Below, one piece after another: positions 1-64,000 of a DNA stretch of 64,000 nt. This DNA is from an uncultured Chthonomonas sp. Its GTDB lineage: Bacteria > Armatimonadota > Chthonomonadetes > Chthonomonadales > Chthonomonadaceae. A model generated the notes under the pieces. The model ran no database searches and had not been told where the DNA came from. It saw nothing but the letters and a program-made list of their open reading frames with translations. Both the position numbers and the translations under genes were made by a program. The stretch spans positions 1 through 64,000 of the forward strand of contig CAIONQ010000020.1 of the NCBI GenBank assembly GCA_903859705.1. The letters are read 5' to 3'. The stretch's first letter is position 1. Each line of letters opens with the position of its first letter.

Positions 1-1
1 A

Positions 2-202
2 AAACTGGAAGCGCTGAATGCTGCACTGATGCACAGGATCAATGCTTCCGGTAAGATATTTCTGTCTCATACCAAACTGAAAGGTCTTTACACTCTGCGC
101 ATAGCCATCGGAAATATCCGCACCGGGCCTATGCAGTTGCAAACCCTGAAGCTATTGCTCACCGAAGAGCTCACCGCCCTGCTGCAAACGGGCGAATACT
201 GA
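2..202 (+). CDS. PLP-dependent (group II) amino-acid decarboxylase, C-terminal fragment
   Basis: Only the last 66 codons are inside the window; the 5' part lies upstream. The visible peptide contains INASGK, SHTKLKG and LRIAIGNIRT, which resemble the C-terminal small domain of aromatic-L-amino-acid / tyrosine decarboxylases. That family removes CO2 from amino acids with pyridoxal phosphate in the cytoplasm. The catalytic lysine region is not in view, so substrate cannot be judged. The stop lies 38 nt before the next gene on the same strand, so the two may be co-transcribed. Assignment rests on a short conserved C-terminus; glutamate or other group II decarboxylases are alternatives. Confidence 0.6.
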   Translation, partial: KLEALNAALMHRINASGKIFLSHTKLKGLYTLRIAIGNIRTGPMQLQTLKLLLTEELTALLQTGEY

Positions 203-240
203 TTACCAATCGCCTGATAGATTAAGGCCGGGAGCAAACT

Positions 241-1116
241 ATGATCTCAATAAAACCGCTTCGAAATGCAGTGGGGGTTGTGGGTGTACTCTGCGCAGTA
301 TCTGCCCTATCTCCGGCAGGTATTGCACAGGCCCGCCCTCAGCGAAGCGAAGCTGTGACTGCCATTCTCAAGAAGATTTCGGGTTTACGCGCCCTGCCAG
401 ACGATACGCGGGGGGAGGCAACCCGAACCATTGCGCTTGCCATTCGAGATTTGAAGGAGCCAGGAATAAAGGTGGGCCTGGCCAGCGGACTGGCCAACCT
501 GGCGACCGAGGGGGATTACGGGCATGCTACATTGCAGGCCGTTGCCGATACTCTGAGCCAATCGCTGGCGGCGGAGCCACCTGCTGGCGACTCTGCAGGG
601 GCATTTCTTACCCTGGCACAGCTGGTACGGTATGAGCATGTATCTGCAAACCTGAGAGATCCAAAGTTTGCGGCAGCCCTGAAGCAGCTTGCCGCCGAAG
701 ATGCTGAGCGAGACAAAGCTGATTTTACGCTGAAAGACCTTGAGGGGCACGACTGGACACTGAAAGCACTGAAGGGCAAAGTGGTAGTGGTGAATTTCTG
801 GGCAACGTGGTGCCCACCCTGCCGCAAAGAACTGCCAGACCTGCAGGAACTATCCGTTAAATTTAAGGACAAAGGCCTGGTGGTGCTTGGAATAACAGAT
901 GAAGAGATATCCAAGGTGCAGCCCTTTGTAAGCAAGCAGGGGATGACCTATCCGATCCTTCTGGATGCGGGGCGCAAGGTAAACAAGCAGTTTAATGTGC
1001 TGGGAATACCGAGAACTGTGATTTACGACAGGAACGGCCACCTGGCAGCGGAAGCCATAGATATGCGCACGCGGCCACAGCTGCTGGCACTGCTGGCAAA
1101 AGCTGGAATAAAGTAA
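241..1116 (+). CDS. Secreted TlpA/ResA-like thioredoxin-fold protein
   Basis: A 291-residue protein with an N-terminal hydrophobic signal (about residues 8-30, ending near AQA), an unassigned helical region of about 120 residues, and a C-terminal redoxin domain from about residue 159. The redox motif WCPPC has its cysteines at 191 and 194, and a later GIPRT supplies the cis-proline typical of the fold. The family reduces disulfides, often of apocytochromes or other exported proteins, outside the cytoplasmic membrane. The helical N-terminal extension makes it longer than a minimal TlpA. It follows the decarboxylase fragment by 38 nt. The substrate cannot be inferred from the neighbours. Confidence 0.8.
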   Translation: MISIKPLRNAVGVVGVLCAVSALSPAGIAQARPQRSEAVTAILKKISGLRALPDDTRGEATRTIALAIRDLKEPGIKVGLASGLANLATEGDYGHATLQAVADTLSQSLAAEPPAGDSAGAFLTLAQLVRYEHVSANLRDPKFAAALKQLAAEDAERDKADFTLKDLEGHDWTLKALKGKVVVVNFWATWCPPCRKELPDLQELSVKFKDKGLVVLGITDEEISKVQPFVSKQGMTYPILLDAGRKVNKQFNVLGIPRTVIYDRNGHLAAEAIDMRTRPQLLALLAKAGIK

Positions 1117-1285
1117 ACGGGCGATATTTGCCTGATAAACGGGCCGGAGAACCCCTGCTGGGAGTCTCCGGCCCAAACTGTATTTGAGCAAGCTGCACTA
1201 CGATACAAATTGCGAATGCGGTAGACTCTTGATGATCTGAGCGAACAAAAGCCGCCAGATCGCACCAGATACCAAGGAGTACACA

Positions 1286-2467
1286 GTGAACGACACCCTG
1301 CAGACCTGGCTCGGCGGCCAGATCCAGGCTCTTAAAGAGCAAAACCTCTACAAGCCGCTGGTTGTGATGGATTCGCCTTCCGGAGCACGCATAACGGTAA
1401 ATGGCCGGCCAGGAATCATCAACCTCTCCAGCAACAACTATCTCGGCCTTGCCAACCATCCCAAGCTAAAAGAGGCTGCCACCGAAGCTGTAAAGCGTTG
1501 GGGGGCAGGAGCAGGAGCCGTGCGGCCGATTATCGGAACCATGCAGGTGCACATGGATCTCGAAAAGAGGCTCGCAGAGTTTAAGCATGTAGAGGCCACA
1601 CTGGTATTCCAGAGCGGGTTTACCGCAAATGCCGGAGTTATACCTACAATTACCGATGGCGACGATGCCATTATCACCGATGAGCTAAACCATGCCAGCA
1701 TCATCGATGGCGTGCGCCTTTCGAAGGCCTCCCGCAAGATTTACAAGCATAACGACATGGCATCGCTCAAAGAGGCTCTGATCGATACGCAGGGCGCGAA
1801 GAAGCGACTAATCATAACGGATGGCGTGTTTTCGATGGATGGCGACGTTGCTCCCCTGCCGGATATTGTAGAGCTGGCAAAACAGTACGATGCGGCCATT
1901 ATGGTAGACGATGCCCACGGATCTGGCGTACTTGGCGGTGGCAGAGGCACAGCATACCATTTTGGAGTGCACAACGAGATTGATGTGCAGCTTGGCACCC
2001 TCTCTAAAGCAGTGGGTGTTATGGGTGGCTATATCGCAGGTTCCGGCGCACTGATCGACTGGCTTGTGCAGCGAGCGCGCCCGTTCCTGTTCAGCACTGC
2101 ACATACTCCGGCCACTGCGGCAGCCACCATCGCTGCTATAGACCTGATGGAAAACGATCCATCGTTTACAGAGCGGCTGTGGGAAAATGCGCGTTACTGG
2201 AAGGCGGGCCTGCAGGCGCTTGGTTTTAATACCGGCATTTCCGAAACACCTATTACCCCGGTAATGGTTGGCGAAGAAGCTGCGGCGCAGGCACTGCAGC
2301 GCGCGCTGTTAGAAGAGGGCGTGATGGCACTTGCCATCGTTTTCCCAACCGTTGCCCGTGGCAAAGCCAGAATTCGAAGTATGCCGAGTGCAATGCACAG
2401 CAAAGAAGACCTGGATGACGCGCTTGGCGCATTTGAGCGCGCTGGCAAGCGCCTCGGCCTCATCTGA
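1286..2467 (+). CDS. kbl: Glycine C-acetyltransferase (2-amino-3-ketobutyrate CoA ligase) type alpha-oxoamine synthase
   Basis: A 393-residue fold-type I PLP enzyme. The start is GTG, preceded by AAGGAG at a good distance. Typical blocks are NNYLGLANHP, GAGAVRPIIGTMQ, DELNHASIIDG, VDDAHGSGVLG and GTLSKAVG, whose lysine (K241) would form the internal aldimine. The GAGAVRPIIGTM block and the length favour KBL, which joins glycine and acetyl-CoA or cleaves aminoketobutyrate in threonine breakdown. The related 8-amino-7-oxononanoate synthase (BioF) and serine palmitoyltransferase are alternatives. No threonine dehydrogenase gene is adjacent, so the pathway is not confirmed by context. A strong hairpin follows the stop codon. 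Confidence 0.8.
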   Translation: MNDTLQTWLGGQIQALKEQNLYKPLVVMDSPSGARITVNGRPGIINLSSNNYLGLANHPKLKEAATEAVKRWGAGAGAVRPIIGTMQVHMDLEKRLAEFKHVEATLVFQSGFTANAGVIPTITDGDDAIITDELNHASIIDGVRLSKASRKIYKHNDMASLKEALIDTQGAKKRLIITDGVFSMDGDVAPLPDIVELAKQYDAAIMVDDAHGSGVLGGGRGTAYHFGVHNEIDVQLGTLSKAVGVMGGYIAGSGALIDWLVQRARPFLFSTAHTPATAAATIAAIDLMENDPSFTERLWENARYWKAGLQALGFNTGISETPITPVMVGEEAAAQALQRALLEEGVMALAIVFPTVARGKARIRSMPSAMHSKEDLDDALGAFERAGKRLGLI

Positions 2468-2493
2468 ACCTCCCCGTTTATCCCAAAAGATCA

Positions 2494-2531
2494 CATCGCC
2501 GGATACAGACACAATCTTGACTCCGGCGATG
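2494..2531 (+). terminator. Hairpin after kbl (terminator-like)
   Basis: A perfect 10-bp inverted repeat, CATCGCCGGA and TCCGGCGATG, separated by 18 nt, lies 27 nt after the kbl stop. No U-tract follows, so termination would have to be weak or factor-dependent. It sits just upstream of the consensus promoter at 2561. Confidence 0.4.
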
Positions 2532-2560
2532 CAATCGGTGCCACCCCTACCCTATTGGAC

Positions 2561-2590
2561 TTGACACAGCGGCCCCAGCGCGTGTATACT
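2561..2590 (+). promoter_or_regulatory. Sigma-70-type promoter for the small ORF / ABC transporter operon
   Basis: TTGACA at 2561-2566 and TATACT at 2585-2590 with an 18-bp spacer. The -35 is a perfect consensus and the -10 matches 5 of 6. Predicted transcription starts near 2597, about 50 nt before the small ORF and 317 nt before the lipoprotein gene. It is one of the two best promoter matches in the window. I did not recognise a riboswitch in the leader. Confidence 0.75.
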
Positions 2591-2646
2591 TTCGATACTT
2601 TACTAATCTGACCAATTTAATCGGATATATACGGGAACCGTGCACA

Positions 2647-2826
2647 ATGCCATCGACGTCGAAGGAAGCGGCAATCCAGACAGTACCAGCCCGTGCCGGC
2701 ATACTCATAAATCGCTTTACTCCTGATGAGAAGCGCACTGAGCTGATTGCACTGGCCCCTCACTCCCCCGTAACAGTTCTCACCGATCGGCAGCTTAGTG
2801 GCCTCGAGTTACTTGATGCCATGTAG
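2647..2826 (+). CDS. Small hypothetical protein (59 aa) upstream of ABC transporter
   Basis: An ATG-started ORF of 59 codons lies directly behind a near-consensus promoter and 87 nt before the transporter lipoprotein gene on the same strand. The product is soluble in character with no signal or membrane segment; it begins MPSTSKEA and ends GLELLDAM. I do not recognise the family. A GGGA about 12 nt upstream is a weak ribosome site. It could be a small regulator or accessory protein of the sulfur/nitrogen assimilation cluster, a leader peptide, or a chance ORF. Position is the only support for its being a gene. Confidence 0.35.
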   Translation: MPSTSKEAAIQTVPARAGILINRFTPDEKRTELIALAPHSPVTVLTDRQLSGLELLDAM

Positions 2827-2913
2827 AATGCTGAATAAGCAAGGAAAACACGCTGGTTTCGCGATGCGAGACCTGGCAAATACGGAAATCCTTATCCGAG
2901 GTAATGCGCCATT

Positions 2914-3993
2914 ATGAACCGCTTTAAAAAGATAGCCGCCGTGTTGACACTTGCGCCAGCGATGGCGATGGCAGTATCGGCCTGCGGTCCCAAAAAGCCC
3001 GCTGAATCTGGAGACGACGGCAAGGGCAACGTTGCTGCAGCCACTCCCATAACAGTGCACCTCGCCTATTTCCCTAATGTAACCCATGCAGCTGCACTTG
3101 TGGGCACGGGAAGCGGAGACTTTGCAAAAGCGCTGGGCTCTAATGTGAAAATAGACGAACAGAGCTTTGCGGCGGGGCCAGCAGAGATTGAAGCGCTGTT
3201 TGCAAATAATGTGGACATTGGGTACATTGGCCCGGGGCCAGCTGTTAACGGGTATCTGAAATCCAGGGGAACGCTGCTGCGGATCATCGCTGGCGCTTCT
3301 TCTGGAGGTGCAGCACTGGTTGTTCGCAAAGATGCTGGCGTAACCGATGTTAAGAGCCTGGGTGGCAAGCGTGTGGCGGTACCGCAGACAGGTGGAACGC
3401 AGGACATATCGCTGCGGCATGCTTTGCAGGAAGCCGGCCTGAAATCTACGGATCGTGGCGGGAATGTGAATGTGCTGCCGGCGGCACCGGCCGACATGCT
3501 AACGCTCTTTCAGAAAAAAGAGCTGGATGCGGCCTGGGTACCGGAGCCGTGGGTATCTCGGCTTGTTAAGGAAGGCAATGGATTACTCGCTCAGGACGAG
3601 CGTGATCTGTGGCCGAACAAGAAGTTTGCAACCACCGTTGTGATAGTTCGCACTGCGTTCCTGCAGGAGCACCCGGATGTTGTTGCCAACTTCTTGAAAG
3701 CGCATGTAACTGCGGTAGACTGGATAGGCTCGCATCATGATGAGGCAGCAAAGCTTATTTCAGAGCGCATCAAGAAGCTAACGGGCAAGGCCCTTCCGCT
3801 GGATGTTGTGAATAGTGCATTAAGCCGAACAGACTTTACGTACGATCCACTCAAAGAAAGCGTCCTTACCTTTGCAGACTGGGCAAATGCACTGGGCTAC
3901 CTCAAGCAGGGGCGCGCTGGCATCTCGGATCTGATCGATACCAAACCACTGAACACAGCGCTAACCGCGCTACAAAAGCCAGGCATCAATTGA
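2914..3993 (+). CDS. ABC transporter substrate-binding lipoprotein, sulfonate/nitrate/taurine type
   Basis: A 359-residue protein with a lipoprotein signal: lysine-rich start, hydrophobic core and lipobox VSAC with C24. The mature part has the SsuA/TauA/NrtA-like layout, with LAYFPNVTHAAA at the start of the fold, AGPAEIEALFANNVDIGYIGPGPA, GGAALVVRKD and DAAWVPEPW. It would capture a small anion such as an alkanesulfonate, sulfate or nitrate outside the membrane and deliver it to the permease at 4893. The start has a GAGGT ribosome site nearby. It heads an ATPase/permease operon followed by a siroheme reductase, which favours sulfur or nitrogen assimilation; the ligand is not fixed by sequence. 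Confidence 0.82.
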   Translation: MNRFKKIAAVLTLAPAMAMAVSACGPKKPAESGDDGKGNVAAATPITVHLAYFPNVTHAAALVGTGSGDFAKALGSNVKIDEQSFAAGPAEIEALFANNVDIGYIGPGPAVNGYLKSRGTLLRIIAGASSGGAALVVRKDAGVTDVKSLGGKRVAVPQTGGTQDISLRHALQEAGLKSTDRGGNVNVLPAAPADMLTLFQKKELDAAWVPEPWVSRLVKEGNGLLAQDERDLWPNKKFATTVVIVRTAFLQEHPDVVANFLKAHVTAVDWIGSHHDEAAKLISERIKKLTGKALPLDVVNSALSRTDFTYDPLKESVLTFADWANALGYLKQGRAGISDLIDTKPLNTALTALQKPGIN

Positions 3994-4018
3994 CGGCAGG
4001 TTAACCATTCTGTAACTC

Positions 4019-4981
4019 ATGGCACTCTTCGCACAGCAGACAACCAGCGCCTCTGCCCTCAGGCAGGCATCCACGGCAGCATCAACACCAGATGCTGAGG
4101 CCGTTGACGCTGTACCGCCTGCACGTATTCAGCTGGAGGCGGTAAATGTACAGTTCACCACCAGAAACGGCACAACGGCTGCTCTGCAGAACATAGACCT
4201 GACGGTACGCGAAGGAGAGTTTGTATGCCTGGTTGGCCCATCTGGCTGCGGTAAAAGTACGCTACTTAGCGTGATAGCCGGGCTTCAGAAGGCAAACTCA
4301 GGATCGGCGCTGATGGATGGCAAGCCGATTACGGGCCCTGGACCGGAGCGCGCGGTTATCTTTCAAGAAGCTGCCCTGTTTCCGTGGCTTACAGCGGCAC
4401 AAAATGTGGAATTTGCGCTTAAGCAGCGCATTCGGAACAAGAAAGAGCGCAGAGCCGCTGCAATAGAGCACCTTAGCATGGTGCACCTGGCGCGATTTGC
4501 GGATTCTTATCCGCATGAACTTTCCGGCGGAATGCGGCAGCGTGTAGCAATTGCACGCGCACTGGCCCTGAACCCGGATATCTTGCTGATGGATGAGCCC
4601 TTTGCCGCACTGGATGCGCAAACGCGCGACCTGCTGTTGGCAGAGGTGCAACGCATCTGGCAATCCACTGGCAAAACCATTCTGTTTGTTACGCACAACG
4701 TGATGGAGGCGGTAACGCTAGGCGACAGAGTGATTTGCATGGGTACGCGCCCGGGCACAATCAAACAGGAGATCGCAGTTACCCTGCCACGACCACGCGC
4801 CGTGGAAGACCCCGATACTGCCCGCCTGGCACAACGTATCATGACCCACCTGCGGGATGAGATCAACAAGATTGCGCAGGAAGAGAGCGACCATGCAGCC
4901 ACACTCATCGCGCCTGCGAGATCAGGCGATACCGGTGATATTCCTGATCCTCTTGCTAATAGTATGGGAGACGGGATTTAG
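4019..4981 (+). CDS. ABC transporter ATP-binding protein, SsuB/TauB/NrtD type
   Basis: A 320-residue ATPase that powers the importer encoded by its neighbours. Visible motifs are Walker A GPSGCGKST (73-81), Q-loop Q116, signature LSGGMRQR (168-175), Walker B ILLMDEP (188-194), the D-loop ALD, and the H-loop histidine in FVTHN. About 35 extra residues precede the usual domain start, and there is an acidic tail beyond the core. The gene starts 25 nt after the lipoprotein gene and its 3' end overlaps the permease gene. The residues after FQEAALFPWLTAAQNVEF fit the nitrate/sulfonate/taurine subfamily. Confidence 0.88.
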   Translation: MALFAQQTTSASALRQASTAASTPDAEAVDAVPPARIQLEAVNVQFTTRNGTTAALQNIDLTVREGEFVCLVGPSGCGKSTLLSVIAGLQKANSGSALMDGKPITGPGPERAVIFQEAALFPWLTAAQNVEFALKQRIRNKKERRAAAIEHLSMVHLARFADSYPHELSGGMRQRVAIARALALNPDILLMDEPFAALDAQTRDLLLAEVQRIWQSTGKTILFVTHNVMEAVTLGDRVICMGTRPGTIKQEIAVTLPRPRAVEDPDTARLAQRIMTHLRDEINKIAQEESDHAATLIAPARSGDTGDIPDPLANSMGDGI

Positions 4982-5681
4982 GCGAAACTGGTGGAACAGC
5001 TATCTGTTCCCGGGTCCATCCGAAGTTCTCAAAACGCTGACAGCTGACATCAAGGATGGCTCCTTGCTGATAGCAATGCGCATCAGTTTGTTGCGCATTG
5101 GGGTGGCCTTTGGTGCAGCAATGGTGCTTGGCACACTCATTGGCCTGGTTATGGGTGCTGTGCCGCTGGTACACAGGGCGATTAGCCCACTTGCCCTCGG
5201 GCTGCAGACGCTGCCTTCCATATGCTGGCTGCCTCTGGCTGTGATATGGTTTGGGCTAAGTGAGCGTGCAATTTTGTTTGTGACGCTGATGGGTGCTCTG
5301 CTGGCGGTGAGTATAGCCGTAAGCGACGGAATCCGGAATATTCCTCCGCTGTACCTTCGTGCAGCAGGGATGATGGGAGCGCGCGGCTTGCGGCTGTACA
5401 GGGAAGTAATGCTGCCTGCCGCGCTACCTGCAATCCTATCTGGCGCAAAACAGGGCTGGGCGTTTGCGTGGCGATCGTTGATGGCGGGTGAACTGCTATC
5501 CGTATCCACCGGAGCTCTTGGCCTGGGCCAAACTCTTATGCGCGGCCGAGATTTGAACGATATGAGCGAAGTATTGGCCGTGATGACAGTACTCGTTGCG
5601 ATAGGCGTAATTGCCGACCGCCTGGTATTTTCCCGGCTGGAAGCCAACGTCCGCAGACGTTGGGGCCTTTCGGCGGGCTAA
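4893..5681 (+). CDS. ABC transporter permease, SsuC/TauC type
   Basis: A 262-residue integral membrane protein with about six hydrophobic helices. The first, near residues 10-27, is followed by the FPGPSEVL block common in SsuC/TauC permeases. The cytoplasmic coupling loop is visible as AAGMMGARGLRLYREVMLPAALPAILSGAKQ, matching the EAA loop. I chose ATG 4893 because AGGAAGAG lies just upstream; an ATG 36 nt earlier in the same frame has poorer spacing. Either start leaves an overlap of at least 89 nt with the ATPase gene, suggesting tight translational coupling. It forms the channel for the substrate bound by the lipoprotein. Confidence 0.85.
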   Translation: MQPHSSRLRDQAIPVIFLILLLIVWETGFRRNWWNSYLFPGPSEVLKTLTADIKDGSLLIAMRISLLRIGVAFGAAMVLGTLIGLVMGAVPLVHRAISPLALGLQTLPSICWLPLAVIWFGLSERAILFVTLMGALLAVSIAVSDGIRNIPPLYLRAAGMMGARGLRLYREVMLPAALPAILSGAKQGWAFAWRSLMAGELLSVSTGALGLGQTLMRGRDLNDMSEVLAVMTVLVAIGVIADRLVFSRLEANVRRRWGLSAG

Positions 5682-5855
5682 GAAGTTCGGTGCTGCGCCC
5701 TGTTTTATTATGGGGAGCCGCCGACTGCAGAGGCTATTGGCTCTGCTGCATTGTTGCCGTGGGTGAGTCTTCGATCCCCAACCAGCGGAGGTGTGTTGCA
5801 GACACCTGGTGCTGGCCCGGGCGATGAACCAGAACACGCATTTGAAGGAGAAAAA

Positions 5856-6608
5856 ATGACCCGACGTTTCCGCCCTCAGTCAGCATTCACTCTGATTGAA
5901 CTTCTTGTAGTCATCGCAATTATCGCGATTCTGGCAGCAATCCTCTTCCCGGTGTTCGCCCAGGCTCGCGAGAAGGCACGTTCTACAAGCTGCCTCTCCA
6001 ACACGAAGCAGATCAGCATTGGGTATGCGATGTACAATCAGGATTACGACGAAGGCTTCCCGAATACGGTAACCGAGCGCCAGGCACCTTCCAGCACACC
6101 GGATACAGCGGTTGCCCGCGCTGCATTTAGCTACCGCGAAATCCTGCAGCCATACCTCAAGAGCGAGCAAATTTTCAAGTGCCCCTCCGCCCCGGCATGG
6201 CCCACGCCTGCTGCAGGCGCATGGTGGAGCACAGACTACGGCTGCCACCTGAACGAAGCGAATATTGTGCCGAGTGCATCCAACCATGCGGCGGACTACT
6301 CTGGTACAGGTACCATTGACCTGCGCGATTTCGGCTTCAATGGCGGCACGCCACTTTCAGCGATCACGTATCCATCGAACTTCATCCTCTGCGCTGATGC
6401 TGGCCGATCAGACAACACGCCCTCGCGTGGTGGCCTGTATCCTCAGCCGTTTGCATTTGATGTAACCACCCAGGCACGCTTCCTTGCGCGCCATCAGGGC
6501 GGTGGCAACATTGCCTATGCAGATAGCCACAGCAAGTGGCGCCGGCCAGAGGCAACATGGAGAAGCTACAACGACAACGACTGGCGTAGAAACCCTACCC
6601 AACCATAA
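5856..6608 (+). CDS. DUF1559-type type II secretion / pseudopilin-like protein (copy 1)
   Basis: A 250-residue protein starting at ATG 5856, preceded by AAGGAG. Residues after a short basic start carry FTLIELLVV, the prepilin N-methylation motif, then a long hydrophobic helix, [11 protein letters not shown] and CLSNTKQ. This is the class III-like signal of pseudopilins; the rest resembles DUF1559 proteins, whose role is not established. The family's C-terminal H-x-DG motif appears here altered to ADSH. It sits between the ABC permease and the reductase gene, 174 nt after the permease and 88 nt before the reductase, with no obvious functional link. Confidence 0.82.
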
Positions 6609-6621
6609 TCTAAGGGCAATT

Positions 6622-6659
6622 CCGCTGCGAGCAGCATGCAATAGCGCTGCTCGCGGCGG
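6622..6659 (+). terminator. Strong hairpin between pseudopilin gene and reductase gene
   Basis: A 14-bp stem with one G-T wobble: left arm 6622-6635, right arm 6646-6659, loop of 10 nt. It is very GC-rich. No U-tract follows, so it may protect the pseudopilin mRNA 3' end or attenuate read-through into the reductase gene that starts 37 nt later, rather than act as a classic terminator. Confidence 0.45.
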
Positions 6660-6696
6660 CGGCTCCCGCTCCGTATCAAATGTTCAAAGGTACACA

Positions 6697-8346
6697 ATGG
6701 CGAAAGCAGATGTAGAGGCGATTAAACAGGCGAAGGATGGGCTGGATGTATGGCCCGATATTCTTCGTTATGCTCAAGAGGGATACAGTTCCATCGCGTC
6801 CGAGGACTTCGTGCGCATGCGTTGGTATGGCATATATCAGCAGCAGCCGAACAACGGTCACTTCATGATGCGGGTCAAAATTCCCAGCGGCGACCTCAGC
6901 ACAGCTCAGCTTCGCGCCGTGGCAGAAGTGGCACGGAAATATGGCCGTTCTATTACCGATGTGACAACCCGCCAGAACTTCCAGTTTCACTGGCTGCGCA
7001 TCGAAGATATTCCTGCGGCGATCGAAATCCTGAATGCTGCTGGACTTACCACCATAGGTGCGTGCGGTGATATTACCCGCAACATCTGTGGTTGCCCCAC
7101 CGCCGGGATTGATCCTGAAGAGATGTTTGATACCCGAGAGATAGTTCAGAAAGTAACCGACTATTTTCTTGGGAATAAAGATTTTTCGGATCTGCCGCGA
7201 AAATACAAAGTATCCATTTCTGGCTGCGCCATCCATTGCAATCAGCCCGAAATTAACGACCTTGGTATTCAGGCAGTTACGCGCAGAGCAAACGGCAAGG
7301 TAGAGGTAGGTTTTCAGGTTCGCGTGGGTGGTGGGCTTAGCACACAGCCACACTTTGCACAGCGGCTGGATATGTTTGTAACGGCAGACCAGATCTTGGA
7401 CGTATGCCGCGCCGTTACCGAGATTTTTAGAGACGAAGGCTACCGCAAGCGCCGAAACCACTCTCGCCTGAAGTTTTTGGTGGCGGATTGGGGTGCTGAG
7501 AAGTTCCGTGAGGAGCTGATCAAGCGGCTTGGCTGGACGCCTGAGCCGGCCATACTGTGGCCAGAGCCTGCCCGCGTACAGCAAGATCATCTGGGAGTAC
7601 ATGCTCAGAAGCAGGCTGGAAAGCACTGGATAGGCGTATCTGTAATTACAGGCAGGCTTACGGCGGATCATCTGAATGCGGCTGCAGACATTGCAGACCG
7701 TTACTGTGGCGGAGCCCTGCGCACCACAAATCAGCAGAACTTGCTATTCCCCAATATCGATACCGATCAGCTCGCTACTGCACAGGCAGAGATCCGAGGC
7801 GCGGGATTTGAATGGGCTGTCTCCGAGTTTCATAAGGGCGCAGTAAGCTGCACAGGCAACGAATTCTGCAATCTGGCCATTACGGAAACCAAGGGCCGGT
7901 TGCGTGAGATCGTTGCGCACCTGGAGAGCGAACTGCTCTGGGAAGAACCAATTCGGATCCATCTGAATGGCTGCCCCAACTCTTGCGGACAGCACCATAT
8001 TGGTGATATCGGCCTACAGGGCTGCCTTGCTCGCCTGAACGATGGTACACAAGTAGAGGCATACGATGTTGGCCTTGGCGGACGCCTGGGTGACGATGCA
8101 AAGTTTGTACGTGCTATCAGCCGCAAAGTGCCCGCTGATAAGTTGAAGTATGCACTGGCGAACCTGTTGAGGGCGTACAAAACCAACCGAAATATAACCG
8201 ATAACGTACCGGAGGCATTTGGTAAGTTTGTAGACCGGCATACCGATGCAGAGCTTGGCGAAATTCTGGGGCTGGAACACCTTGCACAAGATGATCCTAA
8301 CTGGACTCCTCCGCCGCCCCGCGCCCACGCTCCTAACGGAGAGTAG
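6697..8346 (+). CDS. nirA: Ferredoxin-dependent sulfite/nitrite reductase (siroheme, NirA/SirA family)
   Basis: A 549-residue reductase; ATG 6697 follows AAAGG. Two ferredoxin-like half-domains and two siroheme/4Fe-4S repeats are visible. The N-terminal half has TDVTTRQNFQFHW, RNICGCPTAG and SGCAIHCNQPEIND. The C-terminal half has RTTNQQNLLFPN, then the cluster ligands CTGNEFC and NGCPNSC. It would reduce sulfite to sulfide or nitrite to ammonia with six electrons from ferredoxin in the cytoplasm. Motif NGCPNSCG fits NirA, but members of this family serve as sulfite reductases in actinobacterial sulfur clusters beside similar ABC transporters. Substrate is therefore open. A terminator follows. 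Confidence 0.85.
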   Translation: MAKADVEAIKQAKDGLDVWPDILRYAQEGYSSIASEDFVRMRWYGIYQQQPNNGHFMMRVKIPSGDLSTAQLRAVAEVARKYGRSITDVTTRQNFQFHWLRIEDIPAAIEILNAAGLTTIGACGDITRNICGCPTAGIDPEEMFDTREIVQKVTDYFLGNKDFSDLPRKYKVSISGCAIHCNQPEINDLGIQAVTRRANGKVEVGFQVRVGGGLSTQPHFAQRLDMFVTADQILDVCRAVTEIFRDEGYRKRRNHSRLKFLVADWGAEKFREELIKRLGWTPEPAILWPEPARVQQDHLGVHAQKQAGKHWIGVSVITGRLTADHLNAAADIADRYCGGALRTTNQQNLLFPNIDTDQLATAQAEIRGAGFEWAVSEFHKGAVSCTGNEFCNLAITETKGRLREIVAHLESELLWEEPIRIHLNGCPNSCGQHHIGDIGLQGCLARLNDGTQVEAYDVGLGGRLGDDAKFVRAISRKVPADKLKYALANLLRAYKTNRNITDNVPEAFGKFVDRHTDAELGEILGLEHLAQDDPNWTPPPPRAHAPNGE

Positions 8347-8375
8347 CCGCTCTCGGGTGCAGGTATCGTAACTCT

Positions 8376-8420
8376 AACCCCCCTTTGCCATAACAAACAT
8401 GGCGAATGGGGGTTTGTTTT
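8376..8420 (+). terminator. Rho-independent terminator after the reductase gene
   Basis: An imperfect inverted repeat, AACCCCCCTTTGCCAT against ATGGCGAATGGGGGTT, with a 7-nt loop, followed by TGTTTTG. It begins 30 nt after the reductase stop and closes the transporter-reductase gene run. Confidence 0.7.
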
Positions 8421-8496
8421 GCTTTATGGCTGTAACTTCAATAGCAACACTATTGATCAAACAGGAACAACCATAATCCATGCAGAACCCTGCGAC

Positions 8497-11400
8497 ATGA
8501 AAACCCGAACACATTTGCTTATATTGCTTTTGCTGATGCTTGCGCTGCAAGCAGGTGCGGCCCCGCCAGCCTTAATTCTGGTGGATACCGAATTGCCTGG
8601 TGCCGACCGCATTTTGTGCGAAGAGATTAGCAGAACAGTAAAGGCCGCAGGGTATGCCCCAAAGCCAGTGACTGTTGAGCAACTTATGGTGCCCGGCGCA
8701 CTGGCAGCGCAGAAGTGCGAGCTGCTGGCGCTGCCGCAGGCACGCTCGTTGCCAACGGCCCTGGCGCCCGTTGTGGAAGCCTATTTGCGAACGGGCGGCA
8801 ACTTGCTGGCTCTTGGTGCTCCGGCGTGGTGTAACCCGCTTGTGCGAGGCGCAGATGGAAAATGGGTATCCATCTCCAGTTACGGCGAGAAGCGTGCCCT
8901 GGAGGATCCGGGGCGCATTGTGTTCGATTTCAGCAATGCCCTAACTGGTTGGGAACGATCCAGCGACCATACGGATGCAAGGGCAGAATACGACACCATT
9001 AGCACGGAAGCCGTAGGAAAGACTACCCGGGCTTTTCATGCCCTGGTAAGTAACCTACAGGGCTGGGATACGATTGGATCACCCGTTAAGCCAGGCATAT
9101 TTGCGCAGGGCGAAACGGTAACAGCTTTCTCGGCAAAAGGAGACAGTAAGACCCGCGCTCTGGCTGTGGAGTGGGAAGAGAAAGATGGAGCACGGTGGAT
9201 TGCAACCGTTCCTCTTACTGAAAAGTGGCAGCGCTACAGCCTGCCGCCTGCGGCCTTCAAATTATGGTCAAACCCCACTGGTCGGCCTGTTACCGAGCTA
9301 ACCACTGCAAATGTGGTTCGGCTCAAGGTTGGCCTTGCCTACACACATACCGGCCAGATGAGCGGCCGACATGAGTACTGGATAAGCCCCATTGGGCTGA
9401 GCACAGGCGCAAACGCAGGGCCAGATCTGGAAGCAGAGAAGGCCCGTGTAATACCGGTAGATACATTGGCCCCGCAGTATAAGTTCTTTCCGATGCAGGG
9501 TCCGTTAACTCTTCGCACCACAGGTGTGGGTGGTGGGTTTACTGCGGTATCGGTGCCGGCAAACCTTGCGTTGCTCTCCAGCAGCCCACGGCCACAGGGC
9601 GCTGGCTACAACAAAGGCCGCAACTGGCGCTGGATACCGGTGCTGCAGGCATATAGTGCGGAAGGGTACTGGCGTGGCTGCCCGGCGACACTCATGATGC
9701 ACGGCCCCGGAAGCCCGTATGCAGGGGGAGCCTGGTTGGTGTTTGCCGGAACTCAGAATACACCTGAAAACGAGGCCGGAGACAAAGCAGCGAACGATTG
9801 GTACCACTCTTCCCCCACTTTGCAGCTGATTCAGCAACAGCTGCAGAGAGTAAGGGCTGGAGCATTCTTGCTGGAAGGTGGCGCCGAGTTTTTTGCCTGT
9901 GAGCGCGGAGACCTTGTTAAGCTGGGTTTGAAAGCGGCAGTACATGGGAAACCGGAGGGGCAGTTAAGCTTTCACCTTGAAATGAAGGACGGTGCGGGCA
10001 ATGTAATGCTGCAGTTGGGTGGGGAGATGAACCCGGCCCCCAATGGCATGGCAGACCATGAATCGCGCTGGGAAGCCCCACAGAACTGGCCGACAGGGGG
10101 ATATCGGCTGGAAGCTCAGCTACTGCTGGACGGCAAACTCATTGATAAAACTACGCATAGCCTTACACTCTACTCCCCGCCACAAACGCAGGAGTTTGTT
10201 CAGCGAAAGCCAGACGGGCACTTCTACCTGAATGGCAAGCGTTGGCGTATTAACGGCATCAACTACTTGCCAAGCTCAGGCGTGGCGCAGGAAGATCCGC
10301 ACATATTTGAGCACTGGCTGAGTAAAGAGGCTTACGATCCTGAGGTTGTAGAGCGTGACCTGACCCATATTGAAAATCTTGGCATGAATGCGGTTAGCAT
10401 CTTTGTATATCGTGAAAGCCTGGATAGCCATAACCTGTTAGACATGCTAAAGCGGTGCCGCGCTCATCACCTGAAGGTGAACCTGAGCCTGCGGCCGGGC
10501 GTTCTGGATTCTCTGCATGCCACCCCACCCCGAACATATCCCGAAGCGATGGCCGCTGCAATAGAGAACTTCACCACCATTATCAAGCGGTATCATCTGG
10601 ACAGAGACGATTCCATATTTGCATATGAAACGGCATGGGAGCCGAACTTCGGATCTCAACAGGTACGCACGCAGATGGATGGGCAGTGGAGCGAATGGCT
10701 AACGGCGAAATACCGCGACATCAAACTGGCTGAAGGTGCCTGGAATCACAAAGTACCACGCGACGCCTCAGGCAAGATAACGGGAGTTACCACAGCACAG
10801 CTTGCAGGAGATGAGCCAGGAGCATTGCGTATGGTGGCGGATTACCGCCGGTTTCTGGATAGCTGGCTGAACGTAACGTATGGTTCAGCAACCGCTGCTA
10901 TCAAGAAGGTTGCACCTGCTCAGATGGTGAGCTTCCGAATGGCTTCGGCGGGGTTCCCTGGGGATGATCAGCGTGGGGATTTGCCGTATCAATTGGAAGG
11001 GTTGACCAGCGCAGTAGATTTCCTATCTCCAGAGTGTTATGGCAGAGTTGGCAGCGCTGAGGGAGAGCTTGGAATACTGTTTGAAGCCGCATACGCACGG
11101 GCAGTTGGCCCCACCATGCCGGTAATATGGGCGGAGGTAGGTTTTACAGCGTGGGACCCCGGAGCACAGCAGGATGACCCCGGTGCGATTGATTTCCAGG
11201 GCAAATACCTGGATACGTTTTATCGCCTGGCGGTTCAATCTGGCATGGATGGAATATTCTTCTGGTGGTATCCGGGCGGTTACCGAACGGGTGAAAACAG
11301 CGATTTTGGAATCATTAACCCGGATGGCACAGATAGACCAGCCACCCTGGCGATACGGAAGTGGGGCCCCTTATTGTTAAATGCGCCAGACCCAGCGCCA

Positions 11401-11535
11401 GCCAGCATGGTGCTGGAGTTTGACCGGCATGCCCATGCAGACGGCATACATGGTGTTTACGCCGCGTTACAGAGGAGTTTTGCCCAGGCTATTGCTGCAG
11501 GCAAAACAGTTACCCTGAAGCCAGCAAAGCGCTGA
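8497..11535 (+). CDS. Large secreted glycoside hydrolase (GH-A clan-like TIM barrel)
   Basis: A 1012-residue protein; ATG 8497 opens a signal peptide (KTRTHLLILLLLMLALQAGAA). Next comes a region resembling a GATase/trehalose-utilisation-like fold (LILVDTELPGADRI, YLRTGGNLLALGAP), then beta-rich carbohydrate-binding-like sequence to about residue 570, then a TIM-barrel catalytic part. That part begins with FYLNGKRWRINGINYLP and contains the likely acid/base region AYETAWEPN and a likely nucleophile in VIWAEVGFTAWDP, followed by FFWWYPGGYRTG. This layout suits GH5/GH42-like retaining enzymes. Family number and substrate are not certain. An in-frame ATG further upstream at 8419 would not give a proper signal peptide. 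Confidence 0.68.
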   Translation: MKTRTHLLILLLLMLALQAGAAPPALILVDTELPGADRILCEEISRTVKAAGYAPKPVTVEQLMVPGALAAQKCELLALPQARSLPTALAPVVEAYLRTGGNLLALGAPAWCNPLVRGADGKWVSISSYGEKRALEDPGRIVFDFSNALTGWERSSDHTDARAEYDTISTEAVGKTTRAFHALVSNLQGWDTIGSPVKPGIFAQGETVTAFSAKGDSKTRALAVEWEEKDGARWIATVPLTEKWQRYSLPPAAFKLWSNPTGRPVTELTTANVVRLKVGLAYTHTGQMSGRHEYWISPIGLSTGANAGPDLEAEKARVIPVDTLAPQYKFFPMQGPLTLRTTGVGGGFTAVSVPANLALLSSSPRPQGAGYNKGRNWRWIPVLQAYSAEGYWRGCPATLMMHGPGSPYAGGAWLVFAGTQNTPENEAGDKAANDWYHSSPTLQLIQQQLQRVRAGAFLLEGGAEFFACERGDLVKLGLKAAVHGKPEGQLSFHLEMKDGAGNVMLQLGGEMNPAPNGMADHESRWEAPQNWPTGGYRLEAQLLLDGKLIDKTTHSLTLYSPPQTQEFVQRKPDGHFYLNGKRWRINGINYLPSSGVAQEDPHIFEHWLSKEAYDPEVVERDLTHIENLGMNAVSIFVYRESLDSHNLLDMLKRCRAHHLKVNLSLRPGVLDSLHATPPRTYPEAMAAAIENFTTIIKRYHLDRDDSIFAYETAWEPNFGSQQVRTQMDGQWSEWLTAKYRDIKLAEGAWNHKVPRDASGKITGVTTAQLAGDEPGALRMVADYRRFLDSWLNVTYGSATAAIKKVAPAQMVSFRMASAGFPGDDQRGDLPYQLEGLTSAVDFLSPECYGRVGSAEGELGILFEAAYARAVGPTMPVIWAEVGFTAWDPGAQQDDPGAIDFQGKYLDTFYRLAVQSGMDGIFFWWYPGGYRTGENSDFGIINPDGTDRPATLAIRKWGPLLLNAPDPAPASMVLEFDRHAHADGIHGVYAALQRSFAQAIAAGKTVTLKPAKR

Positions 11536-11569
11536 CGAACACACCGCCCACCAGGCCCAATATACAGGG

Positions 11570-11575
11570 TATAAT
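11570..11575 (+). promoter_or_regulatory. Candidate -10 element upstream of uvrB
   Basis: A perfect TATAAT preceded by GGG lies 44 nt before the uvrB start. No convincing -35 is present at 16-18 bp, so it would have to work as an extended or activator-helped promoter. No SOS-box-like sequence was recognised nearby. Confidence 0.4.
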
Positions 11576-11619
11576 TTGTCTACTATACCTGTGCATGATA
11601 CCGGGCCCGGAGGGGAACA

Positions 11620-13716
11620 ATGGGTGAGTTTGTACTGAAATCAGAATATCGCCCGGGGGGCGATCAGCCTACTGCTATCAAGCAATTAACGGCAGGCATT
11701 GATGCCGGGATGCGATTTCAGACTCTGCTGGGAGCAACCGGTACAGGCAAGACCTATACCATTGCCCAGATGATTCAGAACATACAGCGCCCCACCCTGG
11801 TAATAGCCCACAACAAGACTCTGGCAGCACAGCTCTGCGGCGAATTTAGAGACTTCTTCCCGGATAATGCGGTTGAGTACTTCGTATCGTACTACGATTA
11901 CTATCAGCCAGAGGCCTATATTCCGCAAACCGATACATACATCGAAAAAGACAGCAGCATCAATGATGAGATAAACCGGCTACGCCACTCCAGCACCCAA
12001 TCTGTGCTGGAACGGCGAGACGTGATTGTTGTGGCATCTGTATCCTGCATCTATGGACTTGGCTCTCCGGAAGAGTATAAGAACAGTATTCTGCAGTTTA
12101 GAGTAGGCACTCAGCTGGATCGTGAAACTGCACTGCGTCGGCTTGTTGAGATGCAGTTTACGCGAAACAACATGGAGCTTACTCGCGGCACCTTCAGGGT
12201 GCGAGGCGATGCACTTGAGATACAGCCTGCCGATGAAGAGATAATTATCCGGGTTGCATTTTTCGGCGACGAGATCGAGAAGATCACCCTGGCAGACCCG
12301 CTTACCGGGGAGATTCTGGGGGCCAGAGACAGCATTACCGTGTTCCCGGCATCGCACTTCGTTGCTGGCGACGAACGCATGAAGCGTGCCATTACGGACA
12401 TTGAAGATGAATTGAAAGAGCGCATTGCCTACTTCACTTCTCGGAATGAACTGATTGAAGCACAGAGGATAGAACAGCGCACTCGCTTTGACATCGAAAT
12501 GATGAAGGAGCTTGGTTACTGCTCTGGCATTGAGAACTATAGCCGCTTTATGGATGGCCGCGATCCTGGCACTGCCCCGCATACGTTGCTGGATTACTTC
12601 CCTGATGACTTTGTGGTGGTGATTGATGAAAGCCATCAAACCCTGCCGCAGGTGCGTGGAATGTACAATGGAGACAAGGCACGCAAAGACATTCTGATAA
12701 GTTACGGGTTTCGGCTGCCGAGCGCTGCAGACAACCGCCCACTGAAGTGGCACGAATTTGAGAGCCGAATTAAGCAAACGGTTTTGGTCAGCGCTACGCC
12801 CGGCCCATTTGAGAAAGAAAACTCTTCTCAGATAGTAGAGCAAATTATCCGCCCTACTGGCCTGATTGACCCAGAGATAGTAATACGACCCACACGTGGC
12901 CAGATTGATGACCTGATAGAAGAGATACGTAAGCGGGTAGAGCGGAAAGAACGCGTACTTGTAACAACGCTGACGAAGAAGATGGCGGAAGACCTTACGG
13001 AGTATTTGGAAGACCTGAAGCTTAAGGTTAACTACCTGCACTCAGATATTAAAACCCTCGAGCGAACCATGATCTTGCGCGATCTGCGACTGGGAGTGCA
13101 TGATGTGCTGGTTGGTATTAACCTATTGCGCGAAGGCTTAGACCTGCCAGAAGTATCGTTGGTGGCTATTTTGGATGCAGATAAAGAGGGCTTTCTTCGC
13201 TCTGAAACCTCACTTATCCAAACCATTGGGCGCGCCGCCCGAAATGTTGGTGGGCAGGTTATTCTGTACGCAGACAACGTTACGGGCAGTATGGAGCGCG
13301 CAATTAGCGAAACAAACAGGCGCCGCGCACTGCAGATTGCCTACAATACGGAACACGGAATTACCCCACAAACAGTAAAGAAGGCTATTCGAGACCTAAT
13401 TCAGGCAGAAAAGATTGCAGAAGAGCGAGATACGTATTCTTACGAAAATGCCACCGCACGATTAAAATCAGACCCAGCGAATATGTCTATTGGTCAGATA
13501 GAAGAGGTTATCAAATCGCTGGAAAAAGAGATGAAAGAGGCAGCTCGCTCCCTCAACTTCGAGTATGCCGCAGAGCTGCGAGATGAAGTTAACGAGCTGC
13601 GAAAGCTGGCGCCTGCCAGCAAGGTTGGCCAGGATCCCCGGGCAGACAAAACCTCTGAAAACCGATCTGGAGTAACGTATAACACTCCGAAGCGTGCACC
13701 CAGAGGTAAGAAGTAA
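11620..13716 (+). CDS. uvrB: Excinuclease ABC subunit B
   Basis: A 698-residue protein, close to the usual UvrB size of about 670. ATG is preceded by GGAGG. Walker A GATGTGKT is at residues 38-45. The damage-probing beta-hairpin region is visible in [14 protein letters not shown], motif II as DESHQTLPQ, and helicase motifs V and VI as [13 protein letters not shown] and QTIGRAARN. The C-terminal UVR domain reads [23 protein letters not shown] and binds UvrC. UvrB verifies DNA damage loaded by UvrA and positions UvrC for incision. uvrA and uvrC are not in view; mfd, which feeds the same repair route, is at 36505. A short basic tail follows the UVR domain. Confidence 0.97.
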
Positions 13717-13735
13717 ACCGACCGTAGGATGGAAT

Positions 13736-13777
13736 TAAAAAGCCCGCTTTCGTGCTTTGCAGCATCGAAGGCGGGCT
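13736..13777 (-). terminator. Terminator for the fasciclin gene (shared intergenic hairpin with uvrB)
   Basis: An inverted repeat AGCCCGC-TTTCG-TGC against GCA-TCGAA-GGCGGGCT. Read on the minus strand it is followed by TTTTT, making a proper intrinsic terminator for the gene at 13797-14315. On the plus strand it lacks a U-run but could still slow read-through from uvrB. Confidence 0.75.
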
Positions 13778-13796
13778 GTGCTAATAAATTCAGGGC

Positions 13797-14315
13797 TTAT
13801 CCGGGGGGAATAAGTACGGTATCGATAACCTGAACAATTCCGTTAGAGCACACCATATCCGGGTTAACAACCTTTGCGCCATTAACTCCAAATGTGCCTC
13901 TGATATGAAGCGTTATCGGCTTACCGGCAAGCGTACCAAGGTGGGAACCTTCATACATCTTTACCAGTTCCGGCTGTGTAAGGCGCCCACGAGTTACATG
14001 GTACTTTACAAAAATCTTTAATTTCGCTTTGTTCTGGGGCTTCATCAGGTTTGCAAGGTAGCCGGGCTTTTCTTTCTCCAGCTTCGCAAATGCCTTATCC
14101 GTAGGCAAGAATGCAGTGAATGGCCCGGGGTCTTGTAGAGGCAGCACCATATCGCTCGCCAGTATGGCTTTACAGAATGTCTTAAACACGAAGCCTTTAA
14201 GCGCTGTTTCTACGATGTTTTCGCGGGTGTCTGCTCGCGAACTTTCGATAGGCGCAATCAATGTGGCAACACCAGCAAGAATCGCAGCGATGTATGCGAT
14301 TGGTCTCACTTTCAC
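13797..14315 (-). CDS. Secreted fasciclin (FAS1) domain protein
   Basis: A 172-residue protein with one FAS1 domain. Visible blocks are LPLQDPGPFTAFLPTDKAFAKL, KIFVKYHVTRGRL and the closing VCSNGIVQVIDTVLIP, which are the H1 and H2-like regions of the fold. I chose GTG 14315, which is preceded by AAAGGA and opens a signal peptide (KVRPIAYIAAILAG). An ATG 63 nt upstream in frame would bury that signal. FAS1 proteins act outside the cell in adhesion or ligand binding. The gene is divergent from the MerR-type regulator at 14592 and convergent with uvrB. Confidence 0.82.
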   Translation of the reverse strand: MKVRPIAYIAAILAGVATLIAPIESSRADTRENIVETALKGFVFKTFCKAILASDMVLPLQDPGPFTAFLPTDKAFAKLEKEKPGYLANLMKPQNKAKLKIFVKYHVTRGRLTQPELVKMYEGSHLGTLAGKPITLHIRGTFGVNGAKVVNPDMVCSNGIVQVIDTVLIPPG

Positions 14316-14470
14316 GGATAGACATCCTTTCCAGCATGCGTGAGGCAGTGGTTCCTCAATAGGGTTAATGCGGTCCACAGTTATTATATATCACGCAAGC
14401 ACCCGGATGCACTGTTCTTATTTGCCGCCATGCTGCAACTCTAAAGTGTTGAACTTCGTCTAATTACTGT

Positions 14471-14484
14471 TATACTTATGTATA
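14471..14484 (+). promoter_or_regulatory. Inverted repeat upstream of the B12-MerR gene
   Basis: TATAC-TTAT-GTATA, a 5-4-5 palindrome, lies in the divergent region between the fasciclin gene and the MerR-type regulator, about 85 bp before the regulator's -35. It may be an operator for the regulator itself; the sequence does not show this directly. Confidence 0.3.
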
Positions 14485-14555
14485 CACAACCGCCTGCACA
14501 TTGCCCTTTTGGTCCATATATCGCCCGTACACTGGGTAGTAGTACTCAAAAAAAA

Positions 14556-14584
14556 TTGACGGCATTTAGACACTTCGGTATAAT
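14556..14584 (+). promoter_or_regulatory. Consensus promoter of the B12-binding MerR gene, near-leaderless
   Basis: TTGACG at 14556-14561 and TATAAT at 14579-14584 with the ideal 17-bp spacer. The start codon ATG is at 14592, so transcription should begin at or next to the A of the ATG. That leaves no room for a ribosome-binding site, consistent with a leaderless mRNA. Confidence 0.7.
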
Positions 14585-14591
14585 CCAAATT

Positions 14592-15527
14592 ATGTCTGAA
14601 CAGATTCACACCATAAAATTCGTATCTCAGCGAACCGGCCTTACCCAGCACACCATTCGTGCGTGGGAAAGGCGATATGCTGCGCTAACCCCAGATCGCA
14701 CCGAAACCAACCGCAGACTATACTCCAGTGAGGATCTTGAGAAACTAACTCTGCTTTCAACCGCGATAAAAGCCGGGCATACCATCAGCCGCATTGCTCA
14801 TCTTTCCATTCCTGCCTTGCGTGGCCTGGTTGCAGAATCTGTAGCTCCGCTACATAGCACCCGGCAAGAGCCTCCTGCTTTGCCTCAAACAGCCGAAGCG
14901 CTGTTGGAAGAGGCCCGGAATGCGATTGAAAACCTGGATGCGCGTGCCATTGAGGAGTTGCTTGTGCGTGCAACGGCATTGCTTGGTGCCCACGCTGCAA
15001 ACGACCGCCTGATTTTGCCGCTATTGCGCCAGATTGGAGACGACTGGAAGAATGGGGAGATGCGGCCAGCTCATGAGCATCTTGCCACCGCAGCTATCCG
15101 CAGCTATCTTGGCAGCCAGTTATCTGCAGCCATTGTTCCTGAGGGAGCACCACGGGTGGTTATCTCTACTCCGGCGGGGAACGTGCATGAACTCGGTGCC
15201 CTAATTGCGGCGGTTAATGCTGCTGCTGAGGGGTGGAACCCGGTATACCTTGGCCCCAACCTGCCTGCCGATGAGATTGCGGGAGTTGCGCAGCGCTGCC
15301 AGGCACGGGCTATTGCATTGAGTATTGTGTTTGTGGCCGATGACGGCTACCTTTCAAATGAGCTTCAGATGTTACGAAAGTATGTGGGAGCGTACATCCC
15401 CATTCTGGTTGGTGGCCCAAAAACAGCAGTACTGGATAGTGCGATTCGTGCCTCCAGCTCTTTGTATCTGCCGGACATGGCAGCATTGCGCAACTACCTC
15501 TCTGCATTGCGCGGCACTCTGGTTTGA
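14592..15527 (+). CDS. MerR-family regulator with cobalamin-binding domain (CarH/LitR-like)
   Basis: A 311-residue protein in three parts. Residues 7-75 are a MerR helix-turn-helix (VSQRTGLTQHTIRAWERRY, then NRRLYSSEDLEKL). Residues about 100-180 are a four-helix B12 cap with W152-x9-E162-H163, the motif that shields the adenosyl group in CarH. Residues 187-311 are a Rossmann-like B12 domain with NVHELG, where H199 fits the lower axial ligand. CarH is a repressor that holds adenosylcobalamin in the dark and falls apart in light. Here K153 follows the tryptophan, where Thermus CarH has histidine 132, so the light-stage bis-histidine link may be absent. tspO follows 24 nt downstream. Confidence 0.85.
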   Translation: MSEQIHTIKFVSQRTGLTQHTIRAWERRYAALTPDRTETNRRLYSSEDLEKLTLLSTAIKAGHTISRIAHLSIPALRGLVAESVAPLHSTRQEPPALPQTAEALLEEARNAIENLDARAIEELLVRATALLGAHAANDRLILPLLRQIGDDWKNGEMRPAHEHLATAAIRSYLGSQLSAAIVPEGAPRVVISTPAGNVHELGALIAAVNAAAEGWNPVYLGPNLPADEIAGVAQRCQARAIALSIVFVADDGYLSNELQMLRKYVGAYIPILVGGPKTAVLDSAIRASSSLYLPDMAALRNYLSALRGTLV

Positions 15528-15551
15528 TTTTAGACGATAACAGGGCAAATT

Positions 15552-16007
15552 TTGGCTAAGTACTTACTCTGGTTTGCGGTTGTTTTTGCTATGGCCGGGC
15601 TAAGTTCGCGATACATGCCCGGCACCTGGTATGCTGCGCTACGAAAGCCACCGTGGAACCCACCTAACTGGATATTTGGCCCGGTATGGAGTGTTTTGTA
15701 CATAGCCATGGCTTCCGCGGCTGGCATGGTACACAATCGCCCTGATGGTCCGACTCGCAACCTTGCGCTCGGGTTATTTGTGCTACAGCTCGTCTTGAAT
15801 TGCCTGTGGTCTTACCTGTTTTTTGGATTGCAGCGGCCCGGCGCGGCCTTTGCAGAAGTGTGCGTTATGTGGTGCGCCATTGGCGCATGTATCGCTGTGT
15901 TTGCGCGCGTGGCACCGGCAGCGGCATGGATTATGGTTCCATACCTGTGCTGGGTGAGCTTTGCAAGTGTGTTAAATGGAGTTGTGTGGCGTTTGAACGC
16001 AGTGTAA
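15552..16007 (+). CDS. tspO: TspO/MBR family tryptophan-rich sensory protein
   Basis: A 151-residue membrane protein with five hydrophobic helices. Diagnostic blocks are YAALRKPPWNPPNWIFGPVWSVLY, NCLWSYLFFG and PYLCWVSFASVLNG. TspO proteins bind porphyrins and in several bacteria relay light, oxygen or stress signals. The start is probably TTG 15552 with a weak upstream AGGG. It is 24 nt downstream of the B12-binding MerR gene, so the two should form one transcript. Pairing with a B12 photosensor-like regulator suggests control by light or tetrapyrrole state, which is inference. Confidence 0.9.
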   Translation: MAKYLLWFAVVFAMAGLSSRYMPGTWYAALRKPPWNPPNWIFGPVWSVLYIAMASAAGMVHNRPDGPTRNLALGLFVLQLVLNCLWSYLFFGLQRPGAAFAEVCVMWCAIGACIAVFARVAPAAAWIMVPYLCWVSFASVLNGVVWRLNAV

Positions 16008-16186
16008 ATTGGTGTAATTGCGTCAGTATTTTTAGGTATGAGGGTGCCTGGGGCGCACAAACACCGTTGGCCAGCTCCGCACCAAAGCGGCTGTGCGCGG
16101 TATGTGCAGAGGGATACAGAGAGCCGCAGGGGAATTGGATTGCATTGACATCTGCCCGTGCCCGTTTTTGGTTCGGAGGTTGTGCC

Positions 16187-19100
16187 ATGCGATTTCGAAG
16201 AGTACTTCTGCCTGTTGTTGCTTTGATTTGTTCCGGGTTTGCTGTTACAGCACAGGAAACGCCTCCCGTGGTGGCTGTGCCCGCAGGCACCGTTAATGTT
16301 GATGATATTGGGCTGTACCGTGTAAGCTGGCGATATCGTAGCGGCACAGGTGGCAGCATGCCAATGGGTTGGAGTGGCCATTTTGACGATGCTACGGGAA
16401 TATCATGCACCCCGTTTGGCGAGCAGGCAGGCAGGCATATATTCCTGATTCACCCGGCCTGGCGAGGCGGCACCGGAGTTACGGATCAGGTATTCCGGCT
16501 AAAACTCCCTTCTTCAGCCAGCATTCACCTACGCTTTGCCGTTAGCATGATGATAGGGCAAACTGGACCAGGCAAATCCGATGGAGCTACTTTCCGAGTA
16601 TTTGCGGATGGCAAATCGCTGTTTGATTACAATCAGACGGAAGCCGCCTGGCATGATGCGGATCTGGACCTGACACCATGGGCGGGAAAAACCGTAACAC
16701 TTCAATTTGAAAGCGATCCTGGCCCAAAGGACAACCCCTCCTTTGACTATGCTTTCTGGGGAGATCGCACCCTGTTAATAGCGGGCGGTAAAACCACATC
16801 GCAAAAGCCGCTGTTTCAGACAGTCGCCCATGACTTTGTAAACGACTATGTGCGTTCTGCAGCAGACACTATTTGGCCAGCACGCCTGCAAAACCCGCAG
16901 TGCAAGCTTGTTCTTAGACCAGGAAGAGGTACTGGCCCAACGGGTGGAGCTACCCTAACCACAGTTAACAAAGCTGGCAACACTGCCACCTACGGGTTAG
17001 GTTCTGGTGGATGGCTGGATCTGGTTGGCGGCGATGGAAAAGAGTACCGTTCTACCTCACCAGTAGCGCACGAATCCTTTACACAGAGCGTTCGTGGCAG
17101 TAGTATCATGCGTAAGCTGAAGTGGGTGGTGAAGGGTAGAACCATTCGGGCAGAGGTTGCGTTGAGCCTGGTGCCGGGCAGCGGGGTTCAGGTATCGGTT
17201 CGCTCTACGGATCCCAACATCTCCGGTGTGCACTTCGGCGCACTGGGGCCGGCTGCATTCCGAAGGCAGATAGGCATTCCGTACTTTGGCAATATACAGT
17301 ACATGCCGGATGCAGGCCTGTTTGCCTCCGTAATTCTGGATCATAAACACTCCAATGCCAGCGAGATGCAGGGTGAAACTGCGAAATATGGTGCCCTGAC
17401 AGACGGCGGCCACCGCACCGTAAACGAAACAGCACTGTTTGCGCTCTCGCCCGATCTGCTTTGCGTGGTGCCACAACCTGGTAATCCAGCTTCGCCATTC
17501 CGCCCGCTGCTGGCAGGCAGAGCCGTTCTGGACTCGTGGGGAGGCATGTACCGTGATAATGCCGCCTTTTTGCAAGAGTTACAAAGCTACCGCATAACCG
17601 ATCTTTTAACAATTGCACATGTATGGCAGCATGGCGGCTACGATAACCAGCTGCCAGATGTGCTGCCACCCTATGAGCCTTTTGGGGGCGCGGATGGCAT
17701 GAAGGTTTGGACCGACACCGCAAGAAGGCTTGGGCAGCAGATTGCTCTACATGAAAACTATGTAGACTTCTATCCGAATGCCCCCTCCTGGAACGAAGCC
17801 GATGTGGCGCTGGATTCTGCTGGCAAACGGGTACTCGCCTGGTTAAATGAGGGAACGGGAATTCAAAGTTTTGCGGTTGCACCCGATGCAATTTTGAAAT
17901 ATGCTGGCCAGATAACGCCGGAAGTTCAGAAAGGATTTAAGCCGAATGCAAGTTATCTGGATGTGCACTCTGCGGTGCCGCCGTGGTTCCATGTAGATTT
18001 CCGCGCAGATCATCCGGGCTCTGGCAAGTTTAGCACCGTGTTTAATGTGCACAAAGACCTGTGGAACCTCTTCCGCAAGACACATAATGGACCGGTTTTG
18101 GGTGAAGGCAACAACCACTGGTTCTGGAGCGGATTGCTGGATGGTGTGGAGGCTCAGTTTGGCACCGGTGTTGCTGGCAATGCGGGTACAACTGCCCCCC
18201 TAATGCCAGACTTTGACCTGTTTGCCATCCACCCGCTTCAATACAACCATGGCATGGGGTATCTGGAGCGGTGGCTGCCTGCCGATGCCGACAAAACATG
18301 GCATGGGCGAATCCCGCCCACTCTGTTGCTGGATCAATACCGGATGCAGGAGGCGGTTTACGGGCACGCAGCGTTCATTCCTACCGTGTTTGAACGCAGC
18401 GTTCCGTTTCTGTGGCAAGAGCATCACTTGATGACTCCGCTCACGCGACTTACAGGGACTGCTGCGGTGAAACGCATAGATTACTTTAGTGATGACAACG
18501 CCCCTCGCAGCGCCTCCCAGGCAATTGCCGCTGGCCTGAACTTTACGCGCGTATGCGTTACCTACGCTGGTGGCATTAAGGTTTGGGCAAATAGCACCGA
18601 AAGAGTGTGGCAGCCCTCAGGAACGGGTGAACGTGTGCCGCGCTACGGATGGTATGCCGAAGGACCGGGTTACCAGGCAGGCACCGTGTTGAAGAAGGGT
18701 GCGGATGGAAGAGATTACACCGTAGATTTCAGCGAATTTGGCGGCAGGTTCTTCATTAATCCAAGAACCGAATGGGCCGGGCCCGCTCGCCCAATACGCA
18801 TTCATCCAACGGCAGATCAGTTTGTTCAAACCGGGCCACGCAGGTTCAAAATTCGATTCTCGTGGCAGATGGGAGAAGCCGTACCAGAGGGATACAGGAT
18901 GTACATACATGGCACTGGCCAGCATGGCACCGGTGCTGAGCAAATACTGTTTCAACCTGCAGGAGGCACACACATCCCTGAGCAAGAGTGGTTTGATGCG
19001 GCGCAGAAGCGGCCAGATCAGCGGATTGTTGGGGACACACTGGAGATTACTTTGCCTGCCGAAGCAGTGGGAGACGTACAGTTGAGAACTGGATTTTACC

Positions 19101-19558
19101 GGCCGGGCTCCGGTGAAAGGCTGCGGCTCACGGGCGTATCTGATGAAACTTCGCGCATTGTTCTTGGCACTGTTCACGTGGGTGCGGATGGCGGCCTTCA
19201 GTGGGCAGAGAAACAGCCCGATCCTGCAGATTCTGCTCAGGAAAAAATCTGGAAAGAGCATACAAATCCTGAGCATATCGCGGTGAAATTCGGCAGAGTA
19301 ACGGCGGATGGTAGTTTGCTGATCGAAAAAATGAGCGCTACAACCTGGCGAATTACGCCCATGCCGCGCGACCGGAAGATACACATAGAGATGCAGCTTC
19401 CAGGGACTGTGATCGGCAAGAATATGAAAGCCGAAGCACTATCTGTTAGGGGAACTGTTGTGGGCGCCATTGGTGTGAGGATGTTGCCCGGCGGGAGAAT
19501 AGCTCTTACAATCGGGGACATAAAAGAAACAGCCAGCTGCCTGCTACACATTAAGTAA
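16187..19558 (+). CDS. Large secreted putative glycan-active protein (GH-like TIM barrel)
   Basis: A 1123-residue protein; ATG 16187 follows GGAGG and opens a signal peptide (RFRRVLLPVVALICSGFAV, cleavage near TAQ). An N-terminal beta-sandwich resembles a carbohydrate-binding module (LRFAVSMMIGQ, TVTLQFESDPGPKDN). A central region with IAHVWQHGGYDNQLPDVLPPYEP, GQQIALHENYVDFYPNAP, YLDVHSAVPPWFHVDFRADHPG and GPVLGEGNNHWFWSG looks like a TIM barrel related to GH101/DUF5696-type proteins. The C-terminal third is beta-rich. Acidic residues in LDVHSAV, VDFRADH and LGEGNNH are candidate catalytic sites. I am confident it is exported and glycan-related in type, but not of family or substrate. It ends 23 nt from the convergent NUDIX gene. 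Confidence 0.55.
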   Translation: MRFRRVLLPVVALICSGFAVTAQETPPVVAVPAGTVNVDDIGLYRVSWRYRSGTGGSMPMGWSGHFDDATGISCTPFGEQAGRHIFLIHPAWRGGTGVTDQVFRLKLPSSASIHLRFAVSMMIGQTGPGKSDGATFRVFADGKSLFDYNQTEAAWHDADLDLTPWAGKTVTLQFESDPGPKDNPSFDYAFWGDRTLLIAGGKTTSQKPLFQTVAHDFVNDYVRSAADTIWPARLQNPQCKLVLRPGRGTGPTGGATLTTVNKAGNTATYGLGSGGWLDLVGGDGKEYRSTSPVAHESFTQSVRGSSIMRKLKWVVKGRTIRAEVALSLVPGSGVQVSVRSTDPNISGVHFGALGPAAFRRQIGIPYFGNIQYMPDAGLFASVILDHKHSNASEMQGETAKYGALTDGGHRTVNETALFALSPDLLCVVPQPGNPASPFRPLLAGRAVLDSWGGMYRDNAAFLQELQSYRITDLLTIAHVWQHGGYDNQLPDVLPPYEPFGGADGMKVWTDTARRLGQQIALHENYVDFYPNAPSWNEADVALDSAGKRVLAWLNEGTGIQSFAVAPDAILKYAGQITPEVQKGFKPNASYLDVHSAVPPWFHVDFRADHPGSGKFSTVFNVHKDLWNLFRKTHNGPVLGEGNNHWFWSGLLDGVEAQFGTGVAGNAGTTAPLMPDFDLFAIHPLQYNHGMGYLERWLPADADKTWHGRIPPTLLLDQYRMQEAVYGHAAFIPTVFERSVPFLWQEHHLMTPLTRLTGTAAVKRIDYFSDDNAPRSASQAIAAGLNFTRVCVTYAGGIKVWANSTERVWQPSGTGERVPRYGWYAEGPGYQAGTVLKKGADGRDYTVDFSEFGGRFFINPRTEWAGPARPIRIHPTADQFVQTGPRRFKIRFSWQMGEAVPEGYRMYIHGTGQHGTGAEQILFQPAGGTHIPEQEWFDAAQKRPDQRIVGDTLEITLPAEAVGDVQLRTGFYRPGSGERLRLTGVSDETSRIVLGTVHVGADGGLQWAEKQPDPADSAQEKIWKEHTNPEHIAVKFGRVTADGSLLIEKMSATTWRITPMPRDRKIHIEMQLPGTVIGKNMKAEALSVRGTVVGAIGVRMLPGGRIALTIGDIKETASCLLHIK

Positions 19559-19581
19559 GCAAACAGCCGGCAGCAAACCTA

Positions 19582-20355
19582 CTAAATACCGAGGCCGCGG
19601 AAGGTGTTAACTGGCTTAGCAATGGGCCGGTTTTCAATCCACTCCAGCACGCGGGGCAGAGAGTAGCGGAGCCCACTTGCTACCTGCTCGCGGGCAAGCA
19701 AGTCCCATGCTGTTTCTGGCGTTACAAACAGTAGGCCAGACACTTCGCCATCCGGAAAGCGAAGTTTGGAGAGACCAACACCGTTGAGAGTGGCAACATA
19801 AACCTGCCGTGCTTCTGCGTTGTAGAAAGGCGGGTTTGCACGCGGATCCAGATCCATACTGAAGTAGGGATCTCCAATAGGTGTGAGCTTGCCTTCTACC
19901 AGAGTTTGAGAAGCCTCTTTTTCAACCAATCCCAACTCTTCTTCGATCTCTTTCCAGGCCCCCGCCTCGTAGGATAAGTCATGGCCCTGAAAGTTCTGTG
20001 GAACGTGGCCTGCAACAGCCATGTCCAACATATCTGGCCAATCTGTAGTGGAATAGCTGCGCCGCTGCAGAGCAAGCAAGCCAGTTTCTGTGCGGAATGC
20101 AATGTGCACAGCTTTATGCCGCAAACCCAGAAGATGACACAGCCACCGCGGGCTGGAAACACCGGCAGATTTGCCAGTGGGATGTACCAGCGTAAAGGTT
20201 TCCTTCTTATCGAGAGGAGTTGGTTTCACTTTCGGTTCCCACTCTGCCAGCAGGTCAGACACCTTCTTTGAGGTAATCAGATCCGTGCTGCGCAGCTCGT
20301 TGAACCGTTTCTCCAGCAGTTTACGATCTGCGGGATTGAGAGCAGTCAGAGGCAT
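19582..20355 (-). CDS. NUDIX hydrolase family protein
   Basis: A 257-residue protein; ATG is preceded by AGGAGA. An N-terminal helical part of about 60 residues precedes a NUDIX fold with HIAFRTETGLLALQRRS, then GHVPQNF and the box core EAGAWKEIEEELGL. The usual REUXEEXGU begins with lysine instead of arginine. The region after this (GDPYFSMDLDPRANPPFYNAEARQVYVATL) resembles NUDIX proteins related to isopentenyl-diphosphate isomerase or thiamine diphosphokinase-associated domains. The family cleaves diphosphates linked to other groups; the substrate is unknown. Neighbours on either side are secreted proteins of unrelated type. Confidence 0.75.
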   Translation of the reverse strand: MPLTALNPADRKLLEKRFNELRSTDLITSKKVSDLLAEWEPKVKPTPLDKKETFTLVHPTGKSAGVSSPRWLCHLLGLRHKAVHIAFRTETGLLALQRRSYSTTDWPDMLDMAVAGHVPQNFQGHDLSYEAGAWKEIEEELGLVEKEASQTLVEGKLTPIGDPYFSMDLDPRANPPFYNAEARQVYVATLNGVGLSKLRFPDGEVSGLLFVTPETAWDLLAREQVASGLRYSLPRVLEWIENRPIAKPVNTFRGLGI

Positions 20356-20427
20356 TAAGAAATCTCCTGATAACGATCACTTTCCGTTCTGCAGCTTTAG
20401 AGTGGCAGCAGAAGCGAACCTATGTGC

Positions 20428-22737
20428 TTATTTTATGGCCCGATGCGCGAAAGATGCCCGGCTATTCGGCCAATTCAACTGGTTATCTGCAACAGAGATT
20501 GCAGAGGCCCTGCGGGGCGCTGACTTACCCCATGCCTCCATCCGCCCAATCTCTTTCTTGAGAAACTCATAATCGAAGAAGGGTGTTACACTCGTTCGAT
20601 ACCACCACACTCTTCCCTTGCGGTCTATCAGGATCGCGGCATGCAGATCCAGCCCTTCAAACTCATCCAGTGCCTTAAACTGCCGCGCCGCCGTAGCCTT
20701 AGGATCCGAGAGTACAGAGATTGGTACATCCGGCTTGCCGGCAAGTGCCGCTTTGATGGTGCCAGGCGTATCGGTACTAACCGTGAGTATATCCGTATCC
20801 AGGCTGGCAAATTGTGGAGCCATCTCCATAAGGTCGTTAACCTGCTTGTTGCACTTCGGGCAAGAGCCGCCCAGTGTAAACACAAGCAGAACGTTGCGGC
20901 CCCTGTGCTCCGATAGGCGCATGGGCTTGGCTTCTTGCGTAAGCAACTTGATATCTGGCGCCGGGTAGGGGCTCCAGCGATCTGGGCCAAACATCGAGCG
21001 TGGGCCGGGAACAACCACTCCTCTGCCATCAGACTCTAAGCCCAGCCCCATCGGTATACCAAGATTGTATGCCTTAGCATGTGCCAGCGCCGGTATATCC
21101 TGATCTGCAGCGCGCCATACATTCCGAAGCACATTATAGGCGACTGTTGCCTCTTTCTTCTTGTTCTGCGCCATAAAACACTCAATCTGCAGGCAAAGCG
21201 CAAATCCGCTGTTTGGATTTCGCTCCAGCCCTTCTGCTAAGGTTGCCTCAGCATCTGCATAGTGCGCAGTTTTTATTTGCGCCCAGGCGAGGGTTTCGTA
21301 GAGCGGGCGAGGGTAACCAATAGGGTCGCCGTACTTAAACTTTGCCTTTTCGGTTTCTGCAGCCTTCTTCAGCATCTCCATACCGGATTTAGAATCACCG
21401 AATAGTACTGCTATCCGCCCCTTTACCTCAAGGCGTGCACATTCACCCGTATCGCCGGAGGCATGGATCTTCTCGAGTTCAGCGGCGTACTTTTCAGCAT
21501 CTGTTCGGTTGTTCTTCCCCAGGCTTGCAAGTGCCAGGCAGTAGGTCTTCCAGGCGCGGTCTTCTGCGGAATCGCTCCATCCACAGTCATCCGGAGAGCG
21601 CAAGATATCGTCCCATTTTTCTGCCCGCACGCGCATACGCATCAAGCCAAAGCGCCCCTGCCCGGCAGTACTCCAGGAAGACCCATTATTATAGTCGGGA
21701 TCGTGAGGTAAATCGATCAGTTCCCACGCAAGGGCTGATCCCTCCGAAATCTTGCCTGCATAGCCCAGGCAAGATATCAGAAAATCTTGATCGTGGCCAT
21801 AATCCCATGAATCAAAAGGCATTTGCTGCATGTTGTGGAAGTAGGCTCTCTCTGCCCTGGCCGAGTAATCCATGGCAATAATTGCTTCTGACCACATACC
21901 AACACGGGCATAGATGTGGCCCGGCATATGTAGAGCATGCCCTACTGCAGGCGACGCCTTGCCAAAAGCCTTGCAGCTATCCAGCGCATATTGAGCACCA
22001 GTACCATCCCACAGGTGAATACGGAAATGGTGTGCCCCGGGATGCATGGGGTTCTTGGCCAGCACCTGTTTTAGTAGCGCATCTATGGCCATACGGTAGC
22101 TAATGTCGCCATTTTGCTGCTGCCGGAACAGGGCCCAGGCAAGCATGGCTTTTGCCTCTACATCCTGTGGGTACGCAGTAACCAGGGCTTCCAGAGCTTT
22201 AATATTGTCTGCTGCCCGGCTCTTATCATCTCCACCCCGAAAGTTGATCTTAAGGGCATCTACGTATCGGCGTTCATGATCGGTTAGGTGCGCATTGTGC
22301 TTATCCCCGAGGGCCAAAAACTCCTTGCCCCTGGCATTATCGCACATTGCCATTCCCCAGTATGCCATGCCGCAATCCGGATCTTGAAACACGGCTTCTC
22401 GAAACGATCGCTCCGCCTCATACCATGAAAAGCAGTACAGTAAGTTCAAACCCTGATCAAAGAACTTCTGTGCGAGTAGCGATCGGGTAGTAACAGGGAA
22501 GTGCACATTACCTACGCCCGGGAGTAGGTGTGCATGTTGGCGCGGCCCCTGATCAAAGGCAGCACCGTAGTGAGAATGGCTGCGATCTGGCACGGCCGGG
22601 TCTTGAGCAGGGAGCGCTCGGTACAAACCGCCCTTGCCAGGGTCGTTAACGCTCTGTGCCCTGGCTGCACATGGCATAAGTGCTGCCGCTGTACACGCAG
22701 CAGCAAGCACAGTATAAATAGGTTTATTGTTCTTCAT
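20428..22737 (-). CDS. Secreted TPR protein with C-terminal AhpC/TlpA-like redoxin domain
   Basis: A 769-residue protein. ATG 22737 opens a signal peptide (KNNKPIYTVLAAACTAAALMPCAARAQ); an in-frame ATG 93 nt upstream would mask it. Residues about 80-560 hold helical TPR-like repeats, beginning with FFDQGLNLLYCFSWYEAERSFREA and DPDCGMAYWGMAMC. The last 170 residues are a redoxin fold: EHRGRNVLLVFTLGGSCPKC, then VSTDTPGTIKAAL and ILIDRKGRVWWYRT. CPKC could support disulfide chemistry, which classic AhpC (single peroxidatic cysteine here) would not. Function is unknown; the gene is divergent from the clostripain-like gene. Confidence 0.75.
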   Translation of the reverse strand: MKNNKPIYTVLAAACTAAALMPCAARAQSVNDPGKGGLYRALPAQDPAVPDRSHSHYGAAFDQGPRQHAHLLPGVGNVHFPVTTRSLLAQKFFDQGLNLLYCFSWYEAERSFREAVFQDPDCGMAYWGMAMCDNARGKEFLALGDKHNAHLTDHERRYVDALKINFRGGDDKSRAADNIKALEALVTAYPQDVEAKAMLAWALFRQQQNGDISYRMAIDALLKQVLAKNPMHPGAHHFRIHLWDGTGAQYALDSCKAFGKASPAVGHALHMPGHIYARVGMWSEAIIAMDYSARAERAYFHNMQQMPFDSWDYGHDQDFLISCLGYAGKISEGSALAWELIDLPHDPDYNNGSSWSTAGQGRFGLMRMRVRAEKWDDILRSPDDCGWSDSAEDRAWKTYCLALASLGKNNRTDAEKYAAELEKIHASGDTGECARLEVKGRIAVLFGDSKSGMEMLKKAAETEKAKFKYGDPIGYPRPLYETLAWAQIKTAHYADAEATLAEGLERNPNSGFALCLQIECFMAQNKKKEATVAYNVLRNVWRAADQDIPALAHAKAYNLGIPMGLGLESDGRGVVVPGPRSMFGPDRWSPYPAPDIKLLTQEAKPMRLSEHRGRNVLLVFTLGGSCPKCNKQVNDLMEMAPQFASLDTDILTVSTDTPGTIKAALAGKPDVPISVLSDPKATAARQFKALDEFEGLDLHAAILIDRKGRVWWYRTSVTPFFDYEFLKKEIGRMEAWGKSAPRRASAISVADNQLNWPNSRASFAHRAIK

Positions 22738-22902
22738 TGAATATCCGGGCACAGTATCAACTGCATTATTGGACGCCGAACGGGCGTACGATGTTGCCAA
22801 ATATGGTGTTAGAGCGTGTGAACGCGGCACCAGAGAGGGTTACAGAGAGCGTGCTACAATATTACCAGATGTGTACCTGCGGTTTTGGAGGCACTTAAGA
22901 GC

Positions 22903-24339
22903 GTGATAGACAATCTGTTGCACAATGGCTCATGGAAAAGAACGCGAACGGAGAGACTGCTGAGGTGCGCGCTGGGAATTGCGGGGGTCGCGGCATCATC
23001 TCTCTCCGGTTGTGGCGGCGGCAATGGCGGCCAGAGCCCTACTCCTACAACAGGCCGCGCGGCCTGTGCAGTTAATACACCCCACAACGATGGCCGTCCG
23101 CGGTGGACAGTGCTAGTTTACATGAATGCGGCTAACAATCTGCAACCCTTCAGCCTTTTGAACATTGCGCAAATGGCCAGTATTGGATCTGACAGTAATG
23201 TGAACATTGTAGTGCAATGGAAACAGGCCGCTCAGAGCCAGATAACGGATTGTTTCAGTTGCGTCCCCTCATTTGTTGGCACACGCAGGTACTTAATAAA
23301 GGCCCACGACACCTCCAGTTTGTGCAAGAACATAGATGATTCCAACAGCTGTTCCGCTGCAGAACCTCTGGTGCTTGCATCCGACCGTTTGCCAGACCCA
23401 TCCACAAACGCCACGGACCCAGTAACCCATGCATCCACTTCAGATATGGGCGATTACCATGTGCTGGCAAATTTTGTGCAGTGGGGAATGAGCGCCTACC
23501 CGGCAGATAACTATGCACTTGTAGTGTGGGATCACGGCTCTGGCTGGCGACCAGTGTACCGCAGTGCTGCGCGAAAGCTACCTGGACGCGCCGTTTCGCA
23601 GGATGAACAGAGCGGAAACGAAATAGAAACTCAGGAGATTTCGGCCGCCCTTACATCCCTTCCGCATAGCCTGGATTTGCTGGTGTTTGATTGCTCACTG
23701 GAAGGCATGGCAGAGGTTGCCTACGAAGTGCGGAACCGGGCACGCGTAATGGTATGCTCGGAAGAGAGCCCACCCGGAGCGGGTTATCCCTACCACAGAT
23801 GGCTTGCAGCACTTAAAGCTGGGGCAACCAACCCCTGTGCCCTTGGGCAGAGCATAGCGCAAACCTTTGCAGACTACTACCCAACAGCGGGCAATGTAAC
23901 ACAATCTGTAATCGATCTCAGTAAGCTTGCCGGTGTTGCTGGCAGGCTCAACACACTGGGTTCTGCACTGTATGCCGATAGAAATGTGGAATCAAGCCTG
24001 CTTCAATCTGCGAGAAACAGCAGCAACGTTCAGAGCTATGGTTTGGCGGAATCTGCGCTCTATGCCGGGTTTATCGACCTGTACGGCTATGCAGACAATT
24101 TAAAAAAGGGCACAGGCAATGCGGGCGTTGCTGCGGCGGCAACAGCCCTTCAAACCTCGCTAACCGATCCCACCACGGGGGCCGTGCTGTTCAATGTGTA
24201 TGGGCAGGGTAAGGCAGGTTCTCACGGGCTTTCAGTTTATGTGCCCGCTCCCGCAACCTATTTGCCATCATACGATGCCCTGAGCATAGCTGGCGCATCT
24301 CCAGCATGGCCACAGTTCTTAAAATCGCAGACAAAATAG
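22903..24339 (+). CDS. Clostripain family (peptidase C11) lipoprotein
   Basis: About 478 residues. GTG 22903 is taken as start, with GGAGG 11 nt upstream; an in-frame TTG at 22885 overlaps that site. A basic stretch and hydrophobic core lead to lipobox LSGC (C37), then a glycine-rich linker. The C11 core is clear: WTVLVYMNAANNLQPF, NYALVVWDHGSGW with the catalytic histidine (H211), and LDLLVFDCSLEGM with the catalytic cysteine (C264), followed by CSEESPPGAGYPY. Clostripain-like proteases cut after basic residues, usually as self-processed secreted enzymes. This one appears tethered to a membrane as a lipoprotein. It ends 4 nt from a convergent lipoprotein gene. Confidence 0.85.
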   Translation: MIDNLLHNGSWKRTRTERLLRCALGIAGVAASSLSGCGGGNGGQSPTPTTGRAACAVNTPHNDGRPRWTVLVYMNAANNLQPFSLLNIAQMASIGSDSNVNIVVQWKQAAQSQITDCFSCVPSFVGTRRYLIKAHDTSSLCKNIDDSNSCSAAEPLVLASDRLPDPSTNATDPVTHASTSDMGDYHVLANFVQWGMSAYPADNYALVVWDHGSGWRPVYRSAARKLPGRAVSQDEQSGNEIETQEISAALTSLPHSLDLLVFDCSLEGMAEVAYEVRNRARVMVCSEESPPGAGYPYHRWLAALKAGATNPCALGQSIAQTFADYYPTAGNVTQSVIDLSKLAGVAGRLNTLGSALYADRNVESSLLQSARNSSNVQSYGLAESALYAGFIDLYGYADNLKKGTGNAGVAAAATALQTSLTDPTTGAVLFNVYGQGKAGSHGLSVYVPAPATYLPSYDALSIAGASPAWPQFLKSQTK

Positions 24340-24343
24340 CCTC

Positions 24344-25183
24344 TCAGTTTGAGGTTATCTGAATGCTCCAATCCACCAGATTGAGCGCTGGGTCCTGTGG
24401 TAAGGTGTTAGGTGGTGCCACAAATGTATCGTTAGATGTGGTTTCTGTAGTGGTAGCGGCAAGCGTTAGGTCACCGTTAACATAGGCTGGTTGCCGGAGA
24501 TCTACAAGCTGGTAGCTGCCTCTGCCATCGGAGTCATCACCTAACGAATCATACTCCTTGTAAATCGTTGTCTGGCCGTCTACAGGAGTGTTGTTAGTGG
24601 CAACCACATTCACCTGCATCCAGCGTGCCGCCAGGGCCTGTGAAACCGCAGCAGACTGCGACGAACTGGGGTAAAGCTGCGCCATGTCAATCTCAAAGTA
24701 GATTGTTTTTCCATCGGTCGAAGTGGGAGAGCTGTAAACAACAGGAACACCATTCGCCTGAAACAGAGAACGATTGTTTGCATCCCCACCATCGAGGACA
24801 TGATACAGCGCGTAGTTGGATGCTGGCTGGCCGCCCGGGTACTGATTGATGCTGAACAGCACAAAATCGGTAAACCCACCGGAACGTGCATCAGATCCCG
24901 TTGCAAAGCCGTTTCCGTACGTGAAGCCTGCCACTGGCGGACCGACTGGAATAGGCCCTGGAGCAGAAGAAACGTTGGAATTGTTTATCAGAAAATAGTA
25001 ATAATAGGCAGGGTTAACCGGCGACGAAAAAACCAGCTTAACTTTGAGCCTGCGCCCGGAAAGAGCGGTGTTGCCAGCACCGCCGCCCGGTACCGGAGAG
25101 GCGCATCCCGGGAGAAGGATATTCAGCCCCGTTGCCCCAACGGGCAGGGCAGCCAGAAGCAGATCTCTGCGTGAACATTTCAT
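24344..25183 (-). CDS. Hypothetical lipoprotein (279 aa)
   Basis: A 279-residue protein starting MKCSRRDLLLAALPVGATG with lipobox LLPGC near residue 27, so it should be lipid-anchored. The twin basic residues RRDLLLAAL also resemble a Tat-type signal (SRRDLLL). The mature part is beta-rich with many serines, asparagines and glycines, including YYYYFLINNSN and YFEIDMAQLYP. I do not recognise the family. The gene is convergent with the clostripain-like lipoprotein gene (4 nt apart) and divergent from lnt. No function can be assigned. Confidence 0.7.
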   Translation of the reverse strand: MKCSRRDLLLAALPVGATGLNILLPGCASPVPGGGAGNTALSGRRLKVKLVFSSPVNPAYYYYFLINNSNVSSAPGPIPVGPPVAGFTYGNGFATGSDARSGGFTDFVLFSINQYPGGQPASNYALYHVLDGGDANNRSLFQANGVPVVYSSPTSTDGKTIYFEIDMAQLYPSSSQSAAVSQALAARWMQVNVVATNNTPVDGQTTIYKEYDSLGDDSDGRGSYQLVDLRQPAYVNGDLTLAATTTETTSNDTFVAPPNTLPQDPALNLVDWSIQITSN

Positions 25184-25265
25184 ACGCGTTTACTTTCCCC
25201 CGAAAAATCCCGTACAATGGGCTCGGCAGGCAGCTTCGCCGCCCACCGGGATTATCAACATCATT

Positions 25266-26876
25266 ATGACCGAACTGCCTTCACCAGCGCAAACCAGTGC
25301 CTCACCTGTAACCCGATTGCCGGGCCTGCGGCTGGCCATACTAGCCGGCCTGCTTCTGTGGCTGGCATTTCCACCGGTGGGCCTGTGGCCATTGGCGTGG
25401 GTGGCCCTGGCTCCGTTGGCCTGCAGCGTTGCCCGTTCCAGGCGTATGCGCCAGGCGATGTGGCGAGGATACCTTTTTGGCTGGGCATTTCTAGGCATTA
25501 CTTGGTACTGGACTGGCCTGACGATAGTTGCATGGACTCACTCGCAGATAGGTTGGTTAGCCTGGTTTGGGCTTACCATGCTGATGGCATTGTACTATGC
25601 GGCCTGGGCAGGGGCAGCCTGGTTTATCTGCCAGCGCACTACGGGCTTTCGGCGAGTGCTTACACTTGCGGCATCATGGGCGGCTCTGGAGTGGATACGC
25701 ACCCTCGGCAGCCTCACCATGCCCTGGGCGCAGTTGGGTTATTCACAATACAGGTTTTTACCAGCTATACAGATAGCCGATCTTGTTGGAACCCCGGGCG
25801 TTTCCTTTGTTGTATCTCTGGTTGCATTTGCACTGTTTGAGTGGCGTTACACCAATCGCAGCGAAGCCAGCAAGAAGGTGCTAAAGCTTAGCAGCGGGAT
25901 TGCAGGAGTGGTTTTACTGTATGGCATTCTGCGCCTGGCCCAGCCCGAGGCCGGGCCGCAAATTGTTGCTGCCACCATGCAGCCAAATTTCCGAGTTTAC
26001 AGAGATAACGCTTCCCCTCAGCAAGATCTGTATACCATTACAGGGCTAACGGAACGAGCTGCCACTGGCAGCCACAGTCCGATATCCCTGTGGGTATGGC
26101 CAGAATCTGCCTCGCCACTGGATGCCATGTATGATTACCGGGCCATCAGTTCTCTAAGTGGCTTAATCCAGAAATATGGTGGAGCCCTCGTTACCGGGTC
26201 TCGGGTAGTAGACCCAGTAAAACGATTTGAATACAACTCCTCTGTACTAATATCGCCTCACGCTCCGCCACAGCGCTACGACAAACAGCACCTTGTGCCA
26301 TTTGGAGAGTTCATTCCCTACAGAAACATTCTTCCGCCCTGGCTAGATGCAATGTTTCAGTTCCCGCAGAGCGATGTGGTTGCTGGCGAAGCCGGGAGAA
26401 CCCTCAGTTATCGCCTGCCAGGTGGCCCCATTACGATACTCGGCCCATTTATCTGCTACGAATCGATGTATCCAGGCATCGCCCGAGACCTGAGCAGAAG
26501 CGGCGCGAATTTGCTGGTTACGCAGAGTAACGATGATTGGACTCAATCTCTTGGTGCCATGCAGCAGCATGTTGCTGGCGTTGTGTTGCGCGCTGTTGAA
26601 AACCGTAGAAATGTTGTGCGCTCAACTCAAACAGGTATCAGTTGTATTTTGGATAGCCGTGGCCGTATTCTTGCAGAAGTTGGCGCGGGGGATGCGGGGT
26701 ATGCCATTCATCGGTGTACACTAATCTCCGGTACCACATTGTATGCACGCCTAGGCGACTGGTTTGCCCTGGTTTGCTTGATATTTACATTGCGGCAACT
26801 GTGGACTCGCCGCAGCTCCAAATCGCCCCGACGCGACGCAACAACAGGAGATCTAGATGAAGCTTCAACCGGTTAG
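25266..26876 (+). CDS. lnt: Apolipoprotein N-acyltransferase
   Basis: A 536-residue membrane enzyme that adds the third acyl chain to the N-terminal cysteine of lipoproteins. About six N-terminal transmembrane helices lie between residues 20 and 225, followed by a periplasmic nitrilase domain and a last helix near 500. The catalytic triad is visible as E280 (WVWPES), K340 (YDKQHLVPFGEF) and C397 (FICYES), matching E267, K335 and C387 of the E. coli enzyme. I chose ATG 25266; upstream in-frame sequence overlaps the divergent lipoprotein gene. It overlaps the next gene by 20 nt. Lnt implies a diderm envelope and fits the many lipobox proteins here. Confidence 0.95.
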   Translation: MTELPSPAQTSASPVTRLPGLRLAILAGLLLWLAFPPVGLWPLAWVALAPLACSVARSRRMRQAMWRGYLFGWAFLGITWYWTGLTIVAWTHSQIGWLAWFGLTMLMALYYAAWAGAAWFICQRTTGFRRVLTLAASWAALEWIRTLGSLTMPWAQLGYSQYRFLPAIQIADLVGTPGVSFVVSLVAFALFEWRYTNRSEASKKVLKLSSGIAGVVLLYGILRLAQPEAGPQIVAATMQPNFRVYRDNASPQQDLYTITGLTERAATGSHSPISLWVWPESASPLDAMYDYRAISSLSGLIQKYGGALVTGSRVVDPVKRFEYNSSVLISPHAPPQRYDKQHLVPFGEFIPYRNILPPWLDAMFQFPQSDVVAGEAGRTLSYRLPGGPITILGPFICYESMYPGIARDLSRSGANLLVTQSNDDWTQSLGAMQQHVAGVVLRAVENRRNVVRSTQTGISCILDSRGRILAEVGAGDAGYAIHRCTLISGTTLYARLGDWFALVCLIFTLRQLWTRRSSKSPRRDATTGDLDEASTG

Positions 26877-27621
26877 TATTCCGTGGATGGGTGGGCCCAG
26901 GCTGGCCGGCCTTTTGTATCTGCCAGATAGGCCCGTAAATGGGGCCGCCGTGATACTGGCACATGGGTTTACTTCCGGAAAATACAGTATGGATGCCCTT
27001 TCTTCTTATCTTGCAGCACGTGGCCGCGTTTGCCTCACATACGATGTTGTTGGCCACAAACTTGGATCAACTGGTGGACGCATGATGCATATGCGCCAGG
27101 CGGCTGAAAACATGACTGCGGCTATAACCTGGCTCCGCAGCGAATTCAGCCCAGTATCTGTTGTGCTGGCCGGGCACTCCATGGGTGCGGCGGCAGCTAT
27201 CTCTTCTGCGGCAATAGATCTGGAATCACCACACACTACGTCCCCTCTTGCTGGCATAGCATGTATTTGTATGGGTGTTAACCCAACTTCTGGTTTTGAA
27301 AGCACACTGGGTGCAGCTATGCTGCTTCAAAGAGCGGACTATGTAGAGGGTGCCCCGGCACCAAATTTATTGGCAGGGTTGGATCGGCTTCTGGAATCGG
27401 CAACCAAACTTACTTCCCCTGCCCTCCCTGCCCTGATGATTGCCGCCAGAAATGACGTATTACTACCTACTGACAGCGTTAGAAAACTGAGTGAAATTAT
27501 TGGAAAGAGTGCGGATCTCAGGGTAATCGACGCACAGCATATTGATGCGCCGGACAAAGCGCGGGGCGTTATAGCAAACTGGCTGCAGGACTTGGATGCG
27601 GGCGGGGGCGAAACCGGGTAA
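26857..27621 (+). CDS. Alpha/beta hydrolase
   Basis: A 254-residue cytoplasmic-type hydrolase with no signal peptide. The strand-turn-helix nucleophile motif is GHSMGA with S108. AHGFTSGKYSMD is the oxyanion loop, D200 in ARNDVLL is the likely acid, and H228 in DAQHIDAP the likely base. The family covers esterases, lipases and peptidases; the substrate cannot be told. The start ATG lies inside the last 20 nt of lnt, with AGGAG just upstream, so the two are translationally coupled. Its 3' end is 9 nt from the convergent ZIP gene. Confidence 0.85.
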   Translation: MKLQPVSIPWMGGPRLAGLLYLPDRPVNGAAVILAHGFTSGKYSMDALSSYLAARGRVCLTYDVVGHKLGSTGGRMMHMRQAAENMTAAITWLRSEFSPVSVVLAGHSMGAAAAISSAAIDLESPHTTSPLAGIACICMGVNPTSGFESTLGAAMLLQRADYVEGAPAPNLLAGLDRLLESATKLTSPALPALMIAARNDVLLPTDSVRKLSEIIGKSADLRVIDAQHIDAPDKARGVIANWLQDLDAGGGETG

Positions 27622-27630
27622 CTCTGTACC

Positions 27631-28398
27631 TTACAATCTGGCAAGGCGAACAGCAACAAACAGAGTGGCGGCTCCGAGAGAAGTAAACAGAAGAGCTGCC
27701 GGGCGAGAGCACCGGCGGGCTCCCTCTGGTAGCAGATCAAAACTGGCGATATAGAGAAAAAAGCCGCAGAAGAGCCCCAGTAACATTCCCATCACAGATT
27801 TGGACGGCGTGATAAAACTGGTTACGAGCACCCCTATAATGGGAGCTATGCTATCTACCAACAGCCAGCGGTTTGCTAGTACATCATTATGGCCACTGCG
27901 CAGTACCACTCCTACCGTGTTTATGCCATCAGAAAAATCATGAACAAGCACTCCAATGGAAGCGATGATGCCAACTGAGGGAGAAACCTTGTAGGCGAGC
28001 CCTATTCCAGCTCCATCCAACAAGCTGTGCAGAGCCAGGCTTCCTGCAGCCAGTGTACTGGCCCGCAGGGATTGTGCTGCCGTCGGATGTGCATGATCGG
28101 AAGAGTGATCTGTTCGGTGTGAATGAAAGCGGTGAACAGCTGCGTAAACCAGCACGCCAACAGCTACTGCTGCCACGGCAGTGGAAACAGCGTGCGGGCC
28201 AGTGAGCTCGAGGGTTTCAGGAAGGAGATCAAACAGGGCAACGCCAAGAACCGCCCCCGCACTAAAGCAGAGCAGCCAGTGAAGCTGGTGCCTCCAACGC
28301 AGGGCAAACTGTCCGCCACACCACGTGGTGATGGCGGCCAATAACCCGAATATAACTGGGAGGGGTGCGATGGCAGCGAGCCCTTTCTGCAGTGGCAT
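27631..28398 (-). CDS. ZIP family divalent metal transporter
   Basis: A 255-residue membrane protein with about eight helices. The transmembrane metal site shows as H124-SLLDG and H153-DFSDG, which match the HS-x-x-DG and HE/HD-type signatures of ZIP transporters importing zinc or iron. A histidine-rich cytoplasmic loop (residues 90-104, HRFHSHRTDHSSDHAH) lies before them, as usual. ATG 28398 is chosen because the only earlier in-frame start (GTG 28467) would run through a strong hairpin that belongs to the upstream sigma gene. No zinc uptake repressor site was recognised. Confidence 0.85.
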   Translation of the reverse strand: MPLQKGLAAIAPLPVIFGLLAAITTWCGGQFALRWRHQLHWLLCFSAGAVLGVALFDLLPETLELTGPHAVSTAVAAVAVGVLVYAAVHRFHSHRTDHSSDHAHPTAAQSLRASTLAAGSLALHSLLDGAGIGLAYKVSPSVGIIASIGVLVHDFSDGINTVGVVLRSGHNDVLANRWLLVDSIAPIIGVLVTSFITPSKSVMGMLLGLFCGFFLYIASFDLLPEGARRCSRPAALLFTSLGAATLFVAVRLARL

Positions 28399-28441
28399 GC
28401 TGCGTGCCACGGAAGAGCCGGGGAACCTGAACACGCAAGCA

Positions 28442-28464
28442 CGGCCGGGGAGTATCCCCGGCCG
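28442..28464 (-). terminator. Hairpin after the sigma factor gene
   Basis: A perfect 9-bp inverted repeat, CGGCCGGGG and CCCCGGCCG, with a 5-nt loop, 53 nt beyond the sigma-factor stop on the minus strand. No U-tract follows. It separates the sigma gene from the ZIP gene. Confidence 0.5.
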
Positions 28465-28516
28465 CACTCATTTATACTGACTTTATTGGCAGCGTGCGTG
28501 CGGACCCGTTGAGGGT

Positions 28517-29593
28517 TTAGCTCATCAGTTCGCGCAGGCGGCACTTTCGGCCACGTTTGCGTAGCTTAGCCAGCGCAGAAGACTCGATCTGTCGAACGCG
28601 CTCACGGGTAACGTCCAGAGCCCGGCCAACTTCTTCGAGAGTTCGTGGCTCATCGCCATCCAGGCCGTAGCGGAGCAGGATTACATCCTTCTCACGCGGT
28701 GTTAGCTCATCCAGAGCAGCCATCAACTCATCGCGCAGAGCACCACGGGTAGCTTCTGCCACCGGATTGTGTGCATCTGGCGCAGGAATCAGGTCTGCCA
28801 GGCGGCTCTCACCCTCTTCACCAATCGGTGTTTCGAGGGAGAGTGGCTCCACTGCGCCGCGCAGAAGTTCGCCGAGCTTCTCCTCGGTCATCTTCAGAGC
28901 TTCGGCCAGTTCGGCGCGTGTAGGCATTCGGCCAAGCGATTCGCGGAGTGTACCGCGGGTCTTGTTTATTCGGCCCAGGGTATCCGTAACGTGTACTGGC
29001 AAGCGAATAAGGCGAGCCTGATCCGCGATTGCGCGGCTGATTGCGCGACGAATCCACCAGATAGCATAGGTGCTAAAGCGATATCCCTTGCGATAGTTGA
29101 AGCGCTCAACTGCACGGATAAGGCCAATTGTACCTTCCTGCATTAGATCTTCGATCGGCAGGCCATGTCCCAGGTAGCGGCGTGCAACGGAGGCCACAAG
29201 GCGCAGGTTCGCGAGAACCAGCGTGTTCTTGGCATCCTCAACATCCCATGCGCTTCGGGCCACTTCCATTCGGCGGGCCAGGGAGATTTCCTGCTCATGT
29301 GTGAGCAGGGCAACCTTACCGGCGCGCCTCAGCCACGCCTGGGTGCTCTCTTCGAGCTCCACGGGGCCGAGATCTTCAGCAGTTGGTTCCCGCTCTTCCG
29401 TCGTGTTCCCTTCGCGCGTCTTCTCGGTCTCTTTCTGAGCCTCATAGACATCCAGGATCGCGTCGATCGTTTCGGGATCGTTCATTTCTTCGTTACGGCT
29501 GAGGCTCTCCACAATCTGTGGATTGATAGCCAGCGCAGACCTTTCCCGGATGCGCGGCCCCTCCAGCTTTTTGGTTTTCATCTTAACGGGCAC
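28517..29593 (-). CDS. rpoD: SigA/RpoD-like RNA polymerase sigma factor (group 1 or 2)
   Basis: A 358-residue sigma factor. Region 1.2 begins near residue 82, region 2 covers 125-200 ([26 protein letters not shown], then [18 protein letters not shown]), region 3 is 205-265 and region 4 ends with [20 protein letters not shown]. It directs RNA polymerase to promoters. Region 1.1 is lacking; an acidic N-terminus of about 80 residues is present instead. At the -10 reading helix, R183 and S186 replace the glutamine and threonine (E. coli Q437 and T440) that most primary factors carry. It could be the primary factor or a group 2 paralogue. A gene-free stretch of about 690 bases precedes it. Confidence 0.85.
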
Positions 29594-30284
29594 GAGGCCC
29601 TCCCTTCTCTCCGAGCCCGAAGCTCCGCAGACACAGACGCCTTACGGGCCCTTACGTCAGCAGCACCTCTGCTGCATACGTAGGGCCGACACGTAATCCA
29701 CTGTATCACGGCCAGTTTCGGGGACACATCCACAGTTCCGATCTGCAGCATGCCAGAGACATGGTGCCAACAGGATCGGCTGAGGATGAAACATCTCATT
29801 GCGGCAATCCGGCAGTGCCGGTTCCGCGTTATCCGTTGTAAAAGACAGGCCCAGAAGGCCACAAGTTGCGCGGCTGAGTAGCCAACACTCTTCGCCATAA
29901 TCAGGCCGACATCGCGTCGTGAGAAGGGCGCATAGAACTTCGTGCGGCTTCGGGCAGCCCGTTAGCGGCGCACTTACGTTCAGAATTTCCCGCAAGGCGG
30001 GAACATCTGTTCAATAGGTTCAGACCTGCTTATTCAGTACGTACGGTTCGGTAAGATCGTGCCAGTTACGAATAGTTACAGGTGGTGTGGACAGTTCAAG
30101 CAGATGGACTGCACATTTGCCACATAATCGGCCATCTCCCCGGTGCACGCACCAGGTGCCCAACTGCAACAAGCAATTAGACCATATCCTCAAGACAGCC
30201 TCTCATTGTAACATAACATACGCAAAATCAATCCGATTCTTATCCAGATTCAAAAAAAATATTATAGAGAGATTAAGAATGCTA
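29594..30284 (-). other. Gene-free stretch upstream of the sigma factor gene, with inverted repeats
   Basis: No convincing ORF, tRNA or known ncRNA signature was seen. It holds a long imperfect hairpin at 29647-29687 (arms around GGCCCT-ACGT with AGCAG/CTGCT) and a perfect 7-bp hairpin TTCCCGC-AAG-GCGGGAA at 29987-30003. The last 100 bases are AT-rich. A minus-strand TATAAT (plus-strand ATTATA near 30260) with a weak -35 could start a leader of about 670 nt. It may be a long structured 5' leader of the sigma gene. Confidence 0.4.
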
Positions 30285-32849
30285 TTAAAACTTCCGTGAG
30301 GTGATTCTGGCCCACAGAATCTGGCTGATATTTATGGTTATCTGGTCTTCACCTTCATCCGATTCAAACCCGACTACTGCCGTAGACGACACCAGAGTCG
30401 GCTCGAACTGAATCCGCCGAGGTTCAAGGCCCACAGGTCGATAAACCATATCTACTACAGTGCGTCCAATTGCGGCGTTTGAGAGAATCACCCGAATTAG
30501 GTTCTGGTTTTCGTGAGCACCGGATGGCCTTGCAATATCAGACGGGGCCGACCTGCTACCTGCAGTATAAGGTTCGCCATCCTGCTGGGCCATTTTATCC
30601 CAATCAATGCTTATCTGGCTAAGGCTATTTGCCGCGTTAGCCGGTGTGAAATCGTCGTCGTTGAAATCCCCTGGCGCGTTATTTTGCGGCGCATCTGCAT
30701 CTGCGGCACCTGCCTGATTAAGATAGAGATCGTGTTCATGCTGGTTTGTAGCTGTCTGATCATCAGACACGGGAAAGTATCCGGCTTTTCTCAGATCGCG
30801 GAGAACTTTGTCAAGATCTTTGCCAGAGATAATGGCAACAGTGTCTGTAATTTCCCGTACAAACATGCCTTTCAGTTCTTTGCGGGCGCACAGCTCTTTC
30901 ATCAGAATTGGAGAATCCACTTTGATATACATTTGAGCCAGGCCGACATGTATATGGCCATGCCTGGCTCCAACCTCGTTAAGCATATACTCCACATTTT
31001 GAGGAATGCCGGTGCGTGAGTGGCTGCGCAGAAACTCGATGATATCTGGCAGGTTGTGGCCCCTATCCAGCGCCTTGCGTATGGAATCTTTCGAAAGACG
31101 TACTGTGGTGCTTCCAACTGTATCGGGCACATCAGCAAAAACGAGCACCCGGTACAGGATATCGGCACGCAGGTAGGGTGGCACGAATATCTCGGCATTT
31201 GCCTGCAGAATAAACTGCAGTTCAGATGGGGCTGTTTGCTCCGGCATGGGATCAAGCTGTAGAATTTGCCTTCCCCATGCTGAGAGGCGCACTCCACGAA
31301 CATCCGACGTATGGAGGTTGGCATAGTCGGTACCGGTTAAGGCACTATTCTGTGCCGCACTCTTTGCAACACCTAGCTCAACAATGCCGAGCCAGGAGAG
31401 GCATTCTGTTAATGCCGATGTTGTGAAGGCACTGATGGTATTTACCAGCCCTACCCCCTGAGCCCCATTTAGCGCAAGTGGGCACTGATAAGCAACCGAC
31501 TCGGCAATGGATTCCAGGCTCACAAACTCGGAAGCGGCATTGGAGGTGGCCAGTGTATTTAGGAGGGCATTTCGAAGGAATTGGGCATGCTGCCGGTAGC
31601 GAAAGTCTGATCGCTTTTGCATAGGATCATCGTACATCTCACCCCATGCCACGCCATATTTCCATCCGCTAAACAGGTATGCCGCCTGCTCGAAAGCCGT
31701 GCTGCAGAGCCACTCCCACCCTGGATCGGTGAGCGTGTAAACGCCCTTCTCACCCTGCGGTTCAATGTAGCTTGAATCTTTAAGCAAGCAATACAGAAAG
31801 CTCACATACTGTTCATCCGGGATGCTTAACTGCTTCATTGCCGTTTTGAGAGCGGTTTTATGTACGTGCCCTGTGTTGGTTTGTGAGGCCTCATGGATAC
31901 CGAAAAAGGAAAGTAAGCGGATGGCATCTCGTGTAAGTGATTCCTGACACCAGGTGCCCGCAATCACATCACGCGGCGCGCGCGGGGCAGGGGCGTCACC
32001 GGCCCACAGTTGGCGAATGCTATCCCCGGTGAGCATCCGTAACAGGTCCCCAGGAATTACTAAATAGAAGTTATATCCGTATCCGCTTGCTGCAACATAT
32101 AGTATGCCGCGGGCAAGCAGGCCATCAACTGCATTGCGTTCTTTGCCAGTTTTCCAGCGATTTTGCCATTCGTACCTAAAGAAGTCATCGGTTCTGCCGC
32201 CAAGAACATCAGCAGCCACCTCCAGCGGGGTGGCAGAGCCGCCATTCTTAACCATATACTCCAGCACCGCAAGTTCTTCCGCCGTTAGCGGCGGGTTAAA
32301 ACGCAAATGGGGGATGCTGCTGCTAAGAGCGCGCAGTATGTGATTGATGTTAGCTGTTTTGGTAGTAAAGTCGCCCTGAAGTCCCAGGCGGTCACAGATA
32401 GTTCGTATGGTAGGCGCATCATAAGCATTTAAGAGGCGCATCGCGGAGTATCTATCAGCCAGCGAAGCAGGAGTTTGCCTTCGAACCGCCTCTGGTACCA
32501 GCAAGGTTACACCGTAGCGGATGGCGAGCCCCAAATCTTCCAGCTCGCTCATTACCCTGGAAACATCTTGATCAGCATCCGGCCCGCCTGCCATCTCCAG
32601 TAGTTTCTGCCATGTAAATGATCTGCCCGTTTCTTCTGCAGTGCATATTTGAAGCAAGCGGAGTTGGCGGTAGTTACAACGCAGAATCGCATCTTGAGCA
32701 GAGCGGTGATCGTTCAACTGGTCTGCAAGTAGTTCAACCAGCTCTCGTTTGCTGTTGATAGCGCCTCTTACGTTCAACATGCGATTTTCAGCAATGGTAC
32801 GGAGGCGATTGGAAGGAAGAGCAAACAACGCTTCTTGGAAAGAAGGCAT
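30285..32849 (-). CDS. Helicase-associated protein: XPB/Ssl2 N-terminal-like domain plus WYL-like domain
   Basis: An 854-residue protein with no Walker A or other helicase motifs. Residues 1-540 are largely helical and unassigned, with winged-helix-like stretches. Residues 543-695 match the XPB/Ssl2 N-terminal-like (Helicase_C_3) domain: LQFILQANAEIFVPPYLRAD, LSKDSIRKALDRGH and HSRTGIPQNVEYMLNE. An acidic linker follows, and residues 782-854 resemble a WYL-type small beta domain. Homologues are often encoded beside an XPB-like DNA repair helicase, but none is here. It could tie DNA or nucleotide sensing to repair. A good promoter lies at 32904-32932. Confidence 0.7.
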   Translation of the reverse strand: MPSFQEALFALPSNRLRTIAENRMLNVRGAINSKRELVELLADQLNDHRSAQDAILRCNYRQLRLLQICTAEETGRSFTWQKLLEMAGGPDADQDVSRVMSELEDLGLAIRYGVTLLVPEAVRRQTPASLADRYSAMRLLNAYDAPTIRTICDRLGLQGDFTTKTANINHILRALSSSIPHLRFNPPLTAEELAVLEYMVKNGGSATPLEVAADVLGGRTDDFFRYEWQNRWKTGKERNAVDGLLARGILYVAASGYGYNFYLVIPGDLLRMLTGDSIRQLWAGDAPAPRAPRDVIAGTWCQESLTRDAIRLLSFFGIHEASQTNTGHVHKTALKTAMKQLSIPDEQYVSFLYCLLKDSSYIEPQGEKGVYTLTDPGWEWLCSTAFEQAAYLFSGWKYGVAWGEMYDDPMQKRSDFRYRQHAQFLRNALLNTLATSNAASEFVSLESIAESVAYQCPLALNGAQGVGLVNTISAFTTSALTECLSWLGIVELGVAKSAAQNSALTGTDYANLHTSDVRGVRLSAWGRQILQLDPMPEQTAPSELQFILQANAEIFVPPYLRADILYRVLVFADVPDTVGSTTVRLSKDSIRKALDRGHNLPDIIEFLRSHSRTGIPQNVEYMLNEVGARHGHIHVGLAQMYIKVDSPILMKELCARKELKGMFVREITDTVAIISGKDLDKVLRDLRKAGYFPVSDDQTATNQHEHDLYLNQAGAADADAPQNNAPGDFNDDDFTPANAANSLSQISIDWDKMAQQDGEPYTAGSRSAPSDIARPSGAHENQNLIRVILSNAAIGRTVVDMVYRPVGLEPRRIQFEPTLVSSTAVVGFESDEGEDQITINISQILWARITSRKF

Positions 32850-33154
32850 TACGGTACCTCGGGCGGCAACAGCATCGAATTCAATCTAAGATTGCAGGCA
32901 ATAATTGTAGCACAGGGCGATGGTATGGTAAAAGGCTAAATGAAACAATAGGCGCGTACAGGCCATTGTCTGGGTCATTTTCGCCAACGGTTAATTAAAA
33001 ACTGCCTTCATACAATGGTGTGATTGCGCCTGGCCCTATTGCTTCCCACCCAAGCTCCTATGTATATCGATGTTTGCCCGGTAATGAGGGCGCAATGTAT
33101 ACCCTCTCCGATACTGCATGACCCCCAACTACCGCGAAGGCTGCATTCAAGCAT
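32850..33154. other. Intergenic region between the DprE1-like and XPB-N-like genes
   Basis: No supported gene. It contains the minus-strand promoter for the XPB-N-like gene and a perfect 6-1-6 inverted repeat CAATCT-A-AGATTG at 32882-32894, near the expected transcription start. No clear terminator for the DprE1-like gene was seen in the part next to it. Confidence 0.4.
32904..32932 (-). promoter_or_regulatory. Promoter of the XPB-N-like gene
   Basis: Read on the minus strand: -35 TTTACC, 17-bp spacer, -10 TACAAT. The predicted start is near 32897, about 48 nt before the ATG at 32849. The 6-1-6 palindrome at 32882-32894 would overlap the start of the transcript. Confidence 0.5.
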
Positions 33155-34648
33155 TTACGTATTTAGTAGGTCCTCAGCAAACAGCCGCTTTGCAAGTTCG
33201 GTATGCAGCATGCCGTCCGGATCGCACCGGCGCTTCATGCGTGCAAATTCCCGAATTGTGTCTTCCCCAAGATAGGCCCGGGCCGATACCGGATCAAGAG
33301 TGCTATCCTTCGCGAAATAGAATCTACCACCTGCTCTCAGCGCGATATCAGTTAATTCGCGAGTAAGCGCATGCAGCCGTTGGCGGTTACGGGCGGTAAT
33401 TGCAAAATCCAGTGCAAAAGAGTAGCCATTCACGCCGTGTGTCATCAGGAAGGAGTCTTTTTTGTGCCGTTTGAACACGCCAAGATACGGTACGATTCCG
33501 GCTCGGTGGCAAGCTTCTATCTGAGAAGTGAAGCACTTTTCAGCGGTTTCGGCAGGCACAAAACTCTGAAACTGCAGAAAGCCATGCGGCTTGTACACCC
33601 ATTTCCAATTAGGAACATAATCTAGCAAGAAGGCAAACCCTGCATGGGATTGACGCACTGTTTTTCGGTTTCCAATAGTTGCGCTGGACCAGTATTTTGC
33701 CCAGTTTACCAGGCGCATACCTGCGTTATTGGTAAAAGGCTTGAGGAAACGCCATACAATAGATTTCGGCAGTAAGCCCAGAATGGTATCTGGCAGTTCC
33801 TGATTTTCGACCCTGAGAGATTGCTGAGGGTTAGGATCATCCGCGATATGCAGGTACTTTGCCTCATGCACAGCCCCACGCCCCAGCATTGCGCCTGTGG
33901 CAAAACAATCTATCCAACCAACCAGGTAATCGGCCCTATCCATCCGGGCTTCAAACTCACGAATGATCTCTGCAAAGTTACGTGTTGAGAATGCATACAC
34001 CGAAAGGTGGCCACTCTCTACATGCTTCATCTGAATCCTGATTCGCGTGAAACAGCCCAGCATACCAAAACCGCCTATTGCGGCATGGAAAATATCCGGA
34101 TTCACTTCTCGGCTGCAGGTAAGCAGTTCTCCCGTGGGGGTAACAAGATCGAAATCCAACACATGGTTGCCTATGGGCCCGGCCTGGAAGTTGTTCTTGC
34201 CATGGTAGTTCATGCCCAGGGCTCCGCCCATTGTAACAAACATGGTACCGCTAACAACAGGCGGCCACCAGCCATCCCCAACGCAATACTGCCATAACTG
34301 CCTTAACGTAACACCTGGCTCAATTTCTATGATTCCGCTCTGTGGGTCCCAGCTTAAAACGCGGTTCATACGTGTAAGATCCAGGCAAATCTGCTCACAA
34401 TTTAGCGAGGCATCTCCATAGCTTCGGCCCGCGCCGCGCAGGCCCACTTTGCGGCCGGTTGCACGTGCCTTTGCAAATACCTGGTGAATGCCAGCAACGG
34501 TAGACGGTCGCCACACGTAGGACATGGCGTGAAGATTCATGCCAAACGAATCCACGCGTTCCAGGTTGGCAGCCGGCAACGGATGGAAACCAGCGGACTT
34601 ATCTATTTGGGCTTCGGTGGGGGCAGTAACCGCCGACACATCTTCCAT
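33155..34648 (-). CDS. dprE1: DprE1-like FAD-dependent oxidoreductase
   Basis: A 497-residue flavoenzyme of the vanillyl-alcohol-oxidase fold. The FAD part shows GLRGAGRSYGDASLN, NYHGKNNFQAGPIGNHV with H149 at the place of the covalent-FAD histidine in mycobacterial DprE1, and IGGFGMLG. The C-terminal part has GYSFALDFAI and GGRFYFAKDS, where K447 matches the catalytic lysine. DprE1 oxidises decaprenylphosphoryl ribose as the first half of its epimerisation to arabinose. Alanine 412 stands where mycobacteria have the benzothiazinone-target cysteine 387. ATG 34648 is chosen, with GAGG 8 nt upstream overlapping the stop of the SDR gene. A sugar-lactone oxidase is the alternative. Confidence 0.75.
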   Translation of the reverse strand: MEDVSAVTAPTEAQIDKSAGFHPLPAANLERVDSFGMNLHAMSYVWRPSTVAGIHQVFAKARATGRKVGLRGAGRSYGDASLNCEQICLDLTRMNRVLSWDPQSGIIEIEPGVTLRQLWQYCVGDGWWPPVVSGTMFVTMGGALGMNYHGKNNFQAGPIGNHVLDFDLVTPTGELLTCSREVNPDIFHAAIGGFGMLGCFTRIRIQMKHVESGHLSVYAFSTRNFAEIIREFEARMDRADYLVGWIDCFATGAMLGRGAVHEAKYLHIADDPNPQQSLRVENQELPDTILGLLPKSIVWRFLKPFTNNAGMRLVNWAKYWSSATIGNRKTVRQSHAGFAFLLDYVPNWKWVYKPHGFLQFQSFVPAETAEKCFTSQIEACHRAGIVPYLGVFKRHKKDSFLMTHGVNGYSFALDFAITARNRQRLHALTRELTDIALRAGGRFYFAKDSTLDPVSARAYLGEDTIREFARMKRRCDPDGMLHTELAKRLFAEDLLNT

Positions 34649-34658
34649 CGGGGGCACC

Positions 34659-35405
34659 TCAGAAATTCAACTTACGGAAAATAAAGGAGGGGATGGCGCG
34701 GATGATAGCCATGATTGGCCGCCATTTCCAGGGCACATACACCACACGTTTACTGGCCGCTGCCGCCTTAAGAATGGTATCTGCGGCCGTTTCGGCACTT
34801 ATGAGCAGAGGCTTCTTGGCAACATCCTTTGTCATTGGGGTATCTACCGGTCCGGGCTTGACCGTTACTACCGATGCCCCGGTGCGTGCGATGCGGTTCC
34901 GCAACGATTCCAGATAGGCATCCAGAAACGACTTGGAAGCGCCATAAACCGGAAAGCCGCGCCTGCCGCGATCTCCAGCCACCGAGGAGATACCAACGAT
35001 AGTGCCAGCCCCCTCTCGGCCAAAACGCTGTGCGGCCTGATTAAGCCATGCAACCGCACCCATGCAGTTAACTTCTACGGTGAGTAGATCTTTATCCAGG
35101 CTGTACTCATCGGGCTCAATCAACGGCATAACGCCTGCTGCATAAACCATCAGGTCTAAGCCTTCCATGTGTGCGGTTATCTGCTGAAACAGTGCTTCAA
35201 CTGCCTGATAATCTCGCACATCATGAGGGAACACCAGCGCCTTGCCACCCGCTGCGGCGATTTCTCCTTTTAGACGGGCAAGCTCATCTGCACGGCGTGC
35301 TACCAGCGCAACAGTTGCGCCTTCGCGGCAAAGTTGGCGCGCAATGGCTTCCCCCATACCGGAGGAGGCACCAACAACAATGCATCTTTTGAACGGAAGC
35401 GGCAT
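34659..35405 (-). CDS. dprE2: DprE2-like short-chain dehydrogenase/reductase
   Basis: A 248-residue SDR. The nucleotide-binding motif is VVGASSGMGEAIA, the catalytic serine lies in VGISSVAGDRGRRGF, and YGASKSF supplies Tyr-x-x-x-Lys. The C-terminus (VVYVPWKWRPIMAIIRAIPSFIFRKL) resembles mycobacterial DprE2 closely, including the final FRKL. DprE2 reduces the keto-sugar made by DprE1 to decaprenylphosphoryl arabinose with NADH. It lies directly upstream of the DprE1-like gene on the same strand, with a stop that runs into the next ribosome site, so the two are coupled. A generic SDR with another substrate cannot be ruled out from sequence alone. Confidence 0.75.
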   Translation of the reverse strand: MPLPFKRCIVVGASSGMGEAIARQLCREGATVALVARRADELARLKGEIAAAGGKALVFPHDVRDYQAVEALFQQITAHMEGLDLMVYAAGVMPLIEPDEYSLDKDLLTVEVNCMGAVAWLNQAAQRFGREGAGTIVGISSVAGDRGRRGFPVYGASKSFLDAYLESLRNRIARTGASVVTVKPGPVDTPMTKDVAKKPLLISAETAADTILKAAAASKRVVYVPWKWRPIMAIIRAIPSFIFRKLNF

Positions 35406-35457
35406 AGGTTAACCAACAATCTTTCAGGTTTCTGGGCGGATCTGTAACGCAGGACAC

Positions 35458-35470
35458 ATACGGTCCGTAT
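35458..35470. repeat. 13-bp palindrome ATACGG-T-CCGTAT
   Basis: A perfect 6-1-6 inverted repeat in the divergent region between the dprE2-like gene and the pseudopilin gene, 53 bp upstream of the dprE2-like ATG. It could be a regulator site; nothing in the sequence shows which protein would bind. Confidence 0.35.
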
Positions 35471-35609
35471 ATCTCAAACAGACGCGCCTGGAGCGATGAA
35501 ATGTCCGCCCTGAATTTACGCGTATTGTACCCTGAAACGTTGCAGGCACCCTGCTGGTTTCAGTGTTAACAGATTGATCGCCCGCCCGCCCATTGCCTGA
35601 GAGGACAGC

Positions 35610-36311
35610 GTGAAAACTATTTATCTGCCGACGCAACCGGCACCAACTCGCAGCCACAAAACACCTGACAGAGCGTTTACCCTTATAGAGCTGCTTGTAG
35701 TAATTGCGATTATCTCAATTCTTGCTGCGTTGATCTTTCCCGTATTCGCCTCCGCACGTGGGAAGGCAAGGCAGATATCCTGTGTATCTAACCTGCGCCA
35801 GCTTGGCATGAGCATAAGCATGTATGTTCAGGATTACGACGGCCTGTACCCTTACATGGTGGATCCTGCAGACAAGTACACCCCTCAGATTTGGGACCAG
35901 TTTCCGGAGTTTATGGCTCAGGTGCCTAATATTGGGTTGGTGAATGAGGTATTGCAGCCGTATACAAAATCTAAAGAGCTATTTCATTGCCCCGGCGATA
36001 CCGGTTTTGATAGAGAAGATTTTACTGGCCTGGAGATAGACCCGGCAGGCAATCCATCAAACGCATACCCCAGCAGTTTTGCCAAGTTCGGCACCAGTTA
36101 CTACTACCGAACAGAAATCACCCTGAAAAATTCGGCAGAGTCCTCATTTAATACACCTGCGAGTGTAAACACCTTATTTGATGGCGCAGGTGCGTGGCAC
36201 GGTACCGGCTTTATCAACCAGACCTGGAAGTACAACGTGCTGTTTGCAGATGGGCATGCAAAGCTCCAAACGTTTGATCAACTGCAGCAAGAGTGGGCGC
36301 AGCCACTGTAA
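35610..36311 (+). CDS. DUF1559-type pseudopilin-like protein (copy 2)
   Basis: A 233-residue protein. GTG 35610 is preceded by AGAGGA. After about 22 residues comes FTLIELLVV, a hydrophobic helix and [11 protein letters not shown], then CVSNLRQLG and a YVQDYDG block. The C-terminal family motif is [11 protein letters not shown]. As with the other copies, the protein should be processed by a prepilin peptidase and inserted in the inner membrane or a pseudopilus-like fibre. It is the shortest of the three copies. The role of the family is not known. Confidence 0.85.
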
Positions 36312-36397
36312 CCTGCACACACAGCCTCGCAATGCGGTAAAATAGCGCGGCCACGGCGTATTAACACGCAGGGTTCTATACTATAAACCACAGTTTC

Positions 36398-36439
36398 GGC
36401 CGATTGTCGCGCCCAAATGGCGCCGATGATCGGCCTTTT
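36398..36439 (+). terminator. Terminator-like hairpin in front of mfd
   Basis: GGCCGAT and ATCGGCC arms, extended inward by TGTCG-CGCC against GGCG-CCGAT, followed by TTTT. It lies 86 nt after the pseudopilin gene and 65 nt before mfd. A possible promoter (TTAACA, then TATAAA at 36382-36387) lies just upstream of it, so it may either end the pseudopilin transcript or attenuate transcription into mfd. Confidence 0.6.
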
Positions 36440-36504
36440 GGTGCGAGACTGCCGGCTGCCAACCGGGCGGAAGCGGCCTCCACCACAGGAAGTTAACGCT
36501 CTCA

Positions 36505-39500
36505 ATGGCACTTTCGGACCTGCTGCGAATAGCCGACCGGCTCCCCGGATTTGACTCACTCCTATCCGATTTAACATCTAAGACCCCCGCAGCCATTGAA
36601 ATTGAGGGGCTTTCGGGCACAGCTCGGGCCTTTGCTCTTGGCCGCCTATACCAGAAAATGGAACAGCCGTTTCTGGTTATAACTCATCAGCAAGAGCAGG
36701 CGCAGCGTTTGGCCGATGATCTTGCTCGATTTGGGATTAGTGAAGAGCGTATTTCAATTTTGCCTCCCATTCAGAATGTGTTTCTGGATGGCGACATCTG
36801 CGATCACCGGATACTGGGTGAGCGCATAAGCGCACTGTGCGCCCTGAGCTCTGGCGAGCCAATTATCATAATCGGTTCGATGGAAGCAGCCCTCCAGCGA
36901 ACGGCCCCGGTGGCTCAGGTAGCAGGCGAAGCCTTTACTGTTTTTGCAGAAGAGATGTGGGATATCGATGACCTGGTGCGTCGCCTGGTTCTGCTTGGCT
37001 ACGATCACTCGACTACGGTAACCCGCCCCGGGGAGTTCTCCCGCCGTGGAGGCATTCTTGATGTATTCCCTGGCACTTCAGAAGACCCGGTTCGGATTGA
37101 GTTTTTTGGCGATGAAGTAGAAACCATTCGCCCTTTTGATATCTCTACACAACGCAGTACTGGCAAAAATGCAGAAGTATTGATTGCACCCGCTCGGGAA
37201 GTTCGCTTGCGGCCGGAAACTGCCGATTCAGCCACAGACGCAATACGGGCTGCATTTATAAAACGCCGGGGCGAACTCGTGGCCCAGGGCGATACCGAAG
37301 CACGCGCCGCACTGGAGCGATTGCACGCCCTTGCAGACAGAGCCATTACGCACATTTCACAGGGCGCAGCGTTTGACGGCATGGAGCAGTTTCTGCCGTA
37401 CCTTCTGCAAGAATCCGTATGCGCTCTGGATTACCTGCCCGAAAATGGTGTGCTTGTTCTGGACGAACTCAATCTGGCGCATGATCACCTTGCACATACA
37501 CTGGGCGAAGTACGGAAATCCCGAGAGAGGCAGTTTGAACGCGGTGATGCGCTGGATACGGGTTGCGCTTTGCTCGGGTTTGAAACCGTTATTAAGCATG
37601 TAGAGCGGCGCCCAACTCTGCTGCTTTCCTTAATAGCCCGATCTATCGGCGGGATAAACATAAAGCGGCATCAGCTAATTGCCTCCGCCTCCACTGGCGT
37701 GTACCGTGGCAGCCTGGTAACGCTTGCAGATGAGGTTGGCACCTGGCTTGCCAATGATTGCCGGGTGGTTTTTGCCAGCGATCAGCCGATACGTGTTCGA
37801 GAGATTTGTGCTGAGATAAAATTGCCCTTGCGTAAGCGCGAAGATCCGCTTGCGGCAGGCCCGGGATTGTATGTTACCGAGGGGCGGCTCCGTGCGGGAT
37901 TCTCTATCCCTGAAATGCGGCTGTATGTGCTTACGGATGCCGAGTTGTTTGGCACCGCTCGCCCGGTAGTTCCACGGCGCAAAGTGGCCGGTGGTGTGGC
38001 TATTTCTTCTGTATTGGACCTACGAGAGAACGATTTCGTTGTTCACATTCACCACGGTATTGGCCTTTATCGTGGCCTGATAAAGCGAAAAGTGGAGGGC
38101 AACGAGCGCGATTATCTGGTGGTTGAATACCAGGGTGGAGACCGACTATATGTACCTGCCGATCAGATAGACCGTGTTCAGCGCTATGTTGGCACTGAGG
38201 GTTCTCCGCCTGCCATCAACAAAATTGGTGGCACAGAGTGGCAGAAAACAACCAAGCGGGTTCGAGAGCAGGCTCGCGAGATGGCTGGCGACCTGATAAA
38301 GCTGTATGCAGCAAGGCATGCCGCATCGCGCCCAAGCTTCGGCCCGGATATGCCATGGCAGCACGAGATGGAAGATGCCTTCCCCTATCAGGAAACACGG
38401 GATCAGCTGCGCGCCATAAACGATGTAAAGGCAGATCTGGAATCTGCCCGCCCAATGGATCGACTTATCTGCGGCGATGTAGGCTTCGGCAAAACCGAGG
38501 TAGCCCTGCGTGCAGCATTCAAGGTGGTAACCTCTGGCAAACAGGTGGCCATTCTGTGCCCAACCACGGTATTGGCAGCACAGCACCACTCAACGTTTAC
38601 CGAGCGGCTTGCTGCCTACCCTATTCAAATAGAGCTCTTGAGCCGTTTCAGAAGCCGGCAAGAGCAGCAGCAAACCGTAGACCGATTAAAAACTGGTACG
38701 GTGGATATTGTGGTGGCCACGCACCGCCTGTTCAGCAAAGATGTGGATTTTGCGAATCTCGGGATGGTGATTGTAGACGAAGAGCAGCGCTTCGGTGTTG
38801 CCCACAAAGAGAAGCTGAAGCAGATGCGCAACCATGTGGATGTGCTGACGCTGAGCGCAACCCCCATTCCTCGAACGCTCTCCATGGCGCTATCTGGTTT
38901 GCGCGACATGAGCATTATTGAGGATCCGCCCGAAGGCCGAATTCCTGTACAGACCTATGTACAGGAGTACGACGATAATACGGTGCGCGATGCGCTAATG
39001 CGTGAGCTCGAGCGAGATGGGCAGATCTACTTTGTTCACAACCGGGTAGAGAGCATTTTCCATATCGCAAACCACTTGCAGAAGCTAGCACCGGAAGCAC
39101 GCATACTTGTAGGGCATGGCCAGATGTCTGAAACCGAGCTCGAAAAGGTGATGTTTGATTTCTATCACCACCTGGCCGACATTTTAGTGTGTACGACGAT
39201 TATTGAGAACGGCCTGGATGTATCCAACGCCAACACGATAATCATGGACAATGCAGATCACATGGGCCTCTCTCAGCTGTATCAGCTTCGAGGGCGCGTT
39301 GGCCGCTCCAGCAGGCAGGCGTATGCTTACCTTTTTTACCGCCGCAACAAACAGCTTACCGAGGTGGCGGATCAGCGGCTTGCCGCCATGCGTGAGTTTT
39401 CTGCATTGGGCAGCGGTTACAAAGTTGCCATGCGCGATCTTGAGATTCGGGGCGTGGGCAACCTACTTGGTGCGGAACAGCACGGCGCGATGATTGGCGT

Positions 39501-40053
39501 GGGATTCGACCTGTACTGTAAGCTTCTGGCACAGGCCGTGCAAGAGGTGCAGGGCCAGTTGGTAGAGGAAGATATCCTTCCGCCGGTAGACTTGCCGATA
39601 ACCGCTCATATTCCGCAGGATTACATACCCGGTGAAGCAGAGCGTATCTACTTCTACAAGCGTATGAGTATCGTACGTAGCAACGCCGATGTAGACAACC
39701 TACAGGCCGAGTTGGAAGATAGGTTTGGAGACCCACCAAAGCCAGTTTGGAATGCACTGAGCGTGCTGCGCTTGCGCCTCCGGTGCAAGGCATCTGGCGT
39801 TGCGGCTGTAAAAGCCGAGGGCCTTAATGTAAGTATTAAGTTCAGCCCCAGCGTGCGACTTACCGCAGACTCGGTGCAGCTACTGGCCTTTGCGTTCCGC
39901 AACCATCGGTTTACGCCAGATGGTGTGGTTGTGCCTCTGAAGGGCCCGAACGCAGCTGCACAGGTAGAAGAAGTGATCGACGTGCTGGAAAAGGCTTTTG
40001 CCGGAGATACTGGTAGGAGAGCTTCTCAAAAGGCACCTTCGCAGCGAAGGTAA
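36505..40053 (+). CDS. mfd: Transcription-repair coupling factor
   Basis: A 1182-residue protein of typical Mfd length (E. coli about 1148). The N-terminal UvrB-homology part has DHRILGERISALCAL, SRRGGILDVFPG and IEFFGDEVETIRPFD. The RNA polymerase interaction part carries LRENDFVVHIHHGIGLYRGL. The RecG-like translocase has Walker A GDVGFGKTEVALRAAF, DEEQRFGV (motif II), SATPIPRTL, and RGRVGRSSRQAYAYLFYR with the TRG motif beyond it. Mfd removes stalled RNA polymerase from damaged DNA and recruits UvrA, so it works with uvrB at 11620. GGAAG about 13 nt upstream of ATG is the likely ribosome site. A terminator-like hairpin precedes the gene. Confidence 0.97.
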   Translation: MALSDLLRIADRLPGFDSLLSDLTSKTPAAIEIEGLSGTARAFALGRLYQKMEQPFLVITHQQEQAQRLADDLARFGISEERISILPPIQNVFLDGDICDHRILGERISALCALSSGEPIIIIGSMEAALQRTAPVAQVAGEAFTVFAEEMWDIDDLVRRLVLLGYDHSTTVTRPGEFSRRGGILDVFPGTSEDPVRIEFFGDEVETIRPFDISTQRSTGKNAEVLIAPAREVRLRPETADSATDAIRAAFIKRRGELVAQGDTEARAALERLHALADRAITHISQGAAFDGMEQFLPYLLQESVCALDYLPENGVLVLDELNLAHDHLAHTLGEVRKSRERQFERGDALDTGCALLGFETVIKHVERRPTLLLSLIARSIGGINIKRHQLIASASTGVYRGSLVTLADEVGTWLANDCRVVFASDQPIRVREICAEIKLPLRKREDPLAAGPGLYVTEGRLRAGFSIPEMRLYVLTDAELFGTARPVVPRRKVAGGVAISSVLDLRENDFVVHIHHGIGLYRGLIKRKVEGNERDYLVVEYQGGDRLYVPADQIDRVQRYVGTEGSPPAINKIGGTEWQKTTKRVREQAREMAGDLIKLYAARHAASRPSFGPDMPWQHEMEDAFPYQETRDQLRAINDVKADLESARPMDRLICGDVGFGKTEVALRAAFKVVTSGKQVAILCPTTVLAAQHHSTFTERLAAYPIQIELLSRFRSRQEQQQTVDRLKTGTVDIVVATHRLFSKDVDFANLGMVIVDEEQRFGVAHKEKLKQMRNHVDVLTLSATPIPRTLSMALSGLRDMSIIEDPPEGRIPVQTYVQEYDDNTVRDALMRELERDGQIYFVHNRVESIFHIANHLQKLAPEARILVGHGQMSETELEKVMFDFYHHLADILVCTTIIENGLDVSNANTIIMDNADHMGLSQLYQLRGRVGRSSRQAYAYLFYRRNKQLTEVADQRLAAMREFSALGSGYKVAMRDLEIRGVGNLLGAEQHGAMIGVGFDLYCKLLAQAVQEVQGQLVEEDILPPVDLPITAHIPQDYIPGEAERIYFYKRMSIVRSNADVDNLQAELEDRFGDPPKPVWNALSVLRLRLRCKASGVAAVKAEGLNVSIKFSPSVRLTADSVQLLAFAFRNHRFTPDGVVVPLKGPNAAAQVEEVIDVLEKAFAGDTGRRASQKAPSQRR

Positions 40054-40343
40054 CGAACCTTGCTGCTCAATCGTTAGAGGTAGTAAAAGCGCAGGGAGAT
40101 TCGCCCCCACACGCTTATTCATTGCTCTCACCTGCGGTGCAACCGTTTGGCCTCAGGGTAGGGTAAAATAGCGTGTGCGATTCTGGCGCCCCTTCCAGCG
40201 CAGCTCAGCCTCCCACCAACCACCGGAGCGCGAGCACCTGTCTGCGGGACCCTCAACAGAGCCCACGCAGAGGCTCCGTACCGTATCAAACAGCTGACCA
40301 CAAGCTGATAACGTTACCACGAGAGAACGAGAGGATTTTACGG

Positions 40344-41357
40344 ATGGCGAAGACGACTGTCGAACGTCCTGTGGAGGATGATATTCAGAGCAAAGAGCTC
40401 CTTTCATCTTATCGCTTGATGCTGCTGATACGTCGCCTCGAGGAATCGGTTTACCGCAAATTCCACGAAGCGAAAATCGGTGGTTACCTCCATCGTTACG
40501 ACGGTATGGAGGCCCTGGTGGCCGGAATCATTCCGTTCCTTCAGATACCGGGCGACTATGTTTTAAGCACCTACCGCGACCACGCACATGCGCTGGCCTG
40601 CGGCACGTCTCCTCGGGCCGTTATGGCCGAGCTGATGGGCCGAGCCACCGGCTGCGCGGGCGGCAAGGGTGGCTCTATGCACCTTATCGACCCTGAGAAT
40701 GGCTTCCTTGGCGGCGACGGAATCGTTGGCGGCCCAGTACCCATTTCGCTAGGCGTTGGATATGCCCTAAAATATAGGGGCAATGGCAACGTATGCGTGG
40801 TGTACTTCGGCGATGGAGCTATGAACCAGGGAGGCGTGCATGAGGCGATGAATATGATTGGCCTCTACCGCCTTCCTGTTTTGTTTATTCTTGAGAATAA
40901 CAAGTACGCCATGGGCACCTCCGTAGAGCGCTCCACCGGCCAAACAGATTTTGTCCTCAAGGCAAAAGCTCATGGCATCGATGGTGAGCATGTTGACGGC
41001 ATGGATCTGCTGAAAGTACGCGATGTAGCCGGGCGTGCCATCAAGAAGATGCGCGAAACCTGCGAACCCTACTTCCTCGAGATGAGCTGCTACCGCTATG
41101 TTGGCCACGGAATCGGCGACGACAACACGAAAGCATGGACCACCTATCGCACAGAGGATGAAGTGGCCCAATGGCGCGAGCGCGATCCCCTGCTGCGAAC
41201 CGGAGACTATCTGGAGGCGCGGGGTATTCTCACACCGGAACTGATCGAGAAGTTCGAGGCCGAGATTGCCGCAGAGGTGGAAGATGCCATCGAATTTGCG
41301 GAAGCAAGTGCAGAGCCCCCTCTCGACAGCCTGTACGAGAACGTGTACTCCAAATAA
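40344..41357 (+). CDS. pdhA: Pyruvate (or acetoin) dehydrogenase E1 component, alpha subunit
   Basis: A 337-residue thiamine diphosphate enzyme subunit. ATG 40344 follows GAGAGGA. The diphosphate-binding motif GDGAMNQGGVHEAMNMIG runs into ENN, the classic GDG-to-NN spacing. GGYLHRYDGMEA, TYRDHAHAL and GGKGGSMHL are typical of E1 alpha, as is the regulatory-loop region YRYVGHG. With the beta subunit it decarboxylates pyruvate and passes the acetyl group to E2. Acetoin dehydrogenase AcoA is very similar and remains possible. E1 beta starts 51 nt downstream and E2 follows, so this is the first gene of a three-gene operon. Confidence 0.92.
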   Translation: MAKTTVERPVEDDIQSKELLSSYRLMLLIRRLEESVYRKFHEAKIGGYLHRYDGMEALVAGIIPFLQIPGDYVLSTYRDHAHALACGTSPRAVMAELMGRATGCAGGKGGSMHLIDPENGFLGGDGIVGGPVPISLGVGYALKYRGNGNVCVVYFGDGAMNQGGVHEAMNMIGLYRLPVLFILENNKYAMGTSVERSTGQTDFVLKAKAHGIDGEHVDGMDLLKVRDVAGRAIKKMRETCEPYFLEMSCYRYVGHGIGDDNTKAWTTYRTEDEVAQWRERDPLLRTGDYLEARGILTPELIEKFEAEIAAEVEDAIEFAEASAEPPLDSLYENVYSK

Positions 41358-41408
41358 CTGACAAATACGGCAGCTTTTTGAATTAGTTTGCCTGGAGATT
41401 AGATTTCA

Positions 41409-42386
41409 ATGGCGACAATGCGATATCAGCAGGCGCTGCGCCTTGCCATGACTGAAGAAATGGAGCGCGACCCTAACGTCTTCCTTTGCGGCGAAGAGGT
41501 TGGTCAGTACCAGGGTACCTACCGCGTATCCGAGGGTATGCTTCAGAAATTCGGCCCCAAGCGCGTGGTAGATACCCCTATTAGCGAAATCGGCATCGCC
41601 GGTTTGGCCACAGGAGCCGCAATGGTGGGCCTGCGCCCAATCGCGGAGTTTATGACGTGGTCGTTCGCACTGGAAGCAATGGATCAGCTGGTGAACCATG
41701 CAGCCAAAATCACGTACATGTCTGGCGGGCGCATTCAGTGCCCGGTAGTATTCCGTGGCCCGGCAGGTGTTGGCACGCAACTTTCCGCACAGCACTCCCA
41801 GAGCATGGAATCCTGGTATGCCCACACACCTGGTTTTAAGGTGGTTATGCCGGCATTCCCAGACGATGCAAAAGGATTGCTGAAAACGGCTATCCGTGAG
41901 AACAACCCGATCATCTTTATGGAGCACGCTGGCCTGTATGGCCTGCAGGGCGAAGTACCGGAAGATCCGGATTTCACTGTTCCATTTGGAGTGGCGGCTG
42001 TTCGCCGCGTTGGCACCGATATTACACTGGTATCCTACTCGCGCGGTGTGCACCTGTGCCTCAAGGCTGCCGATGTGCTGGCCAAAGAGGGAATTGAGTG
42101 CGAGGTTATAGACCTGCGTACGTTGGTTCCGCTGGATATGGAAACGGTTGTTACATCTGTACGCAAAACACACCATGCGGTGGTTGCACAGGAAGAGTGG
42201 AAGAACGTAAGCTTCGGTTCCGAACTCTCCGCACGCATCCATGAAATGGCATTTGACGACCTGGACGCACCCGTTGGGCGTGTCGGTGGCGCAGATGTAC
42301 CGATGCCCTACGCCAAGAACCTTGAGCGCGCCGCGATCCCGACCGAGAACGACGTAATCGCAGCGGTACGGCGAGCGCTGGCATAG
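41409..42386 (+). CDS. pdhB: Pyruvate (or acetoin) dehydrogenase E1 component, beta subunit
   Basis: A 325-residue partner of E1 alpha. GGAG lies upstream of ATG. Family blocks are GEEVGQYQGTYRVSEGML, DTPISEIGIAGLATGAAMVGLRPIAEFM, NHAAKITYMSGG and EDPDFTVPFG; the C-terminal half has VIDLRTLVPLDMETV and EEWKNVSFGSEL. The beta subunit completes the thiamine site and binds E2. It lies 51 nt after pdhA and 16 nt before the E2 gene. The sequence looks intact. Confidence 0.93.
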   Translation: MATMRYQQALRLAMTEEMERDPNVFLCGEEVGQYQGTYRVSEGMLQKFGPKRVVDTPISEIGIAGLATGAAMVGLRPIAEFMTWSFALEAMDQLVNHAAKITYMSGGRIQCPVVFRGPAGVGTQLSAQHSQSMESWYAHTPGFKVVMPAFPDDAKGLLKTAIRENNPIIFMEHAGLYGLQGEVPEDPDFTVPFGVAAVRRVGTDITLVSYSRGVHLCLKAADVLAKEGIECEVIDLRTLVPLDMETVVTSVRKTHHAVVAQEEWKNVSFGSELSARIHEMAFDDLDAPVGRVGGADVPMPYAKNLERAAIPTENDVIAAVRRALA

Positions 42387-42402
42387 ATTTAGGAGTTGTT
42401 GA

Positions 42403-43662
42403 ATGGCAGACGTCCGAATGCCCAAAATGGGCGACGGTATGGAAGAGGGCCGGATCAATGCGTGGCTGAAACGGGAAGGCGATATGGTTACCGCCGGCGA
42501 CGTTATCGCAGAGATCGAAACCGATAAAGCCAGCGTTGAGATCACCGCATACGATACAGGTATGCTCACCAAGATCCTGATTCCCGAAGGTGGAACCGTT
42601 CCTGTTGGTGAGATCATTGCTCAGATTGGCGGCGCAGGCAAAGCAGCAGCGCCAGCTGCAGCCGTTGCGGCCCCCGCGGCTGCGGTAGCACCTGCAGCTG
42701 CCCAGGCTGTGGCAGCCCCTGTTGCGGCACATATGGCTGCACCGGGTGAGCGTGTGAAGGCTTCGCCGCTGGCACGCCGCATCGCAACCGAATTGGGAAT
42801 AGACCTCAGCACCGTAATTGGCACTGGCCCTGGTGGGCGCATTGTTGAGCGCGATGTTAAGGACCTTACCCCGGGCACAGCTTCTGTATCGGCAGCTCCG
42901 GTTGCCGTGGAAGCACCCGCAGCGGTGCCATCTGCGCCTGCGCCTGTGGCCGGTGCTCCCATTCCGGATACCGCCCCAACCGAGATTAAACCAAGCCGCA
43001 TGCGTGAGGCCATCGCGAAACGCGTGGTGACCAGCAAGCAAACTGTTCCACACTTCTATGTAACTATGAAGGTGGGTATGGATAAGGCGCTTACAGTACT
43101 TAAAGAGCTGAATGCTGATACGCCAGAGAGCAAGATTACAGTGAACGACCTGATTGTGAAGGCGTGCGCTGCTTCGCTTAAACTGGTGCCAGAAGTGAAC
43201 TCTTGCTGGACAGCAGAAGGCACCATTCGCCGCTACTCAGATGCACACATAGGTGTTGCAGTTGGAATTGATGAGGGCCTCATCATTCCTGTAATCCGCC
43301 ACTGCGAATCCAAAACGCTTCGGCAGATATCGGTTGATGCTCGTGGACTCATTAAGAAGGCGCGCACCAATCAGCTGAAACCGGAAGAGTATCAGGGAGG
43401 AACGTTTACCGTTTCTAACCTGGGGATGATGGGCGTAGATGAGTTTATCGCCATCATCAATCCGCCGGAGGCTGCCATTCTTGCAATTGGCGGAATTGTT
43501 CGCGAACCGGTTGTACTGGATGGCTCCGATCAGATTGTGATCCGCTCTAACATGAAGATCACTATCTCGGCAGATCACCGCCTGTTGGATGGCGTATCGG
43601 CCGCCAAGTTTGTTCAGGAAGTTAAGAAGGCGCTGGAGGCTCCATACTCCCTGCTTTCGTAA
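42403..43662 (+). CDS. pdhC: Dihydrolipoamide acetyltransferase, E2 of the pyruvate dehydrogenase complex
   Basis: A 419-residue protein. Residues 1-76 are a lipoyl domain with the lipoylated lysine K42 in ETDKASVEI. An alanine/proline-rich hinge follows (about 78-112). Residues 115-155 are the peripheral subunit-binding domain (ASPLARRIATELGIDL). After a second alanine/proline linker comes the catalytic domain from about 195, ending with DHRLLDG (H392, D396), the CoA acetyltransferase active site. It moves the acetyl group to CoA in the cytoplasm. The E3 dehydrogenase gene is not next to it and must lie elsewhere. A strong terminator ends the operon. Confidence 0.94.
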   Translation: MADVRMPKMGDGMEEGRINAWLKREGDMVTAGDVIAEIETDKASVEITAYDTGMLTKILIPEGGTVPVGEIIAQIGGAGKAAAPAAAVAAPAAAVAPAAAQAVAAPVAAHMAAPGERVKASPLARRIATELGIDLSTVIGTGPGGRIVERDVKDLTPGTASVSAAPVAVEAPAAVPSAPAPVAGAPIPDTAPTEIKPSRMREAIAKRVVTSKQTVPHFYVTMKVGMDKALTVLKELNADTPESKITVNDLIVKACAASLKLVPEVNSCWTAEGTIRRYSDAHIGVAVGIDEGLIIPVIRHCESKTLRQISVDARGLIKKARTNQLKPEEYQGGTFTVSNLGMMGVDEFIAIINPPEAAILAIGGIVREPVVLDGSDQIVIRSNMKITISADHRLLDGVSAAKFVQEVKKALEAPYSLLS

Positions 43663-43681
43663 CTCTGCAAATAACTAACAG

Positions 43682-43724
43682 AATGGCCGCAGATCTGCTG
43701 AAGATCTGCGGCCATTTTGTTTTA
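43682..43724 (+). terminator. Rho-independent terminator of the pyruvate dehydrogenase operon
   Basis: A long inverted repeat with arms built on AATGGCCGCAGATCT and AGATCTGCGGCCATT, a short loop, and a TTTGTTTTA tail, 20 nt after the E2 stop. It also sits between this operon and the convergent GH51 gene. Confidence 0.85.
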
Positions 43725-43732
43725 TTGCATGG

Positions 43733-46105
43733 CTATTTGTGGGAGATATGGAACCGAACCACACGAACAGACCATGCCGGGCAGCGGAGCAAGTAACGTG
43801 CACCCGATACGGTTTCGGCGCTGAATACTGGCCGAATCCGCTCTGGTTCATCAAAACTGTTTGCAGCATCTGGTTCCCCTGCATTGCGAGTATCTGCCAG
43901 CAGCCAGGTATCAACTGTTTTGCTCAATTTGTACACCGAGAGATCCAGAGGGCGATTCACGGCAAGCCCACTGCTGTTTACTGCAAATACCGTCAGGGTT
44001 TTACCATCGGCGGAAAGGGTTGCGCTAATATCCGGAAGCAAATCCGGGGGCAATTCTGATGTGAGTTTTAGCGGTATGGTTCCGGCAAGCGTGCTGTAAA
44101 GCTGCTGCAGGTAGTAGGTTGGCGTTTTGAACAGGCGAAACCTATCCGTTTGTATAATGCCGGAGCAGAAGCTGTTTGTAAGATTAGACCGGTTAGCAAT
44201 CTCAACCAGATCGGAATTTCTGTGCATCAGGTTATGGTAGCGGGCGCAGTACAGAGCGTTCTCCAGGGTCCAGAGCATTGCGCGTCCAGGGCCCGCATCC
44301 CCTGCGGTGGTATTCCACTCGGTTACTGCCACCTTAATATTACGGCCATGCGAGTGCTCTTTGACCATTGCCCGCACAGCGTTCAGCTCGGCAGCCGTTC
44401 CACTGAGGTCCGCCACATCATACTGATGTGGGCATGTGTAATCCAGATAGCCGGAACCGCTTTCGATAACACCTGCGGTTGGGAAACTGGAGAGAATTTT
44501 TATCGTAGGATCTGTGGCACGCATCGCCTGGCAAAATGCAGCCAGACCACTTTCGTATGCTTCACCAGCACGCTCATTACCTACCTGCCAGTACTTTACA
44601 TGGTAAGGAGCGGGATGCCCGTTTCGTGCCCTTAGCCCACCCATGACGCTATTTATCGGGCCGTTGAAGTACTCAACCTCTGCCGCGGCCTCTGCTGGCG
44701 TACTGTGCTCAAACCGAATGCAGATTAACGGTTCGGCATGCACGATTCCGCAAAGCTGAATAATCTCTTCCAGCCCCGCAGCCGCTGGCTGGACTCCACC
44801 CCATGCCGAAAAAGGCATCCGCTTATCGGAATCTCCAACAGCATCTCTCCACTTAAAGTCGCCAAGATTTGCATCGTCGAGCGTGCTGCCACCATAGCGG
44901 ATAATGCCCGGCTTTAGCTCCACAAGCGCCTTCACCACATCGGCCCGCCAGCCCTTGACATTATCAGATGGCATCAGCGACGCATTATCCAACCACAGTG
45001 AGCCCGGCCCGCGAAACTGTATCGATAAAACACAGTCTTGAGCCGTGCGGGCGGGATTGAGCACAGCAGTAAGTGGCTTCCAGCTGGCTTCTGAGTGCAT
45101 AACTGCGCTTGCAATCTGCTCGCCACGCCAGGTTAGGGTTACCTTCACCTCACCGTTAAACCCTGCGTGCTTCATAAAGCATCGGAAACGGCAAGGAATT
45201 CCCTGCTGCACGGTGATTCCTGCCTGGGCAATCCCCACGGTACAGGGAGCACCAGGCTTACCTGTTATTCTCTTCGAAACCTTGCCACTAATCTTTGTGG
45301 TGGCATCGGCAGCAAACTCGCCCCTATTGGTTGCTCCCATGGGATACCAGGGCTTCTCTTGAAAATCCGTTTCTTTAAGGTAAACAAACTTGTAAGGTGT
45401 AAGCCCTTCAAAGCTGCCATCGTACAGCTTTTCGGCCCACATCCCCGGTACAAGCGTACACAGATGCTCGATAAACTGGCCATATTGAAATGGGTTGATG
45501 GGCTGAGAGTGGATCGGCTGCGGAAGCACACGCACAACGGGAAGAGGAGCAGAAGTGGGCACCGCCTCCAGCTTAATGGCATCGAACCACACGGTACCGG
45601 TGCCTTTGCCAAAGCCTGTATAGAAAGCGCAAATGCGCACGCGGCCATCTGCCGGGCTTGTAAACGGCAAACGAATCTGCTGCCAATCCGCGGTGCCCGT
45701 ATGGCTCTCACCGGCGGCAATAATGCCGGTACCGCGCGGGCGCTGCACCTGAAAAGTGCCCGCTACTGGCGCGCCATGTGGGTTCAGATGATCGGTACGC
45801 ACCCAGCCAGACAGGGTATATAGCCTGTTTGGCAGCAGTGATAACTCCTGCCCAATAGCTGTATCCGATGGCTCTGAACTTGCAATTCTAACCGAGGCGC
45901 TGCCTTCGTGGTGAATAGCAATGTCTCGCATGATTTCGGGATTTGCACCGTATACTGAAACTTCCCACCCCTCTGCAGCCTGATCTTGCTCAAACCCGGC
46001 ATTCTGCAGGGCAGCAGTTTGAGCCATGGATATGGCAGGTAAGAGAAACAGTGCCGCAGTGAGTGCAATGGCAGCAGCAATCTGTTGAAATCGGTGGCAA
46101 TTCAT
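43733..46105 (-). CDS. Secreted GH51 alpha-L-arabinofuranosidase
   Basis: A 790-residue enzyme. ATG 46105 opens a signal peptide (HRFQQIAAAIALTAALFLLPAIS, cleavage near MAQ) with AGGAG upstream; an in-frame ATG 156 nt earlier would bury it. Residues about 35-180 are a CBM4/9-like sandwich. The catalytic region starts with NPFQYGQFIEHLCTLVPGMWAEKLYDGSFE and has E511 in WQVGNE (acid/base) and E596 in VAVTEW (nucleophile), as in GH51. It would remove arabinose side groups from arabinoxylan or arabinan outside the cell. It adds to the carbohydrate-active genes at 8497 and 16187. Confidence 0.88.
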   Translation of the reverse strand: MNCHRFQQIAAAIALTAALFLLPAISMAQTAALQNAGFEQDQAAEGWEVSVYGANPEIMRDIAIHHEGSASVRIASSEPSDTAIGQELSLLPNRLYTLSGWVRTDHLNPHGAPVAGTFQVQRPRGTGIIAAGESHTGTADWQQIRLPFTSPADGRVRICAFYTGFGKGTGTVWFDAIKLEAVPTSAPLPVVRVLPQPIHSQPINPFQYGQFIEHLCTLVPGMWAEKLYDGSFEGLTPYKFVYLKETDFQEKPWYPMGATNRGEFAADATTKISGKVSKRITGKPGAPCTVGIAQAGITVQQGIPCRFRCFMKHAGFNGEVKVTLTWRGEQIASAVMHSEASWKPLTAVLNPARTAQDCVLSIQFRGPGSLWLDNASLMPSDNVKGWRADVVKALVELKPGIIRYGGSTLDDANLGDFKWRDAVGDSDKRMPFSAWGGVQPAAAGLEEIIQLCGIVHAEPLICIRFEHSTPAEAAAEVEYFNGPINSVMGGLRARNGHPAPYHVKYWQVGNERAGEAYESGLAAFCQAMRATDPTIKILSSFPTAGVIESGSGYLDYTCPHQYDVADLSGTAAELNAVRAMVKEHSHGRNIKVAVTEWNTTAGDAGPGRAMLWTLENALYCARYHNLMHRNSDLVEIANRSNLTNSFCSGIIQTDRFRLFKTPTYYLQQLYSTLAGTIPLKLTSELPPDLLPDISATLSADGKTLTVFAVNSSGLAVNRPLDLSVYKLSKTVDTWLLADTRNAGEPDAANSFDEPERIRPVFSAETVSGARYLLRCPAWSVRVVRFHISHK

Positions 46106-46279
46106 CGTAAGAATCACTCCTGGTTCGCACGGGAAACGAGAACGGTGCACAACTCGGTATTCCGGCCACTTCCACAGTGCGAGGAGGGGTTCCTGCGCTG
46201 CCAGGATTGCTGGTTGATATGATAAACTGAAATATGGACCAGGATTATGAGCCCGCAGCATGAGGGGAAAGCATTAGCG

Positions 46280-46624
46280 ATGGAAACCAATGCGTTGAAC
46301 TTTTTTCACATAGTATCCGAGCAGAACTGGGAGGCAGCGCGTTTGGCAGGCGAATACCGAGCTGCAACTCTTGATACCGAAGGGTTTATGCACTGCTCTT
46401 ACGCCCGCCAGCTGGTGGCAACCGCACACAGATACTACCCGGAGCCAGGTGGGTACCTTGTGCTTACTATCGCACCAGACCGAGTTACTTCCGAAATAAA
46501 GTTTGAGTTGGCAAGTATAGGGGAACTGTTTCCGCATATCTACGGACCGCTGAACCTAGCGGCGGTGGTAAGGGTTGAGGCCCTCAGCGAGGCACTTAAT
46601 CGCCTGAATGCGGAGACAGCTTGA
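46280..46624 (+). CDS. DUF952 family protein
   Basis: A 114-residue protein. ATG 46280 is preceded by GGGGAAAG; an earlier in-frame ATG at 46247 is possible. Family features are FFHIVSEQNWEAARLAGEYRA, EGFMHCSYARQL and the highly conserved FPHIYGPLNLAAVV. The fold resembles glutathione S-transferase-like/ADP-ribosyl-related small domains according to the family's naming, but no activity is established. The gene is divergent from the GH51 gene and stands alone. Confidence 0.85.
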   Translation: METNALNFFHIVSEQNWEAARLAGEYRAATLDTEGFMHCSYARQLVATAHRYYPEPGGYLVLTIAPDRVTSEIKFELASIGELFPHIYGPLNLAAVVRVEALSEALNRLNAETA

Positions 46625-46771
46625 ACTACAACTGCCCGGGTATCGTAACGGGTGTACACGGCCAGAGCTTGGAACATAGAAAAATCAACGTAAATACACC
46701 ACAACAAACTTATGCCCCGCAGGCAGCTACACAGTTTTTCTGCGCTGCCAGCGGAGCTGCATTTTAGAGGG

Positions 46772-47671
46772 CTACTTACCCGTACTGCGCCTGCGCCTCA
46801 GCATGGTTCCACTGGCGATCAAAGCACCCGCAAGTGCGGCGAGCGCGCCAGGCTCTGGAGTTGAAGTTTCTGCCGGAGAGTAGAACGCAAGGCCCTCCGG
46901 ATAGCTAAGCCCGGTGGCAAAAACAGACATGTTGCCGAGAGGATCGTACTCCAGGATTCTGCTGCTGCCAGCGTTGTACTCTATTGCGAACAGATTTCCA
47001 CTGTTATCAATTGCCATCCCCTCGGGTGAATAGCTCAAGGTGGCAAATGTGGAAACAAGGCCCCCGGCTGTTACTTTTTGTATGGAGTGATTGTTGTAAT
47101 CACCCAGGTAGAAGTTTCCAGATTTATCCATGGCCAACCCCACAAAGTTGCCACCTGGCAAACCAGGCACCGAGGCAATTGTGCTGATAGTGCCGGTGGG
47201 TGTACGTTTGTACAGGCCAGTGGTGCTCGTATAGTACATATTGCCAGCCGAATCAAAAGTGAGATCAAAAGGGTTAGTTATGCCAGAGACAACCGTAGAT
47301 ACGGCACCTGTTGGTGTGATTTTTACGATGTTTGAGTAGTTGCTGGTGGTATACAGATTACCCGATGCATCAAACGCCAACCCCATGGGTATGGGTATGC
47401 CAGATGCATATATCGTTCGGTGCCCATCTGGAGTGAACTTATCCACTTCTCCGGTATAAACCGCGCTCATATAAAGATTGCCAGATGCATCAAAGGTCAT
47501 CCTCTCCGGCCCATTAGATGTCAGGCCAGAGGCAAATACTGTGGACGTTCCGTTCGGTGCGTACTTTGATATTCCGTCCGTGGTAGTTACATACAGGCTT
47601 TGCGCCTGTGCACCAACTACACAAAGGGCCGCCAATACAGTGAAACCAAATCGCACTGTAAACTGCTTCAA
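46772..47671 (-). CDS. NHL-repeat beta-propeller protein with PEP-CTERM sorting signal
   Basis: About 299 residues. TTG 47671 is preferred because AGAGAGG lies 7 nt upstream and the product opens with a signal peptide (KQFTVRFGFTVLAALCVVGAQAQ); an in-frame ATG at 47707 is the alternative. Six or so NHL/SMP-30-like repeats of the type PxGLAFDASGNLY follow. The C-terminus is a PEP-CTERM tag: TPEPGALAALAGALIASG, then a basic end RRRR. Such tags are cut by exosortase (EpsH-type) and the protein moves to the envelope or matrix. No exosortase gene is in this window. Confidence 0.82.
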   Translation of the reverse strand: MKQFTVRFGFTVLAALCVVGAQAQSLYVTTTDGISKYAPNGTSTVFASGLTSNGPERMTFDASGNLYMSAVYTGEVDKFTPDGHRTIYASGIPIPMGLAFDASGNLYTTSNYSNIVKITPTGAVSTVVSGITNPFDLTFDSAGNMYYTSTTGLYKRTPTGTISTIASVPGLPGGNFVGLAMDKSGNFYLGDYNNHSIQKVTAGGLVSTFATLSYSPEGMAIDNSGNLFAIEYNAGSSRILEYDPLGNMSVFATGLSYPEGLAFYSPAETSTPEPGALAALAGALIASGTMLRRRRSTGK

Positions 47672-48094
47672 GAAGGAACCTCTCTTTCTGATACGCGCGG
47701 GTGGCATCGTCGCCGCGCGCCACCCGATTCTCGGTCAAATACGTACATCACGCCGCACTCAAAAACAGTGTAGGCGACTGAAGCAGACAAAAATGTGACA
47801 TGCACTTTCAGAACGATCGGCTGAGGCAATAGTTGTGACCAATTTGTGACCTCATGATAAATCTAAGATGAATCCCGCCCCCAACTGTTTAGGTGCCAAA
47901 AGTGCCATGCCCCACGCTGCAAAGCAAGTATCTGTTGTGCATCACTCGCAAACACATCGCGGTTCCGCCCTTCCCTTTCCCCACCCGTTTGGGCTATACT
48001 GAGTGGCCCGCGCCAAATATCTGCCGGGCAAATCCAGAGAGCAGCCGTATTCGGGTGATGTATTTATATTGCGGCGGTATGGAGAGGTGTTGTA
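47672..48094. other. Intergenic region between the NHL/PEP-CTERM gene and prs
   Basis: No supported gene. It contains a tandem TTGTGACC-AA-TTTGTGACC direct repeat near 47833-47852 and a TATACT near 47994, which could be the -10 of prs about 95 nt upstream. I see no clear -35 for it. No RNA gene was recognised. Confidence 0.35.
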
Positions 48095-49057
48095 GTGAGC
48101 GCAGTGCAGCATGAAATGAAGTTTTTTGCCGGCCCAGGCAATCCGGAGCTTGCCCGATCCGTTGCCGATTGGCTCGGAATCAGCGTAGGCAAGATGCACT
48201 ACACTCAGTTCCCGGATGGTGAGAACTACGTGCGGTTTGAAGAGAGCGTGCGCGGCACAGATGCCTACATCCTTCAGCCAACCTGCCCGCCCGTAGATAC
48301 AAACCTGGTGGTGCTTCTGGAGGCCATTGACGCGCTGCGGCGCGCATCGGCATGGCGCATAACCCCGGTTATCCCCTACTATGGCTATGCACGGCAGGAG
48401 AAGAAGGACGCCCCACGAGAGCCCATTACCGCCAAGCTAATTGCGGATATCGTTACTGCAGCAGGTGCCAATCGCGTAATGTGCCTGGATCTGCATGCAG
48501 ATGCCATTCAGGGCTTCTTCAATATCCCCGTGGATCACCTCACAGGAATTCATCTTTTTATCGACTACTTTGCCGCAAAGATAGCGGGCGGTTTGGATAA
48601 CGTGGTAGTTGTATCTCCCGATGAGGGCCGTGTAAAAAAGGTTCGGCGCGTAGTACAGGCTCTGAAAGCCCCGCTGGCGGTTGGCTACAAGCATCACCCG
48701 GAGCACAACGTTACCGAAGTTACCCACCTTGCCGGGGATGTTAAGGGCAAAACCCCGATTATCATTGAAGATATGATAACTACCGGCGGAAGCATTATTC
48801 AGGCCGTGGATGCCTTGCTGGCGCATGGCTGCGAACCGCGCATCCATGTTGCGGCAACGCACGGCATATTTGCCCGCAATGCGGTGGAGCGGCTGTGCTC
48901 ACGCCCAGAGATTGAGGAGATTGTAGTCACCGATTCCGTGCCACTGCCTCCTGAAAAGCGGCATCCGAAAATCAAGGTTCTCTCAGTTGCTTCTCTGTTT
49001 GGCGAAGCCATAAATCGCGCAAACCATGATCTTTCCATAACTTCCCTGTTCGACTGA
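48095..49057 (+). CDS. prs: Ribose-phosphate pyrophosphokinase (PRPP synthase)
   Basis: A 320-residue enzyme that makes phosphoribosyl pyrophosphate from ribose 5-phosphate and ATP for nucleotide, histidine and tryptophan synthesis. Start is GTG 48095 with GGAGAGG upstream. Blocks seen are FPDGENYVRFEESVRG, PYYGYARQEKKDAPREPITA, CLDLHADAIQGFFNIPVDHL, the flexible loop VVSPDEGRVKK and the PRPP-binding loop IIIEDMITTGGS. The length is close to the usual 315. In several bacteria prs follows glmU, but that is not so here. A membrane-protein gene lies 36 nt downstream. Confidence 0.96.
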   Translation: MSAVQHEMKFFAGPGNPELARSVADWLGISVGKMHYTQFPDGENYVRFEESVRGTDAYILQPTCPPVDTNLVVLLEAIDALRRASAWRITPVIPYYGYARQEKKDAPREPITAKLIADIVTAAGANRVMCLDLHADAIQGFFNIPVDHLTGIHLFIDYFAAKIAGGLDNVVVVSPDEGRVKKVRRVVQALKAPLAVGYKHHPEHNVTEVTHLAGDVKGKTPIIIEDMITTGGSIIQAVDALLAHGCEPRIHVAATHGIFARNAVERLCSRPEIEEIVVTDSVPLPPEKRHPKIKVLSVASLFGEAINRANHDLSITSLFD

Positions 49058-49093
49058 TATTAAACAGATCAGCCAGAAGCAGAAGCATAAAAT

Positions 49094-50068
49094 ATGAGCG
49101 CTCAGGCCCTTCGGTATCTGCGTATGACGTGTTACATTGCCGGGATAGTTACCTTCCCGGCAATAGCCCATGCCAATGCAGCGATGGAGCTGGCGCTCAC
49201 TATTTTTGAATGGCCTATGTGGCTGGCTTATGTTGCTTTCACCGTTGTGTTTGAAGCCTTTGCCATGGGCAGGATATTGAAGATTAAGCCCCGGCGGGCC
49301 CTGGCCACCTCCGCAAAGGCCAATCTGTTAACGGCCCTGCTTGGCACGCTTGTTTCGCTACCTATCTGGGTAATTATTGGCCAGTATGGTTCCCTGCTTA
49401 ACCCTAACCCGTTTGGCCATACACTCATGTTGTTTGTTGTTTTTGGCATCCTTTCTGCACTGTTAGAAGCGGGGGCGTGGAAAACAGCAGCAGGTAAAGG
49501 GGCACCGGTGGATGCCGTATCTGGTGAGCCATTGGTACCTCGACCAACCAGGCAAAGCGTGCTGGTGCATCTGCTCGGGGTGCCACTTGGCATGGCAATC
49601 TTACTTATTCCGCCCCACCCCTACCCCGGGTTGGAAGGCCAGGCAACTTGGGCCAGAACAAAGCAAACCGGGTTCGGAGTCAATGCGGCCCCACATTTGC
49701 TTCAGCGCGCAATGAGTGACTATTCTGTAGCAAACGGGCATTACCCGAAAGCGAACACTTCAGAAGAGGCTCTGCGGGAGCTGGCGCCTTATCTCGGTAA
49801 AAGCAAAGCACTGTCCGAGGACTACTGGACCGCGGCTTACATGCCCAGTTATGCTCGATTTGATACCCATGAAATGCGCCGCGAACCGTACCTTTGGAAC
49901 CCTGAAGCGGGAAAATACAGCATCGACAACCCGCCAGAAAAGCAAATCTGGCTGTTAAAGTGGCGGTTCAAGCCAGCCTGGGGAATTATTATGCTTGGCT
50001 CGGATCTTAAACGCACCAACAAACCGGAAGAGCTTGGTGAAAAACCATCCACTGCCGAAACTCACTGA
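49094..50068 (+). CDS. Hypothetical membrane protein with soluble C-terminal half
   Basis: A 324-residue protein. Hydrophobic helices lie at about residues 12-28, 41-58, 78-96, 108-125 and 155-173. The remaining 150 residues are soluble with ATWARTKQTGFGVNAAPHLLQRAMSDYSVANGHYP, a stretch that looks like the pseudopilin-type region where residues after a helix read periodic sampling (YSVANGHYPK). I do not recognise the family. ATG follows prs by 36 nt, so they may share a transcript. The YSVANGHYPxxNTSEEALRELAPYL block resembles sequences in type II secretion major-pilin-like domains, but there is no N-methylation motif. Confidence 0.6.
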   Translation: MSAQALRYLRMTCYIAGIVTFPAIAHANAAMELALTIFEWPMWLAYVAFTVVFEAFAMGRILKIKPRRALATSAKANLLTALLGTLVSLPIWVIIGQYGSLLNPNPFGHTLMLFVVFGILSALLEAGAWKTAAGKGAPVDAVSGEPLVPRPTRQSVLVHLLGVPLGMAILLIPPHPYPGLEGQATWARTKQTGFGVNAAPHLLQRAMSDYSVANGHYPKANTSEEALRELAPYLGKSKALSEDYWTAAYMPSYARFDTHEMRREPYLWNPEAGKYSIDNPPEKQIWLLKWRFKPAWGIIMLGSDLKRTNKPEELGEKPSTAETH

Positions 50069-50227
50069 GTTATGAAGTGCACCGGTTCCCGTTAAAAAAC
50101 TTCCATAGGCTCAATCCGAAGTTGAATTGCCCTTAACCCTGACTGACCCGCGCCGGTTTACAAATAGTAATAAATTAAGCGGTATAGTTAACGCTATCAA
50201 CACAAACAGTAATCTGGAGACCCCCTC

Positions 50228-50632
50228 ATGAAGATATCGGTTGCAACAACCATCTCAGCACCCATCGAAACTGTATGGAGAGCCTATACCTCACCGGAAG
50301 ACATTAAGCAATGGAATGCCGCCTCCGACGACTGGCACACCACCGCTGCCACAGTGGATTTGCGAGTTGGGGGCACCTTCTCCTCACGTATGGAGGCCAA
50401 AGATGGCAGCATGGGTTTCGATTTTGCCGGTACTTACACACAGGTAGTAGAAAACCATTTTATTGAATATGCGTTTGGAGACAGAACAGCTCAGGTTGAA
50501 TTCGAAAATGGTTCGGATGGGGTTACCGCACGCGTGAGCTTTGAACCTGAGAATCTGTATCCCGTTGAGCAACAGCAGCACGGTTGGCAGAGCATTCTAA
50601 ACAACTTCAAGAAGCATGTTGAGGCGCTGTAA
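50228..50632 (+). CDS. SRPBCC (AHSA1/START-like) domain protein
   Basis: A 134-residue protein. ATG is preceded by GGAG. The fold marks are TTISAPIETVWRAYTSPEDIKQWN, VGGTFSSRMEAKDGSMGFDFAGTY and a C-terminal helix GWQSILNNFKKHV. The family binds hydrophobic ligands or helps stress proteins; many are uncharacterised single-domain proteins like this one. It stands alone between the membrane-protein gene and a hairpin. Confidence 0.88.
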   Translation: MKISVATTISAPIETVWRAYTSPEDIKQWNAASDDWHTTAATVDLRVGGTFSSRMEAKDGSMGFDFAGTYTQVVENHFIEYAFGDRTAQVEFENGSDGVTARVSFEPENLYPVEQQQHGWQSILNNFKKHVEAL

Positions 50633-50659
50633 CTGGCCAATCTGCAACTTCGCTTAACG

Positions 50660-50688
50660 AAATGGCCAGCCGTTACGGCTGGCCATTT
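50660..50688 (+). terminator. Hairpin after the SRPBCC gene
   Basis: Perfect arms AAATGGCCAGCCG and CGGCTGGCCATTT with a 3-nt loop, 27 nt after the stop. The tail is only TTT within the arm plus CCC, so U-tract support is weak. Confidence 0.55.
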
Positions 50689-50842
50689 CCCGGTTTGGCA
50701 CCACCATGATGTGGCAGTGCGCGTCGCCGATTCACTAATACTCCCGGCCCATTGCTTCGTCTGTACTCTGTTACCGCTGGCGTAGATTATTAACACCAGT
50801 TCATCATCCATATCTCTGCTCCGCCTGCAGAAAGGGTTATAT

Positions 50843-52297
50843 ATGAGCTTTCAGTCTGCTCGCCTTTTAACGGCTGGCATGGCACTGTCTGCACTTGTTC
50901 TGTGCGCCCTCCCCGGATCGGCACAGCCCGGCTCCGAAACAAAGGTGCCGCAGATCAAGTTTTCAGATTACCGCCTGCCCAATGGCCTTCGCGTTATCCT
51001 CTCGGTAGATCATTCTGCCCCGGTTGTGGCAGTTAGCGTTACCTACAATGTTGGCTCACGGGATGAGCGCAAAGGCCGAACCGGCTTTGCCCACTTGTTT
51101 GAGCACATGATGTTTCAGGGCTCCGCAAATGTTGGCAAAGGGGAGCACATGCTCCTTGTTCAAGACAATGGTGGAACCATGAACGGCACCACCAACCAGG
51201 ATCGCACAAACTACTTTGAAACTGTGCCCGCAAATCAGCTGGATCTGGCGCTGTTCCTGGAATCGGACAGAATGCGCTCGCTGGATATCAGCCAGGTAAA
51301 CCTGGATAATCAGCGCGCCGTTGTGCAGGAAGAAAAGCGCCAGAGCTACGATAACCAGCCCTATGGCCACACCGCCGAAACGCTGCAGCAGCTGGCATTC
51401 TCCAGCTTTGCTTATCAGCATACAACCATTGGCTCCATGGCAGATCTAAATGCGGCCACCCTGGAAGATGTACGCTCCTTCTTTAAAACCTACTATGCAC
51501 CCAATAACGCCTGCATTGCAGTTGTTGGCGATTTTAACGAGGCAGTAGCCAAAAAGAAGATAGAGAAGTTCTTTGGTGCCATCCCACGGCAAACACCGCC
51601 CCCCACCCCGGATGTGGCCGAAAAGCCAATAGAGGGCGAAGTTCGCAAGAGCATATCCGATTCACTTGCACGCCTCACACAAATGGAGATTGCCTACAAA
51701 ACGGTAACCGGCGAAGATGCAGACGCAGCCCCACTGCAGGTGCTGGGCAGCATATTAAGCAGCGGCAGAACAAGCCGACTTTACAACGCCATTACTGATA
51801 AGCGCCTGGCATTGCAGGCACGCGCGGGTGGCCAAACAGGCCGTGGGCAGGGCCTATTCTCCTTTACCGCAACCATACCCGCCGATGGCAACGCGACCGC
51901 CGTTGAAAAAGCATGGGATACTGAGCTTGAGCGCATTCAGACGGATGGCGTATCCGAAGATGAGGTACGGCGGGCACTAACTCAGGCACGCGCTGCAGCC
52001 ATAGTTGGCGGTGGTGGCGGCCCTCGGGGCGGCGGTGGACCAGGCGGTGGCATGCAGAGCGTACTTGGCCGCGCCAACGCGCTATCTCAAAACGCCATTT
52101 TCTACAACGATCCTAACCGGGTAAACACCCAGCTACCAAAGCTTGAAAAGGTGACTGCTGCCGATGTAAAGCGTGTAGCACAAAAGTATCTTAAGAAAAC
52201 GGCACGCGTAATTCTGGTTACCAACCCGGATGTGGAATCTTTGTTTGATAACCTGATTTCGGAACCCGGAGAAAATGGAAAGGGGACCGAGCGATAA
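50843..52297 (+). CDS. M16 family zinc protease, catalytic subunit
   Basis: A 484-residue secreted peptidase with signal peptide (MALSALVLCALPGSAQ). The inverted zinc motif is HLFEH (H84, E87, H88), with the third ligand E163 or E164 in VVQEEKRQ. TYNVGSRDERKGRTG precedes the motif as usual. A glycine-rich insert (GGGGGPRGGGGPGGG) lies near residue 395. It lacks the RxxxxxY pair found in the partner. The start of the next gene overlaps its stop by 1 nt (TAATG). Such pairs form heterodimers outside the cytoplasm that cut peptides. Confidence 0.9.
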   Translation: MSFQSARLLTAGMALSALVLCALPGSAQPGSETKVPQIKFSDYRLPNGLRVILSVDHSAPVVAVSVTYNVGSRDERKGRTGFAHLFEHMMFQGSANVGKGEHMLLVQDNGGTMNGTTNQDRTNYFETVPANQLDLALFLESDRMRSLDISQVNLDNQRAVVQEEKRQSYDNQPYGHTAETLQQLAFSSFAYQHTTIGSMADLNAATLEDVRSFFKTYYAPNNACIAVVGDFNEAVAKKKIEKFFGAIPRQTPPPTPDVAEKPIEGEVRKSISDSLARLTQMEIAYKTVTGEDADAAPLQVLGSILSSGRTSRLYNAITDKRLALQARAGGQTGRGQGLFSFTATIPADGNATAVEKAWDTELERIQTDGVSEDEVRRALTQARAAAIVGGGGGPRGGGGPGGGMQSVLGRANALSQNAIFYNDPNRVNTQLPKLEKVTAADVKRVAQKYLKKTARVILVTNPDVESLFDNLISEPGENGKGTER

Positions 52298-53787
52298 TGA
52301 CAACCCGATTCCTACTTAAGATCGGCAGCGCGTTTGCTCTGGTGCTGGCCAGCAATGCTGCTATTGCGCAGGACCCGGGCGGCCAGCCCGGTAACTCCAC
52401 CAGCGGTGCGGTTATTAAAGGCAAAGCCCCGGTAACTAAAGAGCTGCTGAACATTAAGTTTCCCAAGCCAAAATCATTCAAGCTTACCAACGGCGTAACC
52501 GTTTATGTGCTGGAAGATCATCGCTTCCCGGCAGTGCGCATGCGGCTTATTATGCGGGCAGGCAGCCTGTACGAACCAAAGCCAGGCGTTGCAGAAATGA
52601 CCGCATCTATGATGACGGAAGGCACCGCAACCCGAACCTCCATCGCGCTGGCAGAAGAAACCAGCAACATGGGAGCGCAGGTAAGTGTTGCTTCCGGCAC
52701 AGACAATGCCACATTAAGCGCTGCTGGCCTATCTGAAACACTGGATTCCATCCTGAATGTGATGACCGATGTGTTGGAGCACCCCGCCTTCCCCGCCGAT
52801 AGGCTCGATAGGCTGAAGTTTCAGCAAAACTCACAGGTAGCGCAACGGCGCACCAACCCACAATCACTAATTGGGGAACTCTCCAACAAAACATACTATG
52901 GCGGCACCGCTTATGAAAGGCATGCGCCAAAGGCTAACGAGATTGAAACCATTACTCGTGAGGATCTTGCTGCCTTCCACGCACGCTGCTTCATTCCCAA
53001 CGGAGCTTTGCTAGGTGTAACCGGCGATGTAAACGTAAAATCACTCAAAGCCAAACTGGAAACTGCTTTTTCAGGTTGGAAACCTTCCCAGGCCGCGCTT
53101 GCCCTGCCGGCAGCAACATTCCAGCCCAAAGAGGCCACAAAAATCTATCTTATAGATAGGCCGGGCTCCGCTCAAACAGTGCTTCAATTTGGAAACCTGG
53201 CAGTTAAACAAAGTGATCCGGATTACCTTGCACTGGTAGTTGCCAACCGCATACTTGGCGGCGGCTCCAGCGGGCGTTTGTTTCAGAATATCCGAGAGCG
53301 CAAAGGGTATACCTATGGCGCATACTCATCCCTTGTGGCCGGCAAGTGGCCGGGAGTGTGGGGAGCCAGCGCCAGCGTTCGCACCCCTGTAACCGAGCCC
53401 GCAGTGGCAGAGTTCTTCTTTGAATTCAATCGCCTGCAAGAGGAACTGGTACCTGCCGAAGAGCTGGAGCGCGCTCGTCGCTCCATTGTGGGCAGCTTTG
53501 CCGGCGCTCTCGAAAGCCCGGATGCCATCCTTACCCGCACCCTGGATCTGGTGGAAAATGGCCTTCCTCTGGACTACTGGGATACCTACCCAACACGCAT
53601 TCAGGCAGTTACCCCTGCCGATATTCAGCGCGTGGCACAGAAGTATCTTGGCAAAAACCGCATTCAGCTATTTGCTGTAGGCGAGCGCAGCCAGATAGAA
53701 GCGGGGCTTAAGAAGTTTGGCCCGGTAGAGATTGTGGATGCAAGCCAGCTAACCGGAACCGGAGGTGGTGGCCGACGCGGCCGCTAA
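52297..53787 (+). CDS. M16 family protease, non-catalytic partner subunit
   Basis: A 496-residue secreted protein with a signal peptide ending near IAQ. The zinc motif is lost: where HxxEH is expected there is GVAEMTASMMTEG. It keeps the R-x5-Y pair in RERKGYTYGAYSS, which in M16B heterodimers is supplied by the inactive subunit. A C-terminal glycine/arginine-rich end follows. The 1-nt overlap with the catalytic gene ensures equal translation. A shared bidirectional terminator follows. Confidence 0.88.
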   Translation: MTTRFLLKIGSAFALVLASNAAIAQDPGGQPGNSTSGAVIKGKAPVTKELLNIKFPKPKSFKLTNGVTVYVLEDHRFPAVRMRLIMRAGSLYEPKPGVAEMTASMMTEGTATRTSIALAEETSNMGAQVSVASGTDNATLSAAGLSETLDSILNVMTDVLEHPAFPADRLDRLKFQQNSQVAQRRTNPQSLIGELSNKTYYGGTAYERHAPKANEIETITREDLAAFHARCFIPNGALLGVTGDVNVKSLKAKLETAFSGWKPSQAALALPAATFQPKEATKIYLIDRPGSAQTVLQFGNLAVKQSDPDYLALVVANRILGGGSSGRLFQNIRERKGYTYGAYSSLVAGKWPGVWGASASVRTPVTEPAVAEFFFEFNRLQEELVPAEELERARRSIVGSFAGALESPDAILTRTLDLVENGLPLDYWDTYPTRIQAVTPADIQRVAQKYLGKNRIQLFAVGERSQIEAGLKKFGPVEIVDASQLTGTGGGGRRGR

Positions 53788-53809
53788 ACCCGCTTGGAAC
53801 GAAGGGTAT

Positions 53810-53864
53810 AAAACAAAAAATGGAGGGAGCTGTTCGCCATTGAACAGCTCCCTCCATTCTATTT
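53810..53864 (+). terminator. Bidirectional terminator between M16 operon and pseudopilin copy 3
   Basis: Arms TGGAGGGAGCTGTTC and GAACAGCTCCCTCCA with a 6-nt loop. The plus-strand tail is TTCTATTT; on the minus strand the tail is TTTTTTGTTTT. It therefore can end both the M16 operon and the convergent pseudopilin gene at 53962. Confidence 0.85.
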
Positions 53865-53961
53865 CGGGCAAGCATCGCGGCAAAATTACACGCCGCTTCC
53901 CGCAGGATGCAGGCAAGATAAGTTGCAGCTCTTGCCCGCACTATTTGCAGCTAGCCGAAGC

Positions 53962-54900
53962 TTAGTTGCATGCAGGGTGGCCGCCCTCTGCATCGGTGGT
54001 CCAGTAGCAAACATCACCGACGATGCGCTCGTACGGAACAGCCTTCACGTGGCCATCCACAAACTGCACATCGATCATCTTGTTGTGGCGATTCTTGCCG
54101 GCTACAACAGAGTCTGCCGGAAGCTCTACACCACCGCCGTAGCTCCAGGTGCCATTGCCAACGTTCTGCCAGTAGTTTTTGTACTGGGAGCCCTGGCTGT
54201 TGAAGAATGCCAGCTCAACCGAGCAATCGGTGCCAGTTACACAGTGGCCGAAGTTGGTGTAACCGCTGTTGTTCTGCGGATCGAAGGCTGCGCCATAGTA
54301 GGTTGCATCCGAAACCAGGATGGTAGAAGCAACGCGCGGCACTGCAGCAAGAGAAACGGTTGCAGGGTTGCCGTTAGGATCTGCAAATGCGCCAGCGGGG
54401 CTCAGGTAGATATCGTTGTGGCCATAGCTGTTCTGACCGCCGTAATCCAGCCCCTTTGCGCCAGGAGCGTTGAAGTAGTGATCGGAGCCGCCGGTAAGGG
54501 TGAACTGCTTGGGGTTGTCCGGGCAGACAAACACCTGGGTGCTCTTGATGTAGGGCTGAAGCAGGAAGATCCAGTAAAAGCGGGAGCCAGAATCTGGATC
54601 GGCAACCAGCTTGGCGCTTCCCGCTATAGAGCCAGAAAGGTACTCTGCGCAGGTTGCAAAAGATCCGCCGCTCTTACAATTAAAGCGGTGCGGGTAAAAG
54701 GACTCATCGTAGTCCTGAACATACATGCCGGTCGCAAGGGAAAGCTGCTTTTCGTTGGAAAGGCAGGAAGCCTGGCGCGCCTTGGCGCGGGCCTGCGCGA
54801 ATACGGGGAACAGGATAGCAGCAAGAATCGCGATAATCGCGATAACGACGAGGAGTTCAATCAGGGTGAACGCCCTTCGTCCGGATGGGTTCGTGCTCAC
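53962..54900 (-). CDS. DUF1559-type pseudopilin-like protein (copy 3)
   Basis: A 312-residue protein. GTG 54900 is chosen because AAAGGAG lies 6 nt upstream and the N-methylation motif FTLIELLVV then begins at residue 11; an in-frame ATG 111 nt earlier would leave a long charged leader. The helix is followed by [11 protein letters not shown] and CLSNEKQLS, then MYVQDYDES. The C-terminal motif is [12 protein letters not shown]. It carries several cysteines ([10 protein letters not shown]) absent from the other copies. Role unknown. Confidence 0.85.
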
Positions 54901-55069
54901 TTCAGTCTCCTTTGCTCGCTGTGGCTTCTTGCCACGCGAGATAGCTTCACAAATTTCGATATGACGTGGCGACAATCCAAACTTTGTCACAGTCGCCGGG
55001 TTTCTTGTCATGATTGGATTCTGAGGCAGACCGATTATGAGCCTGTTATTGCCATGTTAACTTTGCGTT

Positions 55070-55123
55070 AAAAATAAAACGGGGCCCATTGTCTCACCAT
55101 GTTCTGGCGTAACAATGGGCCCC
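55070..55123 (-). terminator. Rho-independent terminator of the metallophosphoesterase gene
   Basis: A perfect 12-bp stem, GGGGCCCATTGT and ACAATGGGCCCC, with a 19-nt loop. On the minus strand it is followed by GTTTTATTTTT, just after the stop at 55147. It is one of the clearest terminators in the window. Confidence 0.85.
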
Positions 55124-55146
55124 ACCCTACTTACGTTACACCGCAC

Positions 55147-56265
55147 CTATCGCGGAGCTATGCGCAACTCCTGCACAGGTTTTGCTGCGGGAACGGCACC
55201 GGCGCTATCATCCAGGTAGTTTGCAGGCTCAGGGCGAAGGTATGGAACCACACCCAGGCTGCCATCTGCATATGCTTTGAAGTATCCAAAGCCAAATGTG
55301 CGCCCGGCTGTGGGTTTCCACTTCTTCTCAAGCTTGCTTCCACCGTTGCCGAAGCAAACTTGCTGCAAGCCATTCTTGCCGATGGCAGATATATCGAAAG
55401 CATGAACGTGAGCGCATACATAAGCACGTACCTTTTTATGTGCCTTCAAACTCTTGATCATGGGTTTTGCAGCTTCTGGATCTATTGGTGCATCGCCCTT
55501 TACAGAGTCCGGGTCTATCACATTCCGATGTCCCATCACCACAACACATTTAATGGCGGGGTCCTTCTCAGCCTTAGAAAGGTCGGAATCCAACCATGTA
55601 ACCGGCACCATGCCAATTTTGGTTTCCCCGGTTTCTGGGTCCTTTGTGGTAACGCGGGTATCCGTATCCAGCACAACAAAGTGCACTGGGCCACGGTTGA
55701 AGCTAAAGCTCAAGAATTTTTGATCTGCAACAAGGCCATCGGCAGAATCGGTGGCGGGTGAGGGGCCAATAGCATCTGCAGGCACCAGCCCAGCACTCTT
55801 AACAAGCGCACTCCAAACCCCATCTGTAACCGGGTTGGGCAACTTGGCATCTGCCTTCTTGCGGTTCTTTTCATGGTTGCCAGATATCGCAACGTACTGG
55901 CAGCCATCAGCCCGTGGGAAGGTCTTGATCAAATCTATCCAGGCTGTCATCTGCTTCTTAAGTACCTGCCCCTGATCATCTGCATAACCCAGAACCAGAT
56001 CGCCACCAAAGAAGGCTAGCTCCGGCTTCAGTCCACAGATATCTGTAAGGTTTTGCTTCAACTGTGGAACGTTTGCAGTAGAGATGTTGGAGCTGCCCGC
56101 AGTAACAGCATCTGGCCCATCGATGCGATTGCAACCAAAAAAGGTAAATGTAAGTACAGGTTTTTCCTGCAGACTGGCGGCCGGCACGCCAGGTATTGCC
56201 AGGGAAACCAGGGCAACGCCCAGCAATCCGCGCAAGCCAATACGAATGTGATATCTCATAATCAT
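55147..56265 (-). CDS. Secreted calcineurin-like metallophosphoesterase
   Basis: A 372-residue protein with a signal peptide (RYHIRIGLRGLLGVALVSLAIPGVPAA). Metal-binding blocks are FFGGDLVLG, ISGNHEKN, VVMGHRNV and a C-terminal AHVHAFD. The first aspartate motif usually reads D-x-H; here LTFTFFGCNRID occupies that place, with no histidine, which is unusual. The family hydrolyses phosphomono- or diesters. Exported members act on nucleotides or phospholipids outside the cell. The substrate is not apparent. The ATG two codons downstream is an equal start. Confidence 0.82.
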   Translation of the reverse strand: MIMRYHIRIGLRGLLGVALVSLAIPGVPAASLQEKPVLTFTFFGCNRIDGPDAVTAGSSNISTANVPQLKQNLTDICGLKPELAFFGGDLVLGYADDQGQVLKKQMTAWIDLIKTFPRADGCQYVAISGNHEKNRKKADAKLPNPVTDGVWSALVKSAGLVPADAIGPSPATDSADGLVADQKFLSFSFNRGPVHFVVLDTDTRVTTKDPETGETKIGMVPVTWLDSDLSKAEKDPAIKCVVVMGHRNVIDPDSVKGDAPIDPEAAKPMIKSLKAHKKVRAYVCAHVHAFDISAIGKNGLQQVCFGNGGSKLEKKWKPTAGRTFGFGYFKAYADGSLGVVPYLRPEPANYLDDSAGAVPAAKPVQELRIAPR

Positions 56266-56430
56266 AGCTCCATATGTGCAACTTGCCCGGATATTGGGCT
56301 ATGCATCGGGCTGTAATACTCTGGTTGCAAACAGGCCATTATATCCGGTAAACATTGTGTGGATGTAAACGCAATGTTAAGAGTGCATTAAAAAACCCGT
56401 TCCACTGGTTTTGAAAGGAGGTTCCAGGCA

Positions 56431-56976
56431 ATGGCAGTTGTGCTGATTACCGATCGGTTGCTATTTAGAGATCATGAATCGGCAGATGTGGAGGCCTTCT
56501 GCGCTATGGAGGCAGATGCAGAGGTACGGCGATATGTTGGCGGTGCTCCACGCACCCGCGAGGCTGCTGAGCACAAGTTTAATACCGTGTACCTGCCACC
56601 GGTAACAAACGGCCTTGCCCTATGGGCAACTGTGTACCGGCCAAATCAAACCTACATCGGCTATTGTGGCGTTTACCCGCACTTCAGTTCTGTGGGTGAA
56701 CCCATACCCGGTGAAGGTACGCTTGCATTCTATCTGGCAAGGCAATACTGGGGGCGCGGGTTGGCCACCGAGGCTGGGCGAGCGTTTATTGAACACGGCT
56801 TTGATGTCTTGGGCCTTAACAAAGTTGTTGCCACCGTACAAGAGGGCAATGCTGCTTCGCTCCGCGTATTGCAAAAGCTCAACTTTACGCACACCGGTAC
56901 CGAAGTGGGAAACTTACGAACTTACCACCACTTTGAACTAATTGATAATGTGCCCGGACCCTCGAGCACTATATGA
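56431..56976 (+). CDS. GNAT family N-acetyltransferase (RimJ/RimL-like)
   Basis: A 181-residue protein. AAAGGAGG lies 9 nt before the ATG. It follows the RimJ/RimL layout: TDRLLFRDHESADVEAFCAM, then YIGYCGVYPH, LAFYLARQYWGRGLATEAGRAFIEHGF, and VVATVQEGNAASLRVLQKLNFTH. The acetyl-CoA loop is the QYWGRGLATE block. It acetylates a protein N-terminus or a small molecule; the target is not known. It is a single gene between two divergent units. Confidence 0.9.
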   Translation: MAVVLITDRLLFRDHESADVEAFCAMEADAEVRRYVGGAPRTREAAEHKFNTVYLPPVTNGLALWATVYRPNQTYIGYCGVYPHFSSVGEPIPGEGTLAFYLARQYWGRGLATEAGRAFIEHGFDVLGLNKVVATVQEGNAASLRVLQKLNFTHTGTEVGNLRTYHHFELIDNVPGPSSTI

Positions 56977-57152
56977 AATGGTGTGCGCGTTGTGTATGTG
57001 AATTGAAATTCTGAAAATCGCAGGGATTTTTGCTCACTCGCCTTTTAACACAAACTCCAATTACAAAATACCTGCACCAACTTACGTCTTCAAACCTTCA
57101 AATATACATGCAAAATTGTTGGGGAACTTTGCATATTATCCCCTGCGTCTAA

Positions 57153-57170
57153 TAAGTGAGTACTCGCTTA
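57153..57170 (+). promoter_or_regulatory. Operator 1 of the TetR regulator
   Basis: TAAGTGAGTACTCGCTTA, an 18-bp near-perfect palindrome (one mismatched pair), 69 nt before the tetR start. It matches 13 of 18 positions with operator 2 in front of the RND genes. This size and symmetry fit a TetR-family dimer site, so the regulator probably represses itself. Confidence 0.65.
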
Positions 57171-57238
57171 ATAAAATGTGAATAGAGTAAGTTGAGTGCG
57201 GATCGCACACCAAAGTGGACAGGAAGGGATATTTTCGC

Positions 57239-57832
57239 ATGGGACGCACTGTTACCATCACAGAGAAGCAGATACTGGATGCAGCCCGCGAGGTATTCCT
57301 TGAGGAAGGCTTCAGCGTTAAGACTACGAAAATCGCTCAACGTGCAGGAGTTTCGGAAGGAACTCTATTCAAGAGGTATGCAACGAAAGAAGCGTTGTTC
57401 TTTGCTGCATTGGAAATTGAGCAGAACCCTGCCTGGCACAAGCAAACAGACGAATTAATGGGCAATTGGCTGGGAGAAGATGGCCTTGTCTCACTTTTCG
57501 TCAACATGCTGATCTATTTTAACGACGTCATGCCACGATTGATCACCACCGTTGGCAGTCGTGTAGGGTTAACACCTAAGTCATTTGAAGGTCTATCCGA
57601 AGATCCCCGGAAACGTGATATACGTGTGTTAAGTCAGTTTTTTGATAACGCAATACGTGCTGGATATCTGCGGCAGTGCCAAACAGAAACAATCGCTCAG
57701 ATCCTGATCGGTGCTGCCATCGAGTCTACTTTTGACACAATGTTTGAAAAGAAGCAGAGAACACCTCAAGACTATCGGATGCAGGCAGAAAGCATCCTTG
57801 ATATTGTCTGGAATGGCATCAGGTCTTCCTGA
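57239..57832 (+). CDS. TetR/AcrR family transcriptional regulator of the RND operon
   Basis: A 197-residue repressor. ATG 57239 has GGAAGGGA 9 nt upstream; a GTG 24 nt earlier lacks a ribosome site. Residues about 7-55 are the DNA-binding domain: ILDAAREVFLEEGFSVKTTKIAQRAGVSEGTLFKRYATKEALF. The rest is the helical ligand-binding part, which varies within the family. It lies 185 nt upstream of a divided efflux operon on the same strand, and palindromes of the same type precede both units. It probably releases the efflux genes on binding a toxic compound. Confidence 0.88.
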   Translation: MGRTVTITEKQILDAAREVFLEEGFSVKTTKIAQRAGVSEGTLFKRYATKEALFFAALEIEQNPAWHKQTDELMGNWLGEDGLVSLFVNMLIYFNDVMPRLITTVGSRVGLTPKSFEGLSEDPRKRDIRVLSQFFDNAIRAGYLRQCQTETIAQILIGAAIESTFDTMFEKKQRTPQDYRMQAESILDIVWNGIRSS

Positions 57833-57863
57833 ATACCCTTTTTTTGTAATGAACACCGAAATC

Positions 57864-57895
57864 CGCACTTATCAACACACAAATTAATAAGTGCG
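57864..57895 (+). repeat. Perfect 9-bp inverted repeat overlapping operator 2
   Basis: CGCACTTAT at 57864-57872 and ATAAGTGCG at 57887-57895, loop 14 nt. It lies 31 nt after the tetR stop. It may be an extra TetR half-site pair, or a hairpin ending the tetR transcript, or both. Confidence 0.45.
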
Positions 57896-57905
57896 CAGTC
57901 ACTAA
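57888..57905 (+). promoter_or_regulatory. Operator 2 of the TetR regulator, before the RND operon
   Basis: TAAGTGCGCAGTCACTAA, an 18-bp imperfect palindrome of the same length and outline as operator 1, 112 nt before the membrane fusion protein gene. It shares TAAGTG and most central positions with operator 1. Confidence 0.6.
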
Positions 57906-58017
57906 ACAAAACGACACTTCGTCCCGTTCCATCCTTTCCTCTTAAATCTCAGAGAGGACTGCCAGGGACATGACTGAGCAGCTTTGCTGGGCTTTCCGTT
58001 ACGGATAAGGAGCAACT

Positions 58018-59610
58018 ATGAATACACGAACATACAGCCTAATATTTGCGGCGCTAACTGCAACCACACTTACGGGGTGCAAACCATCACCGCCGCATGC
58101 TGAACCTGAGGTACCTGCTGGCAAATCGGCTGTGGCCGTAATTACAGAGTCAACCCGAACAGGAGATGTTGTGCAAATTACCACCGTTTCTGGTTCGTTG
58201 GTGGCTATGCAGGATGTTGCGCTCTCTGCCAAGCAGGGTGGACACCTGACTGAAATGGCAGTACGTGTAGGTGACCAAGTTGCCGCAGGGCAGGTGTTGG
58301 CACGCGTGGGTGCACAGGATTTAGAGTCGCAAGTGCGCACTGCAGAGGCAAGCGTGCAATCTGCCATGGCAAGGCTTGAGCAAGCACGGGCAGCGTACAA
58401 CCAGCAAAAGGTGAACGCAGAAGCGGCCATCACCTCGGCCCGGGCCGCATTAAACCAGCAGGTTGCCACTTCCGATGCCGCGGTGCGATCCGCTCAATCC
58501 ATGCTCACCGCTTCGCGTTCCAGCCTTTCTGCCTTGCAGGAGGGTGCGCGCCCAGAAGAGCGTCAGCAGACACAGGCAGCACTCGCCACCGCACAGGCCA
58601 ATTTCAACAAAGCCCAGAGCGACCTAAACCGCTACGTAAAGCTACATAATGCCGGGGCCGTTTCGGACGCGGAATTGGATCTGTATCAGAACACGCGCGA
58701 AGTAGCGCTTGCCAATTTAAACTCTGCTCGCGCTGCTCTTAAACTACAACAGGAAGGCAGCCGACACCAGGATGTTGAGCAAAGTAAAGAAAGAGTGCGG
58801 CAGGCTGAAGAGAGTTTGCGACAGGCGCAGGCAGCGCGCGCAGTGGATGAAGTAAAGCGAGCTGATTTACAAAATGCGCTTGCAAACCAGGCTCAAAATC
58901 AGATAAAGCTGGCAGATATACATGCGGCTCAGGCAGCTGTGCAACAGGCACAATACGCTCTCGATATTGCTAAGCAGGGAGTTTTGGATGCCATAGTGCG
59001 CTCACCAATTAATGGCGTCGTCACTGCACGTTCAGCCGAGCCTGGCCAGGTTGTTTCCTCAGGCTCCACTTTGCTGCACGTGATTGGGCTTGAAGACGTG
59101 TATTTCGAACCAACGGTCTCGGATACGGCTATGGCAGAGCTGAGAGTAGGTCAAGCTGTACAAACACGCGTTGATGCGTTTCCGGGTCGCACTTTTCAGG
59201 GTCGGATAACCCGCATCTACCCTCAAGGATCTGCCAACAGCCGTACTGTCTCCGTGCGGATAACAGTGGAGCAGGCGCGTGGATTACTCCGCCCCAACAT
59301 GTTTGCGCAGGGCGACATAACCACCGCAATCCACCACAACGCTGTTATGGTGCCGAACAGAGCGCTGGTGCAGGCAGCCTCCAAAGCTACGAACGGTGCC
59401 GCGCAATTACTGGTTTTCACTGTAGAGAATGGATCCGCACATCAATACCATGTTACTACGGGCCTAAAGGCAGATAAAGGGGATTGGATTGAGGTTAAGG
59501 GACTTCCTGCATCAGCAGCGGTAGTCGTTCTGGGGCAAGATAGTCTCCACGACGGCCAGAACGTAACAATCACGCCACAAACTGTTAACAATCAGTCCGG
59601 CGTTCGCTGA
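58018..59610 (+). CDS. RND efflux periplasmic adaptor (membrane fusion) lipoprotein
   Basis: A 530-residue adaptor. Lipobox LTGC with C21 anchors it to the inner membrane. A split lipoyl-like domain (DVALSAKQGGHLTEMAVRVGDQVAAGQVLARVGAQDLESQ before, LDAIVRSPINGVVTARSAEPGQVVSSG after) flanks a very long alpha-helical hairpin rich in alanine and glutamine, at about residues 100-310. This hairpin is longer than in typical HlyD/AcrA proteins. Then come the beta-barrel and membrane-proximal parts. It links the inner-membrane pump at 59629 to the TolC-type protein at 62935. It starts 18 nt upstream of the pump gene's end-to-start gap. Confidence 0.9.
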   Translation: MNTRTYSLIFAALTATTLTGCKPSPPHAEPEVPAGKSAVAVITESTRTGDVVQITTVSGSLVAMQDVALSAKQGGHLTEMAVRVGDQVAAGQVLARVGAQDLESQVRTAEASVQSAMARLEQARAAYNQQKVNAEAAITSARAALNQQVATSDAAVRSAQSMLTASRSSLSALQEGARPEERQQTQAALATAQANFNKAQSDLNRYVKLHNAGAVSDAELDLYQNTREVALANLNSARAALKLQQEGSRHQDVEQSKERVRQAEESLRQAQAARAVDEVKRADLQNALANQAQNQIKLADIHAAQAAVQQAQYALDIAKQGVLDAIVRSPINGVVTARSAEPGQVVSSGSTLLHVIGLEDVYFEPTVSDTAMAELRVGQAVQTRVDAFPGRTFQGRITRIYPQGSANSRTVSVRITVEQARGLLRPNMFAQGDITTAIHHNAVMVPNRALVQAASKATNGAAQLLVFTVENGSAHQYHVTTGLKADKGDWIEVKGLPASAAVVVLGQDSLHDGQNVTITPQTVNNQSGVR

Positions 59611-59628
59611 CCCATAGGAGCTACGATC

Positions 59629-62600
59629 ATGCAATGGCTTGCAAGAATCTCAGTGAAGCGTCCGGTCTTCGCAGCGGTCATCATCCTGGCTTTGTGCGTC
59701 ACGGGTGCCTACTCCTTCTTCCAGTTAGGATTGGAGCAAAATCCCAATGTCGACTCGCCAACTATTAGCGTCTCTACAACCTACAAGGGAGCATCGGCCG
59801 AGGAGATCGATACTGCGGTTACAGAACAGATAGAAAAACAGGTTAATTCGATCTCGGCTATCGACAATATCTCGTCTGTATCTTCAGAAGGTATCTCGAC
59901 TGTTACAATCACTTTCAATCTGGAAAAAAGTAGTGACGTCGCATTTTCTGAAGTTCAGTCGAAGGTAAATCTGGCCCTACCGAGCCTACCACAGGGTGTT
60001 GACCAACCCTCGGTACAAAAGTTTGCTCTCGATTCTTCCCCGATTATCAACTTTACCCTTACAGCTCCGAATGAATCAATTCGAAATCTATCGGAGTATG
60101 CCGACAAAACGCTGCGCCCCCAGTTAGAATCAATAAGTGGCGTTGGGCAGGCCAGCATTGTTGGGGGCCAATTACGGCAGATCAACGTGCAATTGGATCC
60201 TGTACGTCTACGCGCCTTCGAATTAACCGCCGTTGCAGTCAGGAATGCTCTATCCAGCCAGAATGTTAACTTGCCTGGTGGCACAATTGAGCACGGTGCT
60301 ACGCGCATTTCCGTGCGTACAGAAGGGCGCTTTAGCAATGTAGAAGCGTTGAAATCCCTCGTTATCGCCAATAAGGATGGGCACGCCGTATTGCTGAAGG
60401 ATGTTGCCGAAGTGCAGGATGGGCAACAGGATGCCACATCGCTGGCCCGTGTAAACGGTAAGCCATCGGTATTAGTACAGGTATCCAAACAAAGTGGAGC
60501 AAATACAGTTGCCGTTATCAGTAGTGTAAAAGAACGGCTGGCTGAGTTAAAACCAAAGTTGCCAGCTGGCTACTCGATGCAGATTACGAGCGATAGTTCG
60601 GTATTCATCAATGCATCCGTTAAGACCGTCGAAGAGCATCTCATCCTCGGTTCTATTCTCGCAGCCGTAGTCGTTTTGCTATTCTTGAAGGATTGGCGTT
60701 CCACGCTAATCTCGTCTCTGGCTATCCCCGCTTCTATAATCGCCACGTTCGCCTTCATGCGGGTGATGGGCTTTACACTTAATACAATCACGCTCCTGGC
60801 ACTTACGCTATGTGTCGGCATAGTTATAGACGATGCGATCCTTGTGCTGGAAAACATCTACCGGTTTATCCAGGAGAAAAACATGGAGCCTGGCGAGGCC
60901 GCCATTAAGGCGACCGAAGAGATAGGACTGGCTGTTCTCGCCACAACGCTATCCCTTATCGCCATATTCCTGCCAGTTGGCTTTATGGCGGGAATACTCG
61001 GCCGCTTCATGACCTCTTTTGGGTTAACCATGGCGTTCGCGATCTTCATTTCTTTAATTGTTGCATTCACGCTGACGCCAATGCTGGGTTCGCGCTGGTT
61101 ACGCCGTGCAAGAGAAAGCAGCATCACGCCGCAATCAGGTAAACGGGGCCAAGGCTGTGACAATCTGGCAGAGATCCAGCCGTCACAACCACAGGAGCAC
61201 CCGGATGTACCAACCAGGCGCGCCAATGGCGCGTTGGAACCCGAATTTGAGCCAGACAAAACCGGTCTGTACCATGCCCTCGAAATGGCGTACTGGCGCC
61301 TATTGCGCTGGTCGCTCAACCACAGATGGGTGATTATTTTGCTGTGTGTGGTTACCTTCCTCAGCAGTGGCCCTTTGCTGCTATCGGTGAATAAAGAGTT
61401 CCTGCCTTCCGATGATCAGAGCGAGTTTGTGGTCTCTGTGCGTGCACCGGAAGGCTTCTCTCTCAAGGCAACCAGCGACCTCATGGAGCAGATTGCCGCA
61501 GACATTCGCCGACTGCCAGATATCAAGTACACGGTAGTAACGGTTGGGTCGGACTCTCAAAGCACTGCCAATGCCGGCGACATTGATGTGCGCATGCAGG
61601 AGATAGACGACCGCAAGGGTCGGGACGACGAATTCAAGATGATTGAACGCGTTCGAAACGAAGTGTTGTCTCACTATCCCAAAACACTGCGCACAACAGT
61701 TTCGGCAGCCAGCCCATTTGGCAGCGGATCCATGCCTTCGGTAACGTATGTCATCACCGGGCCAGATATAAATCTTCTGGATGAGGCCAGCAATAGATTG
61801 ATGGAGGAAGTAAAAAAGATACCGGGTGTGGCAGATGTCGACAGTTCTGCGGCAAGCGGAAACCCAGAACTACGGCTTAATATCCGCCGAGATGCTGCTT
61901 CAGACCTCGGTGTCTCTGCAACAGACATTGCCACAACGGCGCAGATTGTTGTGGCGGGCCTTAAGGCATCTGATTACTCGGAAGGCGGACGCCTCTACGA
62001 TATCAACCTTCGCGCCGGGCCAGATTACCGTCAGGGAGGCCAGGATCTAAATCTTTTCACCGTACCGAGCACAAAGCCAGGGCTAAACACTGTGCCATTT
62101 GATCAGGTTATCGCCTACAAAGACAGCAAAGGGGCATCCAGCATTAAGCGCTACGCCCGGCAACGCCAGGTAACGTTATCCATCAATACCCTGCCAGGAG
62201 CTTCGCAGCAAACTGTTCAGGATGCCGTAGACCGCGCATACAAGAAGCTCAACCTTGGGCAGCAGTACACCGGGCAGTTCGGCTCATTTAGCAAAGAGAT
62301 GGGGAAAGCCTTCGTATCTTTTGGGGTTGTCCTGTTGCTGGCATTCACCTTTATCTATCTAATTCTGGCCGCGCAGTTCGAGTCATGGATACATCCATTC
62401 ACCATCCTCGTATCCTTGCCGCTTTCGATTCCGTTCGGCTTGCTGTCATTGCGAATGACGGGTGGCTCAATCAATCTGTACTCAATGCTCGGCATCCTGG
62501 TGCTTTTTGGCGTTGTTAAGAAAAACTCAATTCTACAGGTGGATCATGCCAACCAGCTGCGTGCCCAGGGAATTGAGAGAACCGAAGCAGTGCTGCGCTC

Positions 62601-62865
62601 CAGCCGAGATAGATTGAGACCCATTTTGATGACAACCGTTGCGTTTGTAGCAGGCATGCTGCCTCTTGCCTTTGCCAGGGGCATCGGCGCCACAACCAGC
62701 CACTCAACGGGAGACATCATCATCGGTGGCCAAACACTCTCACTGCTTCTTACTCTGGTGGCCACGCCCGTAATCTATACCCTTGCGGATGACTTTACGA
62801 AGGCGACAGCTCAAACAAAAGCTCGCATACAGGCGCTTTTGCATGGCGGGCAACCTCCGTACTGA
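59629..62865 (+). CDS. RND efflux pump inner-membrane transporter (HAE1/AcrB-like)
   Basis: A 1078-residue pump, slightly longer than AcrB. The start MQWLARISVKRPVFAAVIILAL gives the first transmembrane helix; two large periplasmic loops and two groups of further helices follow. Helix 4 has GIVIDDAILVLENIYR, with the paired aspartates of the proton relay. A hydrophilic cytoplasmic linker near residues 500-545, between the halves, is rich in glutamine, proline and charge. The second half ends with the usual LRMTGGSINLYSMLGILVLFGVVKKNSILQVDHANQLR. It pumps drugs, detergents or metabolites out at the cost of proton motive force. Confidence 0.94.
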   Translation: MQWLARISVKRPVFAAVIILALCVTGAYSFFQLGLEQNPNVDSPTISVSTTYKGASAEEIDTAVTEQIEKQVNSISAIDNISSVSSEGISTVTITFNLEKSSDVAFSEVQSKVNLALPSLPQGVDQPSVQKFALDSSPIINFTLTAPNESIRNLSEYADKTLRPQLESISGVGQASIVGGQLRQINVQLDPVRLRAFELTAVAVRNALSSQNVNLPGGTIEHGATRISVRTEGRFSNVEALKSLVIANKDGHAVLLKDVAEVQDGQQDATSLARVNGKPSVLVQVSKQSGANTVAVISSVKERLAELKPKLPAGYSMQITSDSSVFINASVKTVEEHLILGSILAAVVVLLFLKDWRSTLISSLAIPASIIATFAFMRVMGFTLNTITLLALTLCVGIVIDDAILVLENIYRFIQEKNMEPGEAAIKATEEIGLAVLATTLSLIAIFLPVGFMAGILGRFMTSFGLTMAFAIFISLIVAFTLTPMLGSRWLRRARESSITPQSGKRGQGCDNLAEIQPSQPQEHPDVPTRRANGALEPEFEPDKTGLYHALEMAYWRLLRWSLNHRWVIILLCVVTFLSSGPLLLSVNKEFLPSDDQSEFVVSVRAPEGFSLKATSDLMEQIAADIRRLPDIKYTVVTVGSDSQSTANAGDIDVRMQEIDDRKGRDDEFKMIERVRNEVLSHYPKTLRTTVSAASPFGSGSMPSVTYVITGPDINLLDEASNRLMEEVKKIPGVADVDSSAASGNPELRLNIRRDAASDLGVSATDIATTAQIVVAGLKASDYSEGGRLYDINLRAGPDYRQGGQDLNLFTVPSTKPGLNTVPFDQVIAYKDSKGASSIKRYARQRQVTLSINTLPGASQQTVQDAVDRAYKKLNLGQQYTGQFGSFSKEMGKAFVSFGVVLLLAFTFIYLILAAQFESWIHPFTILVSLPLSIPFGLLSLRMTGGSINLYSMLGILVLFGVVKKNSILQVDHANQLRAQGIERTEAVLRSSRDRLRPILMTTVAFVAGMLPLAFARGIGATTSHSTGDIIIGGQTLSLLLTLVATPVIYTLADDFTKATAQTKARIQALLHGGQPPY

Positions 62866-62934
62866 TGCAGCGATGAGCTGCGATGAGCTACGGTGAGTTT
62901 CTATCTACTCAATTTCGATCCAGGTTATACAACC

Positions 62935-64000
62935 ATGAAAACAACACATAAAACAAACACAAATGCCAGTAAGCGCAGCGTGCCGCAGAAACAAGAGTTC
63001 ACCAGAGTACCAACGATCTCTCGACGAATAGGGACATTGGGTACGGCACCTTTCGTTGTAATTCTCTGCTTGCCGGCACTCATCGCAGGGGCGCAAGGCA
63101 ATTCAACAACGAGCACTGCCACAGAGCATTCACTCTCAGCGTTGAAAACGGGTAAAGCGCTTCCACAATCTCCCGGCCAAGAAGCGCTCACTGGCAAATT
63201 GCAATCCCAACCGCTTACCATCGACGATGTAGTAACTCTGGCGCTTGCAAACAATCGGACATTGGCCACGGCTGTAGAATCCTACAGGCAGTCTCAAGGC
63301 ACCACAGCAAGTGCCCGCGCTGGCTTAAACCCAACATTGAAGGTCAATTACGCCCTCACGCGCTACAGTCAGGAACAGGCCGCTAATCTAGGTGGGCAAT
63401 CCGTGGTAATTCAGGAGCAGTATGTCAACCAGCTCAACGCTGGCCTGAACCTTCCAATTGACATCACTGGTGAACTGCATGCCGCCGTTAACCAGGCCAA
63501 TTACCAACAACTTGCCGCCAGGCTGGAGGTTAACAGAGTTCGCAATCAGATAGTTCTGGATGTGAAGAGTGCATTCTATGAAGTGTTGCGAGATCAGGCA
63601 CTGGTAAATGCGGCACAGGGCAACCTGCAAAACGCGATAGATCGCCTGACAGATGCACAACTTCGGCTAAGTGCAGGAACAGTAGCACACATCGATGTTA
63701 CACGCGCTCAATCCGACGTAGCGAGCGCACAGCAAACCGTGATTAAGAACAGAAGTGCGCTGAGCCTGGCCTTTGCAAAAGTCAACAAAACCATCGGTTT
63801 GAATATCAATACCGTGTATATGTTGACTACTAAGAACGCCGTCAACCTTCCTGCGGGTGCAACGGACACCACGTTTGGATATATCGTGCCAGATGTCAAA
63901 CCCTCTCCCCCACCTGAAAACGGTTTAACAGGGGAAATTGGACATTCGTTAGGCGACCATGGAGCGGCTCAGGTTGCACAGATGCAGCAGTTCGTGGTTG
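62935..64000 (+). CDS. TolC-family outer membrane efflux protein, 5' part
   Basis: At least 355 codons, open through the window end. The start at ATG 62935 has a weak ribosome site. A charged leader of about 38 residues precedes a hydrophobic segment (PFVVILCLPALIAGAQG), so the export signal is unusually far in. The mature part shows TIDDVVTLALANN, the first OEP-domain helix, then ARAGLNPTLKVNYALT, VRNQIVLDVKSAFYEVLRDQ and ARLEVNR in the repeated helix-strand pattern. The gene follows the pump by 69 nt and completes the tripartite system. A later ATG inside the leader was not found. Confidence 0.88.
   Translation, partial: MKTTHKTNTNASKRSVPQKQEFTRVPTISRRIGTLGTAPFVVILCLPALIAGAQGNSTTSTATEHSLSALKTGKALPQSPGQEALTGKLQSQPLTIDDVVTLALANNRTLATAVESYRQSQGTTASARAGLNPTLKVNYALTRYSQEQAANLGGQSVVIQEQYVNQLNAGLNLPIDITGELHAAVNQANYQQLAARLEVNRVRNQIVLDVKSAFYEVLRDQALVNAAQGNLQNAIDRLTDAQLRLSAGTVAHIDVTRAQSDVASAQQTVIKNRSALSLAFAKVNKTIGLNINTVYMLTTKNAVNLPAGATDTTFGYIVPDVKPSPPPENGLTGEIGHSLGDHGAAQVAQMQQFVV

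Follow-up and report, generated by a model that had tools for sequence, protein, structure and literature searches.

A DprE2–DprE1-type gene pair from an uncultured Chthonomonas sp. belongs to a separate branch of the family and probably serves a lipid-linked arabinose route

The gene pair and its neighbors

The window, by which we mean the whole 64,000-nucleotide stretch of DNA that was analyzed, lies on contig C20 of a 6.24 Mb assembly (179 contigs) of an uncultured Chthonomonas sp. Two of its minus-strand genes, spaced by a single base, encode a DprE2-type protein followed by a DprE1-type protein, an order that we abbreviate to E2-E1. A preliminary description of this DNA had placed both reading frames at the positions and on the strand given below, which we verified, and had likened their products to DprE2 and DprE1; our sequence, fold, and tree searches likewise placed both with the mycobacterial enzymes. 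The features discussed here are as follows (Mtb, Mycobacterium tuberculosis).

33155..34657, minus strand: predicted DprE1-type FAD-dependent polyprenyl-phosphoryl-ribose 2′-oxidase of the E2-E1-order branch, 500 amino acids from a GTG start
33308..33310, minus strand: Lys450, equivalent to the catalytic Lys418 of Mtb, invariant in the alignment
33413..33415, minus strand: Ala415, aligned with Mtb Cys387, the benzothiazinone target
33464..33466, minus strand: His398, at the position of Mtb Phe369 and characteristic of the E2-E1 branch
34202..34204, minus strand: His152, equivalent to the FAD-linking His132 of Mtb, invariant in 132 aligned homologues
34659..35405, minus strand: DprE2-type short-chain reductase (SDR), 248 amino acids
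34668..34679, minus strand: C-terminal FRKL of the DprE2-type protein, aligned with ...SIFRKL of Mtb
35610-36311, plus strand: prepilin/DUF1559-type protein (family search), divergent from the DprE2-type gene

The DprE1-type reading frame has an alternative start, an ATG at codon 4, from which the protein would be 497 residues long. The residues H149, A412, and K447 named in the preliminary description are present and are numbered from that ATG; counted from the GTG they become H152, A415, and K450, the counterparts in the alignment of Mtb H132, C387, and K418. The FRKL motif that it had reported at the end of the DprE2-type protein occupies residues 243–246. The closest named records containing a relative of the FAD protein are Chthonomonas and Chthonomonadaceae MAGs (Armatimonadota), at no more than 70% identity.

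Elsewhere in the window, a large protein with an alpha-L-arabinofuranosidase C-terminal domain and a CBM_4_9 domain is encoded at 43736-46261 (minus strand), and a clostripain-family (C11) cysteine peptidase at 22885-24336 (plus strand). Nearby glycan-active genes had initially been offered as support for pentose chemistry. The clearest of these is the arabinofuranosidase-type gene, whose product would act on L-arabinose, the other enantiomer, and is therefore not evidence for D-arabinose chemistry.

Relationship to DprE1 and DprE2

Among NCBIfam models, the best match of the FAD protein was NF053785 (DprE1) at 271 bits (E = 1.7e-80), and the second was sugar 1,4-lactone oxidase at 72 bits. 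The DprE1 score falls short of the equivalog cut-off of 500 bits; the classic Armatimonadota and proteobacterial forms of DprE1, described below, scored 417–485 bits against the same model. Pfam recognized a FAD_binding_4 domain alone. A phmmer search of the PDB returned mycobacterial DprE1 at 1e-52; the second-best family was cytokinin dehydrogenase at 5e-15. When an AlphaFold model of the protein (pLDDT 90.9) was compared with the PDB using Foldseek, the best 49 matches were all DprE1. Both searches thus gave matches to DprE1 that are far above chance.

For comparison at the residue level, we chose positions that we take, from DprE1 structures, to line the active site of the Mtb enzyme. Mtb numbering was derived from the M. 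smegmatis sequence through the equivalence of Cys394 with Cys387 (PMC3206020). The equivalents of Y60, H132, K134, W230, L317, Q334, Q336, L363, V365, K367, and K418 are all retained in the window protein, and this set is invariant or nearly so across the 132 homologues. By its key residues and by its nearest solved structures, the protein is a member of the DprE1 superfamily. The fold, the FAD-linking histidine, the catalytic lysine, and the equivalents of Q334/Q336 and K367 are common to the window pair and mycobacterial DprE1/DprE2 (Rv3790/Rv3791). In contrast, the window protein is only about 30% identical to mycobacterial DprE1, and has alanine for Cys387 and histidine for Phe369.

The partner SDR, in which Pfam found an adh_short-type domain alone, matched PRK07102 best (212 bits, under the cut-off of 267) and the DprE2 equivalog NF053786 at 149 bits (cut-off 250, also not reached). 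PRK07102, an uncharacterized SDR family, is the top model for the DprE2 partners of classic non-actinobacterial clusters as well and, because of this, probably represents the DprE2 of non-actinobacteria, although the window SDR itself stays under its cut-off. Mtb DprE2 aligns over the entire length of the window SDR, including the C-terminal FRKL. Residues S141, R146, R148, Y154, K158, and P239 are common to both branches of the family and to Mtb (R146 and R148 being invariant), so that the S-Y-K set (S141-Y154-K158), the RxR loop, and the FRKL end of mycobacterial DprE2 all recur; C-terminal ends of the type F-K/R-K/R-L/M occur in both branches. Tree inference placed the window SDR together with Mtb DprE2, and a split with 100% SH-aLRT support set the two apart from 2JAH and 14 SDRs of the window genome. 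By this placement the protein belongs to DprE2 at the superfamily level.

The preliminary description had singled out the alanine at the position of the benzothiazinone-reactive cysteine. If Mtb Cys387 is taken as a DprE1 trait, the window protein lacks it, but so does every non-actinobacterial homologue in our alignment: alanine occupies position 415 in 132 of 132 (114 of the E2-E1 type and 18 classic). The cysteine is kept in actinobacteria, among which M. avium has alanine and M. aurum serine (PMC3206020). Since all 132 homologues and M. avium carry alanine, alanine is the ordinary state, and the cysteine is not a defining DprE1 residue outside actinobacteria. Actinobacteria thus seem to have added the benzothiazinone cysteine to a family that otherwise bears alanine, a point of use when the spectrum of such drugs is judged. 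Judging from the alignment, His398 is more distinctive than Ala415. The position of Mtb Phe369 is histidine in 112 of the 114 E2-E1-type sequences, and F, M, L, C, or S in the 18 classic ones. Similarly, Mtb N385 is replaced by serine in the window protein (Ser413) and in nearly all E2-E1 members. These two replacements alter the substrate or inhibitor pocket, and the substrate of the E2-E1 branch could therefore differ.

Two branches, gene order, and linkage

In the DprE1 tree, which was built quickly and has a single distant outgroup, a classic clade with the gene order E1-E2 stood apart from an E2-E1-order group that contains the window protein. The classic clade holds M. smegmatis DprE1, proteobacterial and cyanobacterial forms, and some from Armatimonadota and Planctomycetota; the E2-E1 form is about 30% identical to classic DprE1. 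The E2-E1 group, whose members are mostly MAGs with taxon labels that can be wrong, spans Armatimonadota, Chloroflexota, Planctomycetota, Myxococcota, Acidobacteriota, Sumerlaeota, and others; it may be either one clade or the stem that gave rise to the classic clade. In one record, titled as a Bifidobacterium breve MAG (L132) and probably a mislabeled bin, the DprE1 is of the E2-E1 type and clusters with those of proteobacteria and myxococci.

Gene order tracks branch in every locus showing both genes. Types were assigned by similarity, and in counts that are uncorrected for relatedness, about 99 of 251 Armatimonadota genomes have the E2-E1 type, 22 the classic type, and none both; among 195 Planctomycetota genomes the figures are 35, 22, and none. 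The absence of any sampled genome with both types is as expected if the two do the same job. In the literature, of which our coverage is incomplete, we did not find this E2-E1 branch described, and it is the branch that looks new.

DprE2 adjoins DprE1 in 40 of 40 loci from Armatimonadota. In four genomes of the same family (L064-L067), DprE2, DprE1, and DPPR synthase genes lie in a row, with one-base overlaps in L066, and many loci of a second family (f14, probably Fimbriimonadaceae) have the order DPPR synthase-E2-E1. The synthase gene was inside the fetched stretch in 35 of 137 loci, some of which are duplicates of one genome. Apart from the synthase, no third gene was conserved around the pair across phyla in many loci; a few neighbors recur weakly.

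A DPPR-synthase-like UbiA protein is present in nearly all Armatimonadota genomes, about half of which have no DprE1, and co-occurrence in this phylum therefore says little. In other phyla, the synthase was found at E ≤ 1e-45 in 46 of 50 E2-E1-type genomes. For the 195 Planctomycetota genomes, it was detected in 26/35 with the E2-E1 type, 15/22 with the classic type, and 36/138 with neither (E2-E1 versus neither, Fisher 2e-7, not corrected for phylogeny); in the other 9 of the 35 it was absent at 1e-40. Where a genome has the synthase but lacks a DprE pair, the lipid-linked product may be ribofuranose alone.

A lipid-linked arabinose pathway and its alternatives

The preliminary description had called for a search for a UbiA homologue, the lack of which was to speak against the pathway. 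The genome, which we searched one protein family at a time, encodes four UbiA-family proteins, and one of these, on a different contig from the pair (G000:C144:62129-63052), is over the cut-offs of both NCBIfam decaprenyl-phosphate phosphoribosyltransferase models (NF008977, 253 bits, cut-off 234; NF008978, 242 bits, cut-off 207). Sites were located by constant offsets from the published numbering of mycobacterial Rv3806c (PMC10994848); of the PRPP-site residues that we compared, R22, K28, Y70, N73, D77, K87, R90, Y138, and K143 are all retained, and F takes the place of Y157, as it does in some mycobacteria (PMC10994848). By our reading of the open reading frames, the synthase gene sits in a nucleotide-sugar (dTDP-sugar) cluster, between galE-, rmlA-, rmlC-, rmlB-, and cytidylyltransferase-like genes on one side and an rmlD-like gene on the other, the cytidylyltransferase-like gene being named by family search and the rest by eye.

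With both a DPPR synthase and the DprE1/DprE2-type pair encoded, the genome likely specifies a route to polyprenyl-phosphoryl-arabinose. Homology, fold, conserved catalytic residues, and gene coupling point the same way, and we conclude with considerable confidence that the pair carries out the two-step epimerization in a polyprenyl-phosphate pentose pathway, yielding polyprenyl-phosphoryl-D-arabinofuranose. The organism carries, and probably uses, the same enzyme pair with which tuberculosis bacteria convert lipid-linked ribose to the lipid-linked arabinose of cell-wall synthesis. In the proposed scheme, the DPPR synthase would transfer 5-phosphoribose from PRPP to polyprenyl phosphate, and a putative phosphatase would remove the 5-phosphate. 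The DprE1-type flavoenzyme would then oxidize the lipid-linked ribofuranose at C2, the DprE2-type SDR would reduce the ketone to the arabino epimer, and a putative flippase and GT-C transferase would deliver D-Araf to an envelope glycan or glycoprotein. Counting against the pathway are the scores of both proteins below the NCBIfam equivalog cut-offs, the two pocket replacements, the location of the synthase on a separate contig, the nine Planctomycetota genomes with the pair in which it was absent at 1e-40, and the negative search for an Emb-type domain described next.

The genome encodes two PAP2 proteins that might serve the phosphatase step and one GtrA protein that might serve as flippase; no pathway gene was visible near the latter, or around the one PAP2 gene whose neighborhood was read. 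A family search of the genome found no Emb-type arabinosyltransferase domain (PF04602), a difference from mycobacteria, as is the gene order, which is E1-E2 in mycobacteria. On contig C144, a 601-residue multi-spanning membrane protein without a Pfam match is encoded between carA- and carB-like genes (L009 4455-6260, minus strand), and could be a GT-C glycosyltransferase.

Such a route in a diderm had been called unexpected. However, PRPP-dependent lipid-pentose pathways have been described in Gram-negatives, with DprE1/DprE2 homologues in candidate systems for Araf-containing glycans, and for arabinofuranose glycans and pili of Gram-negatives, routes through DprE1/DprE2 have been reported or predicted (PMC11127046). 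In addition, we found UbiA-GtrA-DprE1-DprE2 clusters to be common on proteobacterial plasmids, namely those of the alphaproteobacteria Rhizobium, Azospirillum, Tateyamaria, and Paracoccus. The pathway is thus already known outside actinobacteria. The three-component pentofuranose systems of Gram-negatives and the pilin D-Araf pathway of Pseudomonas aeruginosa likewise combine a PRPP-dependent UbiA-type synthase with DprE1/DprE2 homologues (PMC11127046 and references therein). The three-component clusters join synthase, flippase, epimerase, and GT-C genes, whereas the window pair stands alone with its synthase on another contig. The plasmid clusters (L080, L081, L082, and L194) have the same enzyme set as the window genome, but belong to the classic E1-E2 branch with a linked GtrA gene, and the UbiA protein of L080, unlike the window genome's synthase, matches the longer PRK08238 model.

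We weighed several other explanations. A generic sugar-lactone or alditol oxidase beside an unrelated SDR might be read from the Pfam domains alone and from the weak matches to lactone oxidase models. The search and tree comparison against such enzymes, as called for in the preliminary description, nevertheless grouped the pair with DprE1/DprE2: the DprE1 model outscores lactone oxidase by 271 to 72 bits, a very long branch separates the FAD protein from the genome's own GULO-like protein, the best folds are all DprE1, the SDR stands with DprE2 apart from the genome's other SDRs, and the pair is kept across phyla. NCBIfam scores, both trees, and the fold search rule this explanation out, unless tree and fold should both mislead, and we give it almost no credence. 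The adjoining prepilin-type gene, also present beside the pair in a locus of the same genus (L060), prompted the idea that type IV pilins or pseudopilins are arabinosylated, as in P. aeruginosa. That genus keeps the entire neighborhood, and not the prepilin gene alone, and in the other family members examined no prepilin gene lies beside the pair. Moreover, pseudopilins of this kind are usually numerous in Armatimonadota; we rejected the adjoining gene as grounds for this idea, which seems very improbable.

It is somewhat less improbable, though still unlikely, that the E2-E1 proteins are oxidoreductases of polyprenyl-phospho-sugars, related to DprE1/DprE2, that act on a different substrate or yield a different product (a hexose, some other pentose, or a 2-keto product) and do not make arabinose. 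The separateness of the branch, its low identity to classic DprE1, the nearly fixed histidine and serine in the pocket, the sub-cut-off scores, and the pair-bearing genomes in which no DPPR synthase was detected would all fit this reading. Against it, the DprE1 core (Y60, H132, K134, W230, L317, Q334, Q336, K367, and K418) is retained in full, the pair adjoins and co-occurs with DPPR synthase, and the two branch types do not meet in any sampled genome. We prefer epimerization of lipid-linked ribose to arabinose as the function of the pair.

Envelope D-arabinofuranose is usually associated with mycobacteria and a few Gram-negative decorations, and we found no literature report of arabinose in the envelope of Armatimonadota. 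More tentatively, and with rather less conviction than for the epimerase itself, we suggest that the DprE2-DprE1 pairs with E2-E1 order and histidine at the Phe369 position form an ancient lineage of their own. In Armatimonadota, Chloroflexota, Planctomycetota, Myxococcota, and further diderm phyla, this lineage may provide arabinose (or an epimer) in lipid-linked form for an undescribed envelope glycan containing D-arabinofuranose. Cultured relatives, e.g. Fimbriimonas or Chthonomonas, could be examined for D-Araf if they have the pair. A conserved epimerase branch together with a PRPP-dependent synthase predicts D-Araf glycans in many, mostly uncultured, phyla.
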